Under the pieces are notes generated by a model. It was not told the origin of the DNA, made no database searches, and was given only the letters and a program-made list of their open reading frames with translations. Source: Thalassospira profundimaris (lineage in GTDB: Bacteria > Pseudomonadota > Alphaproteobacteria > Rhodospirillales > Thalassospiraceae). From it: a DNA stretch of 64,000 nt. The stretch is from NCBI RefSeq assembly GCF_003326675.1, contig NZ_JPWF01000006.1, positions 248,001 to 312,000 on the forward strand, written 5' to 3'. The position numbers and the translations under genes were made by a program. The first letter of the stretch is position 1; the number at the start of each line of letters is the position of its first letter. Positions 1 through 64,000 of this stretch are shown here, piece after piece.

Positions 1-2277
<2,277 letters not shown>

Positions 2278-2299
2278 GGGAACAGGTGTTGGGGGCTGA

Positions 2300-2989
2300 T
2301 CAGGCCTGCAAACCAGCACAGCGTGCGGTGTTGCGGACATGGGTTTGCATTTCCTTGCGGGCGCGTTCCGGGTCATTGTCGCGCAGGGCCGCCATGATTT
2401 TGCGGTGTTCGCCAATGGATTCGCGCATGCGTTCCGGGTCGGTGATCGGAATCGGCTGGCGCTGGGTTTCGGTGATCTGGTCGCGCACGGTCTTGTAAAG
2501 ATCGCGCAACATGCTGTTGCTGCATGCCGCAACGATGGTGCCGTGGAATTCAAGATCGGCCTCGACATTGGCAATAAGGTCCTGATCAGCCCAGCATTTT
2601 TCCATGCGGTTGGTGGCGTCTTCCATTGCGTCAAACTGGGTTGCGGCCAATCGCCCGCAGGCAAGGGCGGCAATTTCGCTTTCAAGGATCATGCGGGTCT
2701 GGAAAACGTCAAAAACGCTATGGGTTTCCGAATAGCGCCAGGGGGCCATATCGCCTTCTGATTTACCGCCGCCTGCGGTGACAAAGGTGCCTCGACCGGC
2801 TTCGGTCTTGATCAGGCCAAGGGTTTCAAGCGTTAAAAGGGCTTCGCGGAGCGACGCGCGACTTACCCCGAATTTCTGCGCAAATTCGCGCTGCGAGGGG
2901 ATCTTTTCGCCGGGCTTCAGGGTGCCATCCTGAATCATTCCCTGAATTTCCCGCGCCACAGATTGCGGCAATAGGGTCCTGTTGAACAT
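2300..2989 (-). CDS. GntR-family (FadR/FCD subfamily) transcriptional regulator
   Basis: Regulator of 229 residues. The N-terminal GntR winged helix is clear (LKPGEKIPSQREFAQKFGVS then RASLREALLTLETLGLI), followed by an all-helical FCD ligand domain with the usual acidic and histidine metal/ligand positions (EFHGTIVAACSN; EHRKIMAALRDND). The ATG at 2989 is preceded by a GAGGGAAGAG ribosome site; a longer reading frame to 3061 lacks that support. It is divergent from an amino-acid ABC transporter operon, with a perfect inverted repeat containing TGGTnnnnnCCA between them. The likely role is to repress the operon to the right until a catabolic intermediate binds. The ligand is unknown. Confidence 0.9.
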   Translation of the reverse strand: MFNRTLLPQSVAREIQGMIQDGTLKPGEKIPSQREFAQKFGVSRASLREALLTLETLGLIKTEAGRGTFVTAGGGKSEGDMAPWRYSETHSVFDVFQTRMILESEIAALACGRLAATQFDAMEDATNRMEKCWADQDLIANVEADLEFHGTIVAACSNSMLRDLYKTVRDQITETQRQPIPITDPERMRESIGEHRKIMAALRDNDPERARKEMQTHVRNTARCAGLQA

Positions 2990-3096
2990 TGCTCTTCCCT
3001 CGTTCCTTGTTCTTAAAGCGAATACCGCGCTGGTTGTGTGCTTGTCACGATTTTTCTCCAACCCACTTGCAACGGTTTCGGATTTATGTTTCCTTG

Positions 3097-3125
3097 TGGT
3101 CTAACTGGTCAGACCAGTTAGACCA
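3097..3125. promoter_or_regulatory. GntR/FadR-type operator, perfect inverted repeat
   Basis: Arms TGGTCTAACTGGTC (3097-3110) and GACCAGTTAGACCA (3112-3125) are exact reverse complements around a single central A. The central part reads TGGTCAGACCA, the pattern used by FadR-subfamily GntR proteins, and a further TGGT half-site lies at each edge. It sits 108 bases upstream of the gntR start and 39 upstream of the ABC binding-protein start, so one bound dimer, or two side by side, could control both directions. Confidence 0.85.
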
Positions 3126-3164
3126 GTAGTTATCAGGGATAGCAAAAAACACAAGGGTAATAAG

Positions 3165-3962
3165 ATGAAGTTCTTTTCATATGTTGCGGCGTCTGTTGTT
3201 GGTGGGGTGTTCGCGATGGGTGTCGCAAGTTCCGCCAATGCCGCCGATCTGACCGTTGGCGCCAATATCGGCAACGTTCCGTGGGAGTTCGAGCAGGCAG
3301 ACGGCACCGTCGTCGGCTTTGAAGTCGATCTGGTCAACGAAATCGCCAAGCGTCTGGGTAAAAGCGTCGAATTCGTCAATATTCCGTTCAACGGTCTGTT
3401 CCCGGCAGTGCAGTCGGGCCGCATCGACATGGCGGTTTCGTCGATCACCATCACCGACAAGCGTCTTGAGTCCGTGACCTTCGCACAGCCCTATTACGAC
3501 AGTGACCAGTCCCTGACCGCGACGGCCGCAGGCGGCATCACCGGCCTTGATGCCATGAAGGGTAAAGTCGTTGGCGTTGATACAGGCTCCACCGGGGATA
3601 TGTGGGTGACCAAAAGTGGTGGCGAATACGGCATCGAGGATGTCCGTCGCTACGAAGGTCTTTCGCCTGCGATGCTTGATCTGACCGCGGGCCGTATTGA
3701 TGGCTATATCAGCGACATTCCGGCACTGCTGTACTACGTCAAGGACAAGCCGAGCCTGAAGGTTGTTGAACGCATCACCACGGGCGAAAAATACTCGATC
3801 ATGTTCAACAAGGACGCCCCGCTTGCGACCGAAGTCAATGACGTGATCACCGAACTGAAAAAAGAAGGCTTCATCGCCGGTCTGCATGAAACCTGGTTCG
3901 GCGCAACGCCGGAAGACACCACCTCGACGGTCAAAGTGCTTGATATGCCGACCCTGAAATAA
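3165..3962 (+). CDS. ABC transporter substrate-binding protein, polar amino-acid family 3
   Basis: Periplasmic binding protein of 265 residues. The Sec signal peptide spans about residues 1-26 (MKFFSYVAASVVGG...SSANA, cut before ADLTVG). The SBP_bac_3 fold is shown by DLTVGANIGNVPWEFEQADG, VGFEVDLVNEIAKRLG, the ligand-contacting SSITITDKRLESVTFAQPY and VGVDTGSTGDMWV. The family binds polar amino acids and related small molecules such as opines. It is the first gene of the operon controlled by the 3097-3125 operator. The substrate is probably the compound, or its precursor, processed by the aminotransferase and dihydropyrimidinase downstream, perhaps an amino acid derivative or cyclic amide (inference). 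Confidence 0.92.
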   Translation: MKFFSYVAASVVGGVFAMGVASSANAADLTVGANIGNVPWEFEQADGTVVGFEVDLVNEIAKRLGKSVEFVNIPFNGLFPAVQSGRIDMAVSSITITDKRLESVTFAQPYYDSDQSLTATAAGGITGLDAMKGKVVGVDTGSTGDMWVTKSGGEYGIEDVRRYEGLSPAMLDLTAGRIDGYISDIPALLYYVKDKPSLKVVERITTGEKYSIMFNKDAPLATEVNDVITELKKEGFIAGLHETWFGATPEDTTSTVKVLDMPTLK

Positions 3963-3982
3963 TCGCGCATATCGCACATCAA

Positions 3983-4037
3983 CCCTGCCGATGATGCCCC
4001 CGATATTGGCATGCGGCTCCCGGCATTGTCGGCAGGG
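3983..4037 (+). terminator. Stem-loop between binding-protein and permease genes
   Basis: CCCTGCCGATGATGCC (3983-3998) pairs with GGCATTGTCGGCAGGG (4022-4037) with one two-base mismatch and a 23-base loop. There is no U-run. A stem here commonly protects or attenuates so that the binding protein is made in excess over the membrane subunits; that role is inferred. Confidence 0.5.
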
Positions 4038-4058
4038 TGAATTTGAACTGGTGGTGAA

Positions 4059-4730
4059 ATGGATTTATTTTCGACTTTCTTTAACATCCCCGTCCTGGTT
4101 GCCAGCCTGCCGCAATTGTTAAACGGCCTGCTTGTGACCATCGGGATTGGCGTCACAAGTATTATTGCCGGTCTGATTGGCGGGCTTTTCCTGGCTGTTT
4201 TGCGGCTTTATGCCGGGCCGGTTACCAATGCGCTGGTGCGCGGATATATCGATATCTTCCGCTCGATCCCGCTTCTGGTGCTTTTGATCATTGTTTATTA
4301 CGCGCTGCCTTTTGTCGGTATTCGCCTGTCGCCGTTCTTTTCGGCGGTAACGGCGCTGACGCTGGTATCGGCGGCCTATACCGCCGAAATTTTCCGCGCC
4401 GGGATCGAAGCCATCCCCAAAGGCCAGTTCGAGGCATCCGCCGCCCTTGGTCTTTCCAGCCGCTATACCATGACCGATGTGATCCTGCCCCAGGCGATCC
4501 GCATCGTCATCCCGCCACTGACCAATAACTGTATCAACGTTCTCAAGGATACCGCGCTGGCATCGGTTGTTGCCATGCCCGACCTGCTCAAACAGGCGAC
4601 CCAGGCACAGGCACTTTCTGCCAACCCGACGCCGCTGATCGGGGCGGCCGTGATCTATCTGTTGTTGCTGTTGCCGATGGTGCGGTTCGTCGCCCGCCTT
4701 GAAAAACGTTTTAGCCGCGGGAGATCATGA
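4059..4730 (+). CDS. Amino-acid ABC transporter permease (HisM/GlnP type)
   Basis: Inner-membrane permease of 223 residues with about five transmembrane segments. The N-terminal segment [20 protein letters not shown] is the usual His/Glu/Gln/Arg/opine-permease opening. The cytoplasmic EAA loop that docks to the ATPase is [22 protein letters not shown] at about residues 127-148. Only one permease gene is present, so the channel is probably a homodimer, as in HisM-type systems with a single permease. The stop codon overlaps the start of the ATPase gene, so translation is coupled. Confidence 0.92.
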
Positions 4731-5470
4731 TGAAAGCGCCCCTGATCAAAATCAAAAACCTCCGCAAGGCCTATGGCAATTTCACCGTTTTGCACGGCAT
4801 TGATCTTGAAATCGCACAGGGCGAGGTCGTCTGTGTTGTCGGTCCGTCCGGTTCGGGGAAATCAACGCTGATCCGTTGCATCAACCATCTCGAACCGTTC
4901 GAAAATGACGGCGAGATCATCGTTGATGGCATTCCGGTGCGTCCCGGTCGCGATCTTGCCGATGTCAGGGCCGAAGTCGGCATGGTGTTTCAGTCCTTCA
5001 ACCTGTTCCCGCACATGACCGTTTTGCGCAATGTCATGCTGGCCCCGATCCGGGTGCGCGGCATGAGCGAGGCCGACGCCGAAAAACGTGCCCGTGATTT
5101 GCTTGATCGTGTCGGCATCTCGGTTCAGGCCGAAAAATACCCCGGTCAGCTTTCCGGCGGGCAGCAACAGCGCGTGGCGATTGCCCGGGCGCTGGCCATG
5201 GAACCCAAGGTGCTGTTGTTTGATGAACCGACATCGGCCCTTGATCCCGAAATGGTCGGCGAGGTGCTTGATGTGATGAAAAAGCTCGCCGGGACCGGGG
5301 TGACCATGGTCGTCGTGACCCATGAAATGGGCTTTGCCCGTCAGGTCGCCGACCGGGTGCTGTTCATGGATGGTGGCAACATCATCGAGGCCGGCACACC
5401 CACCGAAATATTCGACGCCCCCAAAGAAGAACGCACGCGGAATTTCCTCCACGCCGTTCTCGATCATTAA
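4730..5470 (+). CDS. Amino-acid ABC transporter ATP-binding protein (GlnQ type)
   Basis: ATPase subunit of 246 residues. Walker A is GPSGSGKST, the Q-loop is [13 protein letters not shown], the signature is LSGGQQQR, Walker B is [15 protein letters not shown], and the switch histidine is in VVTHEMGFA. Two ATGs lie in tandem at 4727 and 4730. The GGGAG at 4719-4723 is better spaced for the second, so MKAPLIK is preferred. The length is normal for the family. It energises the permease just upstream. Confidence 0.93.
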
Positions 5471-5503
5471 AAATAGAAACCATACACCCGGAGGATGCCT
5501 TTC

Positions 5504-6754
5504 ATGGCAAACACACGCACCCTTGATATGGAATATGTCCATAGCCAGTTTCCAGCACTTTCAAATGGCTGGGCCTTTTTTGACAATGCCGGCGGGTCGC
5601 AAATCCTGACCAAGGCGCTTGACCGTATCAACAGCTTCCTGATCAATCGCAATGTGCAGATCGGCGGTTCTTACGAGGTTTCCAAACGCGCGGCCGAGGC
5701 CCTGCTTGATGCGCGCAAAAGTGCCGCACAACTGGTCAATGCGTCCCGTCCCGAGGAAATCATTTTCGGCGCGTCGACCACCGTTCTTGTGCAAAACCTT
5801 GCACGCGCCATGCGCAGCCAGTTTGCCGCAGGCGATGAAATCGTTGTCACCATCGGCGATCATGAATCCAATATCGGCCCTTGGGTGGCACTCGAAGAAT
5901 TCGGCGTAAAAGTTCGCTTCTGGGAACCCGATGCCAAGACCGGGCGTCTGCATCTGGACGGGCTTAAGGCTGTCATGACCGATCAGACTAAACTTGTCTG
6001 TGTGACCCATGTGTCAAACATCGTGGGCGAGGTCAATCCGGTCCGCCAGTTCGCCGATTACACCCATGCGATGGGGGCCAAAATCTGCATTGATGCGGTG
6101 GCCTATGCGCCGCACCGTGCCGTTGATGTGCAGGCCTTTGATGCCGATTATTATGTCTTCAGCCTCTATAAAACCTATGGTCCGCACGGGGCGATGATGT
6201 ATGGGAAGTATGACCTGCTTCTCGAACTTGATACGCTTTATCATTATTTCTATGGCAAGGATAAAGTCCCCGGCAAGCTGGAGCCGGGCAATCCCAGCTA
6301 TGAAATGGCCTATTCGGTTTGCGGTATTGTTGATTACCTGTGCGAACTGGGCGAACGGGCCGGGGAAACCGGATCGGTGCGCGATAAAATCGTTGCCGCC
6401 TATGATGCCATCACCATTCAGGAAAATGCCCTGACCGAACGGTTGTTGTCATATCTGCGCGGGCGCAATGATTGCGTGGTGATCGGGCAGGCCGACAATC
6501 GCGACGGCACGCGCATTCCGACCATCAGTTTCCGGTTTGATAACCGCAATGCCGAGGAAGTCTGCAAGATTATTGACCGTGAAAAAATCGCCATCCGTTT
6601 CGGGGATTTCCATTCCCGCCGTCTGGTCGAATATCTGGGTCTGTCTGATAATGGCGGCGCACTGCGTGTTTCGATGGTGCATTATAACACCATCGAACAG
6701 GTCGACCGCCTGACTGCGGCCTTTGATCGATTGCTTGATGCATCGGATCAATAA
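5504..6754 (+). CDS. Class V aminotransferase / cysteine-desulfurase-like protein
   Basis: PLP-dependent fold-type I enzyme of 416 residues. The PLP lysine is in YYVFSLYKTYGPHGAMMYG. Other marks are FDNAGGSQI near the N-terminus, the phosphate-binding FGASTTVLVQNLARA and IGDHESNIGPWVALEE. This is the pattern of the cysteine-desulfurase-like branch outside IscS/SufS (often called the VC1184 group), whose substrates are mostly unknown. GGAGG at 5490-5494 is ten bases from the ATG at 5504, while the earlier ATG at 5495 touches it, so 5504 is the start. It sits in an operon with an amino-acid importer and a dihydropyrimidinase, suggesting a step in degrading an imported amino compound rather than Fe-S assembly (inference). 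Confidence 0.85.
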   Translation: MANTRTLDMEYVHSQFPALSNGWAFFDNAGGSQILTKALDRINSFLINRNVQIGGSYEVSKRAAEALLDARKSAAQLVNASRPEEIIFGASTTVLVQNLARAMRSQFAAGDEIVVTIGDHESNIGPWVALEEFGVKVRFWEPDAKTGRLHLDGLKAVMTDQTKLVCVTHVSNIVGEVNPVRQFADYTHAMGAKICIDAVAYAPHRAVDVQAFDADYYVFSLYKTYGPHGAMMYGKYDLLLELDTLYHYFYGKDKVPGKLEPGNPSYEMAYSVCGIVDYLCELGERAGETGSVRDKIVAAYDAITIQENALTERLLSYLRGRNDCVVIGQADNRDGTRIPTISFRFDNRNAEEVCKIIDREKIAIRFGDFHSRRLVEYLGLSDNGGALRVSMVHYNTIEQVDRLTAAFDRLLDASDQ

Positions 6755-6795
6755 GGACCATCACGGGAAATCAGGCAGCCAGCAGGGGATGTATC

Positions 6796-8211
6796 ATGCA
6801 GTTTGACCGCATTATCAAAAACGGCACCATCGTGACCGCCAGTGATACCTATCGCGCCGATATCGGGATTACGGATGGCAGGATTTCTGCCATCGCTGCA
6901 TCCCTTGACGGGGCTGATGATATTGTTGATGCCACCGGGCTTTATGTCATGCCCGGCGGCATCGACAGCCACGTCCATATTGATCAGCCATCGGGCGATG
7001 GCATCGTCATGGCCGATAATTTCGAAACGGGTACACGCTCGGCCGCCATTGGCGGCAATACCTCGATCCTTGCATTCTGCATGCAGGAAAAGGGCGACAG
7101 CCTGCGCCATTCCTTGGATGTCTATCACGCCAAGGCCGACGGTAATTGCCATATTGATGTGGCGTTTCATATGATCGTCACCGATCCGACGCCCTCGGTC
7201 CTGGGGCAGGAACTCCCGGCCCTGGTCGAGGACGGCTATACCTCGTTCAAGGTTTTCATGACCTATGAAAACCTGCGTCTGCGCGATGATGAAATCCTTG
7301 ATACGCTTGATGCCGCCCGGCGTACCGGCGCGCTTGTGCTGGTTCATTGCGAAAACGAAGACGCCATTCGCTTCCTGATCGGACAGCACGAAGAGGCCGG
7401 CGAATTTTCCGCCAAATCACACGCCACCACGCGCCCGATTGCCGCCGAACGCGAAGCCACCCATCGCGCGCTGTCACTGGCCGAAATCGTTGATACGCCG
7501 ATTGTCATCGTCCATGTCTCCAACCGGCAGGCGATGGAAGAAATCGAACGCGCACGCGTTCGTGGCAGTAAGGTCGTGGGCGAAACCTGCCCGCAATATC
7601 TGATGCTGACTGCCGATGATCTGGATCAGGATGAACTTGAAGGGGCGAAATTCGTCTGCTCCCCGCCGCCGCGCGACAAGGAAAGTCAGGATGCCTGCTG
7701 GGATGGTCTTGAACGCGGGGTGTTTGACCTGTTCTCGTCCGATCATTGCCCGTTCCGCTTTAACGACCCGGAAGGCAAGCTGAATGAAAAGGGCAAGAAA
7801 AGCTTCCGCTGGATCCCCAATGGCATTCCCGGTGTTGCCACCCGCCTGCCGATCCTGTTTTCCGAAGGCGTGCAAAAGGGCCGCATCGACCTCAACCGCT
7901 TTGTTGCCCTGACATCGACCAACCACGCCAAACTTTATGGCATGTACCCGCAAAAGGGCACAATCGCGATTGGCTCGGACGCAGACCTGGCCCTTTGGGA
8001 CCCCAACAAAAACGTCACCATCACCAACGACATCCTGCAACAGGGCTGCGACTACAGCCCCTATGAAGGCCTTGAAGTCAAAGGCTGGCCGGTCCACACC
8101 ATCGTGCGCGGCAAAACCGTGGTGATGGATGGAGAGGTGACAGGACAGAAGGGCGATGGCAAATATTTGCCACGGCAGAAATCGAATTTGGTGACCTCGA
8201 CGCCGGTCTGA
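6796..8211 (+). CDS. Dihydropyrimidinase / D-hydantoinase
   Basis: Cyclic amidohydrolase of 471 residues that opens dihydropyrimidine or 5-substituted hydantoin rings to N-carbamoyl products in the cytoplasm. The binuclear metal site is complete: His59 and His61 in SHVHIDQP, the carboxylated Lys152 in SFKVFMTYEN, His184 in VHCEN, His240 in VHVSNR and Asp316 in SSDHCPF. The length fits the family (455-490). No N-carbamoyl amino-acid amidohydrolase or hydantoin racemase is adjacent. It is the last gene of the GntR-controlled operon. The true substrate could be any cyclic amide produced by, or feeding, the aminotransferase upstream. Confidence 0.92.
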   Translation: MQFDRIIKNGTIVTASDTYRADIGITDGRISAIAASLDGADDIVDATGLYVMPGGIDSHVHIDQPSGDGIVMADNFETGTRSAAIGGNTSILAFCMQEKGDSLRHSLDVYHAKADGNCHIDVAFHMIVTDPTPSVLGQELPALVEDGYTSFKVFMTYENLRLRDDEILDTLDAARRTGALVLVHCENEDAIRFLIGQHEEAGEFSAKSHATTRPIAAEREATHRALSLAEIVDTPIVIVHVSNRQAMEEIERARVRGSKVVGETCPQYLMLTADDLDQDELEGAKFVCSPPPRDKESQDACWDGLERGVFDLFSSDHCPFRFNDPEGKLNEKGKKSFRWIPNGIPGVATRLPILFSEGVQKGRIDLNRFVALTSTNHAKLYGMYPQKGTIAIGSDADLALWDPNKNVTITNDILQQGCDYSPYEGLEVKGWPVHTIVRGKTVVMDGEVTGQKGDGKYLPRQKSNLVTSTPV

Positions 8212-8229
8212 GCAAGCAGAGTTAATCAG

Positions 8230-9339
8230 TTACACTTCAAATGATCGCACTACGCTTGGGAGATCGAAAGTTGTATCCAAGCAGACGGGCGCTGACGGGA
8301 CGCTCCCCATTAAATCGATACCGCTTGCTGTTAGCTTATTTAGTTGATCTCTTTGTTTGCTAGCTAGGCGAAAGAACCAGTTGGGATTGAAAAAAATGTT
8401 CTCAGCATGTTTGGCGACCATTTGTAAGCAAGCCGAAGCTTGCGTGTCGGCTGACAGCGCTTTGATTTGATCTGCAATGACCTTTCCAGCAGAGCTGTCA
8501 ATGTCTAGCCACGAGATGCAAACCATAGTGTTGGATGTGCCAGAAAATGATGAAAAGAAGATCTGTTTGAGCCGTTCATCTGCATAACCCTTCTGGATCT
8601 CATTGCCATAGAGATCAGTAAAGGGTGACCAAGCCCCAGCGAACATGAATGGTAGAGGAGCTGATAGCTCAAGAACAAGTGAACTGATGGCATCTCGTCG
8701 GTTCTCCACTAGGGAGACGGTTAGCAAATCAAAGGTAGCTTGAAGATCTCTTCGCGCAGCCTCATTCCCCAAGTTGATCTCGTCTAGTATTTGTTGAACC
8801 GCCAACTGCTCAAAAAGTTGCATGCCTTTGTCGGCGTTTCGCAATGTTTCTCGCAAATGAGCTAGAGCATCTTTTCCATAGAGCTCTCGACTCAATGTGC
8901 GGTAAGCAACTGCAAGACACTGGTCTTGTCGACCACTGAACGCTTCATTCTCTATGCAGGAAAACAGTTCCCGGTCGTGCTTGCTGCAAAAGCCATAGAA
9001 AGTTGATGCGTCTTTGATTCCAATTTTCTTTGCCGACAGAGACCTGCCGTTTTTCTTTAGATCTACGATGTCGGCCCTATACTGAATTACATGGCCGTTC
9101 TCAGCTATTTTAGTCAAGTTTGGCCCGCAGGAAATTGTATGAGCTTTAATTACTCCCCCTTCACAAGGGCCCAAACCTACTCCGTGAGCACAACATTTCT
9201 TCTGTTTGAATGCCTTCCGGTTCATCTCAATTGTAGACCAAGGGTTTTCCTTCGGCTGAGTATCTCTGTTTAGGTGACATTTCTTATACTTTTTGCCAGA
9301 ACCACACCAGCAGGGGGCATTCCGGTCCCTACCTTTCAT
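8230..9339 (-). CDS. SEC-C motif zinc protein of unknown function, probable acquired gene
   Basis: Protein of 369 residues. The N-terminus carries a SEC-C type zinc motif (APCWCGSGKKYKKCH, residues about 8-22). A second metal-like region follows at about residues 49-125, with CCAHG, C.GGVIKAHTIS, GHVIQYRAD and TFYGFCSKHDRELF. The spacing of Cys and His resembles a degraded HNH or treble-clef finger, but I cannot assign it. The remaining 240 residues are helical and unrecognised. Base composition is clearly lower in GC than both flanks and codon use differs, so it is probably transferred. It stands alone, converging on the dihydropyrimidinase gene. A host-defence role is possible but unsupported beyond this style of insertion. 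Confidence 0.6.
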   Translation of the reverse strand: MKGRDRNAPCWCGSGKKYKKCHLNRDTQPKENPWSTIEMNRKAFKQKKCCAHGVGLGPCEGGVIKAHTISCGPNLTKIAENGHVIQYRADIVDLKKNGRSLSAKKIGIKDASTFYGFCSKHDRELFSCIENEAFSGRQDQCLAVAYRTLSRELYGKDALAHLRETLRNADKGMQLFEQLAVQQILDEINLGNEAARRDLQATFDLLTVSLVENRRDAISSLVLELSAPLPFMFAGAWSPFTDLYGNEIQKGYADERLKQIFFSSFSGTSNTMVCISWLDIDSSAGKVIADQIKALSADTQASACLQMVAKHAENIFFNPNWFFRLASKQRDQLNKLTASGIDLMGSVPSAPVCLDTTFDLPSVVRSFEV

Positions 9340-9555
9340 TTTTAAGCACCGTTTTCATACGTTTCTCCTGTGCTGCCGGTTTCATGATATTGTATCTACC
9401 ACACCTTTTAGTGGTGGGAATACATGCTCACCGGACTCTTCACAGGCTTGTCCCTCCCGCTTTCTTTTCCAGATACGCACATACCGCTCACTTGAAGTTG
9501 CTTGATGGCGAGTTGTATAGCTACAGTCTCTGCTAAACTCAAAAGCCGCTTCCAC

Positions 9556-10452
9556 CTAACGCCCGCGATGGCGCAGGGCGTCGACGATCACCCTGAACAC
9601 CGGCAGGTTTTGGCGGCGGGTCGGGTAATACAGGAAATAGCCGTCAAAGAACGGGGACCAGTCATCAAGCACAAGCTGCAAGGTTCCCGCCGCGATGTGA
9701 TGGTCGGCAAGGCTGTTGGGGACAAAGGCGATGCCGATGCTGCTTAGGGCGGCATCCATCATGGCGTATGAATTGTTAAAGGTGATCTGGCCATCAACAC
9801 GGACGTTGATTTCATTTCCGTCCTTTTCAAACTCCCACGGGTAAAGACCGCCAAGCCGTTCCTGACGCATATTGACGCAGTTATGTGTCAGCAGGTCCTG
9901 GGGATGTTCAGGCACACCATGTTCGGTCAAATAGGCGGGGGAGGCGACGGCGATCATGCGCCAGTCGGGGCCGATACGAACCGCAATCATGTCCTTTTCA
10001 ACACTTTCGCCAAGCCGCACCCCGGCATCAAACCCGTCTTCGACGATATTGCGAAATCCGTTATCGATGCTGAATTCGATGTTGATATCGGGATAAGCCA
10101 TCAGGATCGGTTTAAGCTTTGGCCACACGACTGTTTCAAGCGCGTGATCGGATAATGTCAACCGGATGGAACCCGATGGCTTGTCGCGGAACGCCATAAG
10201 GGCGTCGATCTCGCCTTCGATTTCCTTAAGGCGGGGCGAGACGGTTGATAGTAACTGAGTACCCGCAGGCGTCAGGGCAACGTTGCGCGTTGTCCGGGTC
10301 AGAAGACGGATGCCAATATTTTCTTCCAGACGTTTGATCGCGTGGCTCAGGGTTGATTGCGCAACACCAATCCGTGCTGCCGCCCGGGTGAAATTGCGTT
10401 CCTCGGCAACGATGCCGAACCATTTCAGGTCATTGAAATCAGTATTTGCCAT
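9556..10452 (-). CDS. LysR-family transcriptional regulator
   Basis: Regulator of 298 residues. The HTH is at residues 5-65 (NDLKWFGIVAEERNFTRAAA, then VAQSTLSHAIKRLEENIGI), followed by the effector domain with SGSIRLTLSDHALETVVWPKLK. It has normal length and no insert. It is divergent from an MFS exporter and secreted hydrolase pair, with an LTTR-type dyad between, so it probably controls them and itself. The sequence style (PSGSIRLTLSDHA, DAGVRLGESVEKDMIAVRI) is that of the subfamily often found beside short-chain dehydrogenases and MFS exporters. Confidence 0.9.
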   Translation of the reverse strand: MANTDFNDLKWFGIVAEERNFTRAAARIGVAQSTLSHAIKRLEENIGIRLLTRTTRNVALTPAGTQLLSTVSPRLKEIEGEIDALMAFRDKPSGSIRLTLSDHALETVVWPKLKPILMAYPDINIEFSIDNGFRNIVEDGFDAGVRLGESVEKDMIAVRIGPDWRMIAVASPAYLTEHGVPEHPQDLLTHNCVNMRQERLGGLYPWEFEKDGNEINVRVDGQITFNNSYAMMDAALSSIGIAFVPNSLADHHIAAGTLQLVLDDWSPFFDGYFLYYPTRRQNLPVFRVIVDALRHRGR

Positions 10453-10463
10453 GGATCTATAAT

Positions 10464-10482
10464 TAATCGATGAGATCGATTA
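10464..10482. promoter_or_regulatory. LysR-type operator dyad
   Basis: TAATCGAT and ATCGATTA are exact reverse complements around GAG, giving a 19-base dyad containing T-N11-A. It lies 12 bases from the lysR start and about 80 from the MFS start, the usual place for an LTTR recognition site in a divergent promoter. Confidence 0.75.
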
Positions 10483-10564
10483 GTCCATGCTATTTTTCCC
10501 GTCTAATCAGATTGACGAGAAGCCACTATCTTCTGGTGACGATATGTTGAACCGGAAGATATTC

Positions 10565-11782
10565 ATGACTGACACCACCCGAACCGATCCAGCAAACAGA
10601 CAAACCGCCGCATGGGGCGCTGTTTTGTCGATGTCGCTGTGCGTTGCCCTGTTGCTGGCATCCGAATTCATGCCGGTCAGCTTGTTAACCCCAATGGCAG
10701 ATGGGCTGGGCGCAAGCGAAGGGGCCACAGGTCAGGCCATTTCAATCAGCGGCCTGTTCGCACTGGTTGCCAGTTTGCTGATCACAACGGTGGCCGGGCA
10801 GATCAACCGCAAATCGGTCCTGATCGCGCTGACCATGTTGATGTTGGCGTCGCTGGTGATTGTTGCGATGGCACCGAGCTTTGCGGCCTTGATCACCGGG
10901 CGCGCCATCCTTGGAATTTGCATTGGCGGGTTCTGGGCACTGGCAACCGCGATCATGATGCGGCTGGTGCCGCCCCAAGACGTGCCACGCGCCTTATCGA
11001 TCATGTATGGCGGGCAGGCCATTGCATCGGCCTTTGCGGCACCGCTTGGGGCGTGGCTTGGCGATGTATTTGGCTGGCGGGCGGTTTTCTGGGCGTTAAC
11101 GCCGCTGGTTGCGGTCAACCTTGTCTGGCAACTGAGCGTCCTGCCGTCCTTGCCCGCACGCCGTCGGCAAAATTTCGGAACGCTGATCGATGTTCTGGCG
11201 CGCCCCTATTTCAGGCGCGGCCTGATCGCGGCGATGCTCAGTTGGGGATCGGCCTTTACCATGTTCACCTATCTGCGTCCGTTTCTCGAACAGTTTAACG
11301 GCGCGGATGCAACGACATTGTCGCTTTTGCTGCTGGTGCTGGGACTTGCCGGTTTTATCGGAACCTGGGCTGCCGGGCGCTTTGTCGGGCAGCAGATTGC
11401 TCCGCTTTTGAAACTGCCGGCCCTGATCATGGGGGCCATCACGCTGGCACTTTTGTTCACGGGCAGCTCGACCGTTATGACGGCTGCTTTGCTGGCGGGG
11501 TGGGGCGGTATGAATACCGCACTTTCGGTGATTTTCATGACCTGGATGTCCCGGAATGTGGGGGATGCCCCCGAAGCAGGCGGCAGCCTGATGGTTGCCG
11601 CTATTCAGGGCTCAATCCTGCTGGGGGCCCTGATTGGGGGCCTGCTTCTTGACAGTTTTTCAATCACCGCAACTTTCGTTGGCAGCGTCGCGCTTGCGGC
11701 CCTTGCCGTGATCCTGATCGGTAACGGGCAGCGCCTGTTGAAGCCGGTTAAACTGACCCAAACACTCAGGAGATGGAATTGA
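10565..11782 (+). CDS. MFS exporter, AraJ/Bcr-like (DHA1 family)
   Basis: Inner-membrane transporter of 405 residues with 12 predicted hydrophobic segments. The DHA1 family marks are the motif A-like loop after TM2 (GQINRKSVLIALTMLML) and GRAILGICIGGFWALATAIMMRL in TM4-5. Such proteins export sugars, purine nucleosides or drugs. GGAAGA lies about seven bases ahead of the ATG at 10565, better than the in-frame ATGs at 10487 and 10544, and 10487 would leave little room for the promoter. The end overlaps the following hydrolase gene, so the two are translationally coupled. The substrate is unknown. Confidence 0.87.
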   Translation: MTDTTRTDPANRQTAAWGAVLSMSLCVALLLASEFMPVSLLTPMADGLGASEGATGQAISISGLFALVASLLITTVAGQINRKSVLIALTMLMLASLVIVAMAPSFAALITGRAILGICIGGFWALATAIMMRLVPPQDVPRALSIMYGGQAIASAFAAPLGAWLGDVFGWRAVFWALTPLVAVNLVWQLSVLPSLPARRRQNFGTLIDVLARPYFRRGLIAAMLSWGSAFTMFTYLRPFLEQFNGADATTLSLLLLVLGLAGFIGTWAAGRFVGQQIAPLLKLPALIMGAITLALLFTGSSTVMTAALLAGWGGMNTALSVIFMTWMSRNVGDAPEAGGSLMVAAIQGSILLGALIGGLLLDSFSITATFVGSVALAALAVILIGNGQRLLKPVKLTQTLRRWN

Positions 11783-12894
11783 CCAAAAACATTCAAACCC
11801 ATGACGCAGTGACGAAGAAGGATGCTGTTAATCTTGATCGCCGTGGCGTGTTACAGATGGCAGGTGCCGGTGTGGCTGCATTGGGCCTTGCTGCCATCGC
11901 AAATACGGCAACTGCAACTGCAAATGCAAAGGCACTTAACATGACCAGGGAATGGGACAAGGTTTTCCCGCAAAGCGATAAAGTCGACCACGAAAAAGTC
12001 AGCTTTACCAACCGTTACGGCATTACACTGGTGGGCGATCTTTACCTGCCCAAGGATCGTGCGCAGGGTGCCTTGCCGGCAATCGCGGTTTGTGGCCCGT
12101 TTGGTGCGGTCAAGGAACAGTCATCGGGTCTTTATGCCCAAACCATGGCCGAGCGTGGCTTTGTTACCCTGGCATTTGATCCGTCCTATACCGGCGAAAG
12201 CGGTGGTGAACCGCGTAACGTTGCATCGCCTGATATCAATACCGAGGACTTCATGGCAGCGGTCGATTATCTTGGCCTGCATGGTTCGGTTGATCGGGAA
12301 CGCATCGGTGTGATCGGTATTTGCGGCTGGGGCGGTATGGCGCTGAATGCTGTTGCCGCGGACAAGCGCGTCAAAGCCGTGGTTGCCAGCACCATGTATG
12401 ACATGACCCGCGTGATGTCGAAGGGTTATAATGACAGCGTTACACTTGAACAACGCACCCAGGCGCTTGAACAAATGAGCCGCCAGCGTTGGGAAGATGC
12501 CGCAAATGGCGCACCGGACTATGGCCCACCTTCGCTTGATCTTCAGGGTGGCGAACCGCAGTTTGTTCTTGAATATCATGACTATTACCGCACCCCGCGT
12601 GGCTATCATGCACGGGCGGTAAATTCCGGCAATGCCTGGACCCAGACCACGCCGCTGAGTTTCATGAATATGCCGATCCTGAGCTATATCTCGGAAATTT
12701 CACCGCGCCCGGTTTTGCTGATCCACGGCGAAAATGCCCATTCGCGCTATTTCAGTGAAACCGCCTATGAAGCTGCTGCCGAGCCGAAAGAACTTTTGAT
12801 CGTTCCGGGGGCCAATCACACCGATCTGTATGACAAGCTTGATGTGATCCCGTTTGACCGGATGGTCGCATTCTTTGGCGATGCACTTGTCTGA
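11779..12894 (+). CDS. Secreted alpha/beta hydrolase with Tat-like signal (dienelactone-hydrolase style)
   Basis: Hydrolase of about 371 residues. The N-terminus carries a twin-arginine signal (NLDRRGVLQMAGAGVAALGL) ending near ATATANA, so export in folded form is likely. The nucleophile elbow is GICGWGG, with cysteine in place of serine as in dienelactone hydrolases. The histidine is probably in PGANHTDLY, and the acid in LLIHGENAHS is Glu where Asp is common. AGGAG (11768-11772) abuts the ATG at 11773 but is six bases from the TTG at 11779, so TTG is the likely start; ATG at 11773 is the alternative. The gene overlaps the MFS exporter and ends at a strong terminator. Confidence 0.82.
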   Translation: MTKNIQTHDAVTKKDAVNLDRRGVLQMAGAGVAALGLAAIANTATATANAKALNMTREWDKVFPQSDKVDHEKVSFTNRYGITLVGDLYLPKDRAQGALPAIAVCGPFGAVKEQSSGLYAQTMAERGFVTLAFDPSYTGESGGEPRNVASPDINTEDFMAAVDYLGLHGSVDRERIGVIGICGWGGMALNAVAADKRVKAVVASTMYDMTRVMSKGYNDSVTLEQRTQALEQMSRQRWEDAANGAPDYGPPSLDLQGGEPQFVLEYHDYYRTPRGYHARAVNSGNAWTQTTPLSFMNMPILSYISEISPRPVLLIHGENAHSRYFSETAYEAAAEPKELLIVPGANHTDLYDKLDVIPFDRMVAFFGDALV

Positions 12895-12900
12895 TAAAGC

Positions 12901-12933
12901 AAAACGGCCGGGGCAATATACCCCGGCCGTTTT
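12901..12933. terminator. Bidirectional intrinsic terminator
   Basis: AAAACGGCCGGGG (12901-12913) pairs exactly with CCCCGGCCGTTTT (12921-12933) across a 7-base loop. A-run on one side and T-run on the other let it serve both the hydrolase gene and the convergent ydiJ-like gene. Confidence 0.93.
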
Positions 12934-12961
12934 CGTTATGATCGGATGTTGATGTGCCAGA

Positions 12962-15900
12962 TCAGTTGGTGATCCGCTTTGCCAGATACTGCACCGGATG
13001 CTGCGGTTTCACGCCCTCGTATCGGTTGACCTGACAGCGGCACGAATAGCCGGTGACCAGCATGTTTTCGGCCCCTGTCGCATCGACCTTCTTTTTCCAG
13101 CTCAGGTCATACAACGCGCGCGAGGTTTCCTGATGGCGGGTTTCATGGCCGTAAACGCCAGCCATACCACAACATCCGGTTTTCTCGGCTGTCAGTTTAA
13201 GACCGAACGCCTCAAAGATTTTCTGCCATTTCACGCCAACATCGGGGATCGATGTTTTTTCCGTGCAATGGGGGAACAGGCTTGCCGGAACATCCATGTT
13301 AACGGCGTTATCAATTTTCGGTGCGTTCAGGCGACCGTCATTGATTTCGGACGCCAGCCATTCATGGAACAGATGCACGCGGTAATCCGGCCGATCCGAA
13401 AGGCGCTGGGCATATTCCTGGCGGTAGGTCAGGGTGACGCTGGCCTCGATGCCGACCATGGCGACACCGGATTTGGCGATGCGGCCATAAACGATATCGT
13501 TCTGTTTGGCCTGATAATCGAATTTCTTCAGGAACCCTTTGACATGCATGGCCTTGCCGTTCGGGCGATAGGGTGGGACAAACACCCGGTATCCAAGGCG
13601 TTGCAACAAATCGACATGGGCAAGGAACACGTCGGTGTCATAATGCGTGGTAAAGCAATCCTGCAAGACAATCACTGACCTGGCCTTTTCATCGGCACTC
13701 AGGCCATCAAGATCAGCCTGCCGGAATTTGCCGATGCCACGCGCACGCAAGCCCGATTTAAGGCCCCGGCTATCAAGCTTTGGCAGATCGGTCAGGCCGA
13801 TGAAGCGCTTGAAAATCCAGGGCATTGGCGGGATTGATTGCAGGGCATTGAACAGGCCCGGCGCGCTTGCCAGAAGCGGGGCCATATATTCAAGTTTCGC
13901 AATGACATAATCCTTCACCGGGCGTTTGTAACGGGTGTGATAGGTCTCAAGGAACCGGGATTTCATTTCCGGGATATCGACCTTGACCGGGCATTGCCCT
14001 GCGCAGGCCTTGCATGACAGGCAACCGGCCATCGATTCATAAACATCGTGCGAGAAATCCCGCCCGTTGATCACCGCCAAATCCTGGTTCATCGGGTCGG
14101 TGCCTACCGAAAGCTGTCTGATCCATTCGCGCAGCATTCCGGCGCGGCCCTTGGGCGAATGCACACGCGACCGGGTGACCTTATAGGACGGGCACATGGC
14201 ATCCATCAGATCCCAGTTAAAGCACGCCCCGTTGCCGTTACAGCGCGTGGCATTAAGGTATTCATCACGAAGGGCATCTTCGATCTGGCGATCAAGCTGC
14301 CCGCGCATCGGGGCTTCGTCGATTGCCGTGATCGGGATGTCTTTGTTGTATGGGGACGCGATCTTGCCGGGGTTTAATTGTCCTTCCGGGTCAAAGGCTT
14401 CCTTGATGCGCCTAAGAACATCATAAAGCTCCGGCCCGAAATAGATCGGGCTGTATTCGCCGCGGAAACCCTTGCCATGTTCGCCCCAGATCAGGCCGTT
14501 ATAACGTTTGGTCAATTCGGCAACGCCATCCGATACCCGGCGCAGGCGCGCTTCGTCTTCTTCATCGCACATATCAAGAAGCGGGCGCACATGCAGGCAC
14601 CCCACATCCACATGGCCAAACATGCCGTAATCAAGGCCCTCGGCATCAAGAAGTGCGCGGAATTCGGCGATAAAATCGGCAAGGTTTTCCGGCGGTACGG
14701 CGGTATCTTCCACGAATGGCGTGGCGCGGCGTTTGCCTTCAAGATTGCCCAGCAATCCCACCGATTTCGCCCGGATTGACCAGATTGCGGCGATCTGGCC
14801 GGGATCGGTTGCCTGCACAAAGCCGATCGGGGCATAAGCTGTATCGGGATTGCCATCAAGATAAGCGCGCAATTCGTCCTGTTTGGCAGCAACTTCTTCA
14901 GGCGTTTCGCCAACAAATTCAACGACGTTAAAGCCGCGCGTGGCGATGTCACTGTTTTCCGTACCCAAAAGCTTGCCCAGCATGTGCCAGCTTTCATCCT
15001 GCTCGGCCAGTTTCATGACCTTGTCATCGATGCTTTCAATCGCAACAGGATCAAACTTTACAAGGGCTTGCACGTGACGAAGTGCGCTATCAAAGCTGTC
15101 ATAACGGACAACGGTGATGGCCTTGTGCTTGGGCAGCGGAATAACACGGAAGGTGATTTCCTTGACCATGCCAAGGCTGCCCTCGGCCCCGGCAATCAGG
15201 AAGGAAAGGTTCATATCCCCTTGATCGGAAACGGCTTCCTTAAGGTTATAGCCGGTCAATCCCCGGTTCATTTCCGGGAAAGTGGCATTGATCTGATCGC
15301 GACGCGGGGCGATTTCATCATGGACCTTGCGATAAAGCGCGCCAACCCGGTCGTCGCGGGTCATGATTTCCTTTGCTTTATCGGCACTTAGGGCCGATGT
15401 GCGGAAATCGGTGCCGTCAATCAGAACTGTGGTCATGTCATGGATATAGTGGCTGGTTTTGCCGTAAATCCGCGATCCCTTGCCCGAACTGTCCGATCCG
15501 ATCATGCCGCCAACGGTCGCACGGCTTGCGGTCGAAACGGCGGGCGGGAAGAAATAACCATGGGGTTTGAGCCATGCATTAAGCTGATCGAGCACCACAC
15601 CCGGTTCAACATGAACCAGTGCCTTTTCCTTATCAAAGGCCAGTATGTTATTGAGATACTTGGAAGTATCGAGAATGACGGTGTTGTTCAGCGACTGGCC
15701 GTTGGTGCCCGTACCGCCGCCGCGCGGGGTGATTTTGACCTCGCCGAATTTTTCGCGACCGGCCATTTCCATGACGATATTGATGTCATCGCGGCTGCGG
15801 GGCTGCAACACCGCACGCGGCATCACCTGATAAACGCTGTTATCGGTGGCATGGATCAGACGGGTGGGGAAATCTGCATGGATCTCGCCGCTAAATTTTC

Positions 15901-16003
15901 CTTCGGATTCAAGGGTTTTAAGGAAACTTAGCGTCAAACTGTCCAGCGACCGGTCCGGGGTCAGGCGGGGCAATTTGGCAATAACGCTTTTGGCGGCGGG
16001 CAT
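12962..16003 (-). CDS. ydiJ: FAD-linked and Fe-S dehydrogenase of YdiJ type (probable D-2-hydroxyacid dehydrogenase)
   Basis: Fused flavoprotein of 1013 residues, close to E. coli YdiJ (about 1018). An FAD_binding_4 domain lies at about residues 75-260 (ITPRGGGTGTNGQSLNN, GGMIGSDSSGKGSRIYGKTS). The FAD-oxidase C domain follows at about 290-560. A ferredoxin-like region holds GCLSCKACAGQCPVKVDIPE at about 665-685, and the C-terminal cysteine-rich domain ends with TGCCGMAGVYGHE. YdiJ has been assigned D-2-hydroxyglutarate dehydrogenase activity; that substrate is taken from the family. It stands alone, flanked by a terminator and a long non-coding region that would hold its promoter. Confidence 0.88.
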   Translation of the reverse strand: MPAAKSVIAKLPRLTPDRSLDSLTLSFLKTLESEGKFSGEIHADFPTRLIHATDNSVYQVMPRAVLQPRSRDDINIVMEMAGREKFGEVKITPRGGGTGTNGQSLNNTVILDTSKYLNNILAFDKEKALVHVEPGVVLDQLNAWLKPHGYFFPPAVSTASRATVGGMIGSDSSGKGSRIYGKTSHYIHDMTTVLIDGTDFRTSALSADKAKEIMTRDDRVGALYRKVHDEIAPRRDQINATFPEMNRGLTGYNLKEAVSDQGDMNLSFLIAGAEGSLGMVKEITFRVIPLPKHKAITVVRYDSFDSALRHVQALVKFDPVAIESIDDKVMKLAEQDESWHMLGKLLGTENSDIATRGFNVVEFVGETPEEVAAKQDELRAYLDGNPDTAYAPIGFVQATDPGQIAAIWSIRAKSVGLLGNLEGKRRATPFVEDTAVPPENLADFIAEFRALLDAEGLDYGMFGHVDVGCLHVRPLLDMCDEEDEARLRRVSDGVAELTKRYNGLIWGEHGKGFRGEYSPIYFGPELYDVLRRIKEAFDPEGQLNPGKIASPYNKDIPITAIDEAPMRGQLDRQIEDALRDEYLNATRCNGNGACFNWDLMDAMCPSYKVTRSRVHSPKGRAGMLREWIRQLSVGTDPMNQDLAVINGRDFSHDVYESMAGCLSCKACAGQCPVKVDIPEMKSRFLETYHTRYKRPVKDYVIAKLEYMAPLLASAPGLFNALQSIPPMPWIFKRFIGLTDLPKLDSRGLKSGLRARGIGKFRQADLDGLSADEKARSVIVLQDCFTTHYDTDVFLAHVDLLQRLGYRVFVPPYRPNGKAMHVKGFLKKFDYQAKQNDIVYGRIAKSGVAMVGIEASVTLTYRQEYAQRLSDRPDYRVHLFHEWLASEINDGRLNAPKIDNAVNMDVPASLFPHCTEKTSIPDVGVKWQKIFEAFGLKLTAEKTGCCGMAGVYGHETRHQETSRALYDLSWKKKVDATGAENMLVTGYSCRCQVNRYEGVKPQHPVQYLAKRITN

Positions 16004-16991
16004 GGTGATCTCTCTGTTTGCGATCCACCGGATTACGCTTCCGGTTTCGGATCAAATTCCGGGGTCAATTTACCCCATTTGACCCTATCAGGATTAATTG
16101 GACAAATTGAAAATTCCGAATGATTATTAGTTTTTGCCTAATAATCGAAGGCAGACACATGGACTGCATAAAGCCGGGATACTGACAGCTCCTGACAGAA
16201 ATTCCGGGTTTTCGGCGTTAGATGCCAAAATTGGTCGTCATTTCGGGTGATTTCCGGTTTTAATTGTATGAGGATTATCTTTTCGATGAGGTGCCGTTGG
16301 CATCAGGCATGGCCGCCGGATCGTCAAAACGGGGTCGGGTGTAAAGAAAAGTTTACAGCCTGCGTCGCCCACGGATCGGGGCGTGCAGGTGCCGTCCTTT
16401 TTTTGAGGTGAGGGTGCCTGATCTGATCTCGCTTCAGTCTACCCGGATCGGCCTGATCTACTTTGATCGGGCCAGGTCGGATCGGGTCGCGTCGAACCAG
16501 TTCTGGCCGGGTCAGGTCGGGCCGGGGCGGATCGAGGCAAGTCAGGTCGGGCCAGGTCGTGGCGGGTCAGGCTAGGCCCGGTCGTGTCGGTGCTGCTTAG
16601 GTTAGGGTAGGTCGGGGTAGGTTAGGGCAGGCTAGGTCAGGTCGGGCCGGGTCGGGGTAGGTTAGGGTAGGTTAGGGTAGGCTAGGTCGGGCCGGGTCGG
16701 GGTAGGTTAGGTCCGGTTCGATTTGGTTTGGTCGGGGCAAGGCAGGGCAAGGCAAGTTCGGTCTGGGCGATCCGTCATGTTGCGGGTGCGGAAAGATCAG
16801 GGTTGCCAGCATGGGCATGGCTTCGGGTTCGGGGCGTTCCGGGCGATGTGACTGTGCATGAGGTTGGGTGTGGCAAGGTGTTGATGCCGTGCTGACGGTT
16901 TTGGTGATTATGGTGGTTCGAGGTGGCTGCGTCAGTACGGCAACGATGCAGCAATCAAACGGTCAATCTTGGCTGATATAAAGGAGTTTCG
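16004..16991. other. Non-coding region of 988 bases between divergent genes, with pentanucleotide array
   Basis: No credible gene on either strand. The left part (16004-16440) is unremarkable and AT-richer near the ydiJ-like gene, where that gene's promoter must lie; the right end (16775-16991) leads into the lysR gene. The middle is filled by the degenerate 5-base tandem array listed separately. Confidence 0.8.
16465..16774 (+). repeat. Degenerate pentanucleotide tandem array, 62 units
   Basis: Read in steps of five from 16465 the sequence stays in phase for 310 bases with consensus GG-T/C/G-C/T-G/A. Common units are GGTCG, GGCCG, GGTCA, GGCTA, GGTTA, GGGTA and GGGCA, with almost no insertion or deletion. 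A higher-order block (GGTCG GGCCG GGTCG GGGTA GGTTA) occurs at 16640-16664 and again at 16685-16709. The G-rich strand is the + strand throughout. A period of five is not a codon period, which argues against a coding origin. No known repeat family comes to mind. Confidence 0.9.
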
Positions 16992-18146
16992 ATGTTTTCA
17001 TCGCTGAATATGCGCCATATGCGGTCCTTTGTGGCGGTGGCCGATCACGGGTCCTTTACGGCGGCGGCAGCCGTGCTTGGCGTTACGCCCCCCAGCCTGA
17101 CCACCACCATTCGCCAGTTCGAGGATGTGACGGGGGCTGCGCTTTTTGATCGCACGACCCGGCAAGTCACCCTGACCGATACGGGGGAGCGGTTTTTGCC
17201 GGTGGCAAAACGCCTGATCGGTGATTTTGAAGAAGCACTTGGCGATCTTGATGCGCTGTCCAAGGGGATTGGCGGGAAAATCACCATTGCCGCGGCCCCG
17301 TCGGTCCTGACCCGCATTTTACCCGCCGTGATTTCGCGCTTTGTGGTCGATCATCCCGATGCGCGATTACGGCTTGATGAAATGAATGCCGGGGAGGTCC
17401 ATGCAGCCGTTGCCGCCAACGAGGCCGATTTCGGCATCGCCGGGGAGTGGGAGGCACTGCCCGATATCGCGTTCCGGCCGCTGTTTTCCGACAGGTTCGG
17501 GGTGCTGTGCCGGGCCGATCATGCCTTTGCCTGCCAGTCCTTTGTGACCTGGGCAGAGCTCTCCGATCAGCCCTTTGTCGGGCTTGGCCCGGAATCCGGA
17601 ACATCGGCAATGATGGCCGGGGTCGCCGGGGCGGGTAGCGGTAATCAGGCCAAACACCCCAAACAACGCGGATCGGACTTCACAAGCCCAGCCATCGAAG
17701 CGGCCGCTGCCCTTGGCATTGCCGAGGCCAAAGGCGTTATGAAGCAGGCCGAAAAGCTTGCGTCTGCACAGAACAAACTGGGTGATCATCGCACGGGAAA
17801 AGCTGAGAAATCCACAGCACAAGCAGGTGCGGGCGACGGAACTGCGGCCCTGCCGATCACTCTGCCACGCCCGACGGTGGAAACATCAAACACCCTCACA
17901 CTGGCGGCCATGGTCGCGCAAGGGGTGGGGATCACGGTCCTGCCGGAACTGGCGGCAAGGGTGTCGGACATGACGCGTGACAAGGGCCTTGTCTTCGTGC
18001 CGCTGTCCGCCCCGGTCCGGCAGCGCCATATCGGCATCATCACGCGCAAAAGCAAAAGCCTGTCGCCGATTGCCAGCCTGTTTCTAAGCAAGGTGCAGGA
18101 TCAGGCCGCAAGCCTTGATCTTCCGGCGGCGCTGGAGTGGTATTGA
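16992..18146 (+). CDS. LysR-family regulator with large in-frame insert
   Basis: Regulator of 384 residues where about 300 is normal. The HTH is at residues 5-65 (MRHMRSFVAVADHGSFTAAA, then TPPSLTTTIRQFEDVTG). The effector domain runs to about residue 208 (QPFVGLGPESGTSAM) and resumes at about 287 (LPITLPRPTVETSNTLTL, then AAMVAQGVGITVLPELAARV). The 78 residues between are rich in Ala, Gly, Lys and Gln and look unfolded or helical. They interrupt the ligand-binding fold between two normally adjacent segments, but the frame stays open. The gene starts 18 bases after the GGAG at about 16982. It is divergent from the ydiJ-like gene across the repeat array; its target is unknown. Confidence 0.82.
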   Translation: MFSSLNMRHMRSFVAVADHGSFTAAAAVLGVTPPSLTTTIRQFEDVTGAALFDRTTRQVTLTDTGERFLPVAKRLIGDFEEALGDLDALSKGIGGKITIAAAPSVLTRILPAVISRFVVDHPDARLRLDEMNAGEVHAAVAANEADFGIAGEWEALPDIAFRPLFSDRFGVLCRADHAFACQSFVTWAELSDQPFVGLGPESGTSAMMAGVAGAGSGNQAKHPKQRGSDFTSPAIEAAAALGIAEAKGVMKQAEKLASAQNKLGDHRTGKAEKSTAQAGAGDGTAALPITLPRPTVETSNTLTLAAMVAQGVGITVLPELAARVSDMTRDKGLVFVPLSAPVRQRHIGIITRKSKSLSPIASLFLSKVQDQAASLDLPAALEWY

Positions 18147-18383
18147 CCGGTCGATTGGTGGTTCAGCACATATTGAGATCGACGGGGTTTGAGCGGGGTG
18201 ATTGCTGATGTGTGCAATGCCCATGGACCGTGCCCTTGAGCTAAAGTCATGGGCAGAGACCTGCGCTGTGTTAAGGGTAGACCATGCGGCTATGTTGCGG
18301 GCGGTTTAGCTTGTGGGGGCAGAATAGATCATGCAACCCAATGCCGGGTGCATGATGGCGGTGTTGCGTAACGGACTGATATC

Positions 18384-18971
18384 TCAGCGCGTCGTCGCAC
18401 CGAAGCGCAGGCCGTCAATCATCAGTTCGAGCATGCGGTGGGTGTGTTCGGCCCCTTCGGTGCCGCCGACCGAGGCGAGGTTGCCGATGGCGCGCAGCAG
18501 GTCATAGGCATCAATATCACCACGGATTTCACCGGCCTTGGCCGCCGATTGCAGAAGTGATTGCAGGGTCGGTTCGAAATTGGCGCGGAAATAGGCGGGC
18601 AGGGCGTCAAAGGCCGGGTCGCCGGAATACAGGGCGGCGGCCAGCCCCTTTTTGGTGACGATGAACTGGCAATAGCGTTTCAGCCAGTGGGTCAGGGCCT
18701 CGCCCGGGGAAAATCGGGTGCGGAATTCCGTCGCGGCCGTAACGCAGGCATCGACTTCGCGTTTGTAAACACCAACGACAAGATCGCTTCGTTTGGGAAA
18801 ACGACGATAGAGCGTGCCGACGCCAACACCTGCCTTGGCGGCGATTTCGCGCACCGGCGCGTCAACACCTGATGCCGCAAAAATCTCTTTGGCGGCTTCG
18901 AGCAGGGCATCCTCATTACGCAGGGCATCGGCGCGGATGCTTTTTTTTTCGACGGCAGTATCGTCTGTCAT
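18384..18971 (-). CDS. TetR-family transcriptional regulator
   Basis: Regulator of 195 residues from the ATG at 18971; an upstream ATG at 19010 behind AGGGA would add 13 residues and is about as plausible. The TetR HTH is near the N-terminus (ALLEAAKEIFAASGVDAPVR, AGVGVGTLYRRFPKRSDLV). The C-terminal part matches the branch with WLKRYCQFIVTKKGLAAAL and AIGNLASVGG. Members of this branch often control oxidoreductases or hydrolases beside them. It is divergent from an alpha/beta hydrolase gene with GGAAC-type palindromes between, so it probably represses both genes. Confidence 0.88.
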   Translation of the reverse strand: MTDDTAVEKKSIRADALRNEDALLEAAKEIFAASGVDAPVREIAAKAGVGVGTLYRRFPKRSDLVVGVYKREVDACVTAATEFRTRFSPGEALTHWLKRYCQFIVTKKGLAAALYSGDPAFDALPAYFRANFEPTLQSLLQSAAKAGEIRGDIDAYDLLRAIGNLASVGGTEGAEHTHRMLELMIDGLRFGATTR

Positions 18972-19048
18972 CTTGTTGTTTTCCAAAGGCAAAACCGATT
19001 TTTGACGCATGGGCGGAATCCCTGCGTCAAAATTTGCGCTTGATAAAC

Positions 19049-19129
19049 GGAACGATGTTCCATATCTGCTTTTCCATAAGCGGAACATTGATCCATTTAA
19101 TGCCCATGGCGTATCGGATCAATGTTCCG
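19049..19129. promoter_or_regulatory. Probable TetR operators (GGAAC palindromes)
   Basis: A compact palindrome GGAAC-GAT-GTTCC lies at 19049-19061. Further right, CGGAACATTGATCC (19081-19094) and GGATCAATGTTCCG (19116-19129) are exact reverse complements 21 bases apart. All sit between the divergent TetR and hydrolase starts. The shared GGAAC half-sites suggest a single protein binding several times. Confidence 0.65.
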
Positions 19130-19184
19130 TTTGGCGATATATAGGCGCAACACACGGTTTCGCCAATCGGAAAAGGATTTTGGC

Positions 19185-20195
19185 ATGAATAATCTGATCG
19201 ATAAGGCCCGGCATATTCCGGTCAATGATGCTGTTTCGACCATTTCTGTCTGTCCGGTGATTTTGGACGCACCCGGGCGGCCCAAACCGATTGAAATGCG
19301 GATCACCGCGCCGGCACAGGGGCGGAATTTGCCGATTATCCTGTTGTCGCACGGGCATGGGCCGTCGCTTTATATCCCGTCAAAGGACGGGTACGGGCCA
19401 CTCGCCAATTTCTATGCGGAACACGGCTTTGTCGTGATCCAGCCGACCCATGGCAATTCCAAGGTTGCCGGATTTGGTTCCGATGCGCCCGGTGCGCCGT
19501 TCTTTTGGCGATCCCGGGTCGAGGATTTCAAAACCATTCTTGATCATCTGGGCGCAATCGAACGCGCAAGTCCGGTGATCGACGGGCGACTGGACCATGA
19601 CCGGGTGGCGGCAGTCGGTCATTCACTGGGCGGGCAGACGGTTGGCATGTTGCTGGGCGCACGCCTGAGCGACAGTGCCGACCCGGATGCGCAGGATGTC
19701 AATATGATCGAGCCACGAATCAAGGCCGGGGTTCTTTTGGCGGCACCGGGCCTGGGTGGCGACAGCCTGAGCGATCATGCGCGCCGGAACTATACCGCGC
19801 TTAACCCCGATTTCGCGCATATGACCACCCGAACGCTTGTTGTGGCGGGGGATCAGGATATCAATCCGCACCTGACCACACGCGGGGCGGCATGGCACAC
19901 CGACCCGTTCCATCATGCACCGGGCGGGGAGTTTTTACTGACCCTGATCGGTGGCAAGCACGGGCTGGGCGGGATTGCCGGTTATGACGCCAAGGAAACC
20001 GATGACGAAGACCCGGACCGCCTTGCGATTACCCAGCGCATGACATGGGCCTATCTGCGATCTGCCCTTTATGGTGATGATCCGGCCTGGACGGATGCCT
20101 GTGCGGTGCTTGCGACCCATGCTGGTCATTTGGCCTTTGTCGAGCAACGGGCGCAGAAGCAAGAAACTGACGCTGATTTCCCCCTTATTCATTGA
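19185..20195 (+). CDS. Alpha/beta hydrolase, platelet-activating-factor-acetylhydrolase-like
   Basis: Cytoplasmic-looking hydrolase of 336 residues without a signal peptide. The oxyanion segment is ILLSHGHGPSLYIPSK, the nucleophile serine is in AVGHSLGGQT, and the late histidine may be in GGKHGLGGI. The fold is that of the PAF-AH/chlorophyllase-like group of esterases. The ATG at 19185 has AAAAGGA eight bases upstream; the longer frame to 19122 runs through the operator region. Regulation by the divergent TetR is likely. The natural ester is unknown. Confidence 0.82.
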   Translation: MNNLIDKARHIPVNDAVSTISVCPVILDAPGRPKPIEMRITAPAQGRNLPIILLSHGHGPSLYIPSKDGYGPLANFYAEHGFVVIQPTHGNSKVAGFGSDAPGAPFFWRSRVEDFKTILDHLGAIERASPVIDGRLDHDRVAAVGHSLGGQTVGMLLGARLSDSADPDAQDVNMIEPRIKAGVLLAAPGLGGDSLSDHARRNYTALNPDFAHMTTRTLVVAGDQDINPHLTTRGAAWHTDPFHHAPGGEFLLTLIGGKHGLGGIAGYDAKETDDEDPDRLAITQRMTWAYLRSALYGDDPAWTDACAVLATHAGHLAFVEQRAQKQETDADFPLIH

Positions 20196-20362
20196 GCGGA
20201 CAGTTGACTTAGGAGCGGCAACATTTCCTGCAAATTTGACGTTATACGAAGAATAAGCCTGACATCTTGAAACGCACCCATAAATAGAACCAATGACAAG
20301 AAATTCCTCCCGATGTATGAGTAATGTCTTGTTTATTGAATTTTTCTCGGGGCGAGCGTTGG

Positions 20363-22660
20363 ATGGTAAATTCGATAACCAACCTCAAATCAATGACTGA
20401 TGTTGGTATATTTTCTAATCGAACAGCAAAATCACCATCGTTAGATTTTCGTAGATACAATTTGATCTATGGCTTCAACGGTTCTGGGAAGACTACGCTC
20501 TCTAGGCTCTTCGCAAATTTGGAACTAGGAAAGAAGCAAGAAAACTTCCCTGAACCAAGCTCATATGAATTAACGCTTTCTGATAACTCTGTGGTCAAGT
20601 TTCCAGATGATCTTGACGTTTTAAAAGGATGCTTGTTGGTCTTCAATGAGGACTATATAGCGAGAAATATGCAATGGTCTGCGGGACATGCCAATCCTGT
20701 ATTCTTGATTGGTGAAGACCAAGGTGATGCCGCTGCGGAGTTGCGGCTTGTCGAGCAAGAAATTCTTGAAAAGAATACGCTGAAGACCATAGCCGAGACA
20801 GCTGAGAAGGCTGCGGATAAGGCATTTTCCCAGTTTAAACGTGATCGCGCAAAAATGACTGCATCGCGCCTCTATCTGGGGAACCGGAAATATGAAGCGC
20901 CTACTTTTGCAAAGGATTATGATCGTTGGAAGGCAGAAAGTATTATCGAACTTAGTGATGATCAGCTATTGGCTGCAGAAGAGTCACTTCGAGCTCGTGA
21001 CCCGCTATTGGAGAAAAGGCCACTAGAGTTTGATGCCAAAAGTGTCGAAGCAGCATATCAGTTTATTTCAAATATGTGCTCGCAGTCCTTATCGAAGGTT
21101 GCACTTGATGAAGTAGAGAAATTTCCTGATATGCTGCTTTGGTTAAAGCACGGGCATCAATTCCATGAATTCAACGACATTAAGAGTTGTCTCTTCTGTG
21201 GAAACGAAATTTCGACCGAACGAAAAAATCTTTTGGCATCTGCATTTGACAGCAAATTCGATGAGTTCGTTGAAAAACTTGGGAAGACTAGCGGGCGCCT
21301 GCAAAACGTTAGTGAACGGCTTAAGAATCTAGAAGAGAACGTTCCAGAAACTGCTTCATTAGCGCCTGAATTAAGAAATGATTTCAAAGGAATTAGAGAA
21401 TCCCTTTTTCAGGAAATTCATAAGGTTAGAACTTATCTTGACAGTTTGAATAAAGTTCTAATCCAAAAACAAAAAAGCCCGGCAACGCCATCTGATATGT
21501 CGGTAGTTGCGGTGCATGCTGATGTTGAGACTGCTGCGAACAAGCTAGCCGAAGCTATTGCTATGGCTAACGCTATCATTGCCAATCACAATGCCATCGC
21601 GGGTGATAGTGAGAAGCATAAGGAAAAGTCTGAATTGGCAATTCGCAAACATTTTATTGCGGGTTGCTCCAAAGAGTATGAGTCCCTTTTCAACGAACTT
21701 GAAGAATCGAAGTTGAATTCCAAGGCTTTGACAGAAGAACTTGAGAAGCTCACCTCGACAGCGGCGCAAGCTAAACAGAAGATCAAGGAACATGGTCCTG
21801 CAGCGAATGTGATTAATAAGCTGATCGCATCATATTTGGGACATGATGAACTCAAGGTGCATCCTGTCGAAGATGGCTATGAATTTCATCGCCATGGTAA
21901 ATCGATACGAGGTATGCCAAGTGAGGGAGAAAAAACTGCAATCGCTATTTCCTATTTTCTGTCTTCAATCAGTTCAGATGGTAAAAAGATTAAGGACTTA
22001 ATTATTGTTATTGATGATCCTGTTTCTAGCTTAGATTCCAAAGCTCTGAACTACGCGTGCTCACTGATTCTTGGGCATCTGCAGGATGCAAAACAACTTA
22101 TTGTTCTTACTCATAACCTACAATGTATGAATGAGTTCCGGAAAGCTTGGAAAAGTAAGGCAAAGAGTGATAGCCCGACAGCCACTTTACTTTTTATAGA
22201 TGTTACTGTGCCAGATGGAGAAAGCAGACGCTTTTCCAGTATTGGCAAAATGTCGCGACTATTAAGAGATTACGACTCAGAGTATCATTTTCTATTCAGT
22301 CACATCTTAAAATTTTCCGAGAATCCCAACGCACACGATGATCACGGTTACATGCTACCAAACGTACTTCGTCGCGTTTTGGACGTGTTTATGGCCTTTA
22401 AGGCTCCTGGGGTCTTTGGGTTGAAGCAGCAGATAGATTTTGTTTGCAAGGAGTATCAGGGGCTCGACAGAGACCGGCTTCTGGCATTGGACAGACTTTC
22501 TCAAGTAGAGTCCCATTCAGATAACTTAGATGATTTGCTAACGTTCTCCTCAATGACTGTGGAGGAGACAAGAAATGCCGCGAATGCACTCCTTGGTATG
22601 ATGGAACAGGTCGACGAGAGGCATTTGTCCAGACTGAAAAGATTGTGTCGTGGCGGTTGA
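20363..22660 (+). CDS. AAA_13-type ATPase, Rad50/RloC-like, in an AT-rich island
   Basis: Protein of about 765 residues with an SMC/Rad50-like layout. Walker A is GFNGSGKTT at residues 37-45. A long charged, partly coiled-coil middle carries a CLFCG zinc-hook-like motif near residue 277. A signature-like SEGEKTAIAISYFLSS, Walker B LIIVIDDPVSSLDSKAL and the H-loop LTHNLQCMNEF lie in the last third. This is the AAA_13 pattern shared with the ATPase part of PrrC and RloC anticodon nucleases; I see no separate C-terminal nuclease domain, since the chain ends soon after the second lobe. ATG 20363 gives the family N-terminus; ATG 20324 adds 13 residues. GC is far below both flanks, so the gene is probably acquired. 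Defence against phage is a reasonable guess only. Confidence 0.8.
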   Translation: MVNSITNLKSMTDVGIFSNRTAKSPSLDFRRYNLIYGFNGSGKTTLSRLFANLELGKKQENFPEPSSYELTLSDNSVVKFPDDLDVLKGCLLVFNEDYIARNMQWSAGHANPVFLIGEDQGDAAAELRLVEQEILEKNTLKTIAETAEKAADKAFSQFKRDRAKMTASRLYLGNRKYEAPTFAKDYDRWKAESIIELSDDQLLAAEESLRARDPLLEKRPLEFDAKSVEAAYQFISNMCSQSLSKVALDEVEKFPDMLLWLKHGHQFHEFNDIKSCLFCGNEISTERKNLLASAFDSKFDEFVEKLGKTSGRLQNVSERLKNLEENVPETASLAPELRNDFKGIRESLFQEIHKVRTYLDSLNKVLIQKQKSPATPSDMSVVAVHADVETAANKLAEAIAMANAIIANHNAIAGDSEKHKEKSELAIRKHFIAGCSKEYESLFNELEESKLNSKALTEELEKLTSTAAQAKQKIKEHGPAANVINKLIASYLGHDELKVHPVEDGYEFHRHGKSIRGMPSEGEKTAIAISYFLSSISSDGKKIKDLIIVIDDPVSSLDSKALNYACSLILGHLQDAKQLIVLTHNLQCMNEFRKAWKSKAKSDSPTATLLFIDVTVPDGESRRFSSIGKMSRLLRDYDSEYHFLFSHILKFSENPNAHDDHGYMLPNVLRRVLDVFMAFKAPGVFGLKQQIDFVCKEYQGLDRDRLLALDRLSQVESHSDNLDDLLTFSSMTVEETRNAANALLGMMEQVDERHLSRLKRLCRGG

Positions 22661-23068
22661 TAGTGGCTCTTAAATATTCTGAATTAGTTGAATCTTATAT
22701 TGCTCCCCTGCTTAAGAAAACAGGCTGTGCCATTTTGTGTTATGCCGTTACGGGAATGTCGAAGTTATTGCCGCCTTTCTTGTGTGCGAGGTGGGCAAGC
22801 CAGTGTCAAAAGCAATCGACGTCACTGGGGATTTCATCTGCCCGGACCAGTAATAGATCGAACTGAGGCAAGCTGTATTCCGGGGAATGCGGGGATTGAA
22901 TTTTTGCGCAGCGGGGCGGACGGGTGTCGGTTTTGTTGCGGTTTAATAATAAAATAAATGGCGGAAAACTGACATTGTAAACGTTTCAAATGTTCATAAA
23001 ACTGAAACGCAGACGTTATCGAACTGTCTTTTTTGTCGGCTATGGTGTTGGCCGTCAGAGGAGAGTGA
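22661..23068. other. Intergenic region of 408 bases, island edge and LacI-type sites
   Basis: The left part is AT-rich and continues the island. It holds an open frame of 67 codons from a GTG at 22663 (VALKYSELVESYIAPLLKKT...) that I do not recognise and that may be a remnant. GC rises after about 22740, probably the island boundary. The last 100 bases carry the operator-like sites of the lacI gene. Confidence 0.5.
22976..23008. promoter_or_regulatory. LacI-family operator-like site
   Basis: TGTAAACGTTTCA (22976-22988) resembles the AACGTT-centred operator of many LacI-family proteins. GTTTCA (22983-22988) is repeated inverted as TGAAAC (23003-23008). It lies 60-90 bases ahead of the lacI start, consistent with autoregulation and with control of the following operon. 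Confidence 0.6.
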
Positions 23069-24100
23069 ATGATGACGTCGAAATCAACCATGCGCGAAGT
23101 TGCAAGCAAGGCCGGTGTGTCGATTGCAACCGTTTCACGGGTGATCAACAGCCCCGATGAAGTGCCGACGGAGACGGTTGAACGTGTCCGTGCCGCCATG
23201 CGTTATCTGAACTATCGTCCGAACATCAATGGCCGTCGCCTGAAGATGGCGCAAACGCGATCCGTCGGGGTTCTGGTGCCGACGATGGCCAACCCGGTTT
23301 TTGCGACCTCGGTCCAGGGGATCGAGCAGGCCGCGCATGAAGACGGCCTGACGGTTTTGCTGACATCATCGAATTATGACCCGCAACGCGAGTTGGGGGC
23401 TGTGTCGACGTTGCTCAATAACCGGGTGGATGGTCTGATCCTGACCCTTGCCAATGCCGATGACAATCCGGTGATTGATCTGTTGAAGGCGGAAAATATT
23501 CCGTTTGTGTTGTTGTTCAATCAGCCCGCCCGCAAGGATGTTGCATCGATCAGTGTCGATAATGCCAGATCGGCCTATGACATGACGCAGGCAATGATTG
23601 CACAGGGGCACCGATCCCTTGCGATGGTGGCGGGCCGGTTTGAAAGTTCCGACCGTTCCAAGCAGCGTTTCGAAGGATTTGGCAAGGCATTGTCCGATGC
23701 CGGACTGGGTGCTGCGCGCCTGTGTCAGGTCGGATTTGGTGAAACAGAGCTGTTTACACCGCTGAAAAGTTTTCTGACCGGCCCGGATGCGGTGACCGGT
23801 CTGGTTTGTTCCACCGACATGCTGGCAATTGCCGCCATGAGTGCATGCCGTGAACACGGCTTGAGTGTTCCGGGCGATGTATCTGTGGGCGGAATTGACG
23901 GAATTGCGGTGGGTGGGCTGATTTCACCGAAACTGTGTTCGGCCGTTCAACCCACCCAGGAGATGGGCCAGCAGGCGCTTGCATTCCTGCGTGGCCTGAT
24001 AAGGGGGCAGACAAACCCGCAAAGTTTGATTCTGCCCCATCAACTTAGCACGGGTGAGTCAATCGGGCCCGCCCGGCATCCGTCATCACCCCGATTATAG
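23069..24100 (+). CDS. LacI-family transcriptional regulator
   Basis: Regulator of 343 residues. The lacI HTH is complete (TMREVASKAGVSIATVSRVI then NSPDEVPTETVERVRAAMRY), followed by the hinge LNYRPNINGRRLKMAQTRSVG and a periplasmic-binding-protein-like effector domain (VLVPTMANPVFATSVQGIEQ). The tandem ATGs at 23069 and 23072 follow AGAGGAGAG; the second is equally possible. It is directly followed by an ABC importer, so it probably senses the transported compound or its product. Confidence 0.93.
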   Translation: MMTSKSTMREVASKAGVSIATVSRVINSPDEVPTETVERVRAAMRYLNYRPNINGRRLKMAQTRSVGVLVPTMANPVFATSVQGIEQAAHEDGLTVLLTSSNYDPQRELGAVSTLLNNRVDGLILTLANADDNPVIDLLKAENIPFVLLFNQPARKDVASISVDNARSAYDMTQAMIAQGHRSLAMVAGRFESSDRSKQRFEGFGKALSDAGLGAARLCQVGFGETELFTPLKSFLTGPDAVTGLVCSTDMLAIAAMSACREHGLSVPGDVSVGGIDGIAVGGLISPKLCSAVQPTQEMGQQALAFLRGLIRGQTNPQSLILPHQLSTGESIGPARHPSSPRL

Positions 24101-24111
24101 GGAGATCAAAA

Positions 24112-25116
24112 GTGCGTTTCAAACAACTTGTACTGGGCGTTGGTTTGGCTGTTGCCGCGGCACAGCCGGCATTCGCGGAAGATGTGGCCATTTGTTATAA
24201 CTGCCCGCCGGAATGGGCAGATTGGGGCGGACAGCTTAAGAACTTTTCCAAAGACCTTGGTATTGACGTTCCCCAGGATAACAAAAATTCGGGTCAGACC
24301 CTGTCGCAGCTTTTGGCAGAAAAAGAAAACCCGGTTGCCGACGTTGCCTATTACGGGGTTTCGTTCGGGATCAAGGCCAAGGAAGCCGATGTTGTCGGTG
24401 CATACAAGCCGGTCAATTTCGATGCCATCCCCGATGGTCTGAAAGACCCGAATGGCAGCTGGTTTGCCATTCATTCAGGCACGATTGGCCTGTTTGTGAA
24501 TGCCGATGCCCTTGAAGGTGCGGCGGTTCCGCAAAGCTGGTCTGATCTGTTGAAGCCGGAATACAAGGGTATGGTCGGCTATCTTGATCCGTCGAGCGCG
24601 TTTGTCGGTTATGCCGGTGCGGTTGCGATCAACCGTGCAATGGGCGGGTCGCTTGATGATTTCACGCCGGGCATCGAGTTCTTCAAGAAGCTGAAGGAAA
24701 ACGATCCGATTGTGCCAAAACAGACCGCCTATGCGCGTGTTCTGTCGGGGGAAATTCCGATCCTGATCGATTACGATTTCAATGCCTATCGTGCGAAATA
24801 CAAAGACGGCGCGAATGTTGAATTCGTCATCCCGACCGAAGGAACTGTTGCAGTTCCCTATGTGATGAGCCTGGTTAAAAACAGCCCGCATGCAGAGAAT
24901 GGCAAAAAGATCCTTGATTATGTGATGTCTGACAAAGGTCAGGCCCATTGGGCGAATGCCTATCTGCGTCCGGTGATTGCAAGTGCAATGTCCGAAGAGG
25001 CAGCAACCAAGTTCCTTCCGGCCACGGATTATGCCCGTTCGACACCGGTTGATTATGCGAAAATGGCAACCGCACAGGGCGGTTTCGCCGAGCGTTACCT
25101 GTCTGAGGTACGTTAA
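24112..25116 (+). CDS. ABC transporter substrate-binding protein, family 1
   Basis: Periplasmic binding protein of 334 residues with a Sec signal peptide at residues 1-22 (MRFKQLVLGVGLAVAAAQPA, cut after AFA). The start is GTG with GGGAGAT ten bases upstream. The fold is that of the iron/spermidine/2-aminoethylphosphonate cluster (ADVAYYGVSFGIKAKEADVV, SWSDLLKPEYKGMVGYLDPS, ILIDYDFNAYRAKY). A YNCPPEWADWGG segment after the signal is unusual. With two permeases, an ATPase and a phosphodiesterase downstream, the ligand may be a phosphodiester such as a glycerophospho compound (inference from context). Confidence 0.85.
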   Translation: MRFKQLVLGVGLAVAAAQPAFAEDVAICYNCPPEWADWGGQLKNFSKDLGIDVPQDNKNSGQTLSQLLAEKENPVADVAYYGVSFGIKAKEADVVGAYKPVNFDAIPDGLKDPNGSWFAIHSGTIGLFVNADALEGAAVPQSWSDLLKPEYKGMVGYLDPSSAFVGYAGAVAINRAMGGSLDDFTPGIEFFKKLKENDPIVPKQTAYARVLSGEIPILIDYDFNAYRAKYKDGANVEFVIPTEGTVAVPYVMSLVKNSPHAENGKKILDYVMSDKGQAHWANAYLRPVIASAMSEEAATKFLPATDYARSTPVDYAKMATAQGGFAERYLSEVR

Positions 25117-25117
25117 G

Positions 25118-26020
25118 GTGGCTTTGCAAAACCTTGGGGAAGGGCGTTCGCGCCCTTCTTTTTCCAGATATTTCGGGGTGTCGCGGTCGGCGATGGCCAG
25201 TCCGGCAACCTTTATGGCGTTGATGGCGCCCGGTGTTGCGATTGTTGCGGCGTTCTTTCTGATCCCGCTGGTTCTGGTGGCGATGGAAGTGGCCAACGGC
25301 CCGGACGGATGGGCGACATATTTGGTGATCCTGACCAATGCCCGGTATTTTGAAAGTCTGGTCCAGACGCTTTTGATGTCGGCAGGGGTGACGGTTGTTG
25401 CCCTGATATTGTGCGGCATTGTCGGCATGTTTCTGGTGCGTAACCGGTTTGCGGGGCGCAGTGTTCTGATCGGGTTGCTGACCCTGCCATTATCCTTTCC
25501 CGGAACGGTTGTCGGTTTCATGGTGATCATGCTGGCCGGGCGACAGGGGGCTGTGGGCGGCATCAGCAATGCGTTGATCGGTGAAAAGATCGTTTTTGCC
25601 TATGACATTGCCGGGCTGTTTATCGGCTATCTTTATTTTTCCATTCCCCGGGTGATCCTTGCGGTGATGGCATCGGCCGAAAAGCTTGATCCGCAGCTTG
25701 AAGAAGCAGCGCGATCGCTTGGTGCGCCAAGATGGCGGGTGGTGCGTGATGTGATCCTTCCGGGATTGATGCCCGGCCTTATTTCATCGGGGGCGATCTG
25801 TTTCGCGACCGCGATGGGGGCCTTTGGCACGGCCTTTACGCTGGCAACCGATATCGATGTTCTGCCGATGGTGATCTATACCGAATTTACCCGAAACGCC
25901 AATATTGCGGTTGCGGCCGCACTGAGCATCGCGCTTGGTGTGATTACCTGGCTGTGTCTGAGTGCTGTGCGGTTCCTTGTTGGTGAAAAAGCCGATGTAA
26001 CGACACGGGGGGGCGCATGA
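25118..26020 (+). CDS. ABC transporter permease 1 (PotB/PhnU-like)
   Basis: Inner-membrane permease of 300 residues, about six membrane segments. The EAA loop is EEAARSLGAPRWRVVRDVILPG at about residue 194. The start is GTG at 25118 with GAGG (25105-25108) nine bases upstream, two bases after the binding-protein stop. A later ATG at 25193 would lose the first 25 soluble residues. The end overlaps the second permease (ATGA). Confidence 0.87.
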   Translation: MALQNLGEGRSRPSFSRYFGVSRSAMASPATFMALMAPGVAIVAAFFLIPLVLVAMEVANGPDGWATYLVILTNARYFESLVQTLLMSAGVTVVALILCGIVGMFLVRNRFAGRSVLIGLLTLPLSFPGTVVGFMVIMLAGRQGAVGGISNALIGEKIVFAYDIAGLFIGYLYFSIPRVILAVMASAEKLDPQLEEAARSLGAPRWRVVRDVILPGLMPGLISSGAICFATAMGAFGTAFTLATDIDVLPMVIYTEFTRNANIAVAAALSIALGVITWLCLSAVRFLVGEKADVTTRGGA

Positions 26021-26832
26021 GACGCGGCTGGCCGTTTTATGCGCAGCTTGGCCTGACGGTTTTGCTGTGCCTGTTTATCGTTGTGCCGATTGTGATGTCG
26101 GCACTGGCCGGAGTGACGGTCAATGTTTTCAAGGGGCTGTCATCGGGACTGACATTGCGCTGGATATTCGAGGTCTGGGACCTTTATGCGCAAAGCATCC
26201 TGTTGTCCTTGTGGCTTGCGGTCGCGTGTCTTGTGGTGACGACGCTTGCCGGGGTGCCATTGGCCTATGTTCTGGTCCGGCGTCCGAACAGACTGACACG
26301 GATGTTTGAGGAAATCCTGACCCTGCCGGTTGCCATTCCGGGGCTGGCATTGGCGCTTGCCTTGCTGATTACCTATGGCGGGTTTGGCAGTTTCAGAAGC
26401 AGCTGGGTCTTTATCCTGATCGGGCATGTTTTGTTTACCATGCCGTTTATGGTGCGCTCGGTCGCGGCTGTTATGTCGGCGATGGATATGAAAACCCTTG
26501 AAGAAGGTGCTGCAAGCCTTGGCGCCGGGTTCTGGCACCGGTTTCTGCATGTGATTATGCCAAACGCCATGCCGGGCATTCTTGCCGGCGCATTGATGGT
26601 GGTGACACTTTCGATCGGGGAATTCAATCTGACCTGGATGCTGCATACGCCGCTGACCAAGACATTGCCGGTCGGGCTTGCAGATTCCTATGCGTCGATG
26701 CGGCTCGAGATTGGCAGCGCCTATACCCTTATTTTCTTTGTATTGATCATGCCGTTGCTGATCGCAATGCAGATGCTTGCCAATCCGGGCAAAAAGCGTC
26801 GGGCAGCGTTGCAACCGGCGGAGGACGAATAA
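26017..26832 (+). CDS. ABC transporter permease 2 (PotC/PhnV-like)
   Basis: Second inner-membrane permease, 271 residues, about six membrane segments. The EAA loop is EEGAASLGAGFWHRFLHVIMPN at about residue 163. The start codon overlaps the permease 1 stop, and its own stop overlaps the ATPase start, so all three are translationally coupled. It pairs with permease 1 as a heterodimer. Confidence 0.92.
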   Translation: MRRGWPFYAQLGLTVLLCLFIVVPIVMSALAGVTVNVFKGLSSGLTLRWIFEVWDLYAQSILLSLWLAVACLVVTTLAGVPLAYVLVRRPNRLTRMFEEILTLPVAIPGLALALALLITYGGFGSFRSSWVFILIGHVLFTMPFMVRSVAAVMSAMDMKTLEEGAASLGAGFWHRFLHVIMPNAMPGILAGALMVVTLSIGEFNLTWMLHTPLTKTLPVGLADSYASMRLEIGSAYTLIFFVLIMPLLIAMQMLANPGKKRRAALQPAEDE

Positions 26833-28016
26833 TGAACGCGACCGCGATGGCGCAACCGGGCAGCCAGACTGTTCAGACTGAAAAAACGGGCGGTACCCGC
26901 ATCGAGCTTGCCCGATGCACCAAGACCTTTCCCGACGGGACACGCGCGCTTTTGCCATTCGATTTGACGATCAATGGCGGTGAAACCCTTGTTCTGCTTG
27001 GCCCGTCGGGTTGTGGCAAGACAACGATCCTGCGACTGATTGCCGGTCTGGAATTTCCTGATGCCGGTGGAAAAATCACCTTTGGCGAGGATGATGTGAC
27101 CCGTCAGTCGATTGAAAAACGCCGGGTCGGGATGGTGTTTCAGTCCTATGCGCTGTTTCCGAACATGACGGTGGCGGAAAATGTCGCCTATGGGCTTAAG
27201 GTGCAGAAAGTCGAACGCCGCGAACGTGATGAACGGGTGCGCGCGATGCTTGAAATGATGCATATCGATATGCTGGCTGACCGCCGGATTGATCAGCTTT
27301 CGGGCGGGCAGCGCCAGCGCGTGGCCCTTGCGCGTGCAATTGCGCTGCGCCCGCGGGTTTTGCTTTTGGATGAACCGTTGACGGCACTTGATGCCAAATT
27401 GCGGGTCAAGTTGCGCACGGAAATCAACAGCCTGTTGCGCAAGCTTGGCATCACGGCGATCTATGTCACCCATGACCAGGAAGAGGCGATGGCGCTGGGA
27501 GACCGGATTGTTGTCATGCAAAAGGGCGCAATTGCCCAGATCGGCACGCCGCGCGAAATCTACCGCGCGCCGCTTTCGCCGTTTGTTGCCGATTTCGTCG
27601 GGGCCAGTAACCGGCTTGACGGGCGGATCGAACAGAACAGCCTTGTTCTTGGCGATGTGAAAATCAGCCTGGATCAGATTGGTCATGCCATGACGGGCGA
27701 CCCGATCAAAAACGGCGACAGCAATAGCAACAGCCGCTCGGGGCAGGGATTGGCCGACATTTATTTCCGCGCCGACGGGCTTGCGATATGTGCGCCGGAT
27801 CAGGGGCAGATACGCGGTCGGGTCGAGGCTATTTCATATCTTGGTGAAAAGTCGCGCCTGACGGTTTCGGGGATCGGGGAAAGTGTCATCACCCTTGATG
27901 TCGATCCCGATTTTCAGATCGCGATTGGGGATGACATTCATTGCCGTTTCAATCCCGAACGTCTGACGGTTTTTGGCCGGTATCCGGATGCCCGAAACGC
28001 CGCACAGGCAATGTGA
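26832..28016 (+). CDS. ABC transporter ATP-binding protein (PotA/PhnT-like)
   Basis: ATPase of 394 residues. Walker A is GPSGCGKTT, the Q-loop VFQSYALFPNMTV, the signature LSGGQRQR, Walker B VLLLDEPLTALD, and the H-loop VTHDQEEAMALGD. The C-terminal TOBE-type regulatory domain begins at about residue 255. Within it, residues about 293-308 (KNGDSNSNSRSGQG) are a low-complexity Ser/Asn/Gly insert between strands, not usual in the family. The gene is coupled to permease 2 by a TAATG overlap. Confidence 0.93.
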   Translation: MNATAMAQPGSQTVQTEKTGGTRIELARCTKTFPDGTRALLPFDLTINGGETLVLLGPSGCGKTTILRLIAGLEFPDAGGKITFGEDDVTRQSIEKRRVGMVFQSYALFPNMTVAENVAYGLKVQKVERRERDERVRAMLEMMHIDMLADRRIDQLSGGQRQRVALARAIALRPRVLLLDEPLTALDAKLRVKLRTEINSLLRKLGITAIYVTHDQEEAMALGDRIVVMQKGAIAQIGTPREIYRAPLSPFVADFVGASNRLDGRIEQNSLVLGDVKISLDQIGHAMTGDPIKNGDSNSNSRSGQGLADIYFRADGLAICAPDQGQIRGRVEAISYLGEKSRLTVSGIGESVITLDVDPDFQIAIGDDIHCRFNPERLTVFGRYPDARNAAQAM

Positions 28017-28025
28017 CGGCACAGG

Positions 28026-28064
28026 CAGAAGACAGAAGCCAGACGACAGAAGACAGAACAAGAA
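28026..28064 (+). repeat. Short purine-rich direct repeat in operon spacer
   Basis: CAGAAGACAGAA occurs at 28026-28037 and at 28047-28058, a 21-base period. The 60-base spacer between the ATPase and phosphodiesterase genes is almost wholly purine plus C on the + strand. It may be a replication-slippage product; no function is suggested. Confidence 0.6.
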
Positions 28065-28076
28065 AGATCAAAAAGC

Positions 28077-28907
28077 ATGATAATTGCACAATTGACCGAC
28101 CTGCATATCGGTGCGGGTCGACGCCTTGCCTATCGCAAGGTTGATACGGCAGGTGCGCTTGAAAAGGCAGTAGAGCGCGTCAATAACATGGTGCCGCGTC
28201 CTGATATTGTCCTGTTTAGCGGCGATATCGGTGATCTGGGCATTGATGCGGAATATGCGCTTGTTGCGGAAATCCTGACCGGGCTTGAGGTGCCCTATTT
28301 CATGGTGCCGGGCAATCATGACCAGCGTATGCCGTTGCGCCGGGCATTTCCGGACGCAACCCCGATTGATACCGACCAGAGTTTTGTCAATTACGCGGTC
28401 GAGGGGTATCCGATCCGGTTGATCGGCATTGATACGCTTGATGAAGGACGTCCGGAAGGCAAGCTTGCACCCGAGACGCTGGACTGGCTTGAAAAGACCC
28501 TGTCAGGGGACACAGAAAAACCCTGTTTGCTGTTTATGCATCACCCGCCGATCCGGGTTGGCATCACGCATATGGATGTTCAGAATCTTGGTGAAGGTGC
28601 GGCACGACTTGGCCGGATCATTGCGGCACACAAGGACCGCATCAAGGCGATTATTTGCGGGCATGTGCATCGCCCGATCCATACGCTTTGGGCCGGTGTG
28701 CCGCTTATTATCGGGCCGTCGGTTGCCCATCAGGTTGCACTTGATCTTGATCCGGTCGGGCCATCGGCATTCGTCATGGAACCGCCGGCAATGCATTTGC
28801 ATGTCTGGGATCAGGAACAGGGCTGTTTGTTGACGCATCTGGCCTATATCGATGGCTATGACGGTCCGTATCCGTTTTTTGATGCGGATGGCAAACTGAT
28901 TGTCTGA
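28077..28907 (+). CDS. Metallophosphoesterase (GpdQ/CpdA-like phosphodiesterase)
   Basis: Class III cyclic-nucleotide-phosphodiesterase fold, 276 residues, no signal peptide, so cytoplasmic. The binuclear metal ligands are all present: Asp8 and His10 (LTDLHIG), Asp50 (FSGDIGD), Asn80-His81 (PGNHD), His155/156 (FMHHPP), and His196 and His198 (CGHVHRP). GpdQ hydrolyses glycerophosphodiesters, CpdA cAMP. The position directly after a PotABCD-style importer points to an imported phosphodiester as substrate rather than a second messenger (inference). Confidence 0.88.
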   Translation: MIIAQLTDLHIGAGRRLAYRKVDTAGALEKAVERVNNMVPRPDIVLFSGDIGDLGIDAEYALVAEILTGLEVPYFMVPGNHDQRMPLRRAFPDATPIDTDQSFVNYAVEGYPIRLIGIDTLDEGRPEGKLAPETLDWLEKTLSGDTEKPCLLFMHHPPIRVGITHMDVQNLGEGAARLGRIIAAHKDRIKAIICGHVHRPIHTLWAGVPLIIGPSVAHQVALDLDPVGPSAFVMEPPAMHLHVWDQEQGCLLTHLAYIDGYDGPYPFFDADGKLIV

Positions 28908-29025
28908 ACCTTGCGGCATGTTGTTACTTTTGCCTGTTTCAAACTGGTAATTCGCAAAACCGGCGACATATCATCAAGATAGGTTCGGAAATCGGTCATG
29001 TGATGATCAGGGTGCAGGAGCAGGC

Positions 29026-30087
29026 ATGAGTGCGGATGGCGTGACGAAAAAGACAGGCAAGAAGGCAAAACCGCGCAAGCATATCAGTCTGGCGCTTCAG
29101 GGGGGCGGATCGCACGGGGCGTTTACCTGGGGTGTTCTGGACCGGTTGCTTGAGGACGAGGAAATCACGGTCGAGGCGATTTCGGGCACCTCGGCCGGCG
29201 CGATGAATGCCGCCGTGGTGACATCGGGCTTTGCCAAGGGCGGGTATGAAGGGGCACGGGCCGATCTTGAAACATTCTGGCGTGCGGTTTCCGAAGCCGC
29301 ACGGTTCAGCCCGCTTCAACGCAGCCCGATTGATATCCTGTTTGGCAACTGGTCGCTTGAAAACTCGCTGGCCTATATGTGGCTTGATATGAGTGCCAAG
29401 ATGTTTTCGCCCTATGACCTTAATCCGGCGGGCGATAACCCGCTGGCTGCGATCCTTGAGGAGGTCGTGGATTTCAAGGCGCTTAATGAAAGTCCGGCCA
29501 AGCTTTTTATCACGGCAACCAATGTTGAAACCGGGCAGGGGCGGGTCTTTCGCAATCCTGATATCACGGTTGATGTGTTGCTGGCATCGGCCTGTTTGCC
29601 GACGATCTACAAGGCGGTGGAGATTGATGGTGTGCCCTATTGGGACGGCGGGTATTCCGGCAACCCAAGCCTTGGCCCGCTGGTGCGCGAATGCGGATCG
29701 GATGATACGGTTCTGGTGCAGATCAATCCGGTCAAACGCCCCGGTGTCCCGAAATCATCGCGCGATATTGCCAATCGGCTGAACGAGGTTTCGTTCAACA
29801 GCAGCCTGATGAAGGAATTGCGGATGATTTCGATCCTGCGCAAGGATGCGCCGGAACATGCGTGCGAGGCCGCGAAATGGGGGGCAATGCGGATGCATTG
29901 TATCGCCAGTGAAGACATGCTTGAACTTGATCAATCCTCGAAACTCAATGCGGAATGGAGCTTCATGACCATGTTGCGCGATCTGGGCCGTGATGCGGCA
30001 AGCGCGTTTCTGACCCGCCATCGCCGCGATATCGGCGTCCGGCCGTCGCTTGATCTTGATCTGTTTGCACCGGATTATTCGCTGTGA
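29026..30087 (+). CDS. Patatin-like phospholipase
   Basis: Predicted lipid acyl hydrolase of 353 residues. The oxyanion segment GGGSHG is at 26-31, the nucleophile Ser56 is in GTSAG, and the dyad Asp207 is in WDGGYSGNP. There is a lysine-rich N-terminus and no signal peptide. The C-terminal half (about 230-350) resembles the alphaproteobacterial patatins often annotated near polyhydroxyalkanoate or lipid genes. It follows the phosphodiesterase by 118 bases on the same strand. Complete deacylation of phospholipids would yield glycerophosphodiesters, a suggestive but unproved link. Confidence 0.87.
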   Translation: MSADGVTKKTGKKAKPRKHISLALQGGGSHGAFTWGVLDRLLEDEEITVEAISGTSAGAMNAAVVTSGFAKGGYEGARADLETFWRAVSEAARFSPLQRSPIDILFGNWSLENSLAYMWLDMSAKMFSPYDLNPAGDNPLAAILEEVVDFKALNESPAKLFITATNVETGQGRVFRNPDITVDVLLASACLPTIYKAVEIDGVPYWDGGYSGNPSLGPLVRECGSDDTVLVQINPVKRPGVPKSSRDIANRLNEVSFNSSLMKELRMISILRKDAPEHACEAAKWGAMRMHCIASEDMLELDQSSKLNAEWSFMTMLRDLGRDAASAFLTRHRRDIGVRPSLDLDLFAPDYSL

Positions 30088-30180
30088 CGCGCAAGGCCAA
30101 ATGCGGCGCGGTTGCGCCGGGCGGTTGAGGGGCGTAGGATTTCGCACGCATTAAAAACAAACAGAAAAGCGCCACCGGAA

Positions 30181-30732
30181 ATGTCCAAAACCGAATTTGA
30201 AAAAATGCAGGCCGGTGAATGGTATAGCTGCCTTGACCCGGAATTGACGGTGATGCGCCGTCTTGCGCTTGAAGCCAGCCACGAACACAGTCATTTGTAT
30301 CCGTCAGAACGCGGCAATATCGGGCCGAGATTGCGTGCGCTGTTTGCGCAATGCGCTGAGGATGTGCGGATCGAAGCGCGGTTTCATTGCGCCTATGGCA
30401 TCAATATCCATCTGGGCCATGATGTGTTTTTAAATGTCGGTTGTGTGATCCTTGATACCGCGCCGGTTCATATCGGTGATCATTCGATGCTAGGCCCCAA
30501 TGTGCAGATTTACTGCGCTGATCATCACCGCGATCCCGAGCTTCGCAAACAGCATCTGGAAATCGCCTATCCTGTCACGATCGGATCGAATGTCTGGATC
30601 GGTGGCGGGGCGATTATCCTGCCCGGGATTACCATTGGCGACAATGCGATTATTGGGGCCGGTTCGGTGGTGACCAAGGATGTCGCGCCGGGCACCACGG
30701 TTGTGGGCAATCCGGCACGACCAATCGGCTAA
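30181..30732 (+). CDS. Sugar O-acetyltransferase (maltose/galactoside acetyltransferase, Maa/NodL type)
   Basis: Left-handed beta-helix acetyltransferase of 183 residues. The N-terminal Mac domain reads SKTEFEKMQAGEWYSCLDPE. Hexapeptide repeats run from about residue 70 (IHLGHDVFLNVGCVILD, GPNVQIYCADHHRDPELRKQ, WIGGGAIILPGITIGDNAII). The catalytic histidine is in CADHHRDP. ATG 30181 gives the family start; the longer frame from 30112 does not. These enzymes acetylate sugars with acetyl-CoA. It converges on the lipoprotein gene with a 23-base gap. Confidence 0.92.
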   Translation: MSKTEFEKMQAGEWYSCLDPELTVMRRLALEASHEHSHLYPSERGNIGPRLRALFAQCAEDVRIEARFHCAYGINIHLGHDVFLNVGCVILDTAPVHIGDHSMLGPNVQIYCADHHRDPELRKQHLEIAYPVTIGSNVWIGGGAIILPGITIGDNAIIGAGSVVTKDVAPGTTVVGNPARPIG

Positions 30733-30755
30733 GCCGTTCGCCAGTATACGGGAAA

Positions 30756-31385
30756 TCAGGCCGGGCAGACCTTGGGCAGGTCATATTCGCCGCGAATTTC
30801 AGACAGGCCATCGGCCAGTTCACGGCGGCGTAGTTCGGCCGCAGTTTCATCGGAAATTTTGGGGTCCCTGGCGATGATGTCGCCATACATGGCGCGTGCG
30901 CTGCTTTCCTGTCCCTGATCGGAATAGGCAAGTGCTTCGAGCCATAGTCCGGCAAGGGCGAAATCGGCATTGGAGGATTTCTGTGCGAGATCGGCATTGG
31001 CACGGGCCGATGCATGATCACATTTGGCAAGGGCGGCAAGACCGTTAAAGGCATCATCGCCGATCTTGGCCCGGATGCGATCACGCTTTTCCTTTTGGGC
31101 AGCTTCATAGGCATCGCGTTCGGCGGTATCGGCACTGGCACCGGAAATTGCCCCTGCGGTGGCACCGGCCGCCCCGCCATAAACCGCAGACTTTGCCGCG
31201 GCCTCGACCGGGTTGCCGCCAAAGATCGCAGCGGTGACAAAGCCGCCAATCGCACCTGATATCGCGCCAATCCCGGCACCCTGACCGGCATATTCACCGG
31301 TTTTACCCGTGCAGCCCGCAAGGGTCGCAACGGAAAGCCCAAGAGCCGTGACGATAACGACAGGACGGACAAGAACAGAGCGCAT
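30756..31385 (-). CDS. Glycine-zipper lipoprotein of unknown function
   Basis: Protein of 209 residues. The lipoprotein signal ends at LATLAGC, with Cys25 as the lipidated residue, so it is anchored in the outer or inner membrane facing the periplasm. Residues about 33-85 are a glycine zipper (GAGIGAISGAIGGFVTAAI, GGAAGATAGAISGAS) that can pack as paired helices. The C-terminal 110 residues form helical, TPR- or Sel1-like pairs (AFNGLAALAKCDHASARANA, ALAYSDQGQESSARAMYGDI). I do not recognise a named family. Confidence 0.7.
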   Translation of the reverse strand: MRSVLVRPVVIVTALGLSVATLAGCTGKTGEYAGQGAGIGAISGAIGGFVTAAIFGGNPVEAAAKSAVYGGAAGATAGAISGASADTAERDAYEAAQKEKRDRIRAKIGDDAFNGLAALAKCDHASARANADLAQKSSNADFALAGLWLEALAYSDQGQESSARAMYGDIIARDPKISDETAAELRRRELADGLSEIRGEYDLPKVCPA

Positions 31386-31486
31386 GACGGTTTCGATCCG
31401 GTTTCAATTTGTGATGGCAAATCTTAACCCGAAAGCGCGCGGTCGAGAAAGCGATAAGGCCGAACAGAACAAGGATGTGGTCCGGG

Positions 31487-31529
31487 CAAAAAAAAGACGG
31501 CAGCCGAAAGGGGTTCAATCCGGCTGCCG
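31487..31529 (-). terminator. Intrinsic terminator of the cytochrome b gene
   Basis: On the minus strand CGGCAGCCG (from 31529) pairs with CGGCTGCCG (to 31498) over a 14-base loop, followed within two bases by an eight-T run (complement of 31488-31495). It is 124 bases beyond the stop of the minus-strand gene at 31653. Confidence 0.85.
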
Positions 31530-31652
31530 CAAGGTTACGTTTATGAGGGGGTTCAAAGCGAAAAATTCAGATCTGATCAGGAGGGATCAGGGAAGGTTCC
31601 GGCACGGTGAGAAAGTCAAATCAGGCAATTCAGACAATTCAGGCAATTGCGG

Positions 31653-32192
31653 TCAGGCAACATCATCGGACATCGGGCGGCGTTTGCGGCCGGTGACCAT
31701 GGCGCGGATCAGGTTTTCGTGGTGGCGCAGGCTTGCCAGCAGCACACCGCCAACATGAAGCAGCACAAGGGCAAGCAGGCCGTTGGCCAGAAATTCGTGG
31801 ATATGTTCAACCAGGTCGGATCCCCAGAAGGCATCGGTGGTGTAAAGCCAACCGGTAAAGGCACAGCCCGACATGGCAAGCAAGAGCGCCACAATCATCG
31901 CAGCCCCGGCCGGGTTATGGCCGACATAGCGTTGTTCGCGGCCGCGCACGATATCGCGCAGATAGCCGATGGTTGCGGACGGGCTTTTGATAAACTGGGT
32001 GAAACGGGCATAGCGCGTGCCGATCAGGCCCCAGACAAGGCGGAGCGTAATCAGGCTTCCGGCGGCGTATCCGGCCCAGTGATGAAGGGTGCCCCATTCA
32101 TCGGCGGTGATCCAGGCAACAAGGAAGCTTGCGGCCAATCCCCAGTGAAACAGACGGACAAACGGGTCCCAAACCTTGACGGACATTTTCAT
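31653..32192 (-). CDS. Cytochrome b561-like diheme membrane protein
   Basis: Inner-membrane b-type cytochrome of 179 residues with four hydrophobic segments. Putative heme histidines are in RLFHWGLAASF, TLHHWAGY, EHIHEFLANG and VLLHVGGVLL. The family (Ni,Fe-hydrogenase b-subunit/DUF4405-like branch) transfers electrons between quinol and periplasmic partners. The next upstream gene on the same strand is the small PepSY protein, 84 bases away; such pairs are common and usually controlled by a divergent two-component system, as here. Confidence 0.88.
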   Translation of the reverse strand: MKMSVKVWDPFVRLFHWGLAASFLVAWITADEWGTLHHWAGYAAGSLITLRLVWGLIGTRYARFTQFIKSPSATIGYLRDIVRGREQRYVGHNPAGAAMIVALLLAMSGCAFTGWLYTTDAFWGSDLVEHIHEFLANGLLALVLLHVGGVLLASLRHHENLIRAMVTGRKRRPMSDDVA

Positions 32193-32276
32193 TCTCCTGG
32201 ATAGTGGAATTCGGTTCTGGCGGGGACGGGGCAGTGTCGCCGCCAGAAACCCCAGGGGTCGGATCAGGCGGGACGA

Positions 32277-32588
32277 TTAATCGTCTTCCTTGTCCTGCTT
32301 GACGATTTCAAACGAGGCCGGGTTGAAATAGGCCTCGATTTTCTTGCCATCGGCGGTGATGGCGTAAACTTCAAAGCAGCCTTCGTCTTTTTTGATCTTG
32401 CGCACGTCCCAGCCTTCGCCGGTCAGCTTTGCCTTAAGCTCGTCCGTGGTTTTCCAGTCGGCCTTGGGCACGTTGCAATAATCATCGTCGGCCATCGCCT
32501 TGGTCGAATAAAGGGCAACGGACGATCCGGCGAGCAGGGCCATGGCAACAGCACCGGCAATCGCGACAGGGAAAACAGTTCTTTTCAT
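32277..32588 (-). CDS. Small periplasmic PepSY-domain protein
   Basis: Protein of 103 residues from ATG 32588, chosen because AAGGA is eight bases ahead of it and only two ahead of the ATG at 32594. A signal peptide covers about residues 1-33, ending near STKAMA. The mature part is one PepSY_2 domain (TTDELKAKLTGEGWDVRKIK, YAITADGKKIEAYFNPASFE) with two cysteines (YCNVP, EGCFEV) that could form a disulphide. It is divergent from a two-component system and precedes a b-type cytochrome. Confidence 0.88.
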   Translation of the reverse strand: MKRTVFPVAIAGAVAMALLAGSSVALYSTKAMADDDYCNVPKADWKTTDELKAKLTGEGWDVRKIKKDEGCFEVYAITADGKKIEAYFNPASFEIVKQDKEDD

Positions 32589-32708
32589 GGTCATATTCCT
32601 TCATAACGGACATCAGGGTGTCATGGCTGTTGGCCGATGACGTGAAGCGGGATGCGTCGAACGAGACCGAGATTGCCGCTGTTTCCTGACAGTTAACTGA
32701 AAAGGCTG

Positions 32709-32733
32709 TTGTTCATTGTTCAGGTGATTGTCA
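32709..32733 (+). promoter_or_regulatory. Direct-repeat motif in the divergent promoter region
   Basis: TTGTTCA is repeated directly at 32709-32715 and 32716-32722, with a related TTGTCA at 32728-32733. OmpR-family regulators bind direct repeats, so this may be the response-regulator site for the PepSY and regulator promoters. The assignment is tentative. Confidence 0.35.
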
Positions 32734-32786
32734 GGATTGAGACATAATTGGTCAGGTTTGATCCAACCTGGTGTGAGGGGACGCTT

Positions 32787-33440
32787 GTGCGCATTCTTTT
32801 GGTAGAAGATGAACTGATGCTGGCCGATGCGGTGCGGGATCATTTGCTGGCCGCGGGGGAAGCGGTCGACCATAGCGACAGCGTGGTTGATGCCGAGATC
32901 ATGCTGCGCGGGACCAATTATGATGTGCTGTTGCTTGATCTGAATTTGCCGGACGGCAAGGGCATTGATCTTTTGCGCGACCTTCGTCGCAGTGGATCGG
33001 CAACGCCATGCATTATTCTGACCGCACAGGATCAGATTTCCGACCGGATCGAGGGGCTTAATGCCGGGGCGGATGATTATCTGGTCAAGCCGTTTGATCT
33101 GAACGAGCTTTCGGCGCGTCTGTCGGCTGTGGCGCGACGTTATAGCGGCAATCCAAATCCGTTTATCAGTCTGGATGGCGGGGTCGAGGTTGACCTTGCC
33201 GGCCGGGCCATCCTGATTGACGGGGTGCAGACCGATCTGACATCGCGGGAATGGGCGCTGTTTGATCAGATGGTGCGCAGGCCCGGCCAGACTTTATCGA
33301 AGCGTCAGCTTGAAGAAGCATTGTATGAATTCGGGGCCGAGATCGAAAGCAACACGGTCGAGGTTTATGTCAGCCGCCTGCGCCGCAAGCTTGGCAAGGA
33401 AGTGATCAAGACTGTGCGTGGTGTCGGCTATCGGGTTTAG
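32787..33440 (+). CDS. OmpR/PhoB-family response regulator
   Basis: Regulator of 217 residues. The receiver domain carries the phospho-acceptor Asp51 (VLLLDLNLPDG), acidic pair in LLVEDEL, Thr/Ser in ILTAQD and Lys in LVKPFDL. The C-terminal winged helix spans about 125-217 (LTSREWALFDQMVRRPGQTL, NTVEVYVSRLRRKLGK, VRGVGYRV). The GTG at 32787 follows GAGGGGA by five bases; the longer frame from 32748 has no site. The kinase gene follows after 20 bases. Confidence 0.94.
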   Translation: MRILLVEDELMLADAVRDHLLAAGEAVDHSDSVVDAEIMLRGTNYDVLLLDLNLPDGKGIDLLRDLRRSGSATPCIILTAQDQISDRIEGLNAGADDYLVKPFDLNELSARLSAVARRYSGNPNPFISLDGGVEVDLAGRAILIDGVQTDLTSREWALFDQMVRRPGQTLSKRQLEEALYEFGAEIESNTVEVYVSRLRRKLGKEVIKTVRGVGYRV

Positions 33441-33460
33441 GGTTCAGGATTTCGGACTTT

Positions 33461-34849
33461 ATGAAAATCAAACAGCAAAACAGTCTTCAATTTGTTCTGA
33501 TCAAGCGGCTGACGGTGATTGTCGCGCTGTGCTGGGTCGCGGGATCGATCCTTGCGGCATACAGCATGTATCACGAACTTGAAGAGGCGTCTGATACCGG
33601 GCTTGTTGAAACGGCGCGAAGGGGATCAACCCTGATCGAGACGTATCTTGACGCGCATTCGGACGGATCATCGGTGGTGGTGATGCCAACGCCTGCGGGC
33701 CGCATTGTTGGCAGTGACAATGACGACGATGATGACAGCGAAGACGATTATCTGATGTATCAGCTGCGTGCGGCGAACGGCGATGTTTTGTTGCGGTCCC
33801 ATAACGCGGTTGCCGAACCGTTTGAAGCCCCGATTGAAGTCGGTTTTTATCAGGATGATGATTTCCGGATCTATACCGCGCAAAGCCCGGATGGCGAATT
33901 GTTCATGCAGGTGGCCGAGCCGATGGACCATCGCCATGAGGCAATCCTTGAAAGTGTCGCGGCCCAGTTCCTGCCCATCGGGCTTTTGATCCCGGCGGTG
34001 ATTATCGGGATTATCCTTGGTGTACGGCAGGGATTGGTCCCGGTGCAGCGCGTACGTGACGAGATCGAGGCGCGCGGCGAAGGCAACCTGACCCCGATCG
34101 AGCAGGAAGAAGCCCCCGAGGAAATCACGACGATTGTTTCGGCGGTCAACAGCCTGATGGGCAAGCTTGAAGCCGCCCTTAATGTCGAGCGCAGCTTTAC
34201 CGCCAACAGTGCCCATGAATTGCGCACCCCGATTGCCGTGGCACTGGCGCAGACCCAGCGGCTTGTTCTTGAATTGCCCGAGGGCCATGAAGCCCGCAAG
34301 CGTGCCCTTCAGACCGAGGCATCCCTGAAGCGCCTGTCGCGTCTGTCAGAAAAGCTTTTGCAGCTGGCTCGGGCCGAAGCCGGTGGCGGGTTCAGCCCGA
34401 CCGGCTATAACCAGAAACTGGGATCGACGCTGGCGCTGGTGGTTGATGATTTGACCCGGGCCGGGGCGGATGGCGGTGCAATCAGGTTTGACCCGGACAA
34501 TATTGAGACACTTGAAGCCAATATTGACCTTGATGCCTTTGCGATTTGCCTGCGCAACCTGATTGAAAATGCCCTGAAATATGGCAGCAAGAACGAACCG
34601 GTCGAGATCACGGTGGTGGATCGCAATATTGTACGGGTCAGCAACGGCGGACCGGCTCTTGAAACCGCGAACCTTGATGATCTGAAAACCCGGTTCAAGC
34701 GATCCCATAAAGGCGGGGATGGTTCGGGACTTGGATTGGCGATTGTCGATGCGATTGTGCGCAATACGCGGGCAGAGTTGAACCTGTATTCCCCGCGGCC
34801 GGGCAAGGCCGACGGCTTTATGGCCGAGCTTAAGCTGCATCAAAGCTGA
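33461..34849 (+). CDS. Sensor histidine kinase with acidic periplasmic patch
   Basis: Inner-membrane kinase of 462 residues. TM1 is at about 14-35 and TM2 at about 174-193, with a periplasmic domain of about 140 residues between. At residues 86-96 it has an acidic run of D, N, S and E (DNDDDDDSEDD). A HAMP-like segment follows, the phospho-acceptor is His252 (SAHELRTPI), the N box is LRNLIENALKYG, and the G box is GDGSGLGLAI. The acidic patch recalls PhoQ-type cation binding. Likely targets are the divergent PepSY/cytochrome genes. The signal is unknown. Confidence 0.92.
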   Translation: MKIKQQNSLQFVLIKRLTVIVALCWVAGSILAAYSMYHELEEASDTGLVETARRGSTLIETYLDAHSDGSSVVVMPTPAGRIVGSDNDDDDDSEDDYLMYQLRAANGDVLLRSHNAVAEPFEAPIEVGFYQDDDFRIYTAQSPDGELFMQVAEPMDHRHEAILESVAAQFLPIGLLIPAVIIGIILGVRQGLVPVQRVRDEIEARGEGNLTPIEQEEAPEEITTIVSAVNSLMGKLEAALNVERSFTANSAHELRTPIAVALAQTQRLVLELPEGHEARKRALQTEASLKRLSRLSEKLLQLARAEAGGGFSPTGYNQKLGSTLALVVDDLTRAGADGGAIRFDPDNIETLEANIDLDAFAICLRNLIENALKYGSKNEPVEITVVDRNIVRVSNGGPALETANLDDLKTRFKRSHKGGDGSGLGLAIVDAIVRNTRAELNLYSPRPGKADGFMAELKLHQS

Positions 34850-34867
34850 GCATTGGCTTTTAACAAC

Positions 34868-34897
34868 AAAGGCCGCCTTGAACGGGCGGCCTTTTGC
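34868..34897. terminator. Bidirectional intrinsic terminator
   Basis: AAAGGCCGCC (34868-34877) pairs with GGCGGCCTTT (34885-34894) across a 7-base loop, with a T-run after it and an A-run before it. It lies between the convergent kinase and ubiH-like genes and can serve both. Confidence 0.9.
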
Positions 34898-34918
34898 GTT
34901 TCTGAAATGTTGCTGGCG

Positions 34919-36109
34919 TTATTTGCCAACCCCAACCTTGATTGCCAGTTTGCGAAGCGGGCCGATGCGGTTGATTGCCGACAGTCCGGCATAGCGCAGG
35001 TCGCGCAGCGGTTTGGGTTCAAGCATGGAGGCGCGGTTCAGCAGATCAATGCCGCCGACACGGGCCAGCGTTTTGGGAAGCTGGCGGCGTTCATAGGATT
35101 TCAAAAGCGGGGTTTCGCCGATATCCTTGCCGTGCAGCTTGGCCTTTGCCATCAGTTCGGCCAGGGTTTCGATGTCATGCAGGCTCATATTAAGGCCTTG
35201 CGCGCCGATTGGCGGCACGACATGGGCGGCCTCGGCGATCAGGGCGAGGCGGGCGGCAATCAGGCGATTGGGCACCTGTGCAATCATTGGCCAGACCGCA
35301 CGCGGCGATGCAACGGTCAGCGGGCCGAACAGGTTCATGGTATCGTGGGTGATCTCGGCCGAAAGGGCATCGTTGCTCATGGCGTTAAGCTCATCGGCAC
35401 GGGCGGCAGGCGTCATCCAGACTACGGACGAGCAGGGCTTGCCATCAAGATCAGGCATCGGCACAAGGGTCAGCGGACCGCCGGTACGATGAATTTCGGT
35501 CGAGATATTGTCATGCGGTTTATCGTGGGTGACGACAAAGACAATCGCACTTTGATCATAGGCCCAGCGTTTGTGTTTGATCCCGGCCATGTCGCGCAAG
35601 CTGGAATTGCGGCCATCAGCGGCAATGACGATTTTGGCGCGTACGGTTTCACCGCTTGAAAGCGTGACTTCGCCAAAGCGCGAGGTGTTTTTAAAACCCG
35701 TCACCGTGGTCGAGAACCGGAAATCAACATTGTCCAGTTCCGCGATCTTGGCCATCAGGGATACGCGGGCAGCTTTGTTCGAGACGTTCCAGCCAAAGAA
35801 CCCTTGTGTGGTTTCGGCCCCGTCAAAATCGGCGGTTTCGCGCGGACGCCATTCGTCGCCGCCCGCATCGACAATGCGCATGACGCGCAATTCGGCACCG
35901 GTCGGCTTGATGGCATCCCATACGCCAGCCTTTTTTAGAGTTTCGATGCCCGGTTCGAGAAAGGCGGTGGTGCGAAGATCGGTTCCTTCGCCAATGTCGG
36001 CCGGGGCCGGGTCAATAATCATGATCTGATGACCGTCAGCAGCAAAACGTGCCGCCGCACTCATTCCGGCGATACCGCCACCAGCAATCAGAATATCGGT
36101 TTCGATCAT
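34919..36109 (-). CDS. UbiH/Coq6-family FAD monooxygenase (ubiquinone biosynthesis)
   Basis: Flavoprotein hydroxylase of 396 residues. The GxGxxG dinucleotide fold is at the N-terminus (DILIAGGGIAGMSAAARFAA), the middle motif is IVIAADGRNSSLRDMAGI, and the second FAD motif is LIAEAAHVVPPIGAQGLNMS, where GD of the usual GDAAH is replaced by AE. The family hydroxylates the ubiquinone ring; alphaproteobacterial members (UbiL/UbiM type) differ in which ring position they act on, so no symbol is given. It stands alone. Confidence 0.88.
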   Translation of the reverse strand: MIETDILIAGGGIAGMSAAARFAADGHQIMIIDPAPADIGEGTDLRTTAFLEPGIETLKKAGVWDAIKPTGAELRVMRIVDAGGDEWRPRETADFDGAETTQGFFGWNVSNKAARVSLMAKIAELDNVDFRFSTTVTGFKNTSRFGEVTLSSGETVRAKIVIAADGRNSSLRDMAGIKHKRWAYDQSAIVFVVTHDKPHDNISTEIHRTGGPLTLVPMPDLDGKPCSSVVWMTPAARADELNAMSNDALSAEITHDTMNLFGPLTVASPRAVWPMIAQVPNRLIAARLALIAEAAHVVPPIGAQGLNMSLHDIETLAELMAKAKLHGKDIGETPLLKSYERRQLPKTLARVGGIDLLNRASMLEPKPLRDLRYAGLSAINRIGPLRKLAIKVGVGK

Positions 36110-36385
36110 GATCGTATTTTCCTGTCTTCGAACTCAGCGCAGGGCAGGCCCGCAATCGTTTCGGCAATGTGCCCTGTTGCGGGACTATACGCAATCTCTT
36201 TGGCGATTGGATTGATGCAGGTCGGGTGCCACTAAAACAGGTTTGAGCGCAATGAAATAATCATGTTTCGGTATGCATGGCGCTATGCGGATCGCGGGGA
36301 TTGTGTCCGGGGGATTGATCGGTCATCTTGGTCCCGGCTTTGTTTGGTCATTATGTATCACCACCAAATTCACAGGATTTTTGGG

Positions 36386-36712
36386 ATGATTGCCTGGGGT
36401 TATCTGCTTGTCGCGATCTGTCTTGAGGTCGTGGGCACGGTTTCGCTTAAATTTTCAAACGGATTTAGCGACTGGCGGTTCACGGTTCTTAGTCTGACCG
36501 TCTATGGGCTTAGTTTCTGGTCACTTTCGCTGTGTCTGCGGGTGATTCCGATCAGTGTGGCCTATGCGGTGTGGTCGGGCCTTGGTACGGCGGCCGTGGC
36601 GATCATCGGCATCATGTTCTTCAAGGAACCGATGACCGCACTTAAGGGTGTTTTCCTGTTGATGATCATTGGCGGTGTTGCGGGGCTTAAGACAATCAGC
36701 AATAACGGCTAG
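36386..36712 (+). CDS. Small multidrug resistance transporter (EmrE-like)
   Basis: Four-helix inner-membrane transporter of 108 residues, the usual SMR length. The essential membrane glutamate is in ICLEVVGTVSLKFSNGF, as in EmrE Glu14. The AYAVWSGLGTAAVAIIG motif in TM3 and the length place it with EmrE/Qac proteins rather than guanidinium exporters. ATG 36386 has AGGA seven bases upstream; the longer frame has no family match. Its stop overlaps the stop of the convergent SDR gene by four bases. Confidence 0.9.
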   Translation: MIAWGYLLVAICLEVVGTVSLKFSNGFSDWRFTVLSLTVYGLSFWSLSLCLRVIPISVAYAVWSGLGTAAVAIIGIMFFKEPMTALKGVFLLMIIGGVAGLKTISNNG

Positions 36713-37635
36713 GCGTCGGCCAACACGCCGGCAAGGTTTCGAATATCCGCCTCGAAATCAAGATGGCGGGGATGCCAGCCCAGTTCATCCACAGCCCTTT
36801 GATTGCAAAGATGCTGATGACGGCCAAGCCCGCGGGCCCAGCCGCCCAATTGTTGCATGGCGGCGGGCAGGGACATTGGACGGATGGTGCAATCCACCCC
36901 ACCGAAAGAATGCGCGACCAGTTCGGCGGTGGTCCGGTTTGAAATGCCGTTAAGGGCGACCCCGTTAAAGCAGGCACCGCGATCTGCCTTTTCCAGTGCC
37001 AGCCGATAAAGATCGGCAAGGTCATCGGCATGTACCATCGGCAGGCAGACGGTATTTCTGCTAACAGCGTTAACATAATTATGGCTGCGTGCGGTTTCGA
37101 TCAGCGGGGCCAGCAGGCCGGTATAGCCGAAGGGCTCGGTGGCATAGACACAGGCCGGGTGAATGACCATGCCGTGCAGTCCCTGATCAGAAAGAACCCG
37201 TTTGATCCCCGGCACCATCCAGCGAAATTCAGGTAATGGATCAAACGCGGTTGTTTCAGTGATGGGGGCATCAGCCGTGCAAGCCGGGAACAGCCAGCTT
37301 CCGCCGGTATAGATGAATTTGACCGGGTTTGGCATCCGGTGCAGGGCCGGGATCAGATGATCGAGCAGGTTTTGATCAATCCCGGGCATGGCATCGGAAA
37401 AATCACATGCGGTGTGAATGACGCCGTTTAATCCCAGGGCCAGTTCCGATAGTTGGCTGGTCCAGGTTTCGGGCTGTGTGATGTCCCCGTAAATCGGAGT
37501 GGCGCCAAGGGATTGCAATTTCCGGGCGCTTGAAGCTTTGCGGGCCAGGGCAAAGACATCGTATTGATGGGCAACCAGATTGCGGATGATGGCCGCGCCA
37601 ATCAACCCGGTACCGCCCGTGATAAAGATACGCAT
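36709..37635 (-). CDS. NAD(P)-dependent epimerase/dehydratase (extended SDR)
   Basis: Extended short-chain dehydrogenase of 308 residues. The Rossmann motif is ITGGTGLIGAAIIRNL at residues 5-20. The region of the active site is odd: where YxxxK is expected, the chain reads IYTGGSWLFP and then RWMVPGIKRVL, with no clear YxxxK, so it may be a non-catalytic or atypical member. The C-terminal part reads VHADDLADLYRLALEKADRG. The substrate is unknown. It converges on the SMR gene. Confidence 0.82.
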   Translation of the reverse strand: MRIFITGGTGLIGAAIIRNLVAHQYDVFALARKASSARKLQSLGATPIYGDITQPETWTSQLSELALGLNGVIHTACDFSDAMPGIDQNLLDHLIPALHRMPNPVKFIYTGGSWLFPACTADAPITETTAFDPLPEFRWMVPGIKRVLSDQGLHGMVIHPACVYATEPFGYTGLLAPLIETARSHNYVNAVSRNTVCLPMVHADDLADLYRLALEKADRGACFNGVALNGISNRTTAELVAHSFGGVDCTIRPMSLPAAMQQLGGWARGLGRHQHLCNQRAVDELGWHPRHLDFEADIRNLAGVLADA

Positions 37636-37725
37636 GATGATCCTTTGAAATCAGATGATGCGCAGATTTATCGGACCTGAAGTGCGGTTCAGGTCAAGCG
37701 GCATTGTGATGAGATTGCCATGAAA

Positions 37726-37749
37726 AAAGCCGGGCATTTGCCCGGCTTT
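37726..37749. terminator. Intrinsic terminator of the RidA-family gene
   Basis: AAAGCCGGGC (37726-37735) pairs with GCCCGGCTTT (37740-37749) over a 4-base loop. On the minus strand it is followed by a T-run (complement of 37723-37728), so it ends the minus-strand gene at 37773. Confidence 0.9.
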
Positions 37750-37772
37750 GATGTGTGCGATCACAGGATCGA

Positions 37773-38237
37773 TCAGGCAAATTCGAAAATGCCGTCAATT
37801 TCGACCGCAACACCCAGCGGCAGGGATGCGACGCCAACCGCAGAACGCGCGTGTTTGCCGACATCGCCGAAAACTTCGACCATGGTGTCGGATGCGCCAT
37901 TGACGACTTTGGGCTGATCGGTGAATTCCGGGGCGGAATTGACAAAGGCGTTCAGTTTGACCACGCGGGTGACTTTATCAAGATCGCCGATGGCGGCCTT
38001 GAGCTGTGCAACCAGATTAAGCGCGCAGAGGCGGGCGGCCTTTTGGCCGGTTTCGACATCAAAATCCTTGCCGAGTTTGCCGACGAATTTCAGTTCGCCA
38101 TTTTCCATGGTGATCTGACCGGAAATATGGACAAGGTTGTTGGACTCGACATAGGGCACGTAATTGGCAACCGGGGCGGTGGCCTGCGGCAGAGTGATGC
38201 CAAGCTCGGCAAGGCGTGCGTCGATTTTTCCAGCCAT
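37773..38237 (-). CDS. RidA-family protein (YjgF/YER057c/UK114)
   Basis: Protein of 154 residues, slightly longer than RidA (about 128) because of an N-terminal extension typical of the YjgH/TdcF-like branch. The conserved arginine of the active site is present in GKHARSAVGVASLPLGVAVE, where RidA has the same R-S motif. RidA proteins deaminate reactive enamines/imines from PLP enzymes. Activity here is inferred; several branches lack it. It is monocistronic with its own terminator. Confidence 0.92.
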   Translation of the reverse strand: MAGKIDARLAELGITLPQATAPVANYVPYVESNNLVHISGQITMENGELKFVGKLGKDFDVETGQKAARLCALNLVAQLKAAIGDLDKVTRVVKLNAFVNSAPEFTDQPKVVNGASDTMVEVFGDVGKHARSAVGVASLPLGVAVEIDGIFEFA

Positions 38238-38449
38238 GATATTTCATCCCTTTTGAATTTGGTGGCGATGCTTTGTGCCCAAACTTAGCGGGCCTTCGAG
38301 AAGAACAAAACCATTTCTTTTGTGTGAAATAGAGGTCGACCGGATCGGGTTGATTGTTGAGAAAATTCGATTTGTCTTCGGCGGCAATCCATCGCACAAG
38401 AAAGCCAACGAAAATAACGTTTAAAAAGATTGGCAGGGAAACAGGAACA

Positions 38450-39352
38450 ATGGGTGCGGCACGGTCAATGATTGCTGATTTGCATGGGGCGTGGCTTGTT
38501 CTGATCGGGGTGATGATCATCAGCCCGGATGCGCTTTTGGTGCGCATGATCAAGACCGATGACATTACGACGGCGTTCTGGCGGCTGTTTCTTTTGGGGG
38601 CGACCCTGATGCTGATTGCGCTTTGGCGCGGGATGCAGCGACGCCAGTCAATCCGGGATGCCCTTATGCCGACCCGTGATGAAATGCTGGCCGGGTTGTT
38701 TTATGGCGGGACGAGTGCGTGCTTTATCCTGTCGATCCGCAATACCGATGCGGCCAATACATTGGTGATCATTGCCGCAACGCCGTTGCTGGCAGCCCTG
38801 ATTGCGGTGTTTGTGTTCAAGCGGGTCTTGCCTGCGCGCACATGGCTGGCCTCGGTCGTGGTGTTTGTGGCGCTGGCAACCATCGTTGGTGCGGGATTTG
38901 GCGGGGCCAATATGCTGGGCGATCTTCTGGCACTGGCGACCGCGATTTGCATGGCGTGCTATTTCAATGTGGTGGGGGCACGCAACCATATTGATGCGGT
39001 GCGCGCGATGATGATCGGGGCATTTTTAAGCACTCTTGTCATGGTGCCCGGTGCCAGCCCCATGATGCTTGAACCGCTTGATCCGATATGGCTGATCTTG
39101 CTGGGCTGTGTGGTTTTGCCTGGTGCGTTCCTGTTTATCACGGCGGGCGCCAAGAAAATCCCGGCGGCCGAAGCCGGTTTGATCATGCTGAATGAAGCGA
39201 TTTTTGGATCGTTTCTGGTGTGGTTGATCATTGATGAGGTGCCCGGCAAAACCACGCTGATTTGCGGCACAATCGTCATCGCGACCCTGGTTGCGCACAG
39301 TTATCTTGGTATGCGCGAGGCCCGCCGCAAACGGGTGAAAGTCGCGGCATAG
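38450..39352 (+). CDS. EamA/DMT-family transporter
   Basis: Inner-membrane protein of 300 residues with ten hydrophobic segments and two EamA repeats. Marks are ISPDALLVRMIKTDDITTAFWRLF at the first repeat, ATPLLAALIAVFVFKRVLPAR, and PAAEAGLIMLNEAIFGSFLVWL at the second. ATG 38450 has CAGGAACA ahead of it; the longer frame from 38354 is not hydrophobic. Members export amino acids, metabolites or cofactors; the substrate cannot be told. Confidence 0.9.
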   Translation: MGAARSMIADLHGAWLVLIGVMIISPDALLVRMIKTDDITTAFWRLFLLGATLMLIALWRGMQRRQSIRDALMPTRDEMLAGLFYGGTSACFILSIRNTDAANTLVIIAATPLLAALIAVFVFKRVLPARTWLASVVVFVALATIVGAGFGGANMLGDLLALATAICMACYFNVVGARNHIDAVRAMMIGAFLSTLVMVPGASPMMLEPLDPIWLILLGCVVLPGAFLFITAGAKKIPAAEAGLIMLNEAIFGSFLVWLIIDEVPGKTTLICGTIVIATLVAHSYLGMREARRKRVKVAA

Positions 39353-39546
39353 TCAAGATTTTTCCATAGATTTTCAAGCAGGTGATTACTGCTTTCAGGT
39401 TCCTGTCAGGTTCGCGCGTTAGGTGTGAGGGCATTGGCCGAACGGCCAGTTGCCCCGCAGGAACGATGCGCTTCCGTTGATTGATGATCAGGCGGAGAAG
39501 GTTTTTCCGGTGCGGGGTAGATGTGCCCACATGACAGGTAGCCTTC

Positions 39547-41259
39547 ATGCCCCGTTTCCGTTTGTTGCCGCAGGTTACACGGCTTGCACCCATTGATTAT
39601 CGCATTGTTCTTGTGGCGCTGGCGGCGTATTTCGCGCTGATTCTCAATACCAGGCTGCTGGGGCATTTTTACGACATTCTGGGCGGGCTTGGGGATTATG
39701 ACCTTGGCTTTGCGATCAGTGCGCCGTTCGTTCTGGTCTTTGCATCGCTTGTTGTCTTTACGCCTTTTTCGTTCAAATACCTTTTTAAGCCGTTTTTCAT
39801 TGTCCTGATCCTGATCAGTGCGCTTGCCCATTATGGCATGGCCAAATACGGCATCGTTTTTGATCGTGGCATGATCGAAAACGTGGTTGAGACCAACCAG
39901 ACCGAGGCCTTTTCCTATTTCAGTCTGTCTGCGACCTTGTGGTTTGTTGTGACCGGGATTGTGCCGGCAATTGTGCTTTTGCTGGTGCCGGTCAGTTATC
40001 CGAAAACCGTGTTGCACGGGATCGCACAGCGCTTTGTGATGATTGCGGTGCCGTTGGTGATGCTTGGCGGATTGGCGGGGCTGTATTTCAAGGATTACGC
40101 ATCGGTCGGGCGCAACAACAAGGTACTGGGCAAGGAAGTCATCCCGTCCAATTACATCACCGGCACCATTCAATATGTGAAGCGCCGCTATCTTTATGCC
40201 GATATGCCGTTTCACAAGATTGGCGAGGATGCGCGCCTTGTGAAACAGTCCGGTGATGAAAAGCCGACCCTGATGTTCCTTGTGATCGGGGAAACCGCGC
40301 GGGCGCAAAGTGTGGCGGCCAATGGCTATGACCGGCCGACATCACCGTTCACCAGCAAAATCGACGGGCTTCTGGCGTTTCAGAATGTGCAGTCATGTGG
40401 CACGGCAACGGCGGTTTCGGTGCCTTGCATGTTTTCGCCGATGGATCATGCCAATTATGATGGCGAAGCCGCACGGCATAGCGAAAGCCTGATGGATGTT
40501 CTGAACCGGGCCGGGGTCAAGGTTCTTTGGAAGGATAATGACGAAGGATGCAAAGGGGTGTGTGACCGCATTCCGACCATCGAAATCGCCGCCAAGGATT
40601 TCCCGGAAGACTGCGCACTTGGCACCTGTTTTGACGAGGTGATGTTGCGCAATCTTGATCAGGAAGTGAGCGACAAGGCGCAGAACCAGTTGATCGCCTT
40701 TCACCTGATGGGCAGCCACGGGCCAACCTATTACAAGCGTTATCCTGACGCGCAACGCGCCTTTGGCCCGGATTGCCCGCGCAGTGATATTGAAAATTGC
40801 ACGGCCGAGGAACTGGTCAATACCTATGACAACACCATTCGATATACCGATTATGTTGTTGCCCAGCTGGTCGAGAAACTGAAAACCTATCAGGACCGGT
40901 TTAATACCGTGCTGCTGTATGTTTCCGATCATGGGGAATCACTGGGCGAGGGGGGCTTGTATCTTCATGGGGCGCCCTATGTCTTTGCACCCGATGAACA
41001 AACCCATGTGCCGATGATGATGTGGATGTCGCAAGGCTATCAAACCGCACAGGAGATCGAGGCCGATTGCCTTGGCGCTGCGGCCCAGAATGCGGCGTTT
41101 TCGCACGACAATCTGTTCTCGACCGTGCTGGGTGCGATGAATGTTTCAACGGCGCTTTATCAGCAGCAAAAAGACATCCTGGCAACATGCAGCCGACCGG
41201 TGATCGAAACGGCACTTGAGACCGGTTCGACCACGCAGGACGCTCTTCAGCGCAATTGA
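39547..41259 (+). CDS. Phosphoethanolamine--lipid A transferase (EptA-like)
   Basis: Inner-membrane enzyme of 570 residues facing the periplasm. Five N-terminal membrane segments (to about residue 185) are followed by a sulfatase-fold domain. The nucleophile threonine is in VIGETARAQSVAANGYDRPT, with metal ligands in YVSDHGESLGEGGLYLHGAP. Cysteines (QSCGTATAVSVPCMF, DEGCKGVCDR, EDCALGTCF, DCPRS..ENC) match the disulphide pattern of EptA/MCR. The family adds phosphoethanolamine to lipid A and lowers binding of cationic peptides. No PmrAB-like regulator is adjacent. Confidence 0.93.
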   Translation: MPRFRLLPQVTRLAPIDYRIVLVALAAYFALILNTRLLGHFYDILGGLGDYDLGFAISAPFVLVFASLVVFTPFSFKYLFKPFFIVLILISALAHYGMAKYGIVFDRGMIENVVETNQTEAFSYFSLSATLWFVVTGIVPAIVLLLVPVSYPKTVLHGIAQRFVMIAVPLVMLGGLAGLYFKDYASVGRNNKVLGKEVIPSNYITGTIQYVKRRYLYADMPFHKIGEDARLVKQSGDEKPTLMFLVIGETARAQSVAANGYDRPTSPFTSKIDGLLAFQNVQSCGTATAVSVPCMFSPMDHANYDGEAARHSESLMDVLNRAGVKVLWKDNDEGCKGVCDRIPTIEIAAKDFPEDCALGTCFDEVMLRNLDQEVSDKAQNQLIAFHLMGSHGPTYYKRYPDAQRAFGPDCPRSDIENCTAEELVNTYDNTIRYTDYVVAQLVEKLKTYQDRFNTVLLYVSDHGESLGEGGLYLHGAPYVFAPDEQTHVPMMMWMSQGYQTAQEIEADCLGAAAQNAAFSHDNLFSTVLGAMNVSTALYQQQKDILATCSRPVIETALETGSTTQDALQRN

Positions 41260-41282
41260 CAATGCGGGGCCTTCGTATTAGT

Positions 41283-41300
41283 TGAGTTTACTCAGTGAGT
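41283..41300. promoter_or_regulatory. Overlapping palindromes, probable TetR autoregulatory operator
   Basis: TGAGT-TT-ACTCA (41283-41294) and ACTCA-G-TGAGT (41290-41300) overlap by one arm, giving three alternating half-sites. The site is 24 bases ahead of the tetR start, where a repressor would block its own promoter. Confidence 0.65.
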
Positions 41301-41324
41301 GCACTTGACCAATAGGAGGCCCCG

Positions 41325-41945
41325 ATGAGCATTCGGGCAAACCAACGCCAAGAAACCCGCCAAAAGATCCTTGAGGCGGCACGCAGTTGTCTGGAAAGCG
41401 GTGATTTGCAAAGCGCATCAACGCGCGAGATCGCCAAGCGGGCCGGGGTTGCCGAGGGCACGATTTTCCATCATTTCGCGACCAAGGAAGAACTGGTTCT
41501 GTGCTGCATCGGTGCGCAGATGGCCGAGGCGATTGAAAAGGGTCTTTATACGATGGATCCGGAATGGTGCTTTGTCGACAAGCTGATGCATGTAGCATCC
41601 TATCGCTTTGCCCAGATCGGCCTGCATCCTGGGGTCTGGACCGTTATCATGCAACAGATGGCCTTTACCCCGCGCAAAGGGGCGGTCAATGACGTGATGA
41701 AAAGCAGCGGCCTGATCAGGGCGATTGATGATCTGATCGAGGAAGCCCAGTTTTGTGGCGAGCTAAATCCCAATCTTGCGCCTACCATGATCCGCAAAAG
41801 CCTGATGGCGCTGTTCCTGTTTACGGTCCACGAACATATGAGCACGCAGAATTTCGACTGCGAGGACATGTGCGCGACCCTGCGCGAATTGATTGAAGTG
41901 CAGACTGTGGGGCTGTGGGCCAGCAAGCCGGAACTTGCGGCCTAG
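41325..41945 (+). CDS. TetR/AcrR-family transcriptional regulator
   Basis: Regulator of 206 residues. The HTH is RQKILEAARSCLESGDLQSA then TREIAKRAGVAEGTIFHHFATKEEL. The C-terminal ligand domain is not assignable. AGGAGG lies eight bases ahead of the ATG. No transporter or enzyme is directly downstream on the same strand, so its main target may lie elsewhere, though the upstream eptA-like gene is close. Autoregulation is suggested by the operator-like site upstream. Confidence 0.92.
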   Translation: MSIRANQRQETRQKILEAARSCLESGDLQSASTREIAKRAGVAEGTIFHHFATKEELVLCCIGAQMAEAIEKGLYTMDPEWCFVDKLMHVASYRFAQIGLHPGVWTVIMQQMAFTPRKGAVNDVMKSSGLIRAIDDLIEEAQFCGELNPNLAPTMIRKSLMALFLFTVHEHMSTQNFDCEDMCATLRELIEVQTVGLWASKPELAA

Positions 41946-41966
41946 GCACGGTGCAAAGCAGGCCGG

Positions 41967-42389
41967 TTATTCCCCGATCAGATGCAGGATGACTTGGCGG
42001 CGGTGCGGGGCGTGGCGGTGTTCGAACAGATAGATGCCCTGCCAGGTGCCAAGCATGGCAAAACCGTCAGCGACCGGGATGGTAAGTGACACATCGGTCA
42101 GGGCCGATTTGATGTGGGCGGGCATATCGTCCGGGCCTTCGCAGGTATGGCGATAGAGGCTTGGATTTTCCTGAACCAGCCGGGCAAAGAATGTTTCCAG
42201 ATCAAGACGGACATCGGGGTCAGCATTTTCCTGAATGGTCAGGCTTGCCGATGTGTGGCGGACAAAGACCGTCAGTTGCCCGCAAGTGATGCCGGTTCGG
42301 GCAACCCATGACTGTATCTGATCGGTGATTTCAGTCAGTCCCTGATCATTTGTTTTGACGTCCAGCGTGAATTGATCCTGACGCAGCAT
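41967..42389 (-). CDS. YjbQ-family protein (UPF0047)
   Basis: Protein of 140 residues, the standard length. Conserved marks are GQLTVFVRHTSASLTIQENA, DLETFFARLVQENPSLYRHT, GPDDMPAHIKSAL and GTWQGIYLFEHRHAPHRRQV. YjbQ proteins show weak thiamin phosphate synthase activity in tests, and the real role is uncertain. It converges on the tetR gene. Confidence 0.92.
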   Translation of the reverse strand: MLRQDQFTLDVKTNDQGLTEITDQIQSWVARTGITCGQLTVFVRHTSASLTIQENADPDVRLDLETFFARLVQENPSLYRHTCEGPDDMPAHIKSALTDVSLTIPVADGFAMLGTWQGIYLFEHRHAPHRRQVILHLIGE

Positions 42390-42592
42390 GATGGTTCATC
42401 CGGTGGTGTTGTTGATGGCAATGTAATCGTAAAAGTCCGGACGGGATGTGACAAGTGTGCCGCCGTGAATATTGGCGATCTAACGAAAAATACAATCGAA
42501 ACAAATGCGTAGGACGTGCCACAATATTGCCACTTGACCACGGCTGGTTGCGGGCTTAACGATTTGGCGTTTAATTTCGATGGAAAAATCCG

Positions 42593-42913
42593 TTGCGTTT
42601 TATTGCCTGTATCCTTGTGCTGATGATGAGCCTGACAGTGTTGCTGTCGGGGCATGGCACCGTGCAGGCGCATGACGGCGGATCAGGCCAGGCACATCAC
42701 ACGATGATAAGTGATATCGCACAGCCGGTTTCCCACGATCCATTTTCATCCCATGCCGATATTTGCGGCATGACGGTATGTGGACCGTTTATCGAAGATC
42801 ACAGCGCAACCGCGATGTTCATGCCGGTTGTTACGACTGTGACCTATTGGGTCAAGGATTTGCCCCTTGTTTCCGCGGATGCGGATGGCAGCTATAAGCC
42901 GCCGCGCGCCTGA
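42593..42913 (+). CDS. Small secreted His/Cys/Met protein at the head of the copper cluster
   Basis: Short protein of 106 residues with TTG as the only reasonable start in this frame. The signal peptide runs to about residue 26 (MRFIACILVLMMSLTVLLSG to TVQA). The mature part has HDGGSGQAHH, HADICGMTVCGPF and ends GSYKPPRA, a layout seen in small periplasmic proteins beside copper-resistance genes (DUF2946-like). It precedes the cupredoxin gene by 124 bases. A role in copper binding or delivery is inferred from residues and neighbours. Confidence 0.6.
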   Translation: MRFIACILVLMMSLTVLLSGHGTVQAHDGGSGQAHHTMISDIAQPVSHDPFSSHADICGMTVCGPFIEDHSATAMFMPVVTTVTYWVKDLPLVSADADGSYKPPRA

Positions 42914-43037
42914 AAATAATCCCGTTTTAAAGAAAACGCCGTCGTTTGTTTGATCCCCAATGGGCAAACAGCAAAGCATGCGCACGTGTTTGTGCAACGG
43001 CGGCAATCATTCTGATGATTATTTTCAGGAGCATGAT

Positions 43038-43595
43038 ATGCCCAATTTCAAAACGTCTTTCGTTGCCCGTCTTGTCCTTTCAACCGCGATTATCGGCACC
43101 TTGATGACCGCCCCGGTGGCAAGTTTTGCCAGCCCCGGTCACGGGATGGAAAACATCAATATCGGCGCGCCGGGCAAGGCCGCCGATGTCACCCGCACCA
43201 TCAAAATCACGATGGAAGACAATTTCTTTGATATGGAAACCATCGAAGTGCGGGCCGATGAAACCGTGAAGTTCCAGATCGAGAACAAGGGTGAATTCGT
43301 CCATGAATTCAATCTTGGAACGGCGGCCATGCATGCCAATCATCAGAAAGAAATGATGATGATGATGGAACATGGCGCGCTTGATGCCGACAAAATCCAT
43401 ATGGACAAGATGAAGATGGATATGGGCAACGGCATGACCATGGAACATGACGATCCCAACAGTGTTCTTCTTGAACCCGGAAAAACCGCCGAGATCATCT
43501 GGACATTCCCGGCTGATACCGAGCTTGAATTCGCCTGCAACGTGCCCGGCCACTATGAAAGCGGCATGATGGGCAAGGTCCGTTTGCAGTCATAA
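43038..43595 (+). CDS. Periplasmic cupredoxin-domain protein
   Basis: Type I copper protein of 185 residues. The signal peptide runs to about residue 31 (APVASFA). The copper ligands are His in EFVHEFNLG, then Cys, His and Met in FACNVPGHYESGMMG. Between them is an expanded Met/His-rich loop (HANHQKEMMMMMEHG, DKIHMDKMKMDMGNGMTMEH) that could bind extra Cu(I). ATG 43038 follows CAGGAG. In such clusters the protein hands copper to, or accepts it from, the multicopper oxidase encoded next. Confidence 0.9.
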   Translation: MPNFKTSFVARLVLSTAIIGTLMTAPVASFASPGHGMENINIGAPGKAADVTRTIKITMEDNFFDMETIEVRADETVKFQIENKGEFVHEFNLGTAAMHANHQKEMMMMMEHGALDADKIHMDKMKMDMGNGMTMEHDDPNSVLLEPGKTAEIIWTFPADTELEFACNVPGHYESGMMGKVRLQS

Positions 43596-43674
43596 ACCAG
43601 CCGGTTTGCGGTGCCAGAGGCCGGGGTTTTCCCCCGTGCCTCTGGCATTTCCGAGTGTTTTGGGAATTTATCAG

Positions 43675-45375
43675 ATGAAATATCAAACTGTGAAAAGCAC
43701 CCTTTTGGGGGCGCTGGCGGTGCTTGCGTTGTCTTCGGCAAGTCAGGCGGCGAAATATGACCTTTCGGTCGATTACGTGACCATTGATACCGGCGAGATG
43801 AAAACGCGCGGTATCGGTTATAACGGGTCATCGCCCGGGCCGACCTTGCGGTTCAGGGAAGGCGAGGAAGCGGTGATCAATGTCACCAATAATCTGGATG
43901 AAGCGACATCGATCCACTGGCATGGCTTGATCCTGCCCTATCAGATGGACGGGGTGCCGGGCATCAGTTTCCCCGGTATCGAGCCGGGCGAGACTTTTAC
44001 CTATCGCATTCCGGTTTCGCAAAGCGGGACCTACTGGTTCCACAGCCATTCCGGTTTTCAGGAGCCGGACGGGGCTTATGGATCAATCATTATCGAACCG
44101 CAAAAGCGAGAGCCGTTCAAATTTGACCGCGAATATGTCGTGGTTCTGAAGGACAAGCATCCGCATTCCGGGGAGCGCATTTTGCGCAATCTGAAAATGA
44201 TGCCGGACTATTACAACCGCAAACAGCGCACCCTTGGCGACTTCTTTGAGGATGTGTCGAAAAACGGTCTTGGTGCGACCCTGTCGGAACGCGGTGACTG
44301 GGGATCGATGCGGATGATGCCAACCGATATCGAGGATGTGCAGGGCTTTGTCGGCCTGATCAATGGCATGTCGCCCGATCAGAACTGGACCGGGTTGTTC
44401 AAGCCCGATGAACGAGTACGACTGCGTTTCATCAATGCATCGGCGATGACCTATTTCGATGTGCGGATACCCGGTCTTGAAATGACGGTGGTGCAGGCGG
44501 ACGGCAATAATGTGCAACCGGTCAAAGTCGATGAGTTTCGCATTTCGGTTGCGGAAACCTATGACGTGATTGTCCAGCCCAAGGAAGACAAGGCCTATCC
44601 GATTTTGGCGGAATCGATGGGGCGGTCGGGCTTTGCCCTTGCCACCCTTGCACCGCGACAAGGAATGCGGGCCGAGATGCCGGAACTGCGCACCGAGGCA
44701 CCGTTGCTGACCATGGCCGATATGGGCATGAGCCACGGCGATATGGCCGGAATGGATCATGGGGCGATGACAAGCGTTGATCCGTCCGGCGATGACAAGG
44801 ATGCGATGGCCGGTATGGACCATTCGAACATGGCGGGCATGGATCATTCAAATATGGATATGGGCGAAAAGGCCGATCCGTTTTATGCCGCGGGCAGCGG
44901 TTTGATCCCCAAGGCGGCAAATGGCGGCAAGTTCCTGTCCTATGCCGATCTTAAGGCTCAAAAGCCGCTTTATGCCGAACGTCCGGCCACCCGCGAGATC
45001 GAGTTGCGCCTTACCGGGAATATGGAACGCTATAGCTGGTCGATCAATGGCGTGAAATACGAGGATGCCGAACCGATCCGTCTGAAATACGGCGAACGGG
45101 TGCGGTTCAAGTTTGTGAATGAAACCATGATGACCCACCCGATGCATCTGCATGGCATGTGGTCGATCCTTGATACCGGCAAGGGGAAATGGAACCCGGT
45201 CAAGCACACGATCAGCATCAATCCCGGCACCACGGTCTATTCGGAAACCGAAGTCGATGAACCCGGCGAATGGGCATTCCATTGTCATCTGAGCTACCAC
45301 ATGGCGACGGGAATGTTCCGCAAAGTCATTGTCGAAGGCGGGCCGACGGTCGCCGAACTTGAGAACGGGAAATAA
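43675..45375 (+). CDS. copA: Copper-resistance multicopper oxidase CopA
   Basis: Periplasmic oxidase of 566 residues with a Sec-type signal (residues 1-24, SSASQA). The four copper motifs are present: HWHGLILP, WFHSHSGFQ, HPMHLHGMW and FHCHLSYHMATGMF. A Met/His-rich segment (MGMSHGDMAGMDHGAM, MAGMDHSNMAGMDHSNMDMG) at about 357-400 is the CopA copper-sequestering region. It oxidises Cu(I) and protects the periplasm. Most CopA proteins use a Tat signal; no twin arginine is seen here, so either export differs or the true start is further upstream. The copB-like gene follows seven bases later. Confidence 0.92.
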   Translation: MKYQTVKSTLLGALAVLALSSASQAAKYDLSVDYVTIDTGEMKTRGIGYNGSSPGPTLRFREGEEAVINVTNNLDEATSIHWHGLILPYQMDGVPGISFPGIEPGETFTYRIPVSQSGTYWFHSHSGFQEPDGAYGSIIIEPQKREPFKFDREYVVVLKDKHPHSGERILRNLKMMPDYYNRKQRTLGDFFEDVSKNGLGATLSERGDWGSMRMMPTDIEDVQGFVGLINGMSPDQNWTGLFKPDERVRLRFINASAMTYFDVRIPGLEMTVVQADGNNVQPVKVDEFRISVAETYDVIVQPKEDKAYPILAESMGRSGFALATLAPRQGMRAEMPELRTEAPLLTMADMGMSHGDMAGMDHGAMTSVDPSGDDKDAMAGMDHSNMAGMDHSNMDMGEKADPFYAAGSGLIPKAANGGKFLSYADLKAQKPLYAERPATREIELRLTGNMERYSWSINGVKYEDAEPIRLKYGERVRFKFVNETMMTHPMHLHGMWSILDTGKGKWNPVKHTISINPGTTVYSETEVDEPGEWAFHCHLSYHMATGMFRKVIVEGGPTVAELENGK

Positions 45376-45381
45376 TCCATC

Positions 45382-46107
45382 ATGAAAACACACAATCAGA
45401 TGAAAAAGGGTGCGGTTACGGCCCTTGTGATGGCGTTTGTTCCGGTGGTCGGGCAGGCGGCAGAAGGCAAAATCTATTACGGGTTCCAGGCCGAGCAGTT
45501 TGAATATCGCATTGGCGATGAAAACGAAAAACGCGTGGTCTGGGATGCGGATGCCTTTGTCGGCACGGACGAGCTTAAGCTGCGCTGGCAAGGTGAAGGC
45601 GAACGCGACCTTGATGCCGATATCAATGAAAAACTTGAAAACCGGCTGGTGCTGCAAACCCCGATTAGCGATTTTTTCGATGCCAAGGCCGGGGTCCGGC
45701 TTGATACCCCGACAGGGACGGATCGCTGGTATGGATCGGTCGGGGTCATGGGGCTTGCGCCGCAATGGTTTGAAATTGATGCCGATCTGTTCGTGAGCGA
45801 AACCGGTGATGGTTCGGCGCGGCTTGATGTCGAATATGAGGGGCTGATTACCAACCGGCTGGTCCTGACACCATCGTTCGAGATCAATGCGGCCTTTTCC
45901 GAGGATCGGGAAATCGAGGTTGGCAAGGGGATTTCAAGTGCCGAGATTGGGTTGCGGCTTAGTTACGATCTGATTGACCGGGCTGTGTCGCCCTATATCG
46001 GTGTGTCCTATGAACGGAAGTTCGGGGATACGGCCGACTTTGCCAAACATGACGGCGAAGATTACGAGGCGACCTATTTCGTGACCGGACTTCGTTTGAT
46101 GTTCTAG
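45382..46107 (+). CDS. copB: Copper-resistance outer-membrane protein CopB
   Basis: Outer-membrane beta-barrel of 241 residues with a signal peptide to about residue 26. The CopB core is clear (YYGFQAEQFEYRIGDENEK, WDADAFVGTDELKLRWQGEG, SPYIGVSYERKFGDTADFAK) and it ends in a terminal aromatic (LMF). The Met/His-rich N-terminal region common in Pseudomonas CopB is missing, so this is a short form. It is coupled to copA and ends at a strong terminator. Confidence 0.92.
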   Translation: MKTHNQMKKGAVTALVMAFVPVVGQAAEGKIYYGFQAEQFEYRIGDENEKRVVWDADAFVGTDELKLRWQGEGERDLDADINEKLENRLVLQTPISDFFDAKAGVRLDTPTGTDRWYGSVGVMGLAPQWFEIDADLFVSETGDGSARLDVEYEGLITNRLVLTPSFEINAAFSEDREIEVGKGISSAEIGLRLSYDLIDRAVSPYIGVSYERKFGDTADFAKHDGEDYEATYFVTGLRLMF

Positions 46108-46127
46108 GGGCGTCATAGCGCATAAGG

Positions 46128-46157
46128 AAAGGCCGGAAGAGACCTCTTCCGGCCTTT
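46128..46157. terminator. Bidirectional intrinsic terminator
   Basis: AAAGGCCGGAAGAG (46128-46141) pairs exactly with CTCTTCCGGCCTTT (46144-46157). It separates the copper operon from the convergent dioxygenase gene. Confidence 0.92.
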
Positions 46158-46179
46158 TCGCTGGGGACGCGATGGCAGG

Positions 46180-47007
46180 TCAGGCAGCCTGGCGGTTGCC
46201 GTCGGGATCGTTAAAGCGCAATGCCGTCATGGCGAGGCTTCCGAATTCGTAGCTGTTGTGAAGCAGGGCGGCGCTGAAACCTTCGGGGGCGGCACCAAGT
46301 GCGACATAAAGCGGCATCAGGTGATCATCCTCGGGATGGGACATTTTTGCGCCGGGGGCCGTGCCGCGATAATCAAGCAGGGCATCGATATCGCCATCAT
46401 TGATTTTACCCAGCATCCAGTCGGTGAAATCGGTTGCCCAGTTTTCCGGCGGGCCTTCGTTGAAATCAATGGCGCGCAGATTGTGGGTCATCGCACCACT
46501 GGCGACAACCAGAACACCAAGATCACGCAGACTGCGCAGTTTTTTGCCCAGTTCATAATGTTCTTTGGGGCCGCCACGACCCAGCATGGAAAGCTGAAAC
46601 ACCGGAATGTCGGCATTCGGGCGGGCCAGATACATTGGCATCCATGCCCCGTGATCAAGACCACGGGTGCTGTCGGTGGCGATGCCGATCTGATCGGCGA
46701 TCTGCTGTGCCAGGGCCGGGTCGCCGGCAACGTTATATTGCAATTCGTAGAGCGGTTTCGGGAAACCATAGAAATCATGAATGGTTTCCTGGCGCGGTGC
46801 GGTCGAGATGGTCGGTTCACCGGTTTGCCAGTGGGCAGAGACGATCAGGATTGCGCGCACGCCATCGGTCAGACGCGACAACTCGCCGATAAAGAAATCA
46901 TAGGCAGGTGTGCTTTGACGCGCGACCACCATCGGAGAGCCGTGGGAAATAAAAATCGGCGCAAGGCTTTGGGCGGTGCTGCCGGAATTGGGGGATGAAT
47001 GGGTCAT
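46180..47007 (-). CDS. Class III extradiol ring-cleavage dioxygenase (DODA/YgiD type)
   Basis: Enzyme of 275 residues in the LigB superfamily. Metal ligand histidines are in PIFISHGSPM, GLDHGAWMPMYLARP and probably VSAHWQTGEP. DODA-type enzymes cleave DOPA-like catechols with Zn or Fe; YgiD is the E. coli form. It is monocistronic, with an AraC gene divergent to it. The physiological catechol is unknown. Confidence 0.9.
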   Translation of the reverse strand: MTHSSPNSGSTAQSLAPIFISHGSPMVVARQSTPAYDFFIGELSRLTDGVRAILIVSAHWQTGEPTISTAPRQETIHDFYGFPKPLYELQYNVAGDPALAQQIADQIGIATDSTRGLDHGAWMPMYLARPNADIPVFQLSMLGRGGPKEHYELGKKLRSLRDLGVLVVASGAMTHNLRAIDFNEGPPENWATDFTDWMLGKINDGDIDALLDYRGTAPGAKMSHPEDDHLMPLYVALGAAPEGFSAALLHNSYEFGSLAMTALRFNDPDGNRQAA

Positions 47008-47215
47008 AAGCGTATCCCGGTTATGAAACTGTTGTCCTTAATATGGACCTGTCATGTGCCCGAGACCAGATGCGGTTTGGCAACAGTCTGTTGCCATCTG
47101 TGCGATGGGGGATGCGTCAGGTTTTCAGAGTGTAAAAGATGAATGACCTTGAAAATAGCCTGAAATTATAGTAGGTTAACAGGTGTGATTGTTCTTTTCG
47201 CAGGACGCATTTTGG

Positions 47216-48268
47216 ATGGGCCAGCAACCGGCACCCAGAAGCAAGATACTTGAAAAATCGGTTTTCTCGCTTGATGAGCTTCCGACCGGGCAACAGTTTG
47301 AAGTCTGGAAAGACAGTATCAATTGCGTCTATGCCGTCGATACCAGCAGCCAGAACCGCAAGGACGGATTTAAGGCCAACCTGAATTCATGGTGCCACAA
47401 GGACATGGTGATGGTGCAGGCGCAAAGCCAGTCCCAGCAATTTGTCCGATCCGCCCAGATGGCAGGCCGTGATGGCCTTGATCATTACAATGTGCAGCTT
47501 TTTACCAGCGGACATGTCGCCGCCGAAAAAGGGCTGGGCGGTGATACCATTCGACATGGCGGGTTGCTTTTACTTGATCTGGCGCAGCCGACAGAGGCGC
47601 AAACCAGTTCCTTTAATTCCTTGCATCTGTTCTTGCCGCGCCGGCTTATGGAAGATCAGCTGACCAATCCTGATGACCATAATTTGCGCTTTATGTCAGA
47701 GCGTGATCCGCTGGTGCGGATGGTTCATGACCAGATTTTATCCCTGCATCATCATATTGATTTGCTTAATGATGAACAGATTGCGGTTGTGCAGCAGTCG
47801 ATTGTCATGATGCTGGTGGCCTGCATGAACGGGGTGTCGGGCGAGAATGGCGAAAGCAATGCCATCCGCATGGACCTTGATAAGCTGGTCAGGGCGCGGC
47901 GCTATTTCCGGCAAAACATGTTATCGGCCGATTTGACGCCGCAACTGGCAGCATCCGATCTTGGCATGTCGCGCAGCCATCTTTATCAGCTGTTTGCGCA
48001 ATATGGCGGGGTGAACCAGTATCTGCGCGATATGCGGTTGCGCCACGGGCTTAAATTGTTAAGTGATCCGGCCAAACGCAGCAGTTCGATCTATGACATT
48101 GCCCTTGAATGCGGCTATGCGACCGATGCCGGGTTTATTCGGGCCTTTCGCAATCGCTATGAGGTTACGCCGGGTGATGTGCGGGCAGGCGTCGCCCCGC
48201 GAACGAGCGGACCGGAAAGCGGGCCAATTGATCATCGTTATGAAAACTGGATCCATGGCCTGAGTTGA
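47216..48268 (+). CDS. AraC-family transcriptional regulator
   Basis: Regulator of 350 residues. The C-terminal double HTH is ADLTPQLAASDLGMSRSHLY and SSSIYDIALECGYATDAGFI, with the ending RNRYEVTPGDVRAG. The N-terminal 200 residues match the AraC-binding-like domain of the FeaR/NphR group (SLDELPTGQQFEVWKDSINC, HVAAEKGLGGDTIRHGGLLL). ATG 47216 follows AGGACG; a longer TTG start at 47189 is less likely. It is divergent from the dioxygenase gene, which it may control. Confidence 0.9.
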   Translation: MGQQPAPRSKILEKSVFSLDELPTGQQFEVWKDSINCVYAVDTSSQNRKDGFKANLNSWCHKDMVMVQAQSQSQQFVRSAQMAGRDGLDHYNVQLFTSGHVAAEKGLGGDTIRHGGLLLLDLAQPTEAQTSSFNSLHLFLPRRLMEDQLTNPDDHNLRFMSERDPLVRMVHDQILSLHHHIDLLNDEQIAVVQQSIVMMLVACMNGVSGENGESNAIRMDLDKLVRARRYFRQNMLSADLTPQLAASDLGMSRSHLYQLFAQYGGVNQYLRDMRLRHGLKLLSDPAKRSSSIYDIALECGYATDAGFIRAFRNRYEVTPGDVRAGVAPRTSGPESGPIDHRYENWIHGLS

Positions 48269-48303
48269 TGCCAAATTGCCCGGCCCGGCCCGGACTGGTT
48301 CTG

Positions 48304-48867
48304 TCAGGCCAGGGCGGACAGGACGGCGGTGCTGTCTGTCAGTTGGCAATATTCCGACGCCAGAACCGCGGCGTAGAGATCAAAAACATCCTGTGCCGGG
48401 AAAGTCCGGCCGTTGGCATCGGTGACATCAATTGCCGTGGTCGCATCAAGCGGCAACCAGTTTTCAAATCCCAGACAATGGGCCATGCGGATGGTGACAT
48501 CCAGCGAGTTATGGATCACAACCCCGGTAAAGATCAGGCGTTTGATGCCGTGGTCACGCAGATGTTGTTCAAGGGGCGTTCCGACAAAGGCGCAGTTTTG
48601 CTGCTTGGCAATCACGGTTTCGCCATCACGCGGTGTGACCTCGTCCTTGAACGGTTGTCCGGGGCCATTGACATAGAAGCTTGAGGCCGGATTGGCGTCT
48701 TCGTGGCGGATATGAATGACCGGAAGATTTTCCGACCGAAAGGCCGCCAGCAGTTTGGCAATCACATCGGCATAACCGGGATTGTTTTTGGCATTCCAGC
48801 GCGGATGATCCATCGCCTTTTGCACATCAAGAACGATCAATGCCGAAGAAGTGTCAAGCAGGGACAT
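48304..48867 (-). CDS. Isochorismatase-like hydrolase with Ser at the nucleophile position
   Basis: Protein of 187 residues in the isochorismatase-like/cysteine-hydrolase superfamily. Asp14 is in LIVLDVQKAMD. A lysine comes before QQNCAFVGTPLEQHLR. The motif usually GVxTxxCVxxT reads FTGVVIHNSLDVTIRMA, with Ser for the nucleophile Cys. Such Ser forms exist as a subgroup. Natural substrates are amides or vinyl ethers. It faces the AraC gene tail to tail. Confidence 0.85.
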   Translation of the reverse strand: MSLLDTSSALIVLDVQKAMDHPRWNAKNNPGYADVIAKLLAAFRSENLPVIHIRHEDANPASSFYVNGPGQPFKDEVTPRDGETVIAKQQNCAFVGTPLEQHLRDHGIKRLIFTGVVIHNSLDVTIRMAHCLGFENWLPLDATTAIDVTDANGRTFPAQDVFDLYAAVLASEYCQLTDSTAVLSALA

Positions 48868-49161
48868 GACAGCAGTACCTTATGGTCACGGTTTCATCAT
48901 TCCGTAGCCTGCAATTTCCAGCTTTGTTTTTCAAGAAAAGCCTGTATCGCACGGATTATACCGAAAATTGCCAACTTGTTGATTTGGAGGAGTTTTTATT
49001 GAGATTGAGACTTAGTATCGATTCTTGACCAAAATCAAGGATGCCCCCGATGGGGCCCTATATCTCCTGTTTATGAAAATGATTCGCAAAACCAGTTGCA
49101 TTTGATTGGGCGTATTTGTGCCAGTCAATTTGGTCACTGATCACGGGAATGGGAATTTGAT
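48868..49161. other. Promoter region of 294 bases ahead of the TonB-like/ABC/NnrS unit
   Basis: No gene seen. It holds an FNR/NnrR-type box (listed separately), a TATATC that could be the -10 element at 49059-49064, and a weak AT-rich stretch near 49073-49090 (GAAAATGATTCGC) that partly resembles half of a Fur box. That likeness is too weak to call. Confidence 0.6.
49025..49038 (+). promoter_or_regulatory. FNR/NnrR/Dnr-type regulator box
   Basis: TTGAC-CAAA-ATCAA matches the CRP/FNR-superfamily consensus TTGAT-N4-ATCAA with one change, and flanking C and G extend the dyad to CTTGA...TCAAG. With -10 TATATC at 49059-49064 the start of transcription would be near 49071-49073, placing the centre of the box at about -40 to -41.5, the class II activation position of FNR-type regulators. 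Confidence 0.72.
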
Positions 49162-51087
49162 ATGAGGCTCATGAAACGTTTGTCCGGGGGGACTGCCCTT
49201 GTTCTGGGGTGTGTATTCTGGATGACGCTGTCCGAGGGCGTTGTTGCACAGGAATTATTTGTTGATCCGCAGGAGGTGCAACGCCATGCCAAAGGTGGGC
49301 CGCCGAAACTGGTAACACCGGAAACATTGTTGAAGTCGGACCCGATGCATCAGTTCCGCCATGGTGTACTGGAAAAATCCGAAGGGGTTGAAGACAGTGT
49401 GCTGGACGCAAAGCGCCCGGTGAAGATAACGACCCGTTTTGACGGGGCCGGGGATACAAAAACCTATGCCGGGCAAGCTGCCATCAAAGGGGCCCAGGGA
49501 TTTGCCATGGGAGGGTATCGATTGGAAGATTCCGGCACTTATGCAAGTGGTGATGGTGAACAGGTTAATGCCGGGTATCGCCGTGAGGTGCGTCAGTTTG
49601 TCACCGGGTGGACACCTTCGCCGTTGGCATCGCTGAAACTTGTCGGGATCCAGGATGATATTACCGATGAGAAACAACCCCATCATGGTCTGGATTTGCT
49701 TGAAACAGATCGCAAGGTTGGTCGGGGTATCCTTGAAACACACGATATTTTTGGCACAGGCGTTGATTTTAAAGCCGGTTTAAAAGTGATTGATCTGGAT
49801 CGTCGTGCGGACAATTACAGCCTGCGCAGCAACAGCGGCCAGAAAATGCGGGTTGCGATTGATCGCCGGATTTGGGAAGGGCAGGGCAAGGCATCGTTTG
49901 AGAAGGAGGGCTGGGAAAATGTCCTGACATTTACCGGAACGCACGATAACCATGTCGCAAGGCGCTATAACGTCACAAATGGCGACAAAGTCAATTCCGT
50001 CCGAATCCCGGATGTTGATCGCGACACGCTGGCGCTTAATCTTGATACGGGAAAAAGTTTTGGCTCGGAGCAGGATCAGACCCTGAAGGCCGGCATTCGG
50101 TTTGAACGGGTCACTACAGCACCGGGGGCCGCTGACGAGGTGCCCGATGGCGGGCCAAACCCAGCATTGTTCAATATCAGCCCGAGAACCCTTTATAGCA
50201 GCTATTACGGAACCACCGACCTTGAGGCCACGGATCATAATCTGAGCGGGCGTTTGCGTTACGAGCAACTTGTTCATCCCGCCGGTCTTACGGTTTATGG
50301 AGACGCATCACGAATTGTACGATCAGCGGATAATATCGAGAAATACCATGCCGTAACCGGTGCTACGACATCGCGCTGGATCGGGAACCCACAGCTTTCA
50401 GCGGAAAAACATCACAAGTTCGAACTTGGCGCGGTCTTTGAAGACGATGCCTATCTTGACTATCAACGCAAGAAGCCGGGGGCCGGGCTGTTCCAATCCC
50501 TACGCCTGAGTGGATCGGTCTATTACGACCAGATTAATGACTTTATTACCCTTGATCGGGCGCGTGGACAAAGCGGGGTCCTGTTAAGCGACGGGGCCTA
50601 TGTTTTTCGCAATGTTGATGCGAACTGGATGGCGGCAACCGCCGACCTGCAATGGAATGCGACACGTAATCTGTCGGGCCAGATGAATATGGTCTGGCAG
50701 CGGGCCGAAAACACAACGGACAATCGGGCTGTCTATCAGGTGGCCCCGCTTGAAGCCAATTTTCTCGTCGACTATCACGAAAATCTCAGCAGCCTTGGAA
50801 CGTGGAATGTCGGTTCCCGGTTGCGTCTGGTGGCTGATCAGAACCGTCTTGATGATGACAGCAATAGGGGGAGTGGCTTTGACGAGCATACCGGTGGGTT
50901 TGGTGTGCTGGATCTTTACGCCGGAATGCAGGTTTACGACCGGGTGTCCCTGAGCGCGGGGATCGACAACCTGTTTGACCGTGATTACCGCGAATACATT
51001 AAAGGCAATCACGTCGAAAACCCAGGAAAATCAACGATCTATGCGCCGGGGCGGGCCATCTGGATACGCCTGTCGGGTAATTTCTAG
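49162..51087 (+). CDS. TonB-receptor-like outer-membrane barrel lacking a recognisable plug
   Basis: Protein of 641 residues with a signal peptide to about residue 30. The C-terminal two thirds are TonB-receptor barrel: NLFDRDYREYIKGN and the ending YAPGRAIWIRLSGNF, in the style of copper receptors NosA/OprC. Between the signal and the first barrel strands (RPVKITTRFDGAGDTKTY, about residue 80) there are only about 50 residues. I find none of the plug marks (an RG motif, a DGxP motif, IEVxxGP). Receptors of this kind are usually 680-720 residues. ATG 49162 has GGGAA seven bases upstream. It heads a unit with an ABC importer and NnrS. The ligand may be a metal or metal chelate (inference). Confidence 0.75.
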   Translation: MRLMKRLSGGTALVLGCVFWMTLSEGVVAQELFVDPQEVQRHAKGGPPKLVTPETLLKSDPMHQFRHGVLEKSEGVEDSVLDAKRPVKITTRFDGAGDTKTYAGQAAIKGAQGFAMGGYRLEDSGTYASGDGEQVNAGYRREVRQFVTGWTPSPLASLKLVGIQDDITDEKQPHHGLDLLETDRKVGRGILETHDIFGTGVDFKAGLKVIDLDRRADNYSLRSNSGQKMRVAIDRRIWEGQGKASFEKEGWENVLTFTGTHDNHVARRYNVTNGDKVNSVRIPDVDRDTLALNLDTGKSFGSEQDQTLKAGIRFERVTTAPGAADEVPDGGPNPALFNISPRTLYSSYYGTTDLEATDHNLSGRLRYEQLVHPAGLTVYGDASRIVRSADNIEKYHAVTGATTSRWIGNPQLSAEKHHKFELGAVFEDDAYLDYQRKKPGAGLFQSLRLSGSVYYDQINDFITLDRARGQSGVLLSDGAYVFRNVDANWMAATADLQWNATRNLSGQMNMVWQRAENTTDNRAVYQVAPLEANFLVDYHENLSSLGTWNVGSRLRLVADQNRLDDDSNRGSGFDEHTGGFGVLDLYAGMQVYDRVSLSAGIDNLFDRDYREYIKGNHVENPGKSTIYAPGRAIWIRLSGNF

Positions 51088-51126
51088 TGCGGCACGAATG
51101 TTTGATGCTGTTTTAAGGAGATAAAA

Positions 51127-52137
51127 ATGTTCAATGCCAAAAATCTTGATCGACGGAATTTCTTGGCTGGCGTAGCTGCCAGCGGTGCGATTGCATTGTC
51201 TTCGCGTTCTGTTCTTGCCGGGGCACTGAAAACGGGGGATGCGGTTGGCATTTGGGGGCCGCCGGTCGGCCCGTCGATTGCACTGGCACATTTGACGGAA
51301 AGCAGTGCGATACAAGACGCGGCACCGGGGTCGGTTTTTCGGGTCTGGCGGACACCCGATCAAATGCGGGCCGGGGTTGTTTCAGGTGAAATGGAAATCA
51401 CGATTGTGCCGACCTATACCGGGGCGAACCTGTTTAATCGCGGATTGCCGGTCAAGATGGCGAATGTGATGACCTGGGGCCTGCTTTATATGATGAGCAC
51501 GGATCGAGCCGTAACATCACTTTCCGATATTGGCGGAAAAACGATTGTCATGCCGTTTCGCAATGATATGCCCGATCTTGTGTTTCGCCATATTCTCAGC
51601 GCCAACGGGATATCGGCAGATAAGGATATTGAGATTGTTTACACGGCAACCCCGCTTGAAGCAGTGCAATATTTGTTATCGGGGCGGGTTGATACCGCGA
51701 TTTTGCCGGAACCGCTTGCCACAGCATCTATTCTTAAGGGGCTTGGCGCATCTGTCAGTGTAGATCGGGTTTTGAGCCTTCAGGACGAATGGGGACGGGC
51801 GACCGGGCGGGCACCGTTTATTCCGCAGGCCGGTGCCGTGGTCAGTGACGGCCTTTTGGCGCGCAAGCCTGATTTTGTGACGGCATTCAACATACAGGCA
51901 GCACAGTCGACCGACTGGGTGAACAACAATCCGGCAAGTGCCGGGCGACTGGCACAGGATTATCTGGAGATTGGTGGGCCAGTAATCGAGAAATCCATTC
52001 CCTACTCCAATTTGCGGATGGTTTCGGCCGGAGATGCGCGCGCAGATCTTGAATTTTTCTTTGAAACGCTGGCGCAGCAATCACCCGATATCATCGGCGG
52101 TAAATTACCCGCAGATGAATTTTACCTTTCGCTTTGA
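51127..52137 (+). CDS. ABC transporter substrate-binding protein, NMT1/SsuA-like
   Basis: Periplasmic binding protein of 336 residues. The signal has a twin-arginine motif (LDRRNFLAGVAASGAIALSS) ending near SVLAG, so export of a folded, perhaps ligand- or cofactor-bound, form is likely. The fold is the nitrate/sulfonate/taurine/thiamin-precursor group (MEITIVPTYTGANLFNRGLP, DIGGKTIVMPFRNDMPDLVF, YLLSGRVDTAILPEPLATAS). The substrate is not predictable. AAGGAG lies eight bases ahead of the ATG. It is part of the unit with the barrel, permease, ATPase and NnrS. Confidence 0.9.
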   Translation: MFNAKNLDRRNFLAGVAASGAIALSSRSVLAGALKTGDAVGIWGPPVGPSIALAHLTESSAIQDAAPGSVFRVWRTPDQMRAGVVSGEMEITIVPTYTGANLFNRGLPVKMANVMTWGLLYMMSTDRAVTSLSDIGGKTIVMPFRNDMPDLVFRHILSANGISADKDIEIVYTATPLEAVQYLLSGRVDTAILPEPLATASILKGLGASVSVDRVLSLQDEWGRATGRAPFIPQAGAVVSDGLLARKPDFVTAFNIQAAQSTDWVNNNPASAGRLAQDYLEIGGPVIEKSIPYSNLRMVSAGDARADLEFFFETLAQQSPDIIGGKLPADEFYLSL

Positions 52138-52158
52138 CCAGAGGCAGGAAAAGGCGTG

Positions 52159-52971
52159 ATGGGCGTTGTAAAAGACATTGCTGTTTATTTCTGGAGTGTC
52201 TGGGGGGCGCTGGTTGGTCTTTTCCTGTTTGTTGCGCTTTGGGAAGCCGGGCATGCTGTGTATGGCGATTTTATCCTGCCAGCCCCGGCTGATGCTCTGG
52301 CGCGGTTTGGGGATTTTGTGCACGACGGATCGGCGGTATCGGCGGCATCCGATACGGCCATTCGCGCAATTGGCGGATTTGCGGTTTCCGGGCTGATTGG
52401 CAGTCTGGTCGGGGTCATGGCCGGGTTGTCGATAACAGCCGCCCGGGCAGTGCGCCCGGTGGTGACGGTATTGCTTGGTATTCCGCCAATTGCATGGATT
52501 GTGCTGGCGTTGCTGTGGTTCGGGCCGACCGGCATGACACCGATGTTTACGGTTATTGTCACCAGCATTCCGATTACCTTTGCCGGGGCGGTGGAGGGCA
52601 CACGTACCCTAGACCGCGACCTTGAGGATATGGCGCGTATTTTTCGTGCTACCCGGTTACGCATTTTTGTTGATGTGCATCTTCCTCATATCCTGTCCTA
52701 TCTGTTTCCTGCCTGGATTACGGCACTTGGCATGGCTTGGAAGGTTGCGGTGATGGCCGAACTTCTGGCGACCTCGGACGGGATTGGCGCCAGAATGGCA
52801 ACCGCGCGGGTCAATCTTGACATGGCTGCGACGATGGCGTGGATTGTTGCGACTGTCGGATTGTTGCTGATGGTCGAATATCTTGTCCTGGAGCCACTTA
52901 AACGGCGTACGGAAACATGGCGTCAGCGTCCTGCCGGACACGGGAATTCCAGTCAGATGCGGAGGATGTGA
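52159..52971 (+). CDS. ABC transporter permease, SsuC/TauC-like
   Basis: Inner-membrane permease of 270 residues with about six membrane segments. GTG 52156 and ATG 52159 are adjacent; the ATG is spaced better from AGGAAAAGG. Marks are [34 protein letters not shown] and the EAA-like loop [21 protein letters not shown]. The stop TGA overlaps the start of the ATPase gene. Confidence 0.92.
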
Positions 52972-53711
52972 TGCTGGCGTGGAAATCCGTTTCGATCAGT
53001 CGAATGGGGCAGGAAATATTTTCTGATATCTCGCTGGAGATCGGGCAGGGCAAGATTGTTTCTCTGGTTGGGCCGTCGGGCTGTGGCAAGACGACATTGT
53101 TGATGATTGCGGCGGGATTGATGGATGCGGATAGCGGCAGTCTTGAATGTGGCTTTCGTAATCCGGGAATGGTGTTTCAGGAACCGCGTTTGTTGCCGTG
53201 GAAGCGTGCGGGGGACAACATGGCATTTGGTCTTGTTGCCCGGGGGCAGAAAAGCATCGATTTTCGCTGCCGGATTGAGGCATTGGCCGCCACGCTTGGC
53301 CTTGATCGGCGTGATCTGGACAAGTATCCACATGAACTGAGTGGCGGGATGCGTCAGCGTGTTGCCCTTGGTCGCGCCCTGGTGATTGAGCCGGATTTGC
53401 TGTTGCTTGACGAGCCGTTCAGCGCGCTTGATATCGGCTTGCGCCAGGAATTGCAGGATTTACTGGTGCGCCAGATTTCAGAGCGTGGATTGACGGCGGT
53501 GTTTATTACCCATGATTTGGTCGAAGCAGCCCGGATCAGTGACGTCATTGTTGTTATGGACCGGCATCCGCGCGGGATTGTTTATCAACACGCGATGCCC
53601 GGTATACCTGGTTGCCGTCCAGAACGAGACATTTTTAGCGCGGTTGGTGATTTGCTGGCTGTGCCGGTGGTGGCGCGGGCATTCCGGGCACAGGATATAG
53701 AGAAACTTTGA
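52971..53711 (+). CDS. ABC transporter ATP-binding protein, SsuB/TauB-like
   Basis: ATPase of 246 residues. Walker A is GPSGCGKTT, the Q-loop is [13 protein letters not shown], the signature is LSGGMRQR, Walker B is [12 protein letters not shown] and the H-loop is [16 protein letters not shown] 52971 overlaps the permease stop and has GGAGG upstream; the longer frame from 52917 reads into the permease gene. Its stop overlaps the nnrS start. Confidence 0.93.
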
Positions 53712-54910
53712 TGGATCGCTTTTATCAGCATCCCGTTTGGGCTTATGCATTCAGGCCCTTCTTTCTTCTGGCAGCAGGTTACGCCATTGCGATCATTCCG
53801 GTCTGGGTCTTTGTTTTGTTTAGTGGTGCGGATCCGTTGCCCTTGACGTCACCGGGGCTTTGGCATGGGCATGAATTGATTTACGGTTTTATGGTGGCAG
53901 CCCTTGCCGGATTTATCCTGACAGCATTGCCAAGCTGGACGTCATCGGCGCCGCTTTGCGGACGGGGACTGGTTTGGCTTGTTGCGTTGTGGCTGGCCGG
54001 GCGTGGTGTGATGATGTTTGCCGCCATACTGCCAATTACCTTGGTGGCACTTGTTAATCTTGCGTTTTTACCGGTGCTTTTGTGGCTTGTGGCGCGGGCG
54101 ATGATTGCTGCACGGATTTACCGCCATGCCGGATTTGTTTGGGTTATTGCGGGATTGTTTCTGGCGCAGGTTCTGTTTTTTGCCGGTGTTTCTTTCGAGG
54201 GGGAGTTTCATGGTGGTGCCGCATGGGACGGAATTGGCCTGAGATCAGCTGTTTTGTTGATGGTGGTGTTGATTGTGTTGTCAACGACGCGCATTGCGAT
54301 GGTTGTGGTTAATTTCGCCTTGGAAGAAGACGGATGTGATCCGATCTTTCGCCCGACACCGCCGCGCCGGAATTTGGCAAACTTTGTGGTGTTGCTTTAT
54401 CTGTTGGTTGATGGAGTTTCCCCCGGCCACGCGGTTGGGGGATGGATCGCCCTTGCCGCCGCAGCAGCCCAGCTCGACGTCATGAGCGATTTTCACATCG
54501 GGCGCGTTTTGCGCCGTCCCTATGTTTTGGGGCTTTATCTGGGACATGGCTGGATTGCGGCTGGTTTTGCCGGGATCGGGATATCGTCAATTTGGGGAAT
54601 AGGTCTTGGGAGCGATTTTCTGCATGGATTGGGGATTGGTGCCGCGGGAATCGCGATCCTGACCGTTATGGGAATTGCCGGTCTGCGCCATAGCGGACGT
54701 GCATTGCAGTTTTCGACAGGACTTTATGGCGCGCTTATCCTGATCAATCTTTCGGCGGTGCTGCGGGTAGGGGGAAGCTATGTCGACGTGATCCCCTATG
54801 ACGTAATGATCGGTACGGCATCGGTTTTGTGGGTTCTGAGTTTTGTTCTTTATCTTGTGGTGTTTGTGCCGAAGCTTTTGTCTGTGCGTGCGGATGGCAA
54901 ACCGGGATAA
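53711..54910 (+). CDS. nnrS: NnrS-family heme/copper membrane protein
   Basis: Inner-membrane protein of 399 residues with about 12 hydrophobic segments. Typical NnrS marks are AYAFRPFFLLAAGYA, LWHGHELIYGFMVAALAGF, DFLHGLGIGAAGIAILTVMG and IAGLRHSGRALQ, including the conserved histidines that bind heme. In Rhodobacter and Vibrio, NnrS is induced by nitric oxide through NnrR/NsrR and eases nitrosative stress. Start ATG overlaps the ATPase stop, so it belongs to the ABC unit, and the FNR/NnrR-type box upstream of the unit fits. Confidence 0.9.
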   Translation: MDRFYQHPVWAYAFRPFFLLAAGYAIAIIPVWVFVLFSGADPLPLTSPGLWHGHELIYGFMVAALAGFILTALPSWTSSAPLCGRGLVWLVALWLAGRGVMMFAAILPITLVALVNLAFLPVLLWLVARAMIAARIYRHAGFVWVIAGLFLAQVLFFAGVSFEGEFHGGAAWDGIGLRSAVLLMVVLIVLSTTRIAMVVVNFALEEDGCDPIFRPTPPRRNLANFVVLLYLLVDGVSPGHAVGGWIALAAAAAQLDVMSDFHIGRVLRRPYVLGLYLGHGWIAAGFAGIGISSIWGIGLGSDFLHGLGIGAAGIAILTVMGIAGLRHSGRALQFSTGLYGALILINLSAVLRVGGSYVDVIPYDVMIGTASVLWVLSFVLYLVVFVPKLLSVRADGKPG

Positions 54911-54951
54911 GCGCAGTAGCCAAAGCGTGATGCAATGATAGCCTGAAAACA

Positions 54952-54981
54952 AAAACGGCCGGGGAAATCCCCGGCCGTTTT
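54952..54981. terminator. Bidirectional intrinsic terminator
   Basis: AAAACGGCCGGGG (54952-54964) pairs exactly with CCCCGGCCGTTTT (54969-54981) over a 4-base loop. It serves both nnrS and the convergent nrdJ. Its arms are identical to those of the terminator at 12901-12933. Confidence 0.93.
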
Positions 54982-55016
54982 GCTGATCAGATCAGAAGTC
55001 GTTCGGGCCGTAACCC

Positions 55017-58000
55017 TTAGGAGCAACCGGTGGTCGCGCCGCAAGAGTCGCATTTCAGGCAGGTGCCGTTACGCACCAGGGTGAAGTTGCCGCAATCCGG
55101 GCAACCGTCGCCTTCGTAACCCTTCATGCGGGCTTCGCGAATTTTGTCCATCTTGTCATCGGTTTTGGCGATGACTTCTTCGCTGGTGGTCAGGATCGCA
55201 TTGTTCTGCGGTGCTGACGGGGCAGCGGTGGTTGCGGCACTTGCGGTGGTTTCATGGCTGTGATTGTGGCCATGACCGTCGGTGCCGGTGGACTTGACTT
55301 CGATAACGCGTTCTTCGGTCTGTGCGCCGCCGTCAACAACATAGAGGTTGCGACGTACGAAGCCCGAAGAGGCAACCTTGCGGATGGTTTCGATCGCCTG
55401 ATCGCCGGATTTCTTGGCTGCTTCGCCAAGGTCACCTTCGGCGACACCTTCGCCAACCGCATCCGGAAGGATGTCGGACGGCTGAACGTGGGCAAGATCG
55501 TTACGACCAAGGTAAGAGATCGCCAGTTCGCGGAACATGTAATCAAGAATGGAGGTTGCCATCTTGATCGCATCGTTGCCCGAAACCATACCCGACGGTT
55601 CAAAGCGGGTGAAGGTGAAGGCTTCGACATATTCTTCCAGCGGAACGCCATATTGCAGGCCGATGGAAACCGCGATTGCGAAGTTGTTCATCAGCGAGCG
55701 GAAAGCAGCGCCTTCCTTGTGCATGTCGATGAAGATTTCGCCAAGCTTGCCGTCTTCATATTCACCGGTGCGCAGGTAAACCTTGTGACCGCCAACGGTG
55801 GCCTTCTGGGTGTAGCCTTTGCGGCGACCCGGAAGCGAGCGACGATCACCACGGATGACGCGTTCGATGATTTTTTCGACGATCTGCTCGGATGCGGCGG
55901 CTGCCTTGGCGGCGGACGGCTGATCCGAGTAATCCTCTTCCTCGACGAGGGCAGAGTTCAGCGGCTGGCTGAGTTTCGAGCCATCACGATACAGGGCGTT
56001 TGCCTTCAGACCCAGACGCCAGGACAGCATATAGGCGTCCTTGCAATCCTGAATGTTGGCGCTGCTCGGCATGTTGATGGTTTTCGAAATCGCACCCGAG
56101 ATGAACGGCTGAGCCGCGGCCATCATGCGGATGTGGCTTTCAGCCGACAGGTAACGTTTGCCGATACGGCCACACGGGTTTGCACAATCAAAGACCGACA
56201 GGTCTTCGTCACGCAGGTGCGGGGCCTGTTCGAGGGTCATCGAACCACAAACATAGGTGTTGGCAGCTTCGATCTGTTTCTTGTCAAACCCGAGGGCGGC
56301 AAGCATGTCAAAGTCCATCGAATTGATGGCTTTGGCATCCAGGCCAAGGGTGTTGATGCAGAAATCATCGCCAAAGGTGTATTTGTTGAAGACGAATTTG
56401 ATGTCGAATGCGTTTTTAAGGGCGCCTTCGACCTTGGCAATTGCGTCGTCATCGAAACCTTTGGCGCGCAGATCGTCATGGGAGACGGCCGGCGAACCAA
56501 CCAGCGTACCGTGACCAACCGCGTATTTTTCAATGTCGCGGATCTGGTTTTCGGTATAGCCGAGCGTTGCAAGCGCAACCGGAACGGTGCGGTTGATGAT
56601 TTTGAAGTAACCGCCGCCAGCAAGCTTTTTGAACTTCACGAGTGCGAAGTCAGGCTCGATGCCGGTGGTGTCGCAATCCATGACCAGACCGATGGTGCCG
56701 GTCGGCGCAATAACGGTGGTCTGGGCGTTGCGGTAACCGTGTTTTTCACCCAGTTCCAGTGCCTTGTCCCAAGCAGCGCGGGCAGCAACCGGAAGATCGG
56801 CATAGGGGCTGTCGGCAGCAACCAGCGGAACCGGATTGATCGACAGGCCTTCGTAGCCTTCCTGTTCGCCATAAGCCGCGCGGCGATGGTTACGCATGAC
56901 GCGCAGCATTTCAGAGGCGTTATCGCCATAGCCCGGGAACGGACCCTGTTCGCCAGCCATTTCGGCCGAGGTCGCATAGGAAATACCGCACATGATCGCG
57001 GTCAGGGACGCGCCAATCGCACGGCCTTCGTCGCTGTCATAGGAGATACCCATGCTCATCAGCAGGCCGCCAATGTTGGCATAGCCAAGGCCGAGCGTAC
57101 GGTAACGATAGGAAAGTTCCGCAATACGATCCGACGGGAACTGTGCCATCAGAACCGAGATTTCAAGAACCACAGTCCACAGACGAACGGCATGTTCATA
57201 GGCTGCGATGTCCACACCGCCATCATCAGAACGGAAGTTCATCAGGTTAAGCGATGCAAGGTTACATGCGGTGTCATCAAGGAACATATATTCCGAGCAC
57301 GGGTTGGACGCATTGATGCGACCCGAATTCGGGCAGGTGTGCCATTCGTTAATCGTGGTGTCGTACTGGATGCCCGGATCAGCACAAGCCCAAGCAGCTT
57401 CGCCAACCTTGTCCCAAAGATCACGTGCATTGACGGTTTTGGAGACTTTGCCGTCGGTGCGTCGGGTCAGGTTCCAGTCGGAATTATCCAGAACAGCCTG
57501 AAGGAAGTCGTTCGACACACGAACAGAGTTGTTCGAGTTCTGGCCGGAAACGGTCAGATATGCTTCGGAATCCCAGTCAGTGTCATAGGTTTTGAAGCTG
57601 ATCTCGGTGAAGCCCTGACGAGCGAATTCGATGATCTTGTTGATATAGGAATCCGGGATCATGACAGCGCGGGCAGCCAGCACAGCTTCTTTGAGCTGCG
57701 GGTTGTTGCGCGGAATGAAGCGGTATTCCGAATCAGCGGCACCGTCCCAGTTGGTGCAGGCCGCAAGAACAGCGGTCAGGTGCTTTTCAGCCAGTTTGGA
57801 ACCGGCGACGAGGGCAGCAACTTTCTGCTCTTCGACGACTTTCCAATCAATATATTCTTCGATGTCCGGGTGATCAATATCGACCACAACCATTTTGGCT
57901 GCGCGGCGGGTGGTGCCACCCGATTTGATCGCGCCAGCAGCACGGTCACCGATTTTCAGGAAGCTCATCAGGCCCGAAGAACGACCGCCACCCGACAGGG

Positions 58001-58730
58001 TCTCGCCGCCGCCACGAACGTTGGAGAAGTTCGAACCGGTACCGGAGCCGAATTTGAACAGGCGGGCTTCACGGGTCCAGAGATCCATGATGCCGCCTTC
58101 ATTGACCAGATCGTCGGCAACAGACTGAATGAAGCAGGCATGCGGCTGCGGATGTTCATACGCGCTTGCCGATTTGGTCAGTTCGCCTGTTTTGAAATCA
58201 ACATAGGAGTGACCCTGTGCCGGGCCATCAATGCCATAGGCCCAATGCAGACCGGTGTTGAACCACTGCGGAGAGTTCGGTGCACCCATCTGGTGGGAGA
58301 GCTGATAGCGCATTTCATCAAAGAAAGCCTGCGCATCGGATTCGGCATCAAAATAGCCGCCTTTCCAGCCCCAGTAGGTCCAGGTGCCAGCAAGACGATC
58401 AAAGACCTGGGTTGCGCTGGTTTCGCTGGTATAGCGTTTTTCAGCCGGCATTTTGTCAAGCTTGGCGGTGTCGGCAGTCTGACGCCACAGCCAGGACGGG
58501 ACGTCCTTTTCCTTGACCGGTTTGAGCGCGACCGGAACGCCCGCCTTGCGGAAATATTTCTGAGCCAGAACGTCACTCGCCACCTGTGAGAAGGAAGCGG
58601 GCATGTCAATGTCATTCATCGCAAAAACGACGGAACCATCCGGGTTTTTGATGACGGAAGATGACTTACGAAATTCGATGTCGGCATATGGGCTGACACC
58701 GTCCTGAGTGAACTTTCTGGTAATCCGCAT
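55017..58730 (-). CDS. nrdJ: Vitamin B12-dependent (class II) ribonucleoside-diphosphate reductase
   Basis: Enzyme of 1237 residues that reduces ribonucleotides to deoxyribonucleotides using adenosylcobalamin, so it works with or without oxygen. The catalytic N-x-C-x-E motif is in [20 protein letters not shown]. Other marks are [40 protein letters not shown] and a C-terminal zinc ribbon ([20 protein letters not shown], then [10 protein letters not shown]) that also holds the cysteines for reactivation by thioredoxin. Length is normal for the long alphaproteobacterial NrdJ. Two NrdR boxes and a possible promoter lie upstream. No B12 riboswitch was found. Confidence 0.96.
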
Positions 58731-58890
58731 GGTCTGCTCCGGTTTTGATCAGCCGTAAGGAGGCGCTATCTGGTAATGCGCCAACATCGCCTGATTTTAT
58801 ATAGTTTGCTCATTGCTATTGCGCTGCCCCAATTACCGATATTTTCCGGCGTTTCTGGTGCGTCGCAGATGTCTGTATTCGGTGGTGTGG

Positions 58891-58922
58891 TCCCCCCTTG
58901 GAACCATCCGGTCCGTGGGGGA
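58891..58922 (-). promoter_or_regulatory. Stem-loop at the 5' end of the nrdJ leader
   Basis: TCCCCC (58891-58896) pairs with GGGGGA (58917-58922), with an inner pairing GGAACC/GGTCC. A -10-like TTATAT on the minus strand (58925-58930) and a -35-like TGGACT (58948-58953) would start transcription near 58918, so the stem would lie at the extreme 5' end of the RNA. A role in stability is possible. Confidence 0.4.
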
Positions 58923-58950
58923 ATATATAATGGCAAAAATTCGCCACAGT

Positions 58951-58998
58951 CCACTAATCTTTGTGGTTGACAGCAATTTTTACCACAACATGTAGTGG
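58951..58998. promoter_or_regulatory. Pair of NrdR boxes upstream of nrdJ
   Basis: CCACTAATCTTTGTGG (58951-58966) and CCACAACATGTAGTGG (58983-58998) are 16-base near-palindromes that fit the NrdR box (consensus of the type ACACWATATATWGTGT). Their starts are 32 bases apart, three helical turns, the spacing NrdR needs. The nearer box abuts the predicted -35 element, consistent with repression of nrdJ when dATP is plentiful. Confidence 0.85.
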
Positions 58999-59122
58999 GT
59001 TGGTTGCTGTCTTGCTGATTCGATGCTGAGGGGATTCTCGTTAACAATCTCTGAATCAGGGCGGGAAGCCCGGAAAACTGCGGTTTCAAATCCCGCAAGA
59101 TTGTGTGCCGGTCACAAGACTC

Positions 59123-59170
59123 GGACTAGATGTTGTGTCGGCACGAGTGATCCGCCACAACGTAGAGACA
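59123..59170. promoter_or_regulatory. Second, degenerate pair of NrdR-like boxes
   Basis: GGACTAGATGTTGTGT (59123-59138) and CCACAACGTAGAGACA (59155-59170) resemble NrdR boxes with several changes. Their starts are again 32 bases apart. They lie about 170 bases beyond the first pair, perhaps a relic of a second promoter or an auxiliary site. Confidence 0.45.
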
Positions 59171-59679
59171 AGCTAACGCCGTTTGCCGCCGATTTCCAGT
59201 CCGAACCTGAAAATGTGGCTGTTCATACGTATAGTTAACATGCGAACCGGCGATAACAGTTTGATATTTATATTAAAGTCTCGATTTATGCGCAGGCATG
59301 AAACGACGCGGATCAAGAAGGGCGACATACCATATATATGGGCACGATTGTGGATAACCGGGTGGACAGATGCCCCAGATATATGCGGATCAATGAGTCG
59401 TCGCACTACAAGCAGTTGTGGGTTGTTTTGAACCGGTAAATATCAGTGTTTCCGCACCCCGGTTCCGGTTTGGGTTGAGCTTGCCGATGCCCATAGACGG
59501 GGCAGGGACCAAATATGGTGATATCGTCGTTGGCAATGTCCTTGAAACATTGACTTTCAAACAACATCGCGACATATAAGTCTCTTGTTCGACAGGGGAC
59601 ACACCGCATGTGCCCTGTTCCGCCTGAAACATTCCTTGTGATGCCGGGCGGACAAACCAGATCTGGAGAGAGACCCAAC

Positions 59680-60042
59680 ATGGCCACCGTCGGCACCCGT
59701 ATCTTTACTGCGCTGTTTGGCAAGCGCGTTGGCGAAGACCGTTTCGGCAATGTCTATTACACCGAAAAGACTCCGGCCAAGGGCCGCCGCACCAAGCGCT
59801 GGGTGGTTTACAAAGGTGTTGTTGAAGGGTCGAAAGTTCCGGCTGAATGGCATGCTTGGCTGCATTACACCGTTGATGCGCCGCTGTCTGAAAAGGCCGA
59901 GGATCGTTACGACTGGCAGAAAGAGCATCTGCCGAACCTGACCGGGACCAAACATGCATACCGCCCGCAGGGCCACGAATATAATGGTGGCAAGCGCGCG
60001 AAAGCGACCGGTGACTATCAGGCATGGTCGCCGGAAGGCTGA
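59680..60042 (+). CDS. NADH:ubiquinone oxidoreductase accessory subunit NDUFA12
   Basis: Protein of 120 residues, the bacterial counterpart of the mitochondrial B17.2 subunit of complex I. Conserved marks are VGEDRFGNVYYTEK, RRTKRWVVYKGVVEGSKVPA and EWHAWLHYTVDAPL. It occurs in alphaproteobacteria as an accessory subunit on the matrix/cytoplasmic arm. ATG 59680 has GGAGAGAG upstream; the longer frame from 59608 has no family match. A terminator follows, so it is probably monocistronic. Confidence 0.95.
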   Translation: MATVGTRIFTALFGKRVGEDRFGNVYYTEKTPAKGRRTKRWVVYKGVVEGSKVPAEWHAWLHYTVDAPLSEKAEDRYDWQKEHLPNLTGTKHAYRPQGHEYNGGKRAKATGDYQAWSPEG

Positions 60043-60068
60043 TCGGCCAAAAGAACTGAAAAATACGG

Positions 60069-60097
60069 CGGGCGCGGGGTAACTCGCGCCCGTTTTT
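60069..60097 (+). terminator. Intrinsic terminator after the NDUFA12 gene
   Basis: CGGGCGCG (60069-60076) pairs with CGCGCCCG (60085-60092) over an 8-base loop, followed by five T. Confidence 0.88.
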
Positions 60098-60170
60098 GTT
60101 TTGGGCGGTTGTGTTTTGACGCTGTGCAATACAATATGCCCGTCAAAGAGATACAGATCGGATAAGGTCC

Positions 60171-60623
60171 ATGAGCAACAGACTGATCGAAACCCTTGCC
60201 GGTGCTGCGGTAATTGCCGTCGCGGTTGGATTTGCAGCCTATTCATATAGCCGTGCCGGTATCAATACGGTTGACGGATATGAAATTAAAGCCAGCTTTA
60301 ACCGTATTGACGGTCTGGCTGTTGGCAATGATGTCCGTATTTCCGGTGTGAAAGTCGGTAGCGTCACCGCACAGGAACTTGATCCGAATACCTATATGGC
60401 CGTTGTCAAAATGTCGCTGCGATCCGATCTGGCCCTGCCGATGGACAGTTCGGCCAAGATTGCGTCTGACGGTTTGCTGGGCGGCAAGTTTGTTGCGTTG
60501 GAGCCGGGTGGCGATATCGATATGATCGAAGCTGGCGGCGAGATCGAATACACCCAGGGATCGGTGAATCTTGAAGACCTGATCGGTCAGGTGATCTATT
60601 CGAGCACCAATAGCAAAGAATAG
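60171..60623 (+). CDS. mlaD: MlaD-type MCE protein of outer-membrane lipid asymmetry
   Basis: Protein of 150 residues. One N-terminal membrane anchor (LAGAAVIAVAVGFAAYSYS) is followed by an MCE domain (YEIKASFNRIDGLAVGNDVR, ISGVKVGSVTAQELDPNTY, ASDGLLGGKFVALEPGG). It forms the periplasmic hexamer of the Mla transporter. The mlaE and mlaF partners are not in the window. It is the first gene of a short unit with a small protein and a DUF2155 gene. Confidence 0.93.
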   Translation: MSNRLIETLAGAAVIAVAVGFAAYSYSRAGINTVDGYEIKASFNRIDGLAVGNDVRISGVKVGSVTAQELDPNTYMAVVKMSLRSDLALPMDSSAKIASDGLLGGKFVALEPGGDIDMIEAGGEIEYTQGSVNLEDLIGQVIYSSTNSKE

Positions 60624-60772
60624 AAAAGTTTCGTAGAATATGGACCTGTCCCCTGTCGCAAGGCATTTGAAACAGGGTAAGCAGCAAGCGTCATGATTTT
60701 GCCGGTTTTACCGGTAAAGGTGCACAGCAGGGCAATCAGAAAGATTGCCGCGCAGAAATGTCGGAGCGGTTG

Positions 60773-61015
60773 ATGAAAAAAACCGAACAGATGGACCATT
60801 TTCCAACCTGGCAGGCGACCGATGGCTCGCCGCTTTCCTGCGTGGAAAAGATCAAGGTTTTGAACGACAATTTCGGCGAGTTGCGCGACATCATGCAGGA
60901 TGCGCTTGAAGATGCGCTTTTGATGGGCTGTGACGAAGAACAGTTCCGCAAGGTGATGCGCGATCTGGTCGCCGAGCTGCACAATCCGTATGACACCAGC
61001 GATACACAGGACTGA
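60773..61015 (+). CDS. Small conserved-looking protein of unknown function
   Basis: Protein of 80 residues, no signal peptide, acidic and helical (LNDNFGELRDIMQDALEDAL, EEQFRKVMRDLVAELHNPY). GGAG lies six bases ahead of the ATG at 60773, so it is preferred to the ATG at 60758. Composition and codon use match neighbours, and it lies between mlaD and the DUF2155 gene with nine bases to the latter, which supports a real gene. I do not recognise it. Confidence 0.7.
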   Translation: MKKTEQMDHFPTWQATDGSPLSCVEKIKVLNDNFGELRDIMQDALEDALLMGCDEEQFRKVMRDLVAELHNPYDTSDTQD

Positions 61016-61023
61016 ATAACAAG

Positions 61024-61470
61024 ATGAAACGATCCTTTGCGATTGCCGCGATCTGTTCGACATGTGCAATGATCGGTACGGCCTATGCCGCCCTTGATTA
61101 TCGTCCGGCACCGGTAGCCCAGCTTCAGGGGCTTGATAAAATCACGGCACGCATTTCGACGTTCGAGGTGCCGGTCGGGCAGGTGGCAAGTTTCGGCACA
61201 TTGTCGATCCGTGTTGATGCCTGCTATAACACGCCGCCGGAAGAGCGCCCGGAAAGTGCCAGTTTCCTTGAAATTGCCGATGTTCGTGATGACGGACAAT
61301 CGACCCGTGAACAGCTGTTTTCCGGCTGGATGTTTGCATCGAGCCCCGGCCTGTCGGCACTTGAACATCCGGTTTATGACGTCTGGCTTAAGGAATGTTT
61401 GAACCCCGCCGATCAGAGCGATGCGGTCCCAGAAGCCCCGCAGGGCAAACCGGCCCCGGAAGATCCGTGA
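61024..61470 (+). CDS. Periplasmic DUF2155-domain protein
   Basis: Protein of 148 residues with a signal peptide to about residue 22 (MIGTAYAA). The DUF2155 core is clear: LDKITARISTFEVPVGQVAS, FGTLSIRVDACYNTPPEERP, FLEIADV, LFSGWMFASSPGLSALEHPV and YDVWLKEC. It is conserved in alphaproteobacteria, often beside the NDUFA12 gene. The two cysteines could pair. The role is unknown. Confidence 0.93.
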   Translation: MKRSFAIAAICSTCAMIGTAYAALDYRPAPVAQLQGLDKITARISTFEVPVGQVASFGTLSIRVDACYNTPPEERPESASFLEIADVRDDGQSTREQLFSGWMFASSPGLSALEHPVYDVWLKECLNPADQSDAVPEAPQGKPAPEDP

Positions 61471-61548
61471 TATTGTCGCCGAAACGGGCATCATGATCGT
61501 TTTCGGTTTGGGCCAAGTCGCGTTCAAAGCATGAAATAACAGATACCG

Positions 61549-61584
61549 ACCGGGGCAGGTGCAGATCGCAACTGCCCCGGTTTT
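61549..61584 (+). terminator. Intrinsic terminator after the mlaD unit
   Basis: ACCGGGGCAG (61549-61558) pairs with CTGCCCCGGT (61572-61581) over a 13-base loop, followed by a T-run. The rest of 61471-61800 is a promoter region for the YceI gene with nothing else recognisable. Confidence 0.9.
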
Positions 61585-61800
61585 CTGTATGTTTTCGGCG
61601 ATTATGCAGGCCGGGACCCTATATTCAATTGTTTGGAACTAGGCGTAAATAGGGCAAAGTTGCCAATTATTGTTTCCGCATGGGAAAATATATGTTGCCG
61701 CAGCACTGGCTTGAGAGCCGCGCGCGCGACTGGCATCCTCGGTTCACAAATTTTGCGACGCAGCATGGCTGCATGTACGTCGAACATGAGGGATTAGACA

Positions 61801-62394
61801 ATGTTTAAAGTGATGAAAAAAGCCGGTTTGGCATTTGTTGTTGCAGCGGGTATTTCCGGTGCTGCTTTTTCGGCGCAGGCAGCCGAGAGCTACAAACTTG
61901 ATCCGGCGCATACCAGCGTGATCTTTATCGTAAACCACCTTGGTTTCTCGAACTATCAGGGCCGTTTTGGCGGTGTTTCGGGCGAGTTGACCCTTGATCG
62001 TGAAAATCCGGCTGCATCGGCAGCGGTGATTTCGATTGATCTCAACCAGGTTGACAGCGGTCTTGAAGCGCTTGATAACCACATGAAAACCGCAGACTTC
62101 CTGAATGTCGAAAAATTCCCGACCGCGACCTTCAAAAGCACCTCGGTTGAGCTGGTTGGTGACAAAGCTGCGAAAATCACCGGCGATCTGACCCTTCTGG
62201 GTGAAACCAAGCCGCTGGTTCTGGAAGTTGTCCTGACCGGCGAAGGTGATCATCCGATGACCGGCGACCATGTTCTGGGCTTTGGTGCAACCGGCACCGT
62301 AACCCGTTCGGAATATGGCATGAACTTCTTGGTTCCGGGTGTGAGCGACGAAGTCGAATTGCAGATTTCTTCGGAATTCCTCAAGCAGAAGTAA
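61801..62394 (+). CDS. YceI-family periplasmic protein (first copy)
   Basis: Lipocalin-like beta-barrel of 197 residues with a signal peptide to about residue 28 (AFSAQAAES). Family marks are YKLDPAHTSVIFIVNHLGF, DNHMKTADFLNVEKFPTATF, GDLTLLGETKPLVLEV and TVTRSEYGMNFLVPGVSDEV. YceI proteins bind long isoprenoids such as octaprenyl chains in their barrel. It precedes a cytochrome b561 and a second YceI. Confidence 0.95.
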   Translation: MFKVMKKAGLAFVVAAGISGAAFSAQAAESYKLDPAHTSVIFIVNHLGFSNYQGRFGGVSGELTLDRENPAASAAVISIDLNQVDSGLEALDNHMKTADFLNVEKFPTATFKSTSVELVGDKAAKITGDLTLLGETKPLVLEVVLTGEGDHPMTGDHVLGFGATGTVTRSEYGMNFLVPGVSDEVELQISSEFLKQK

Positions 62395-62483
62395 GCTTGT
62401 AAATTCCTGAATGTGGCGGGTTGTGCCGGGCTGAAAAGCGGCAAACCCGCCATTTTCGTCTTTTGCGTGGAAGGGATTGGGTT

Positions 62484-63077
62484 ATGGCGTTGCGCAGTAA
62501 CAAGACCGGGTTCGGCAGCATTACCAAAAGCCTGCACTGGGTGATGGCGGCACTGTTTATCAGTGTGTTTGCCATGGGATGGTATATGGATTTCCTGCCG
62601 CTTGGCATGGCGAAACTTGAATGGATGTCCCGTCACAAATCGTTCGGTGTGACGATCCTGACGCTGGCGGTTTTGCGCATTGTGTGGCGGCTGAGTGAAC
62701 CGACCCCGGATGCACTTGGCAAACATGCGATTGAACGGCTTGCGGCAAAGGTTGGTCATCTTGGGCTTTATGCCGTGATGTTGGCGATGCCTTTGACCGG
62801 TTGGATGATGTCATCGGCGGCAAACTTCCCGGTCAGTGTTTTTGGCCTGTTTACCCTGCCAAATCTGGTGGCACCGGATCAGGGTTTGTTCGAGGCTTTC
62901 AAAACCGCGCATTTTCTTTTGTCATGGGTGATTGTCGCCCTTGTGCTTGGCCATGTGGCCGCCGCCCTTAAACATCATTTCATTGATCGCGATGCGACGT
63001 TGCGCCGTATGTTGCCGGTATCTGGCAACAATGACGCGGATATTGACGCAACCGGTACGGCCAAGGAGAGTTCCTGA
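62484..63077 (+). CDS. Cytochrome b561, inner membrane
   Basis: Diheme b-type cytochrome of 197 residues with four membrane segments. Heme histidines are in SITKSLHWVMAALF, RHKSFGVTILTL and the C-terminal KTAHFLLSWVIVALVLGHVAAALKHH region. It shuttles electrons between quinol and periplasmic acceptors, often superoxide. ATG 62484 has GGAAGGGA eight bases upstream. The stop overlaps the start of the second YceI gene. Confidence 0.93.
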   Translation: MALRSNKTGFGSITKSLHWVMAALFISVFAMGWYMDFLPLGMAKLEWMSRHKSFGVTILTLAVLRIVWRLSEPTPDALGKHAIERLAAKVGHLGLYAVMLAMPLTGWMMSSAANFPVSVFGLFTLPNLVAPDQGLFEAFKTAHFLLSWVIVALVLGHVAAALKHHFIDRDATLRRMLPVSGNNDADIDATGTAKESS

Positions 63078-63661
63078 TGGATATGAATTTCAAATCGAGT
63101 TTGATGCGTCCGCTTGCGGTTGGCGTTGTGGCTGCACTGATGGCTTTTGGCACATCGGCACAGGCCGCGGATCTGTGGAACGTGAATGCCGATGACAGTA
63201 CGATTGCCTTTACCGGCAAGCAGTTGGGGGCAGATTTCAACGGGGCGTTCGAATCGTTTAACGCCACCATTGCCTTTTCACCAGATGACCTTGCCGCATC
63301 GTCGGTCGAGGTGCTGATTGATATTGCATCGGTCAATACCCAGAACGGTGATCGCGACAGCCAGATTGTTTCGGCAGACTGGTTCAATGCCGGTGAATGG
63401 CCGACCGCGAAATTCGCCACCAAATCATTTAGCGAAGTCGCACCGGGTTCCTATCAGGCGGTTGCCGATCTGACGATCCGCGATGTTACCAAGGAAGTAA
63501 CCTTGCCGTTCGATCTTGTGATCAATGGCAATGAGGCCGAGGCCAAGGGTTCGGTCACCATCAAGCGCACCGACTTTGGCGTCGGGCAGGGCCAGTGGGC
63601 CGATGTCAGCCAGGTTGGTGACGATGTGACGATCAATATCACCATCAAGGCATCGAAATAA
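63077..63661 (+). CDS. YceI-family periplasmic protein (second copy)
   Basis: Protein of 194 residues with a signal peptide to about residue 30 (GTSAQAAD). Family marks are DLWNVNADDSTIAFTGKQLG, IASVNTQNGDRDSQIVSADW, FNAGEWPTAKFATKSF and KRTDFGVGQGQWADVSQVGD. It is clearly different from the first copy, so not a recent duplicate; it looks like the class fused or coupled to b561 in other bacteria. Translation is coupled to the cytochrome gene. Confidence 0.95.
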   Translation: MDMNFKSSLMRPLAVGVVAALMAFGTSAQAADLWNVNADDSTIAFTGKQLGADFNGAFESFNATIAFSPDDLAASSVEVLIDIASVNTQNGDRDSQIVSADWFNAGEWPTAKFATKSFSEVAPGSYQAVADLTIRDVTKEVTLPFDLVINGNEAEAKGSVTIKRTDFGVGQGQWADVSQVGDDVTINITIKASK

Positions 63662-63717
63662 CACCGGTCAAGGGTGTTGGACGCCAAATGATATAAGGTG
63701 ATGTAAAGCTGTGCAGG

Positions 63718-63743
63718 GGGCGGAAAGGAAACTTTCCGCCCTT
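63718..63743. terminator. Bidirectional intrinsic terminator
   Basis: GGGCGGAAAG (63718-63727) pairs with CTTTCCGCCC (63732-63741) over a GAAA tetraloop. It sits between the yceI operon and the convergent lysozyme-like gene. Confidence 0.88.
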
Positions 63744-63765
63744 TGTCTTTGCGCGGGAACCGGAT

Positions 63766-64000
63766 TTATCGGGCAGGAATTAGGATTTCGCCCAGCCGTT
63801 TGGAATCGCCATTGAAATAGGTGCCATCGACACTGGTCGGGACACCCGGCACTGTGAGTTCTTCGGTATATTGCCAGAAGCTCCATTGTGCCCATTCGAC
63901 CGGAATGGTCGGTTGATCGACGCCATATTCGGCAATCCACAGGCGGTTGCCCGGGAAATGTTCCTTCATGGCATGTTCCCAGAATTTGCGGCCGGTATAG
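63766..64000 (-). CDS. C-terminus of a GH25 lysozyme-like protein, cut by window end
   Basis: Only the last 77 residues are seen. The pattern is the end of GH25 muramidases: YTGRKFWEHAMKEHFPGNRL, WIAEYGVDQPTIPVEWAQWS, FWQYTEELTVPGVPTSVDGT and YFNGDSKRLGEI. The usual W-Q-Y and D-G-T features of this fold are there. GH25 enzymes cleave the glycan chains of peptidoglycan. The catalytic Asp/Glu pair lies beyond the window. Confidence 0.85.
   Translation of the reverse strand, partial: YTGRKFWEHAMKEHFPGNRLWIAEYGVDQPTIPVEWAQWSFWQYTEELTVPGVPTSVDGTYFNGDSKRLGEILIPAR

Follow-up and report, generated by a model that had tools for sequence, protein, structure and literature searches.

The locus analysed here raises two questions: why is the gene for NnrS joined by translation overlap to those of an ABC importer, and by what route would an imported compound cross the outer membrane? 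According to the available portions of the reports concerned, NnrS contains haem and copper (PMC4417242), recurs in NO-responsive regulons and still lacks a settled role (PMC1274295, PMC9409073). The unit lies in a 64-kb stretch of DNA (hereafter the window) whose host is a Thalassospira-like denitrifier with FNR/DNR-type boxes at its denitrification genes.

Organization, regulation and conservation of the unit

Five open reading frames, whose positions were checked in the window sequence, run in one direction and encode, in order, an outer-membrane barrel, a binding protein, a permease, an ATPase and NnrS:

49025-49038, strand not given: FNR/DNR-type box TTGACCAAAATCAA, 123 bases upstream of the start codon of the barrel gene
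49162-51087, plus strand: plugless 22-stranded outer-membrane barrel of the OprC/NosA family (PF00593, partial TIGR01778, no Plug)
51127-52137, plus strand: NMT1-type periplasmic binding protein with a twin-arginine start (PF13379 above cut-off)
52156 (GTG) or 52159 (ATG) to 52971, plus strand: ABC importer permease, BPD_transp_1 (PF00528)
52971-53711, plus strand: ABC importer ATPase, ABC_tran, with a probable ATG start (PF00005; the longest reading frame starts at 52917)
53711-54910, plus strand: NnrS with a probable ATG start (PF05940; the longest reading frame starts with TTG at 53708)
54952-54981, listed for the minus strand: perfect terminator-like hairpin between convergent genes (13 pairs, 9 of them G-C)

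The original prediction of five co-directional genes with gaps of 39 and 21 bases and two overlaps agrees with these positions: the barrel and binding-protein genes are separated by 39 bases, the permease gene follows after 21 bases if it starts with ATG or 18 if it starts with GTG, and the permease/ATPase and ATPase/NnrS junctions each consist of a TGATG overlap. The binding protein, permease and ATPase all scored above the curated Pfam cut-offs, as expected of an NMT1-type ABC importer, and NnrS matched PF05940 with 275.7 bits (cut-off 28). The window NnrS has W52, H53, E56, W77, R99, R195, R220, H306 and H328, each found in 95-100% of 58 unit-linked rows, and carries Val in place of one Arg that is conserved in 91% of other NnrS rows. 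The strong terminator proposed to end the unit was borne out in part: the 13-pair hairpin is present, but the terminator scan scored it on the minus strand only, because the plus-strand Ts sit inside the stem. This hairpin is likely the terminator of the five-gene unit. The sigma-70 promoter scan found nothing above background (3 matches vs. 4.7 expected from shuffles).

TTGACCAAAATCAA is the sole perfect match to TTGAYN4RTCAA in the window, in which 6 matches were found with one mismatch allowed, vs. 8.4 in shuffles. Genome-wide, 31 perfect boxes were found vs. 4 for a reversed-pattern control, and boxes in the host's own genome also precede ubiT, ric, norC, a nirS-like gene and a small gene ahead of nosR. 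We found 323 relatives of the unit, and all locus counts given here were made on the best 80 of them, many of which are closely related (Rhizobium, Afipia, Azospirillum), so that the counts are not independent events. A loose box precedes 41 of the 80 units vs. 101 of 886 other called genes in the same loci (p 3e-16), and a strict box precedes 17 of the 80 vs. 34 of the 886 (p 1e-7), where the control genes come from a crude gene caller and may contain false genes and co-regulated neighbours; ahead of 39 of the 80 units even the loose box is absent. Genes for UbiU, UbiV, UbiT, UbiX, HemN, NnrU or Ric, or nor-like genes, lie within 9 kb in 25 of the 80 loci, as counted with one representative scanned per gene family and with the nor genes named by eye, and a Crp/Fnr-type regulator is found in 19. 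The scans of the window, the 80 loci and the genome thus associate the unit with DNR/FNR regulons through its promoter box and support the predicted link to NO/low-oxygen regulation. In NsrR/NnrR/DNR regulons, too, an NO-linked FNR-family box stands ahead of NnrS, although the portions available of the report describing them name no ABC importer beside NnrS (PMC1274295).

The gene order on which the original prediction depended also recurs elsewhere. All five genes from barrel to NnrS are found in the same order in six other genomes of the host's order, and among the best 80 loci the binding-protein gene is followed by the permease gene in 78, the ATPase gene in 74 and the NnrS gene in 68, while NnrS is upstream instead in three Cohaesibacter loci. 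The remaining nine loci lack a clear NnrS: two (L094 and L104) end at contig edges, L094 holding a 58-bit start of NnrS; NnrS is absent at L114, L117, L160 and three Bacillota loci; and the ninth is L102. The importer can therefore exist without NnrS. Judged by sequence, the binding protein-permease-ATPase-NnrS core, which spans alpha-, beta- and gammaproteobacteria, is a conserved unit.

The neighbours named by the original prediction, nirK, nosZ and hemN, were not seen near the unit. nosZ lies on another contig; no NirK above the cut-off was found in the host genome, where one of three weak partial matches is the CopA region of the window; and hemN was not found among the part of the window's genes that was scanned. 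Upstream of the unit are CopA-CopB genes (3-6 kb away), an isochorismatase gene on the other strand and, further away, an AraC gene. Only 2 of 23 sampled genomes of the host genus contain the unit, vs. 12 of 23 with nosZ above the cut-off, so that denitrification can do without it. Within the order, the unit and nosZ co-occur weakly (7 of 11 genomes with the unit vs. 57 of 188; p 0.04), as counted by hand with the binding protein at E <1e-50 and NosZ at >280 bits (29 genomes pass the curated NosZ cut-off), and no significant co-occurrence with ubiV was seen in the class (2 of 6 vs. 32 of 283; p 0.15). At loci of Vibrio (L095), Cohaesibacter (L092) and Brevibacillus (L120), the neighbourhood includes genes for a SAM methyltransferase, a Crp/Fnr regulator and a cupin. 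As a clue to the substrate this neighbourhood was dropped, given that the methyltransferase is found in just 5 of the 80 loci; a search of the host genome gave no match, an outcome that carries no weight without a known positive.

The outer-membrane partner

In the AF2 model (mean pLDDT 71.7), residues 87-640 of the outer-membrane protein form a barrel of 22 strands, and the first 28 Foldseek matches of this model are all OprC, so that the predicted likeness to NosA/OprC stands on fold as well as on sequence; an NPxLxPExHH-type motif is common to both. The protein differs from the OprC/NosA family (TIGR01778) in other respects. Its 197.5 bits against TIGR01778 fall below the curated cut-off of 472.45 and cover only profile positions 152-637. 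Residues 1-31 and 36-84 have pLDDT <50, giving no confidently folded N-terminal domain, and 86 residues precede the barrel vs. 157-202 in plug-bearing OprC/NosA relatives. The Pfam Plug domain (PF07715) is found in none of 23 plugless-type barrels, four of which also lack a match to PF00593, vs. 25 of 25 alternative receptors serving related units. CxxxM, which we take to be the copper motif of OprC and to lie in its plug, occurs once in the window barrel, at residue 17, inside the signal peptide as judged by eye, and all 10 distinct NosA-type rows with a plug keep it (L025 and L030, which gave no open reading frame, and L033, in the wrong frame, were omitted; L020 equals L081). No TonB box was recognised by eye in the N-terminal tail.

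The window barrel thus has the 22 strands of TonB-dependent transporters without their plug. Because the plug is missing, gating by TonB in the known way is excluded, and the original description of a TonB-like barrel completing an import route cannot be maintained as worded. The barrel without a receptor gate suggests an unusual entry of nutrients. In the available portion of its description, the copper receptor CrtA (BfrG) is likewise tied to respiratory enzymes but has a normal plug, residues 42-171 (PMC12914433).

A large outer-membrane barrel lies within 6 kb of 53 of the 80 units, two of the 53 being on the opposite strand, and 29 of the 53 are TonB receptors. On the binding-protein tree, the partner varies between a plugless barrel and a true TonB receptor or is absent, with 11 changes among these three states, of which at least four for the plugless state are forced by starred branches; sister loci differ in this respect, L122 having a plugless barrel and L127 a TonB receptor. 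Of the characterised structures, PqqU/YncD lies closest to the alternative receptor that carries a plug (9e-34 and 1e-32; next 2e-14). Y99, R304 and R365 form the PqqU signature according to the part available of PMC12124388. At these positions all 25 aligned receptors (25 of 29; L110, L111, L112 and L152 were omitted as apparent near-copies) read P, T/S and R, in an alignment less sure around R304 and R365 than around Y99. With two of three signature residues failing, membership of the alternative receptors in PqqU was ruled out.

Candidate substrates and rival explanations

NMT1-type binding proteins usually take organic ligands or anions, and the binding protein of the window, modelled with AF2 at pLDDT 92, has nearly invariant R9 and R10 in a 44-row alignment (the window protein and 43 of 74 references). 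Its invariant residues do not make up a His/Met/Cys set. This feature and the usual ligands of the family, together with the loss of the plug and of CxxxM with it, argue against the import of copper or a copper chelate for NnrS and nitrous oxide reductase, with the barrel as copper receptor and the ABC importer bringing copper in. This explanation draws on the barrel's nearness to OprC by fold and sequence, on the CopA-CopB genes upstream, on the haem and copper reported in NnrS (PMC4417242, in part) and on the inclusion of nosA in the Brucella melitensis NnrR regulon (PMC1274295, in part). Given that the commonest alternative receptor is nearest to PqqU/YncD and not to copper receptors, we consider it unlikely, and the original suggestion of copper is not supported. 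Similarly improbable is that the unit takes up an aromatic redox cofactor resembling PQQ, or a precursor of one, that the cell cannot make or loses under NO stress. By fold, the uncharacterised 3hn0 is the solved structure nearest to the binding protein, followed by PqqT with bound PQQ at ranks 3-5, which makes PqqT the nearest characterised structure; PqqT is also among the profile-search matches, and the alternative receptors lie closest to PqqU/YncD by a wide margin. Against these likenesses, the PqqU signature fails in those receptors, and in the deeper 44-row alignment PqqT (7e-5) is no nearer by sequence than SsuA (3e-5 and 8e-6).

As a set of one binding protein, one permease and one ATPase of the NMT1/nitrate/sulfonate family, the importer resembles NitT/TauT systems and might be a common type of importer for nitrate, nitrite or sulfonates that shares no more than a regulon with NnrS, the barrel being a general porin. 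In regulator mutants of Hyphomicrobium denitrificans, a "NitT" that is not necessarily the present importer declines along with NnrS, Nar, Nir, Nor and Nos, according to the part available of PMC12423496. The present unit differs from NitT/TauT importers in its overlap with NnrS and its dedicated outer-membrane barrel. Co-regulation alone would not require so tight a link with NnrS by translation overlap and conservation. Small anions cross ordinary porins, yet a large barrel, often a TonB receptor, accompanies most of the 80 units as counted above, and we regard this explanation as doubtful. A TonB receptor that has lost its plug would normally not work, and two of 21 plugless rows (L091 and L102) are fragments as called; the barrel might accordingly be a decayed receptor of little function persisting in the operon. 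This is very improbable, given that the remaining 19 rows span the full length, that mean column identity is 43% in the barrel alignment (the 21 rows minus the two fragments, plus the window and three NosA-like plugless rows), that a short tail after the signal peptide, identified by eye, keeps His42 in 19 and Pro47 in 20 of 20 main-group rows, and that plugless barrels are present in alpha-, beta- and gammaproteobacteria and in standalone loci.

Proposed function and significance

The explanation that we prefer, and hold to be about evenly balanced between right and wrong, is that the unit imports a small organic or chelated compound under the control of NO or low oxygen, that NnrS is its partner at the inner membrane and that the barrel works independently of TonB. 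A DNR/FNR-type activator would switch the unit on as denitrification starts. The OprC-family barrel would provide a TonB-independent opening in the outer membrane, partly lined or gated by the N-terminal tail and loops; the Tat-exported binding protein would trap the compound in the periplasm and thereby drive uptake, and the ABC importer would carry it into the cytoplasm. Under NO stress, NnrS, translated from the same message, would do its work at the inner membrane, either using the compound or protecting a step that uses it. In other bacteria, the binding protein-ABC-NnrS core would work with a genuine TonB receptor, or has no outer-membrane protein found nearby. More tentatively, and with rather less than even confidence, we propose that plugless TonB-receptor-like barrels replace a true TonB receptor as a tail-gated, TonB-independent route, the importer and NnrS supplying a compound required for life with NO.

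In the parts covered of the open-access literature searched, we found no report of natural plug-lacking receptors and no description of an NnrS-importer unit, although this does not prove absence; nor is the unit described in the portions available of PMC1274295, PMC6710368, PMC9409073, PMC4417242, PMC7713065 and PMC12423496. The importer joined to NnrS by translation overlap offers a handle, in that the ligand of its binding protein may reveal what NnrS works with. A natural 22-stranded receptor barrel without a plug would contradict the usual picture of the plug as gate, and the question of gating is testable, since one importer pairs with plugged barrels in some loci and with plugless ones in others.

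Organization and distribution of the unit

The five genes constitute a real, conserved but patchily distributed importer that is linked to NO or low oxygen; its components belong to known families, and its barrel is unusual in having no plug. Open reading frames and family matches bore out both the existence and the positions of the genes in the original prediction, all of which are on the plus strand.

Features of the unit in the window
49025-49038: FNR/DNR-type box, TTGACCAAAATCAA, the sole perfect match to TTGAYN4RTCAA within the window
49162-51087, plus strand: outer-membrane barrel
Barrel-binding protein gap: 39 bases
51127-52137, plus strand: binding protein
Binding protein-permease gap: 18 bases (GTG start) or 21 bases (ATG start)
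Permease-ATPase and ATPase-NnrS junctions: each one common TGATG; NnrS ends at 54910, plus strand
54952-54981: hairpin of 13 pairs, 3' of the unit

The terminator predicted after the unit is probably this hairpin, which the terminator scan lists on the minus strand only. A survey for the five-gene order, which the original prediction had proposed, recovered it in six other genomes of the same taxonomic order (loci L064-L069), one of the same genus at 83-92% identity and the rest at ~30-60% by protein; in a seventh (L070), the contig stops short of NnrS. In L071 and L072, the order is binding protein-permease-receptor-ATPase-NnrS, with a receptor of a different kind.

The binding-protein alignment was scanned against GTDB species genomes, which yielded 323 relatives, and the best 80 of these were kept. 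Among the best 80, the closest to the window's protein was that of Thalassospira alkalitolerans (90% identity), and the binding-protein gene was followed downstream by permease (78), ATPase (74) and NnrS (68) genes. NnrS is upstream rather than downstream in three Cohaesibacter loci; Cohaesibacter L087, L090 and L092 are permuted (i.e., permease, ATPase and one or two NnrS genes, then barrel and binding protein). As judged from record names, the unit is spread across Rhodospirillales, Rhizobiales, Rhodobacterales, Burkholderiales, Vibrionaceae, one Oceanospirillaceae bin and one Chromatiales bin. Its distribution is patchy, and the binding protein (E 1e-40 or better) was found in 6 of 289 genomes of a class-wide sample.

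Brevibacillus/Cytobacillus loci L120, L123 and L124 have an ATPase-binding protein-permease version without NnrS, which in L120 adjoins genes for a Crp/Fnr regulator, a SAM methyltransferase (again in L092, L095, L099 and L144) and a small cupin-like protein. In L073, a binding protein-permease pair lies downstream of a FeFe-hydrogenase-like iron-sulfur gene (named by eye), with no NnrS found within 20 kb. Elsewhere in the window are a CopA multicopper oxidase (over the TIGR01480 cut-off) with CopB (43606-46107, 3-6 kb upstream of the unit), an EptA/MCR-3-kind phosphoethanolamine-lipid A transferase (39547-41259; 742 bits, the MCR-3-related model cut-off being 1075) and, about 5-7 kb from the transferase gene, a PmrAB/QseBC-like two-component pair (32748-34849).

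Regulation, denitrification and NnrS

One-mismatch matches to the box in the window were not above chance (6 vs. 8.4 expected). Genome-wide, perfect sites numbered 31, compared to 4 for the reversed control pattern, so that a chance origin of the window's box is possible but unlikely. Like boxes precede ubiT, ric, norC, a nirS-like gene and the small gene preceding nosR in the same genome. These boxes at denitrification and ubi genes support, without proving, the NO/low-oxygen regulation inferred originally, and the original prediction was right on the unit and on its likely regulation. Among the 80 loci, a loose box (TTGM-N6-KCAA) is upstream of 41 units vs. 101 of 886 other called genes, and the strict box upstream of 17 vs. 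34 of 886. The box is present in Thalassospira (window and L084) and in some Vibrio, Cohaesibacter and Magnetospirillum units. In 19/80 loci, a gene for a Crp/Fnr-type regulator is found no further than 9 kb away, and in L129, L150 and L163 it is inside the unit. In Hyphomicrobium denitrificans, mutation of regulators is reported to lower a "NitT" transporter and NnrS along with nar, nir, nor and nos (PMC12423496); that "NitT" may be the importer of this unit.

The window's genome has nosZ, and an island on its contig C44 holds ubiV-ubiU-ubiT, ric, norCBQD-like genes, a nirS-like gene, nos genes, three Crp/Fnr regulators and another nnrS. Family models back UbiT, Ric, two of the Crp/Fnr regulators, UbiV, NosZ and NnrS, while UbiU and the nor, nirS-like and other nos genes were named by eye from sequence and gene order; the models matched the NorB candidate to cytochrome-oxidase-type relatives only and gave the nirS-like candidate weak cytochrome matches only. 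In 25/80 loci, genes for UbiV, UbiU, UbiT, UbiX, HemN, NnrU or Ric, or nor-like genes identified by eye, occur within 9 kb, with one representative per cluster scanned; these loci are mostly from Rhizobiales and not independent. Among 23 sampled genomes of the genus, nosZ passed the cut-off in 12 and the unit was found in only 2, which counts against a tight tie to denitrification. Across the order, the unit is weakly associated with nosZ (7/11 vs. 57/188, p 0.04; hand count with our own thresholds), and across the class its association with ubiV is non-significant (2/6 vs. 32/283, p 0.15).

The window's NnrS retains W52, H53, E56, W77, R99, R195, R220, H306 and H328, each conserved in 95-100% of the 58 unit-linked rows, among which the window is counted, and has Val at one position that is Arg in 91% of the other rows. 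It shares 31 and 22% identity with the two other copies in its genome, and a PDB sequence search returned no credible relative (single match, E 0.6). A number of units from Azospirillum, Rhizobium and other taxa, among them L116, L122, L130, L140, L141, L143 and L147, carry a second NnrS-like gene after the first.

The outer-membrane partner and the substrate

TonB-dependent transporters are described as having a plug (PMC12914433); the window's barrel has none, the chief amendment to the original prediction. The TonB-type receptor mechanism proposed originally was premature: the Plug domain is found in 0/23 aligned plugless-type barrels at E up to 1 (window included) vs. 25/25 alternative receptors from sister units. 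PF00593 matches 19 of the 23 and is the sole Pfam match of the window barrel (E 0.001). Its AlphaFold model (mean pLDDT 71.7) has 22 strands over residues 87-640, with pLDDT <50 for residues 1-31 and 36-84, and OprC holds Foldseek ranks 1-28. The short N-terminal tail is conserved in the main group (His42 in 19/20 and Pro47 in 20/20 rows) and absent from three NosA-like plugless rows. NosA-type plug-bearing receptors differ in having 157-202 residues ahead of the barrel, compared to 86 in the window protein, and in carrying CxxxM, which we take to be the copper motif of OprC, in the plug (10/10 distinct rows of the same search); the window barrel has no CxxxM outside the signal peptide. Nine standalone relatives outside such units (L074-L080, L082 and L083) also appear plugless from N-termini read by eye, and a domain scan of L083 gave PF00593 only. 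In genome G036 (contig C10, 53086-60322; L019), ~4 kb separates a standalone plugless OprC-family barrel from a nosZ relative scoring below the curated cut-off.

The original leaning towards copper as cargo was likewise premature; it is weakened because the plug motif is missing and the invariant residues of the binding protein do not form a His/Met/Cys set. Foldseek with the binding-protein model, which is good (pLDDT 92), ranked the uncharacterised 3hn0 first, followed by PqqT with bound PQQ, and then Thi5 and SsuA. Given this PqqT match and, independently of it, that YncD/PqqU is nearest to the plugged receptor, PQQ was tested as cargo. At the published signature positions of PqqU (PMC12124388), 25/25 plugged receptors read P, T/S and R, and by this test they are not PqqU. 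With a deeper binding-protein alignment, sequence similarity no longer singles out PqqT. The ligand is probably an organic or chelated molecule.

On the binding-protein tree (81 sequences, i.e., 80 loci and the window; quick method, SH-aLRT only, meeting long branches flagged), the outer-membrane partner requires 11 switches among plugless, plugged receptor and none, and at least 4 changes of the plugless state are forced by starred branches. The cleanest swap is seen in a sister pair, with L122 plugless and L127 plugged. Some bacteria thus combine the same importer core with an energised receptor and others with a plugless barrel, a pattern suggesting that the two partners may handle the same substrate.
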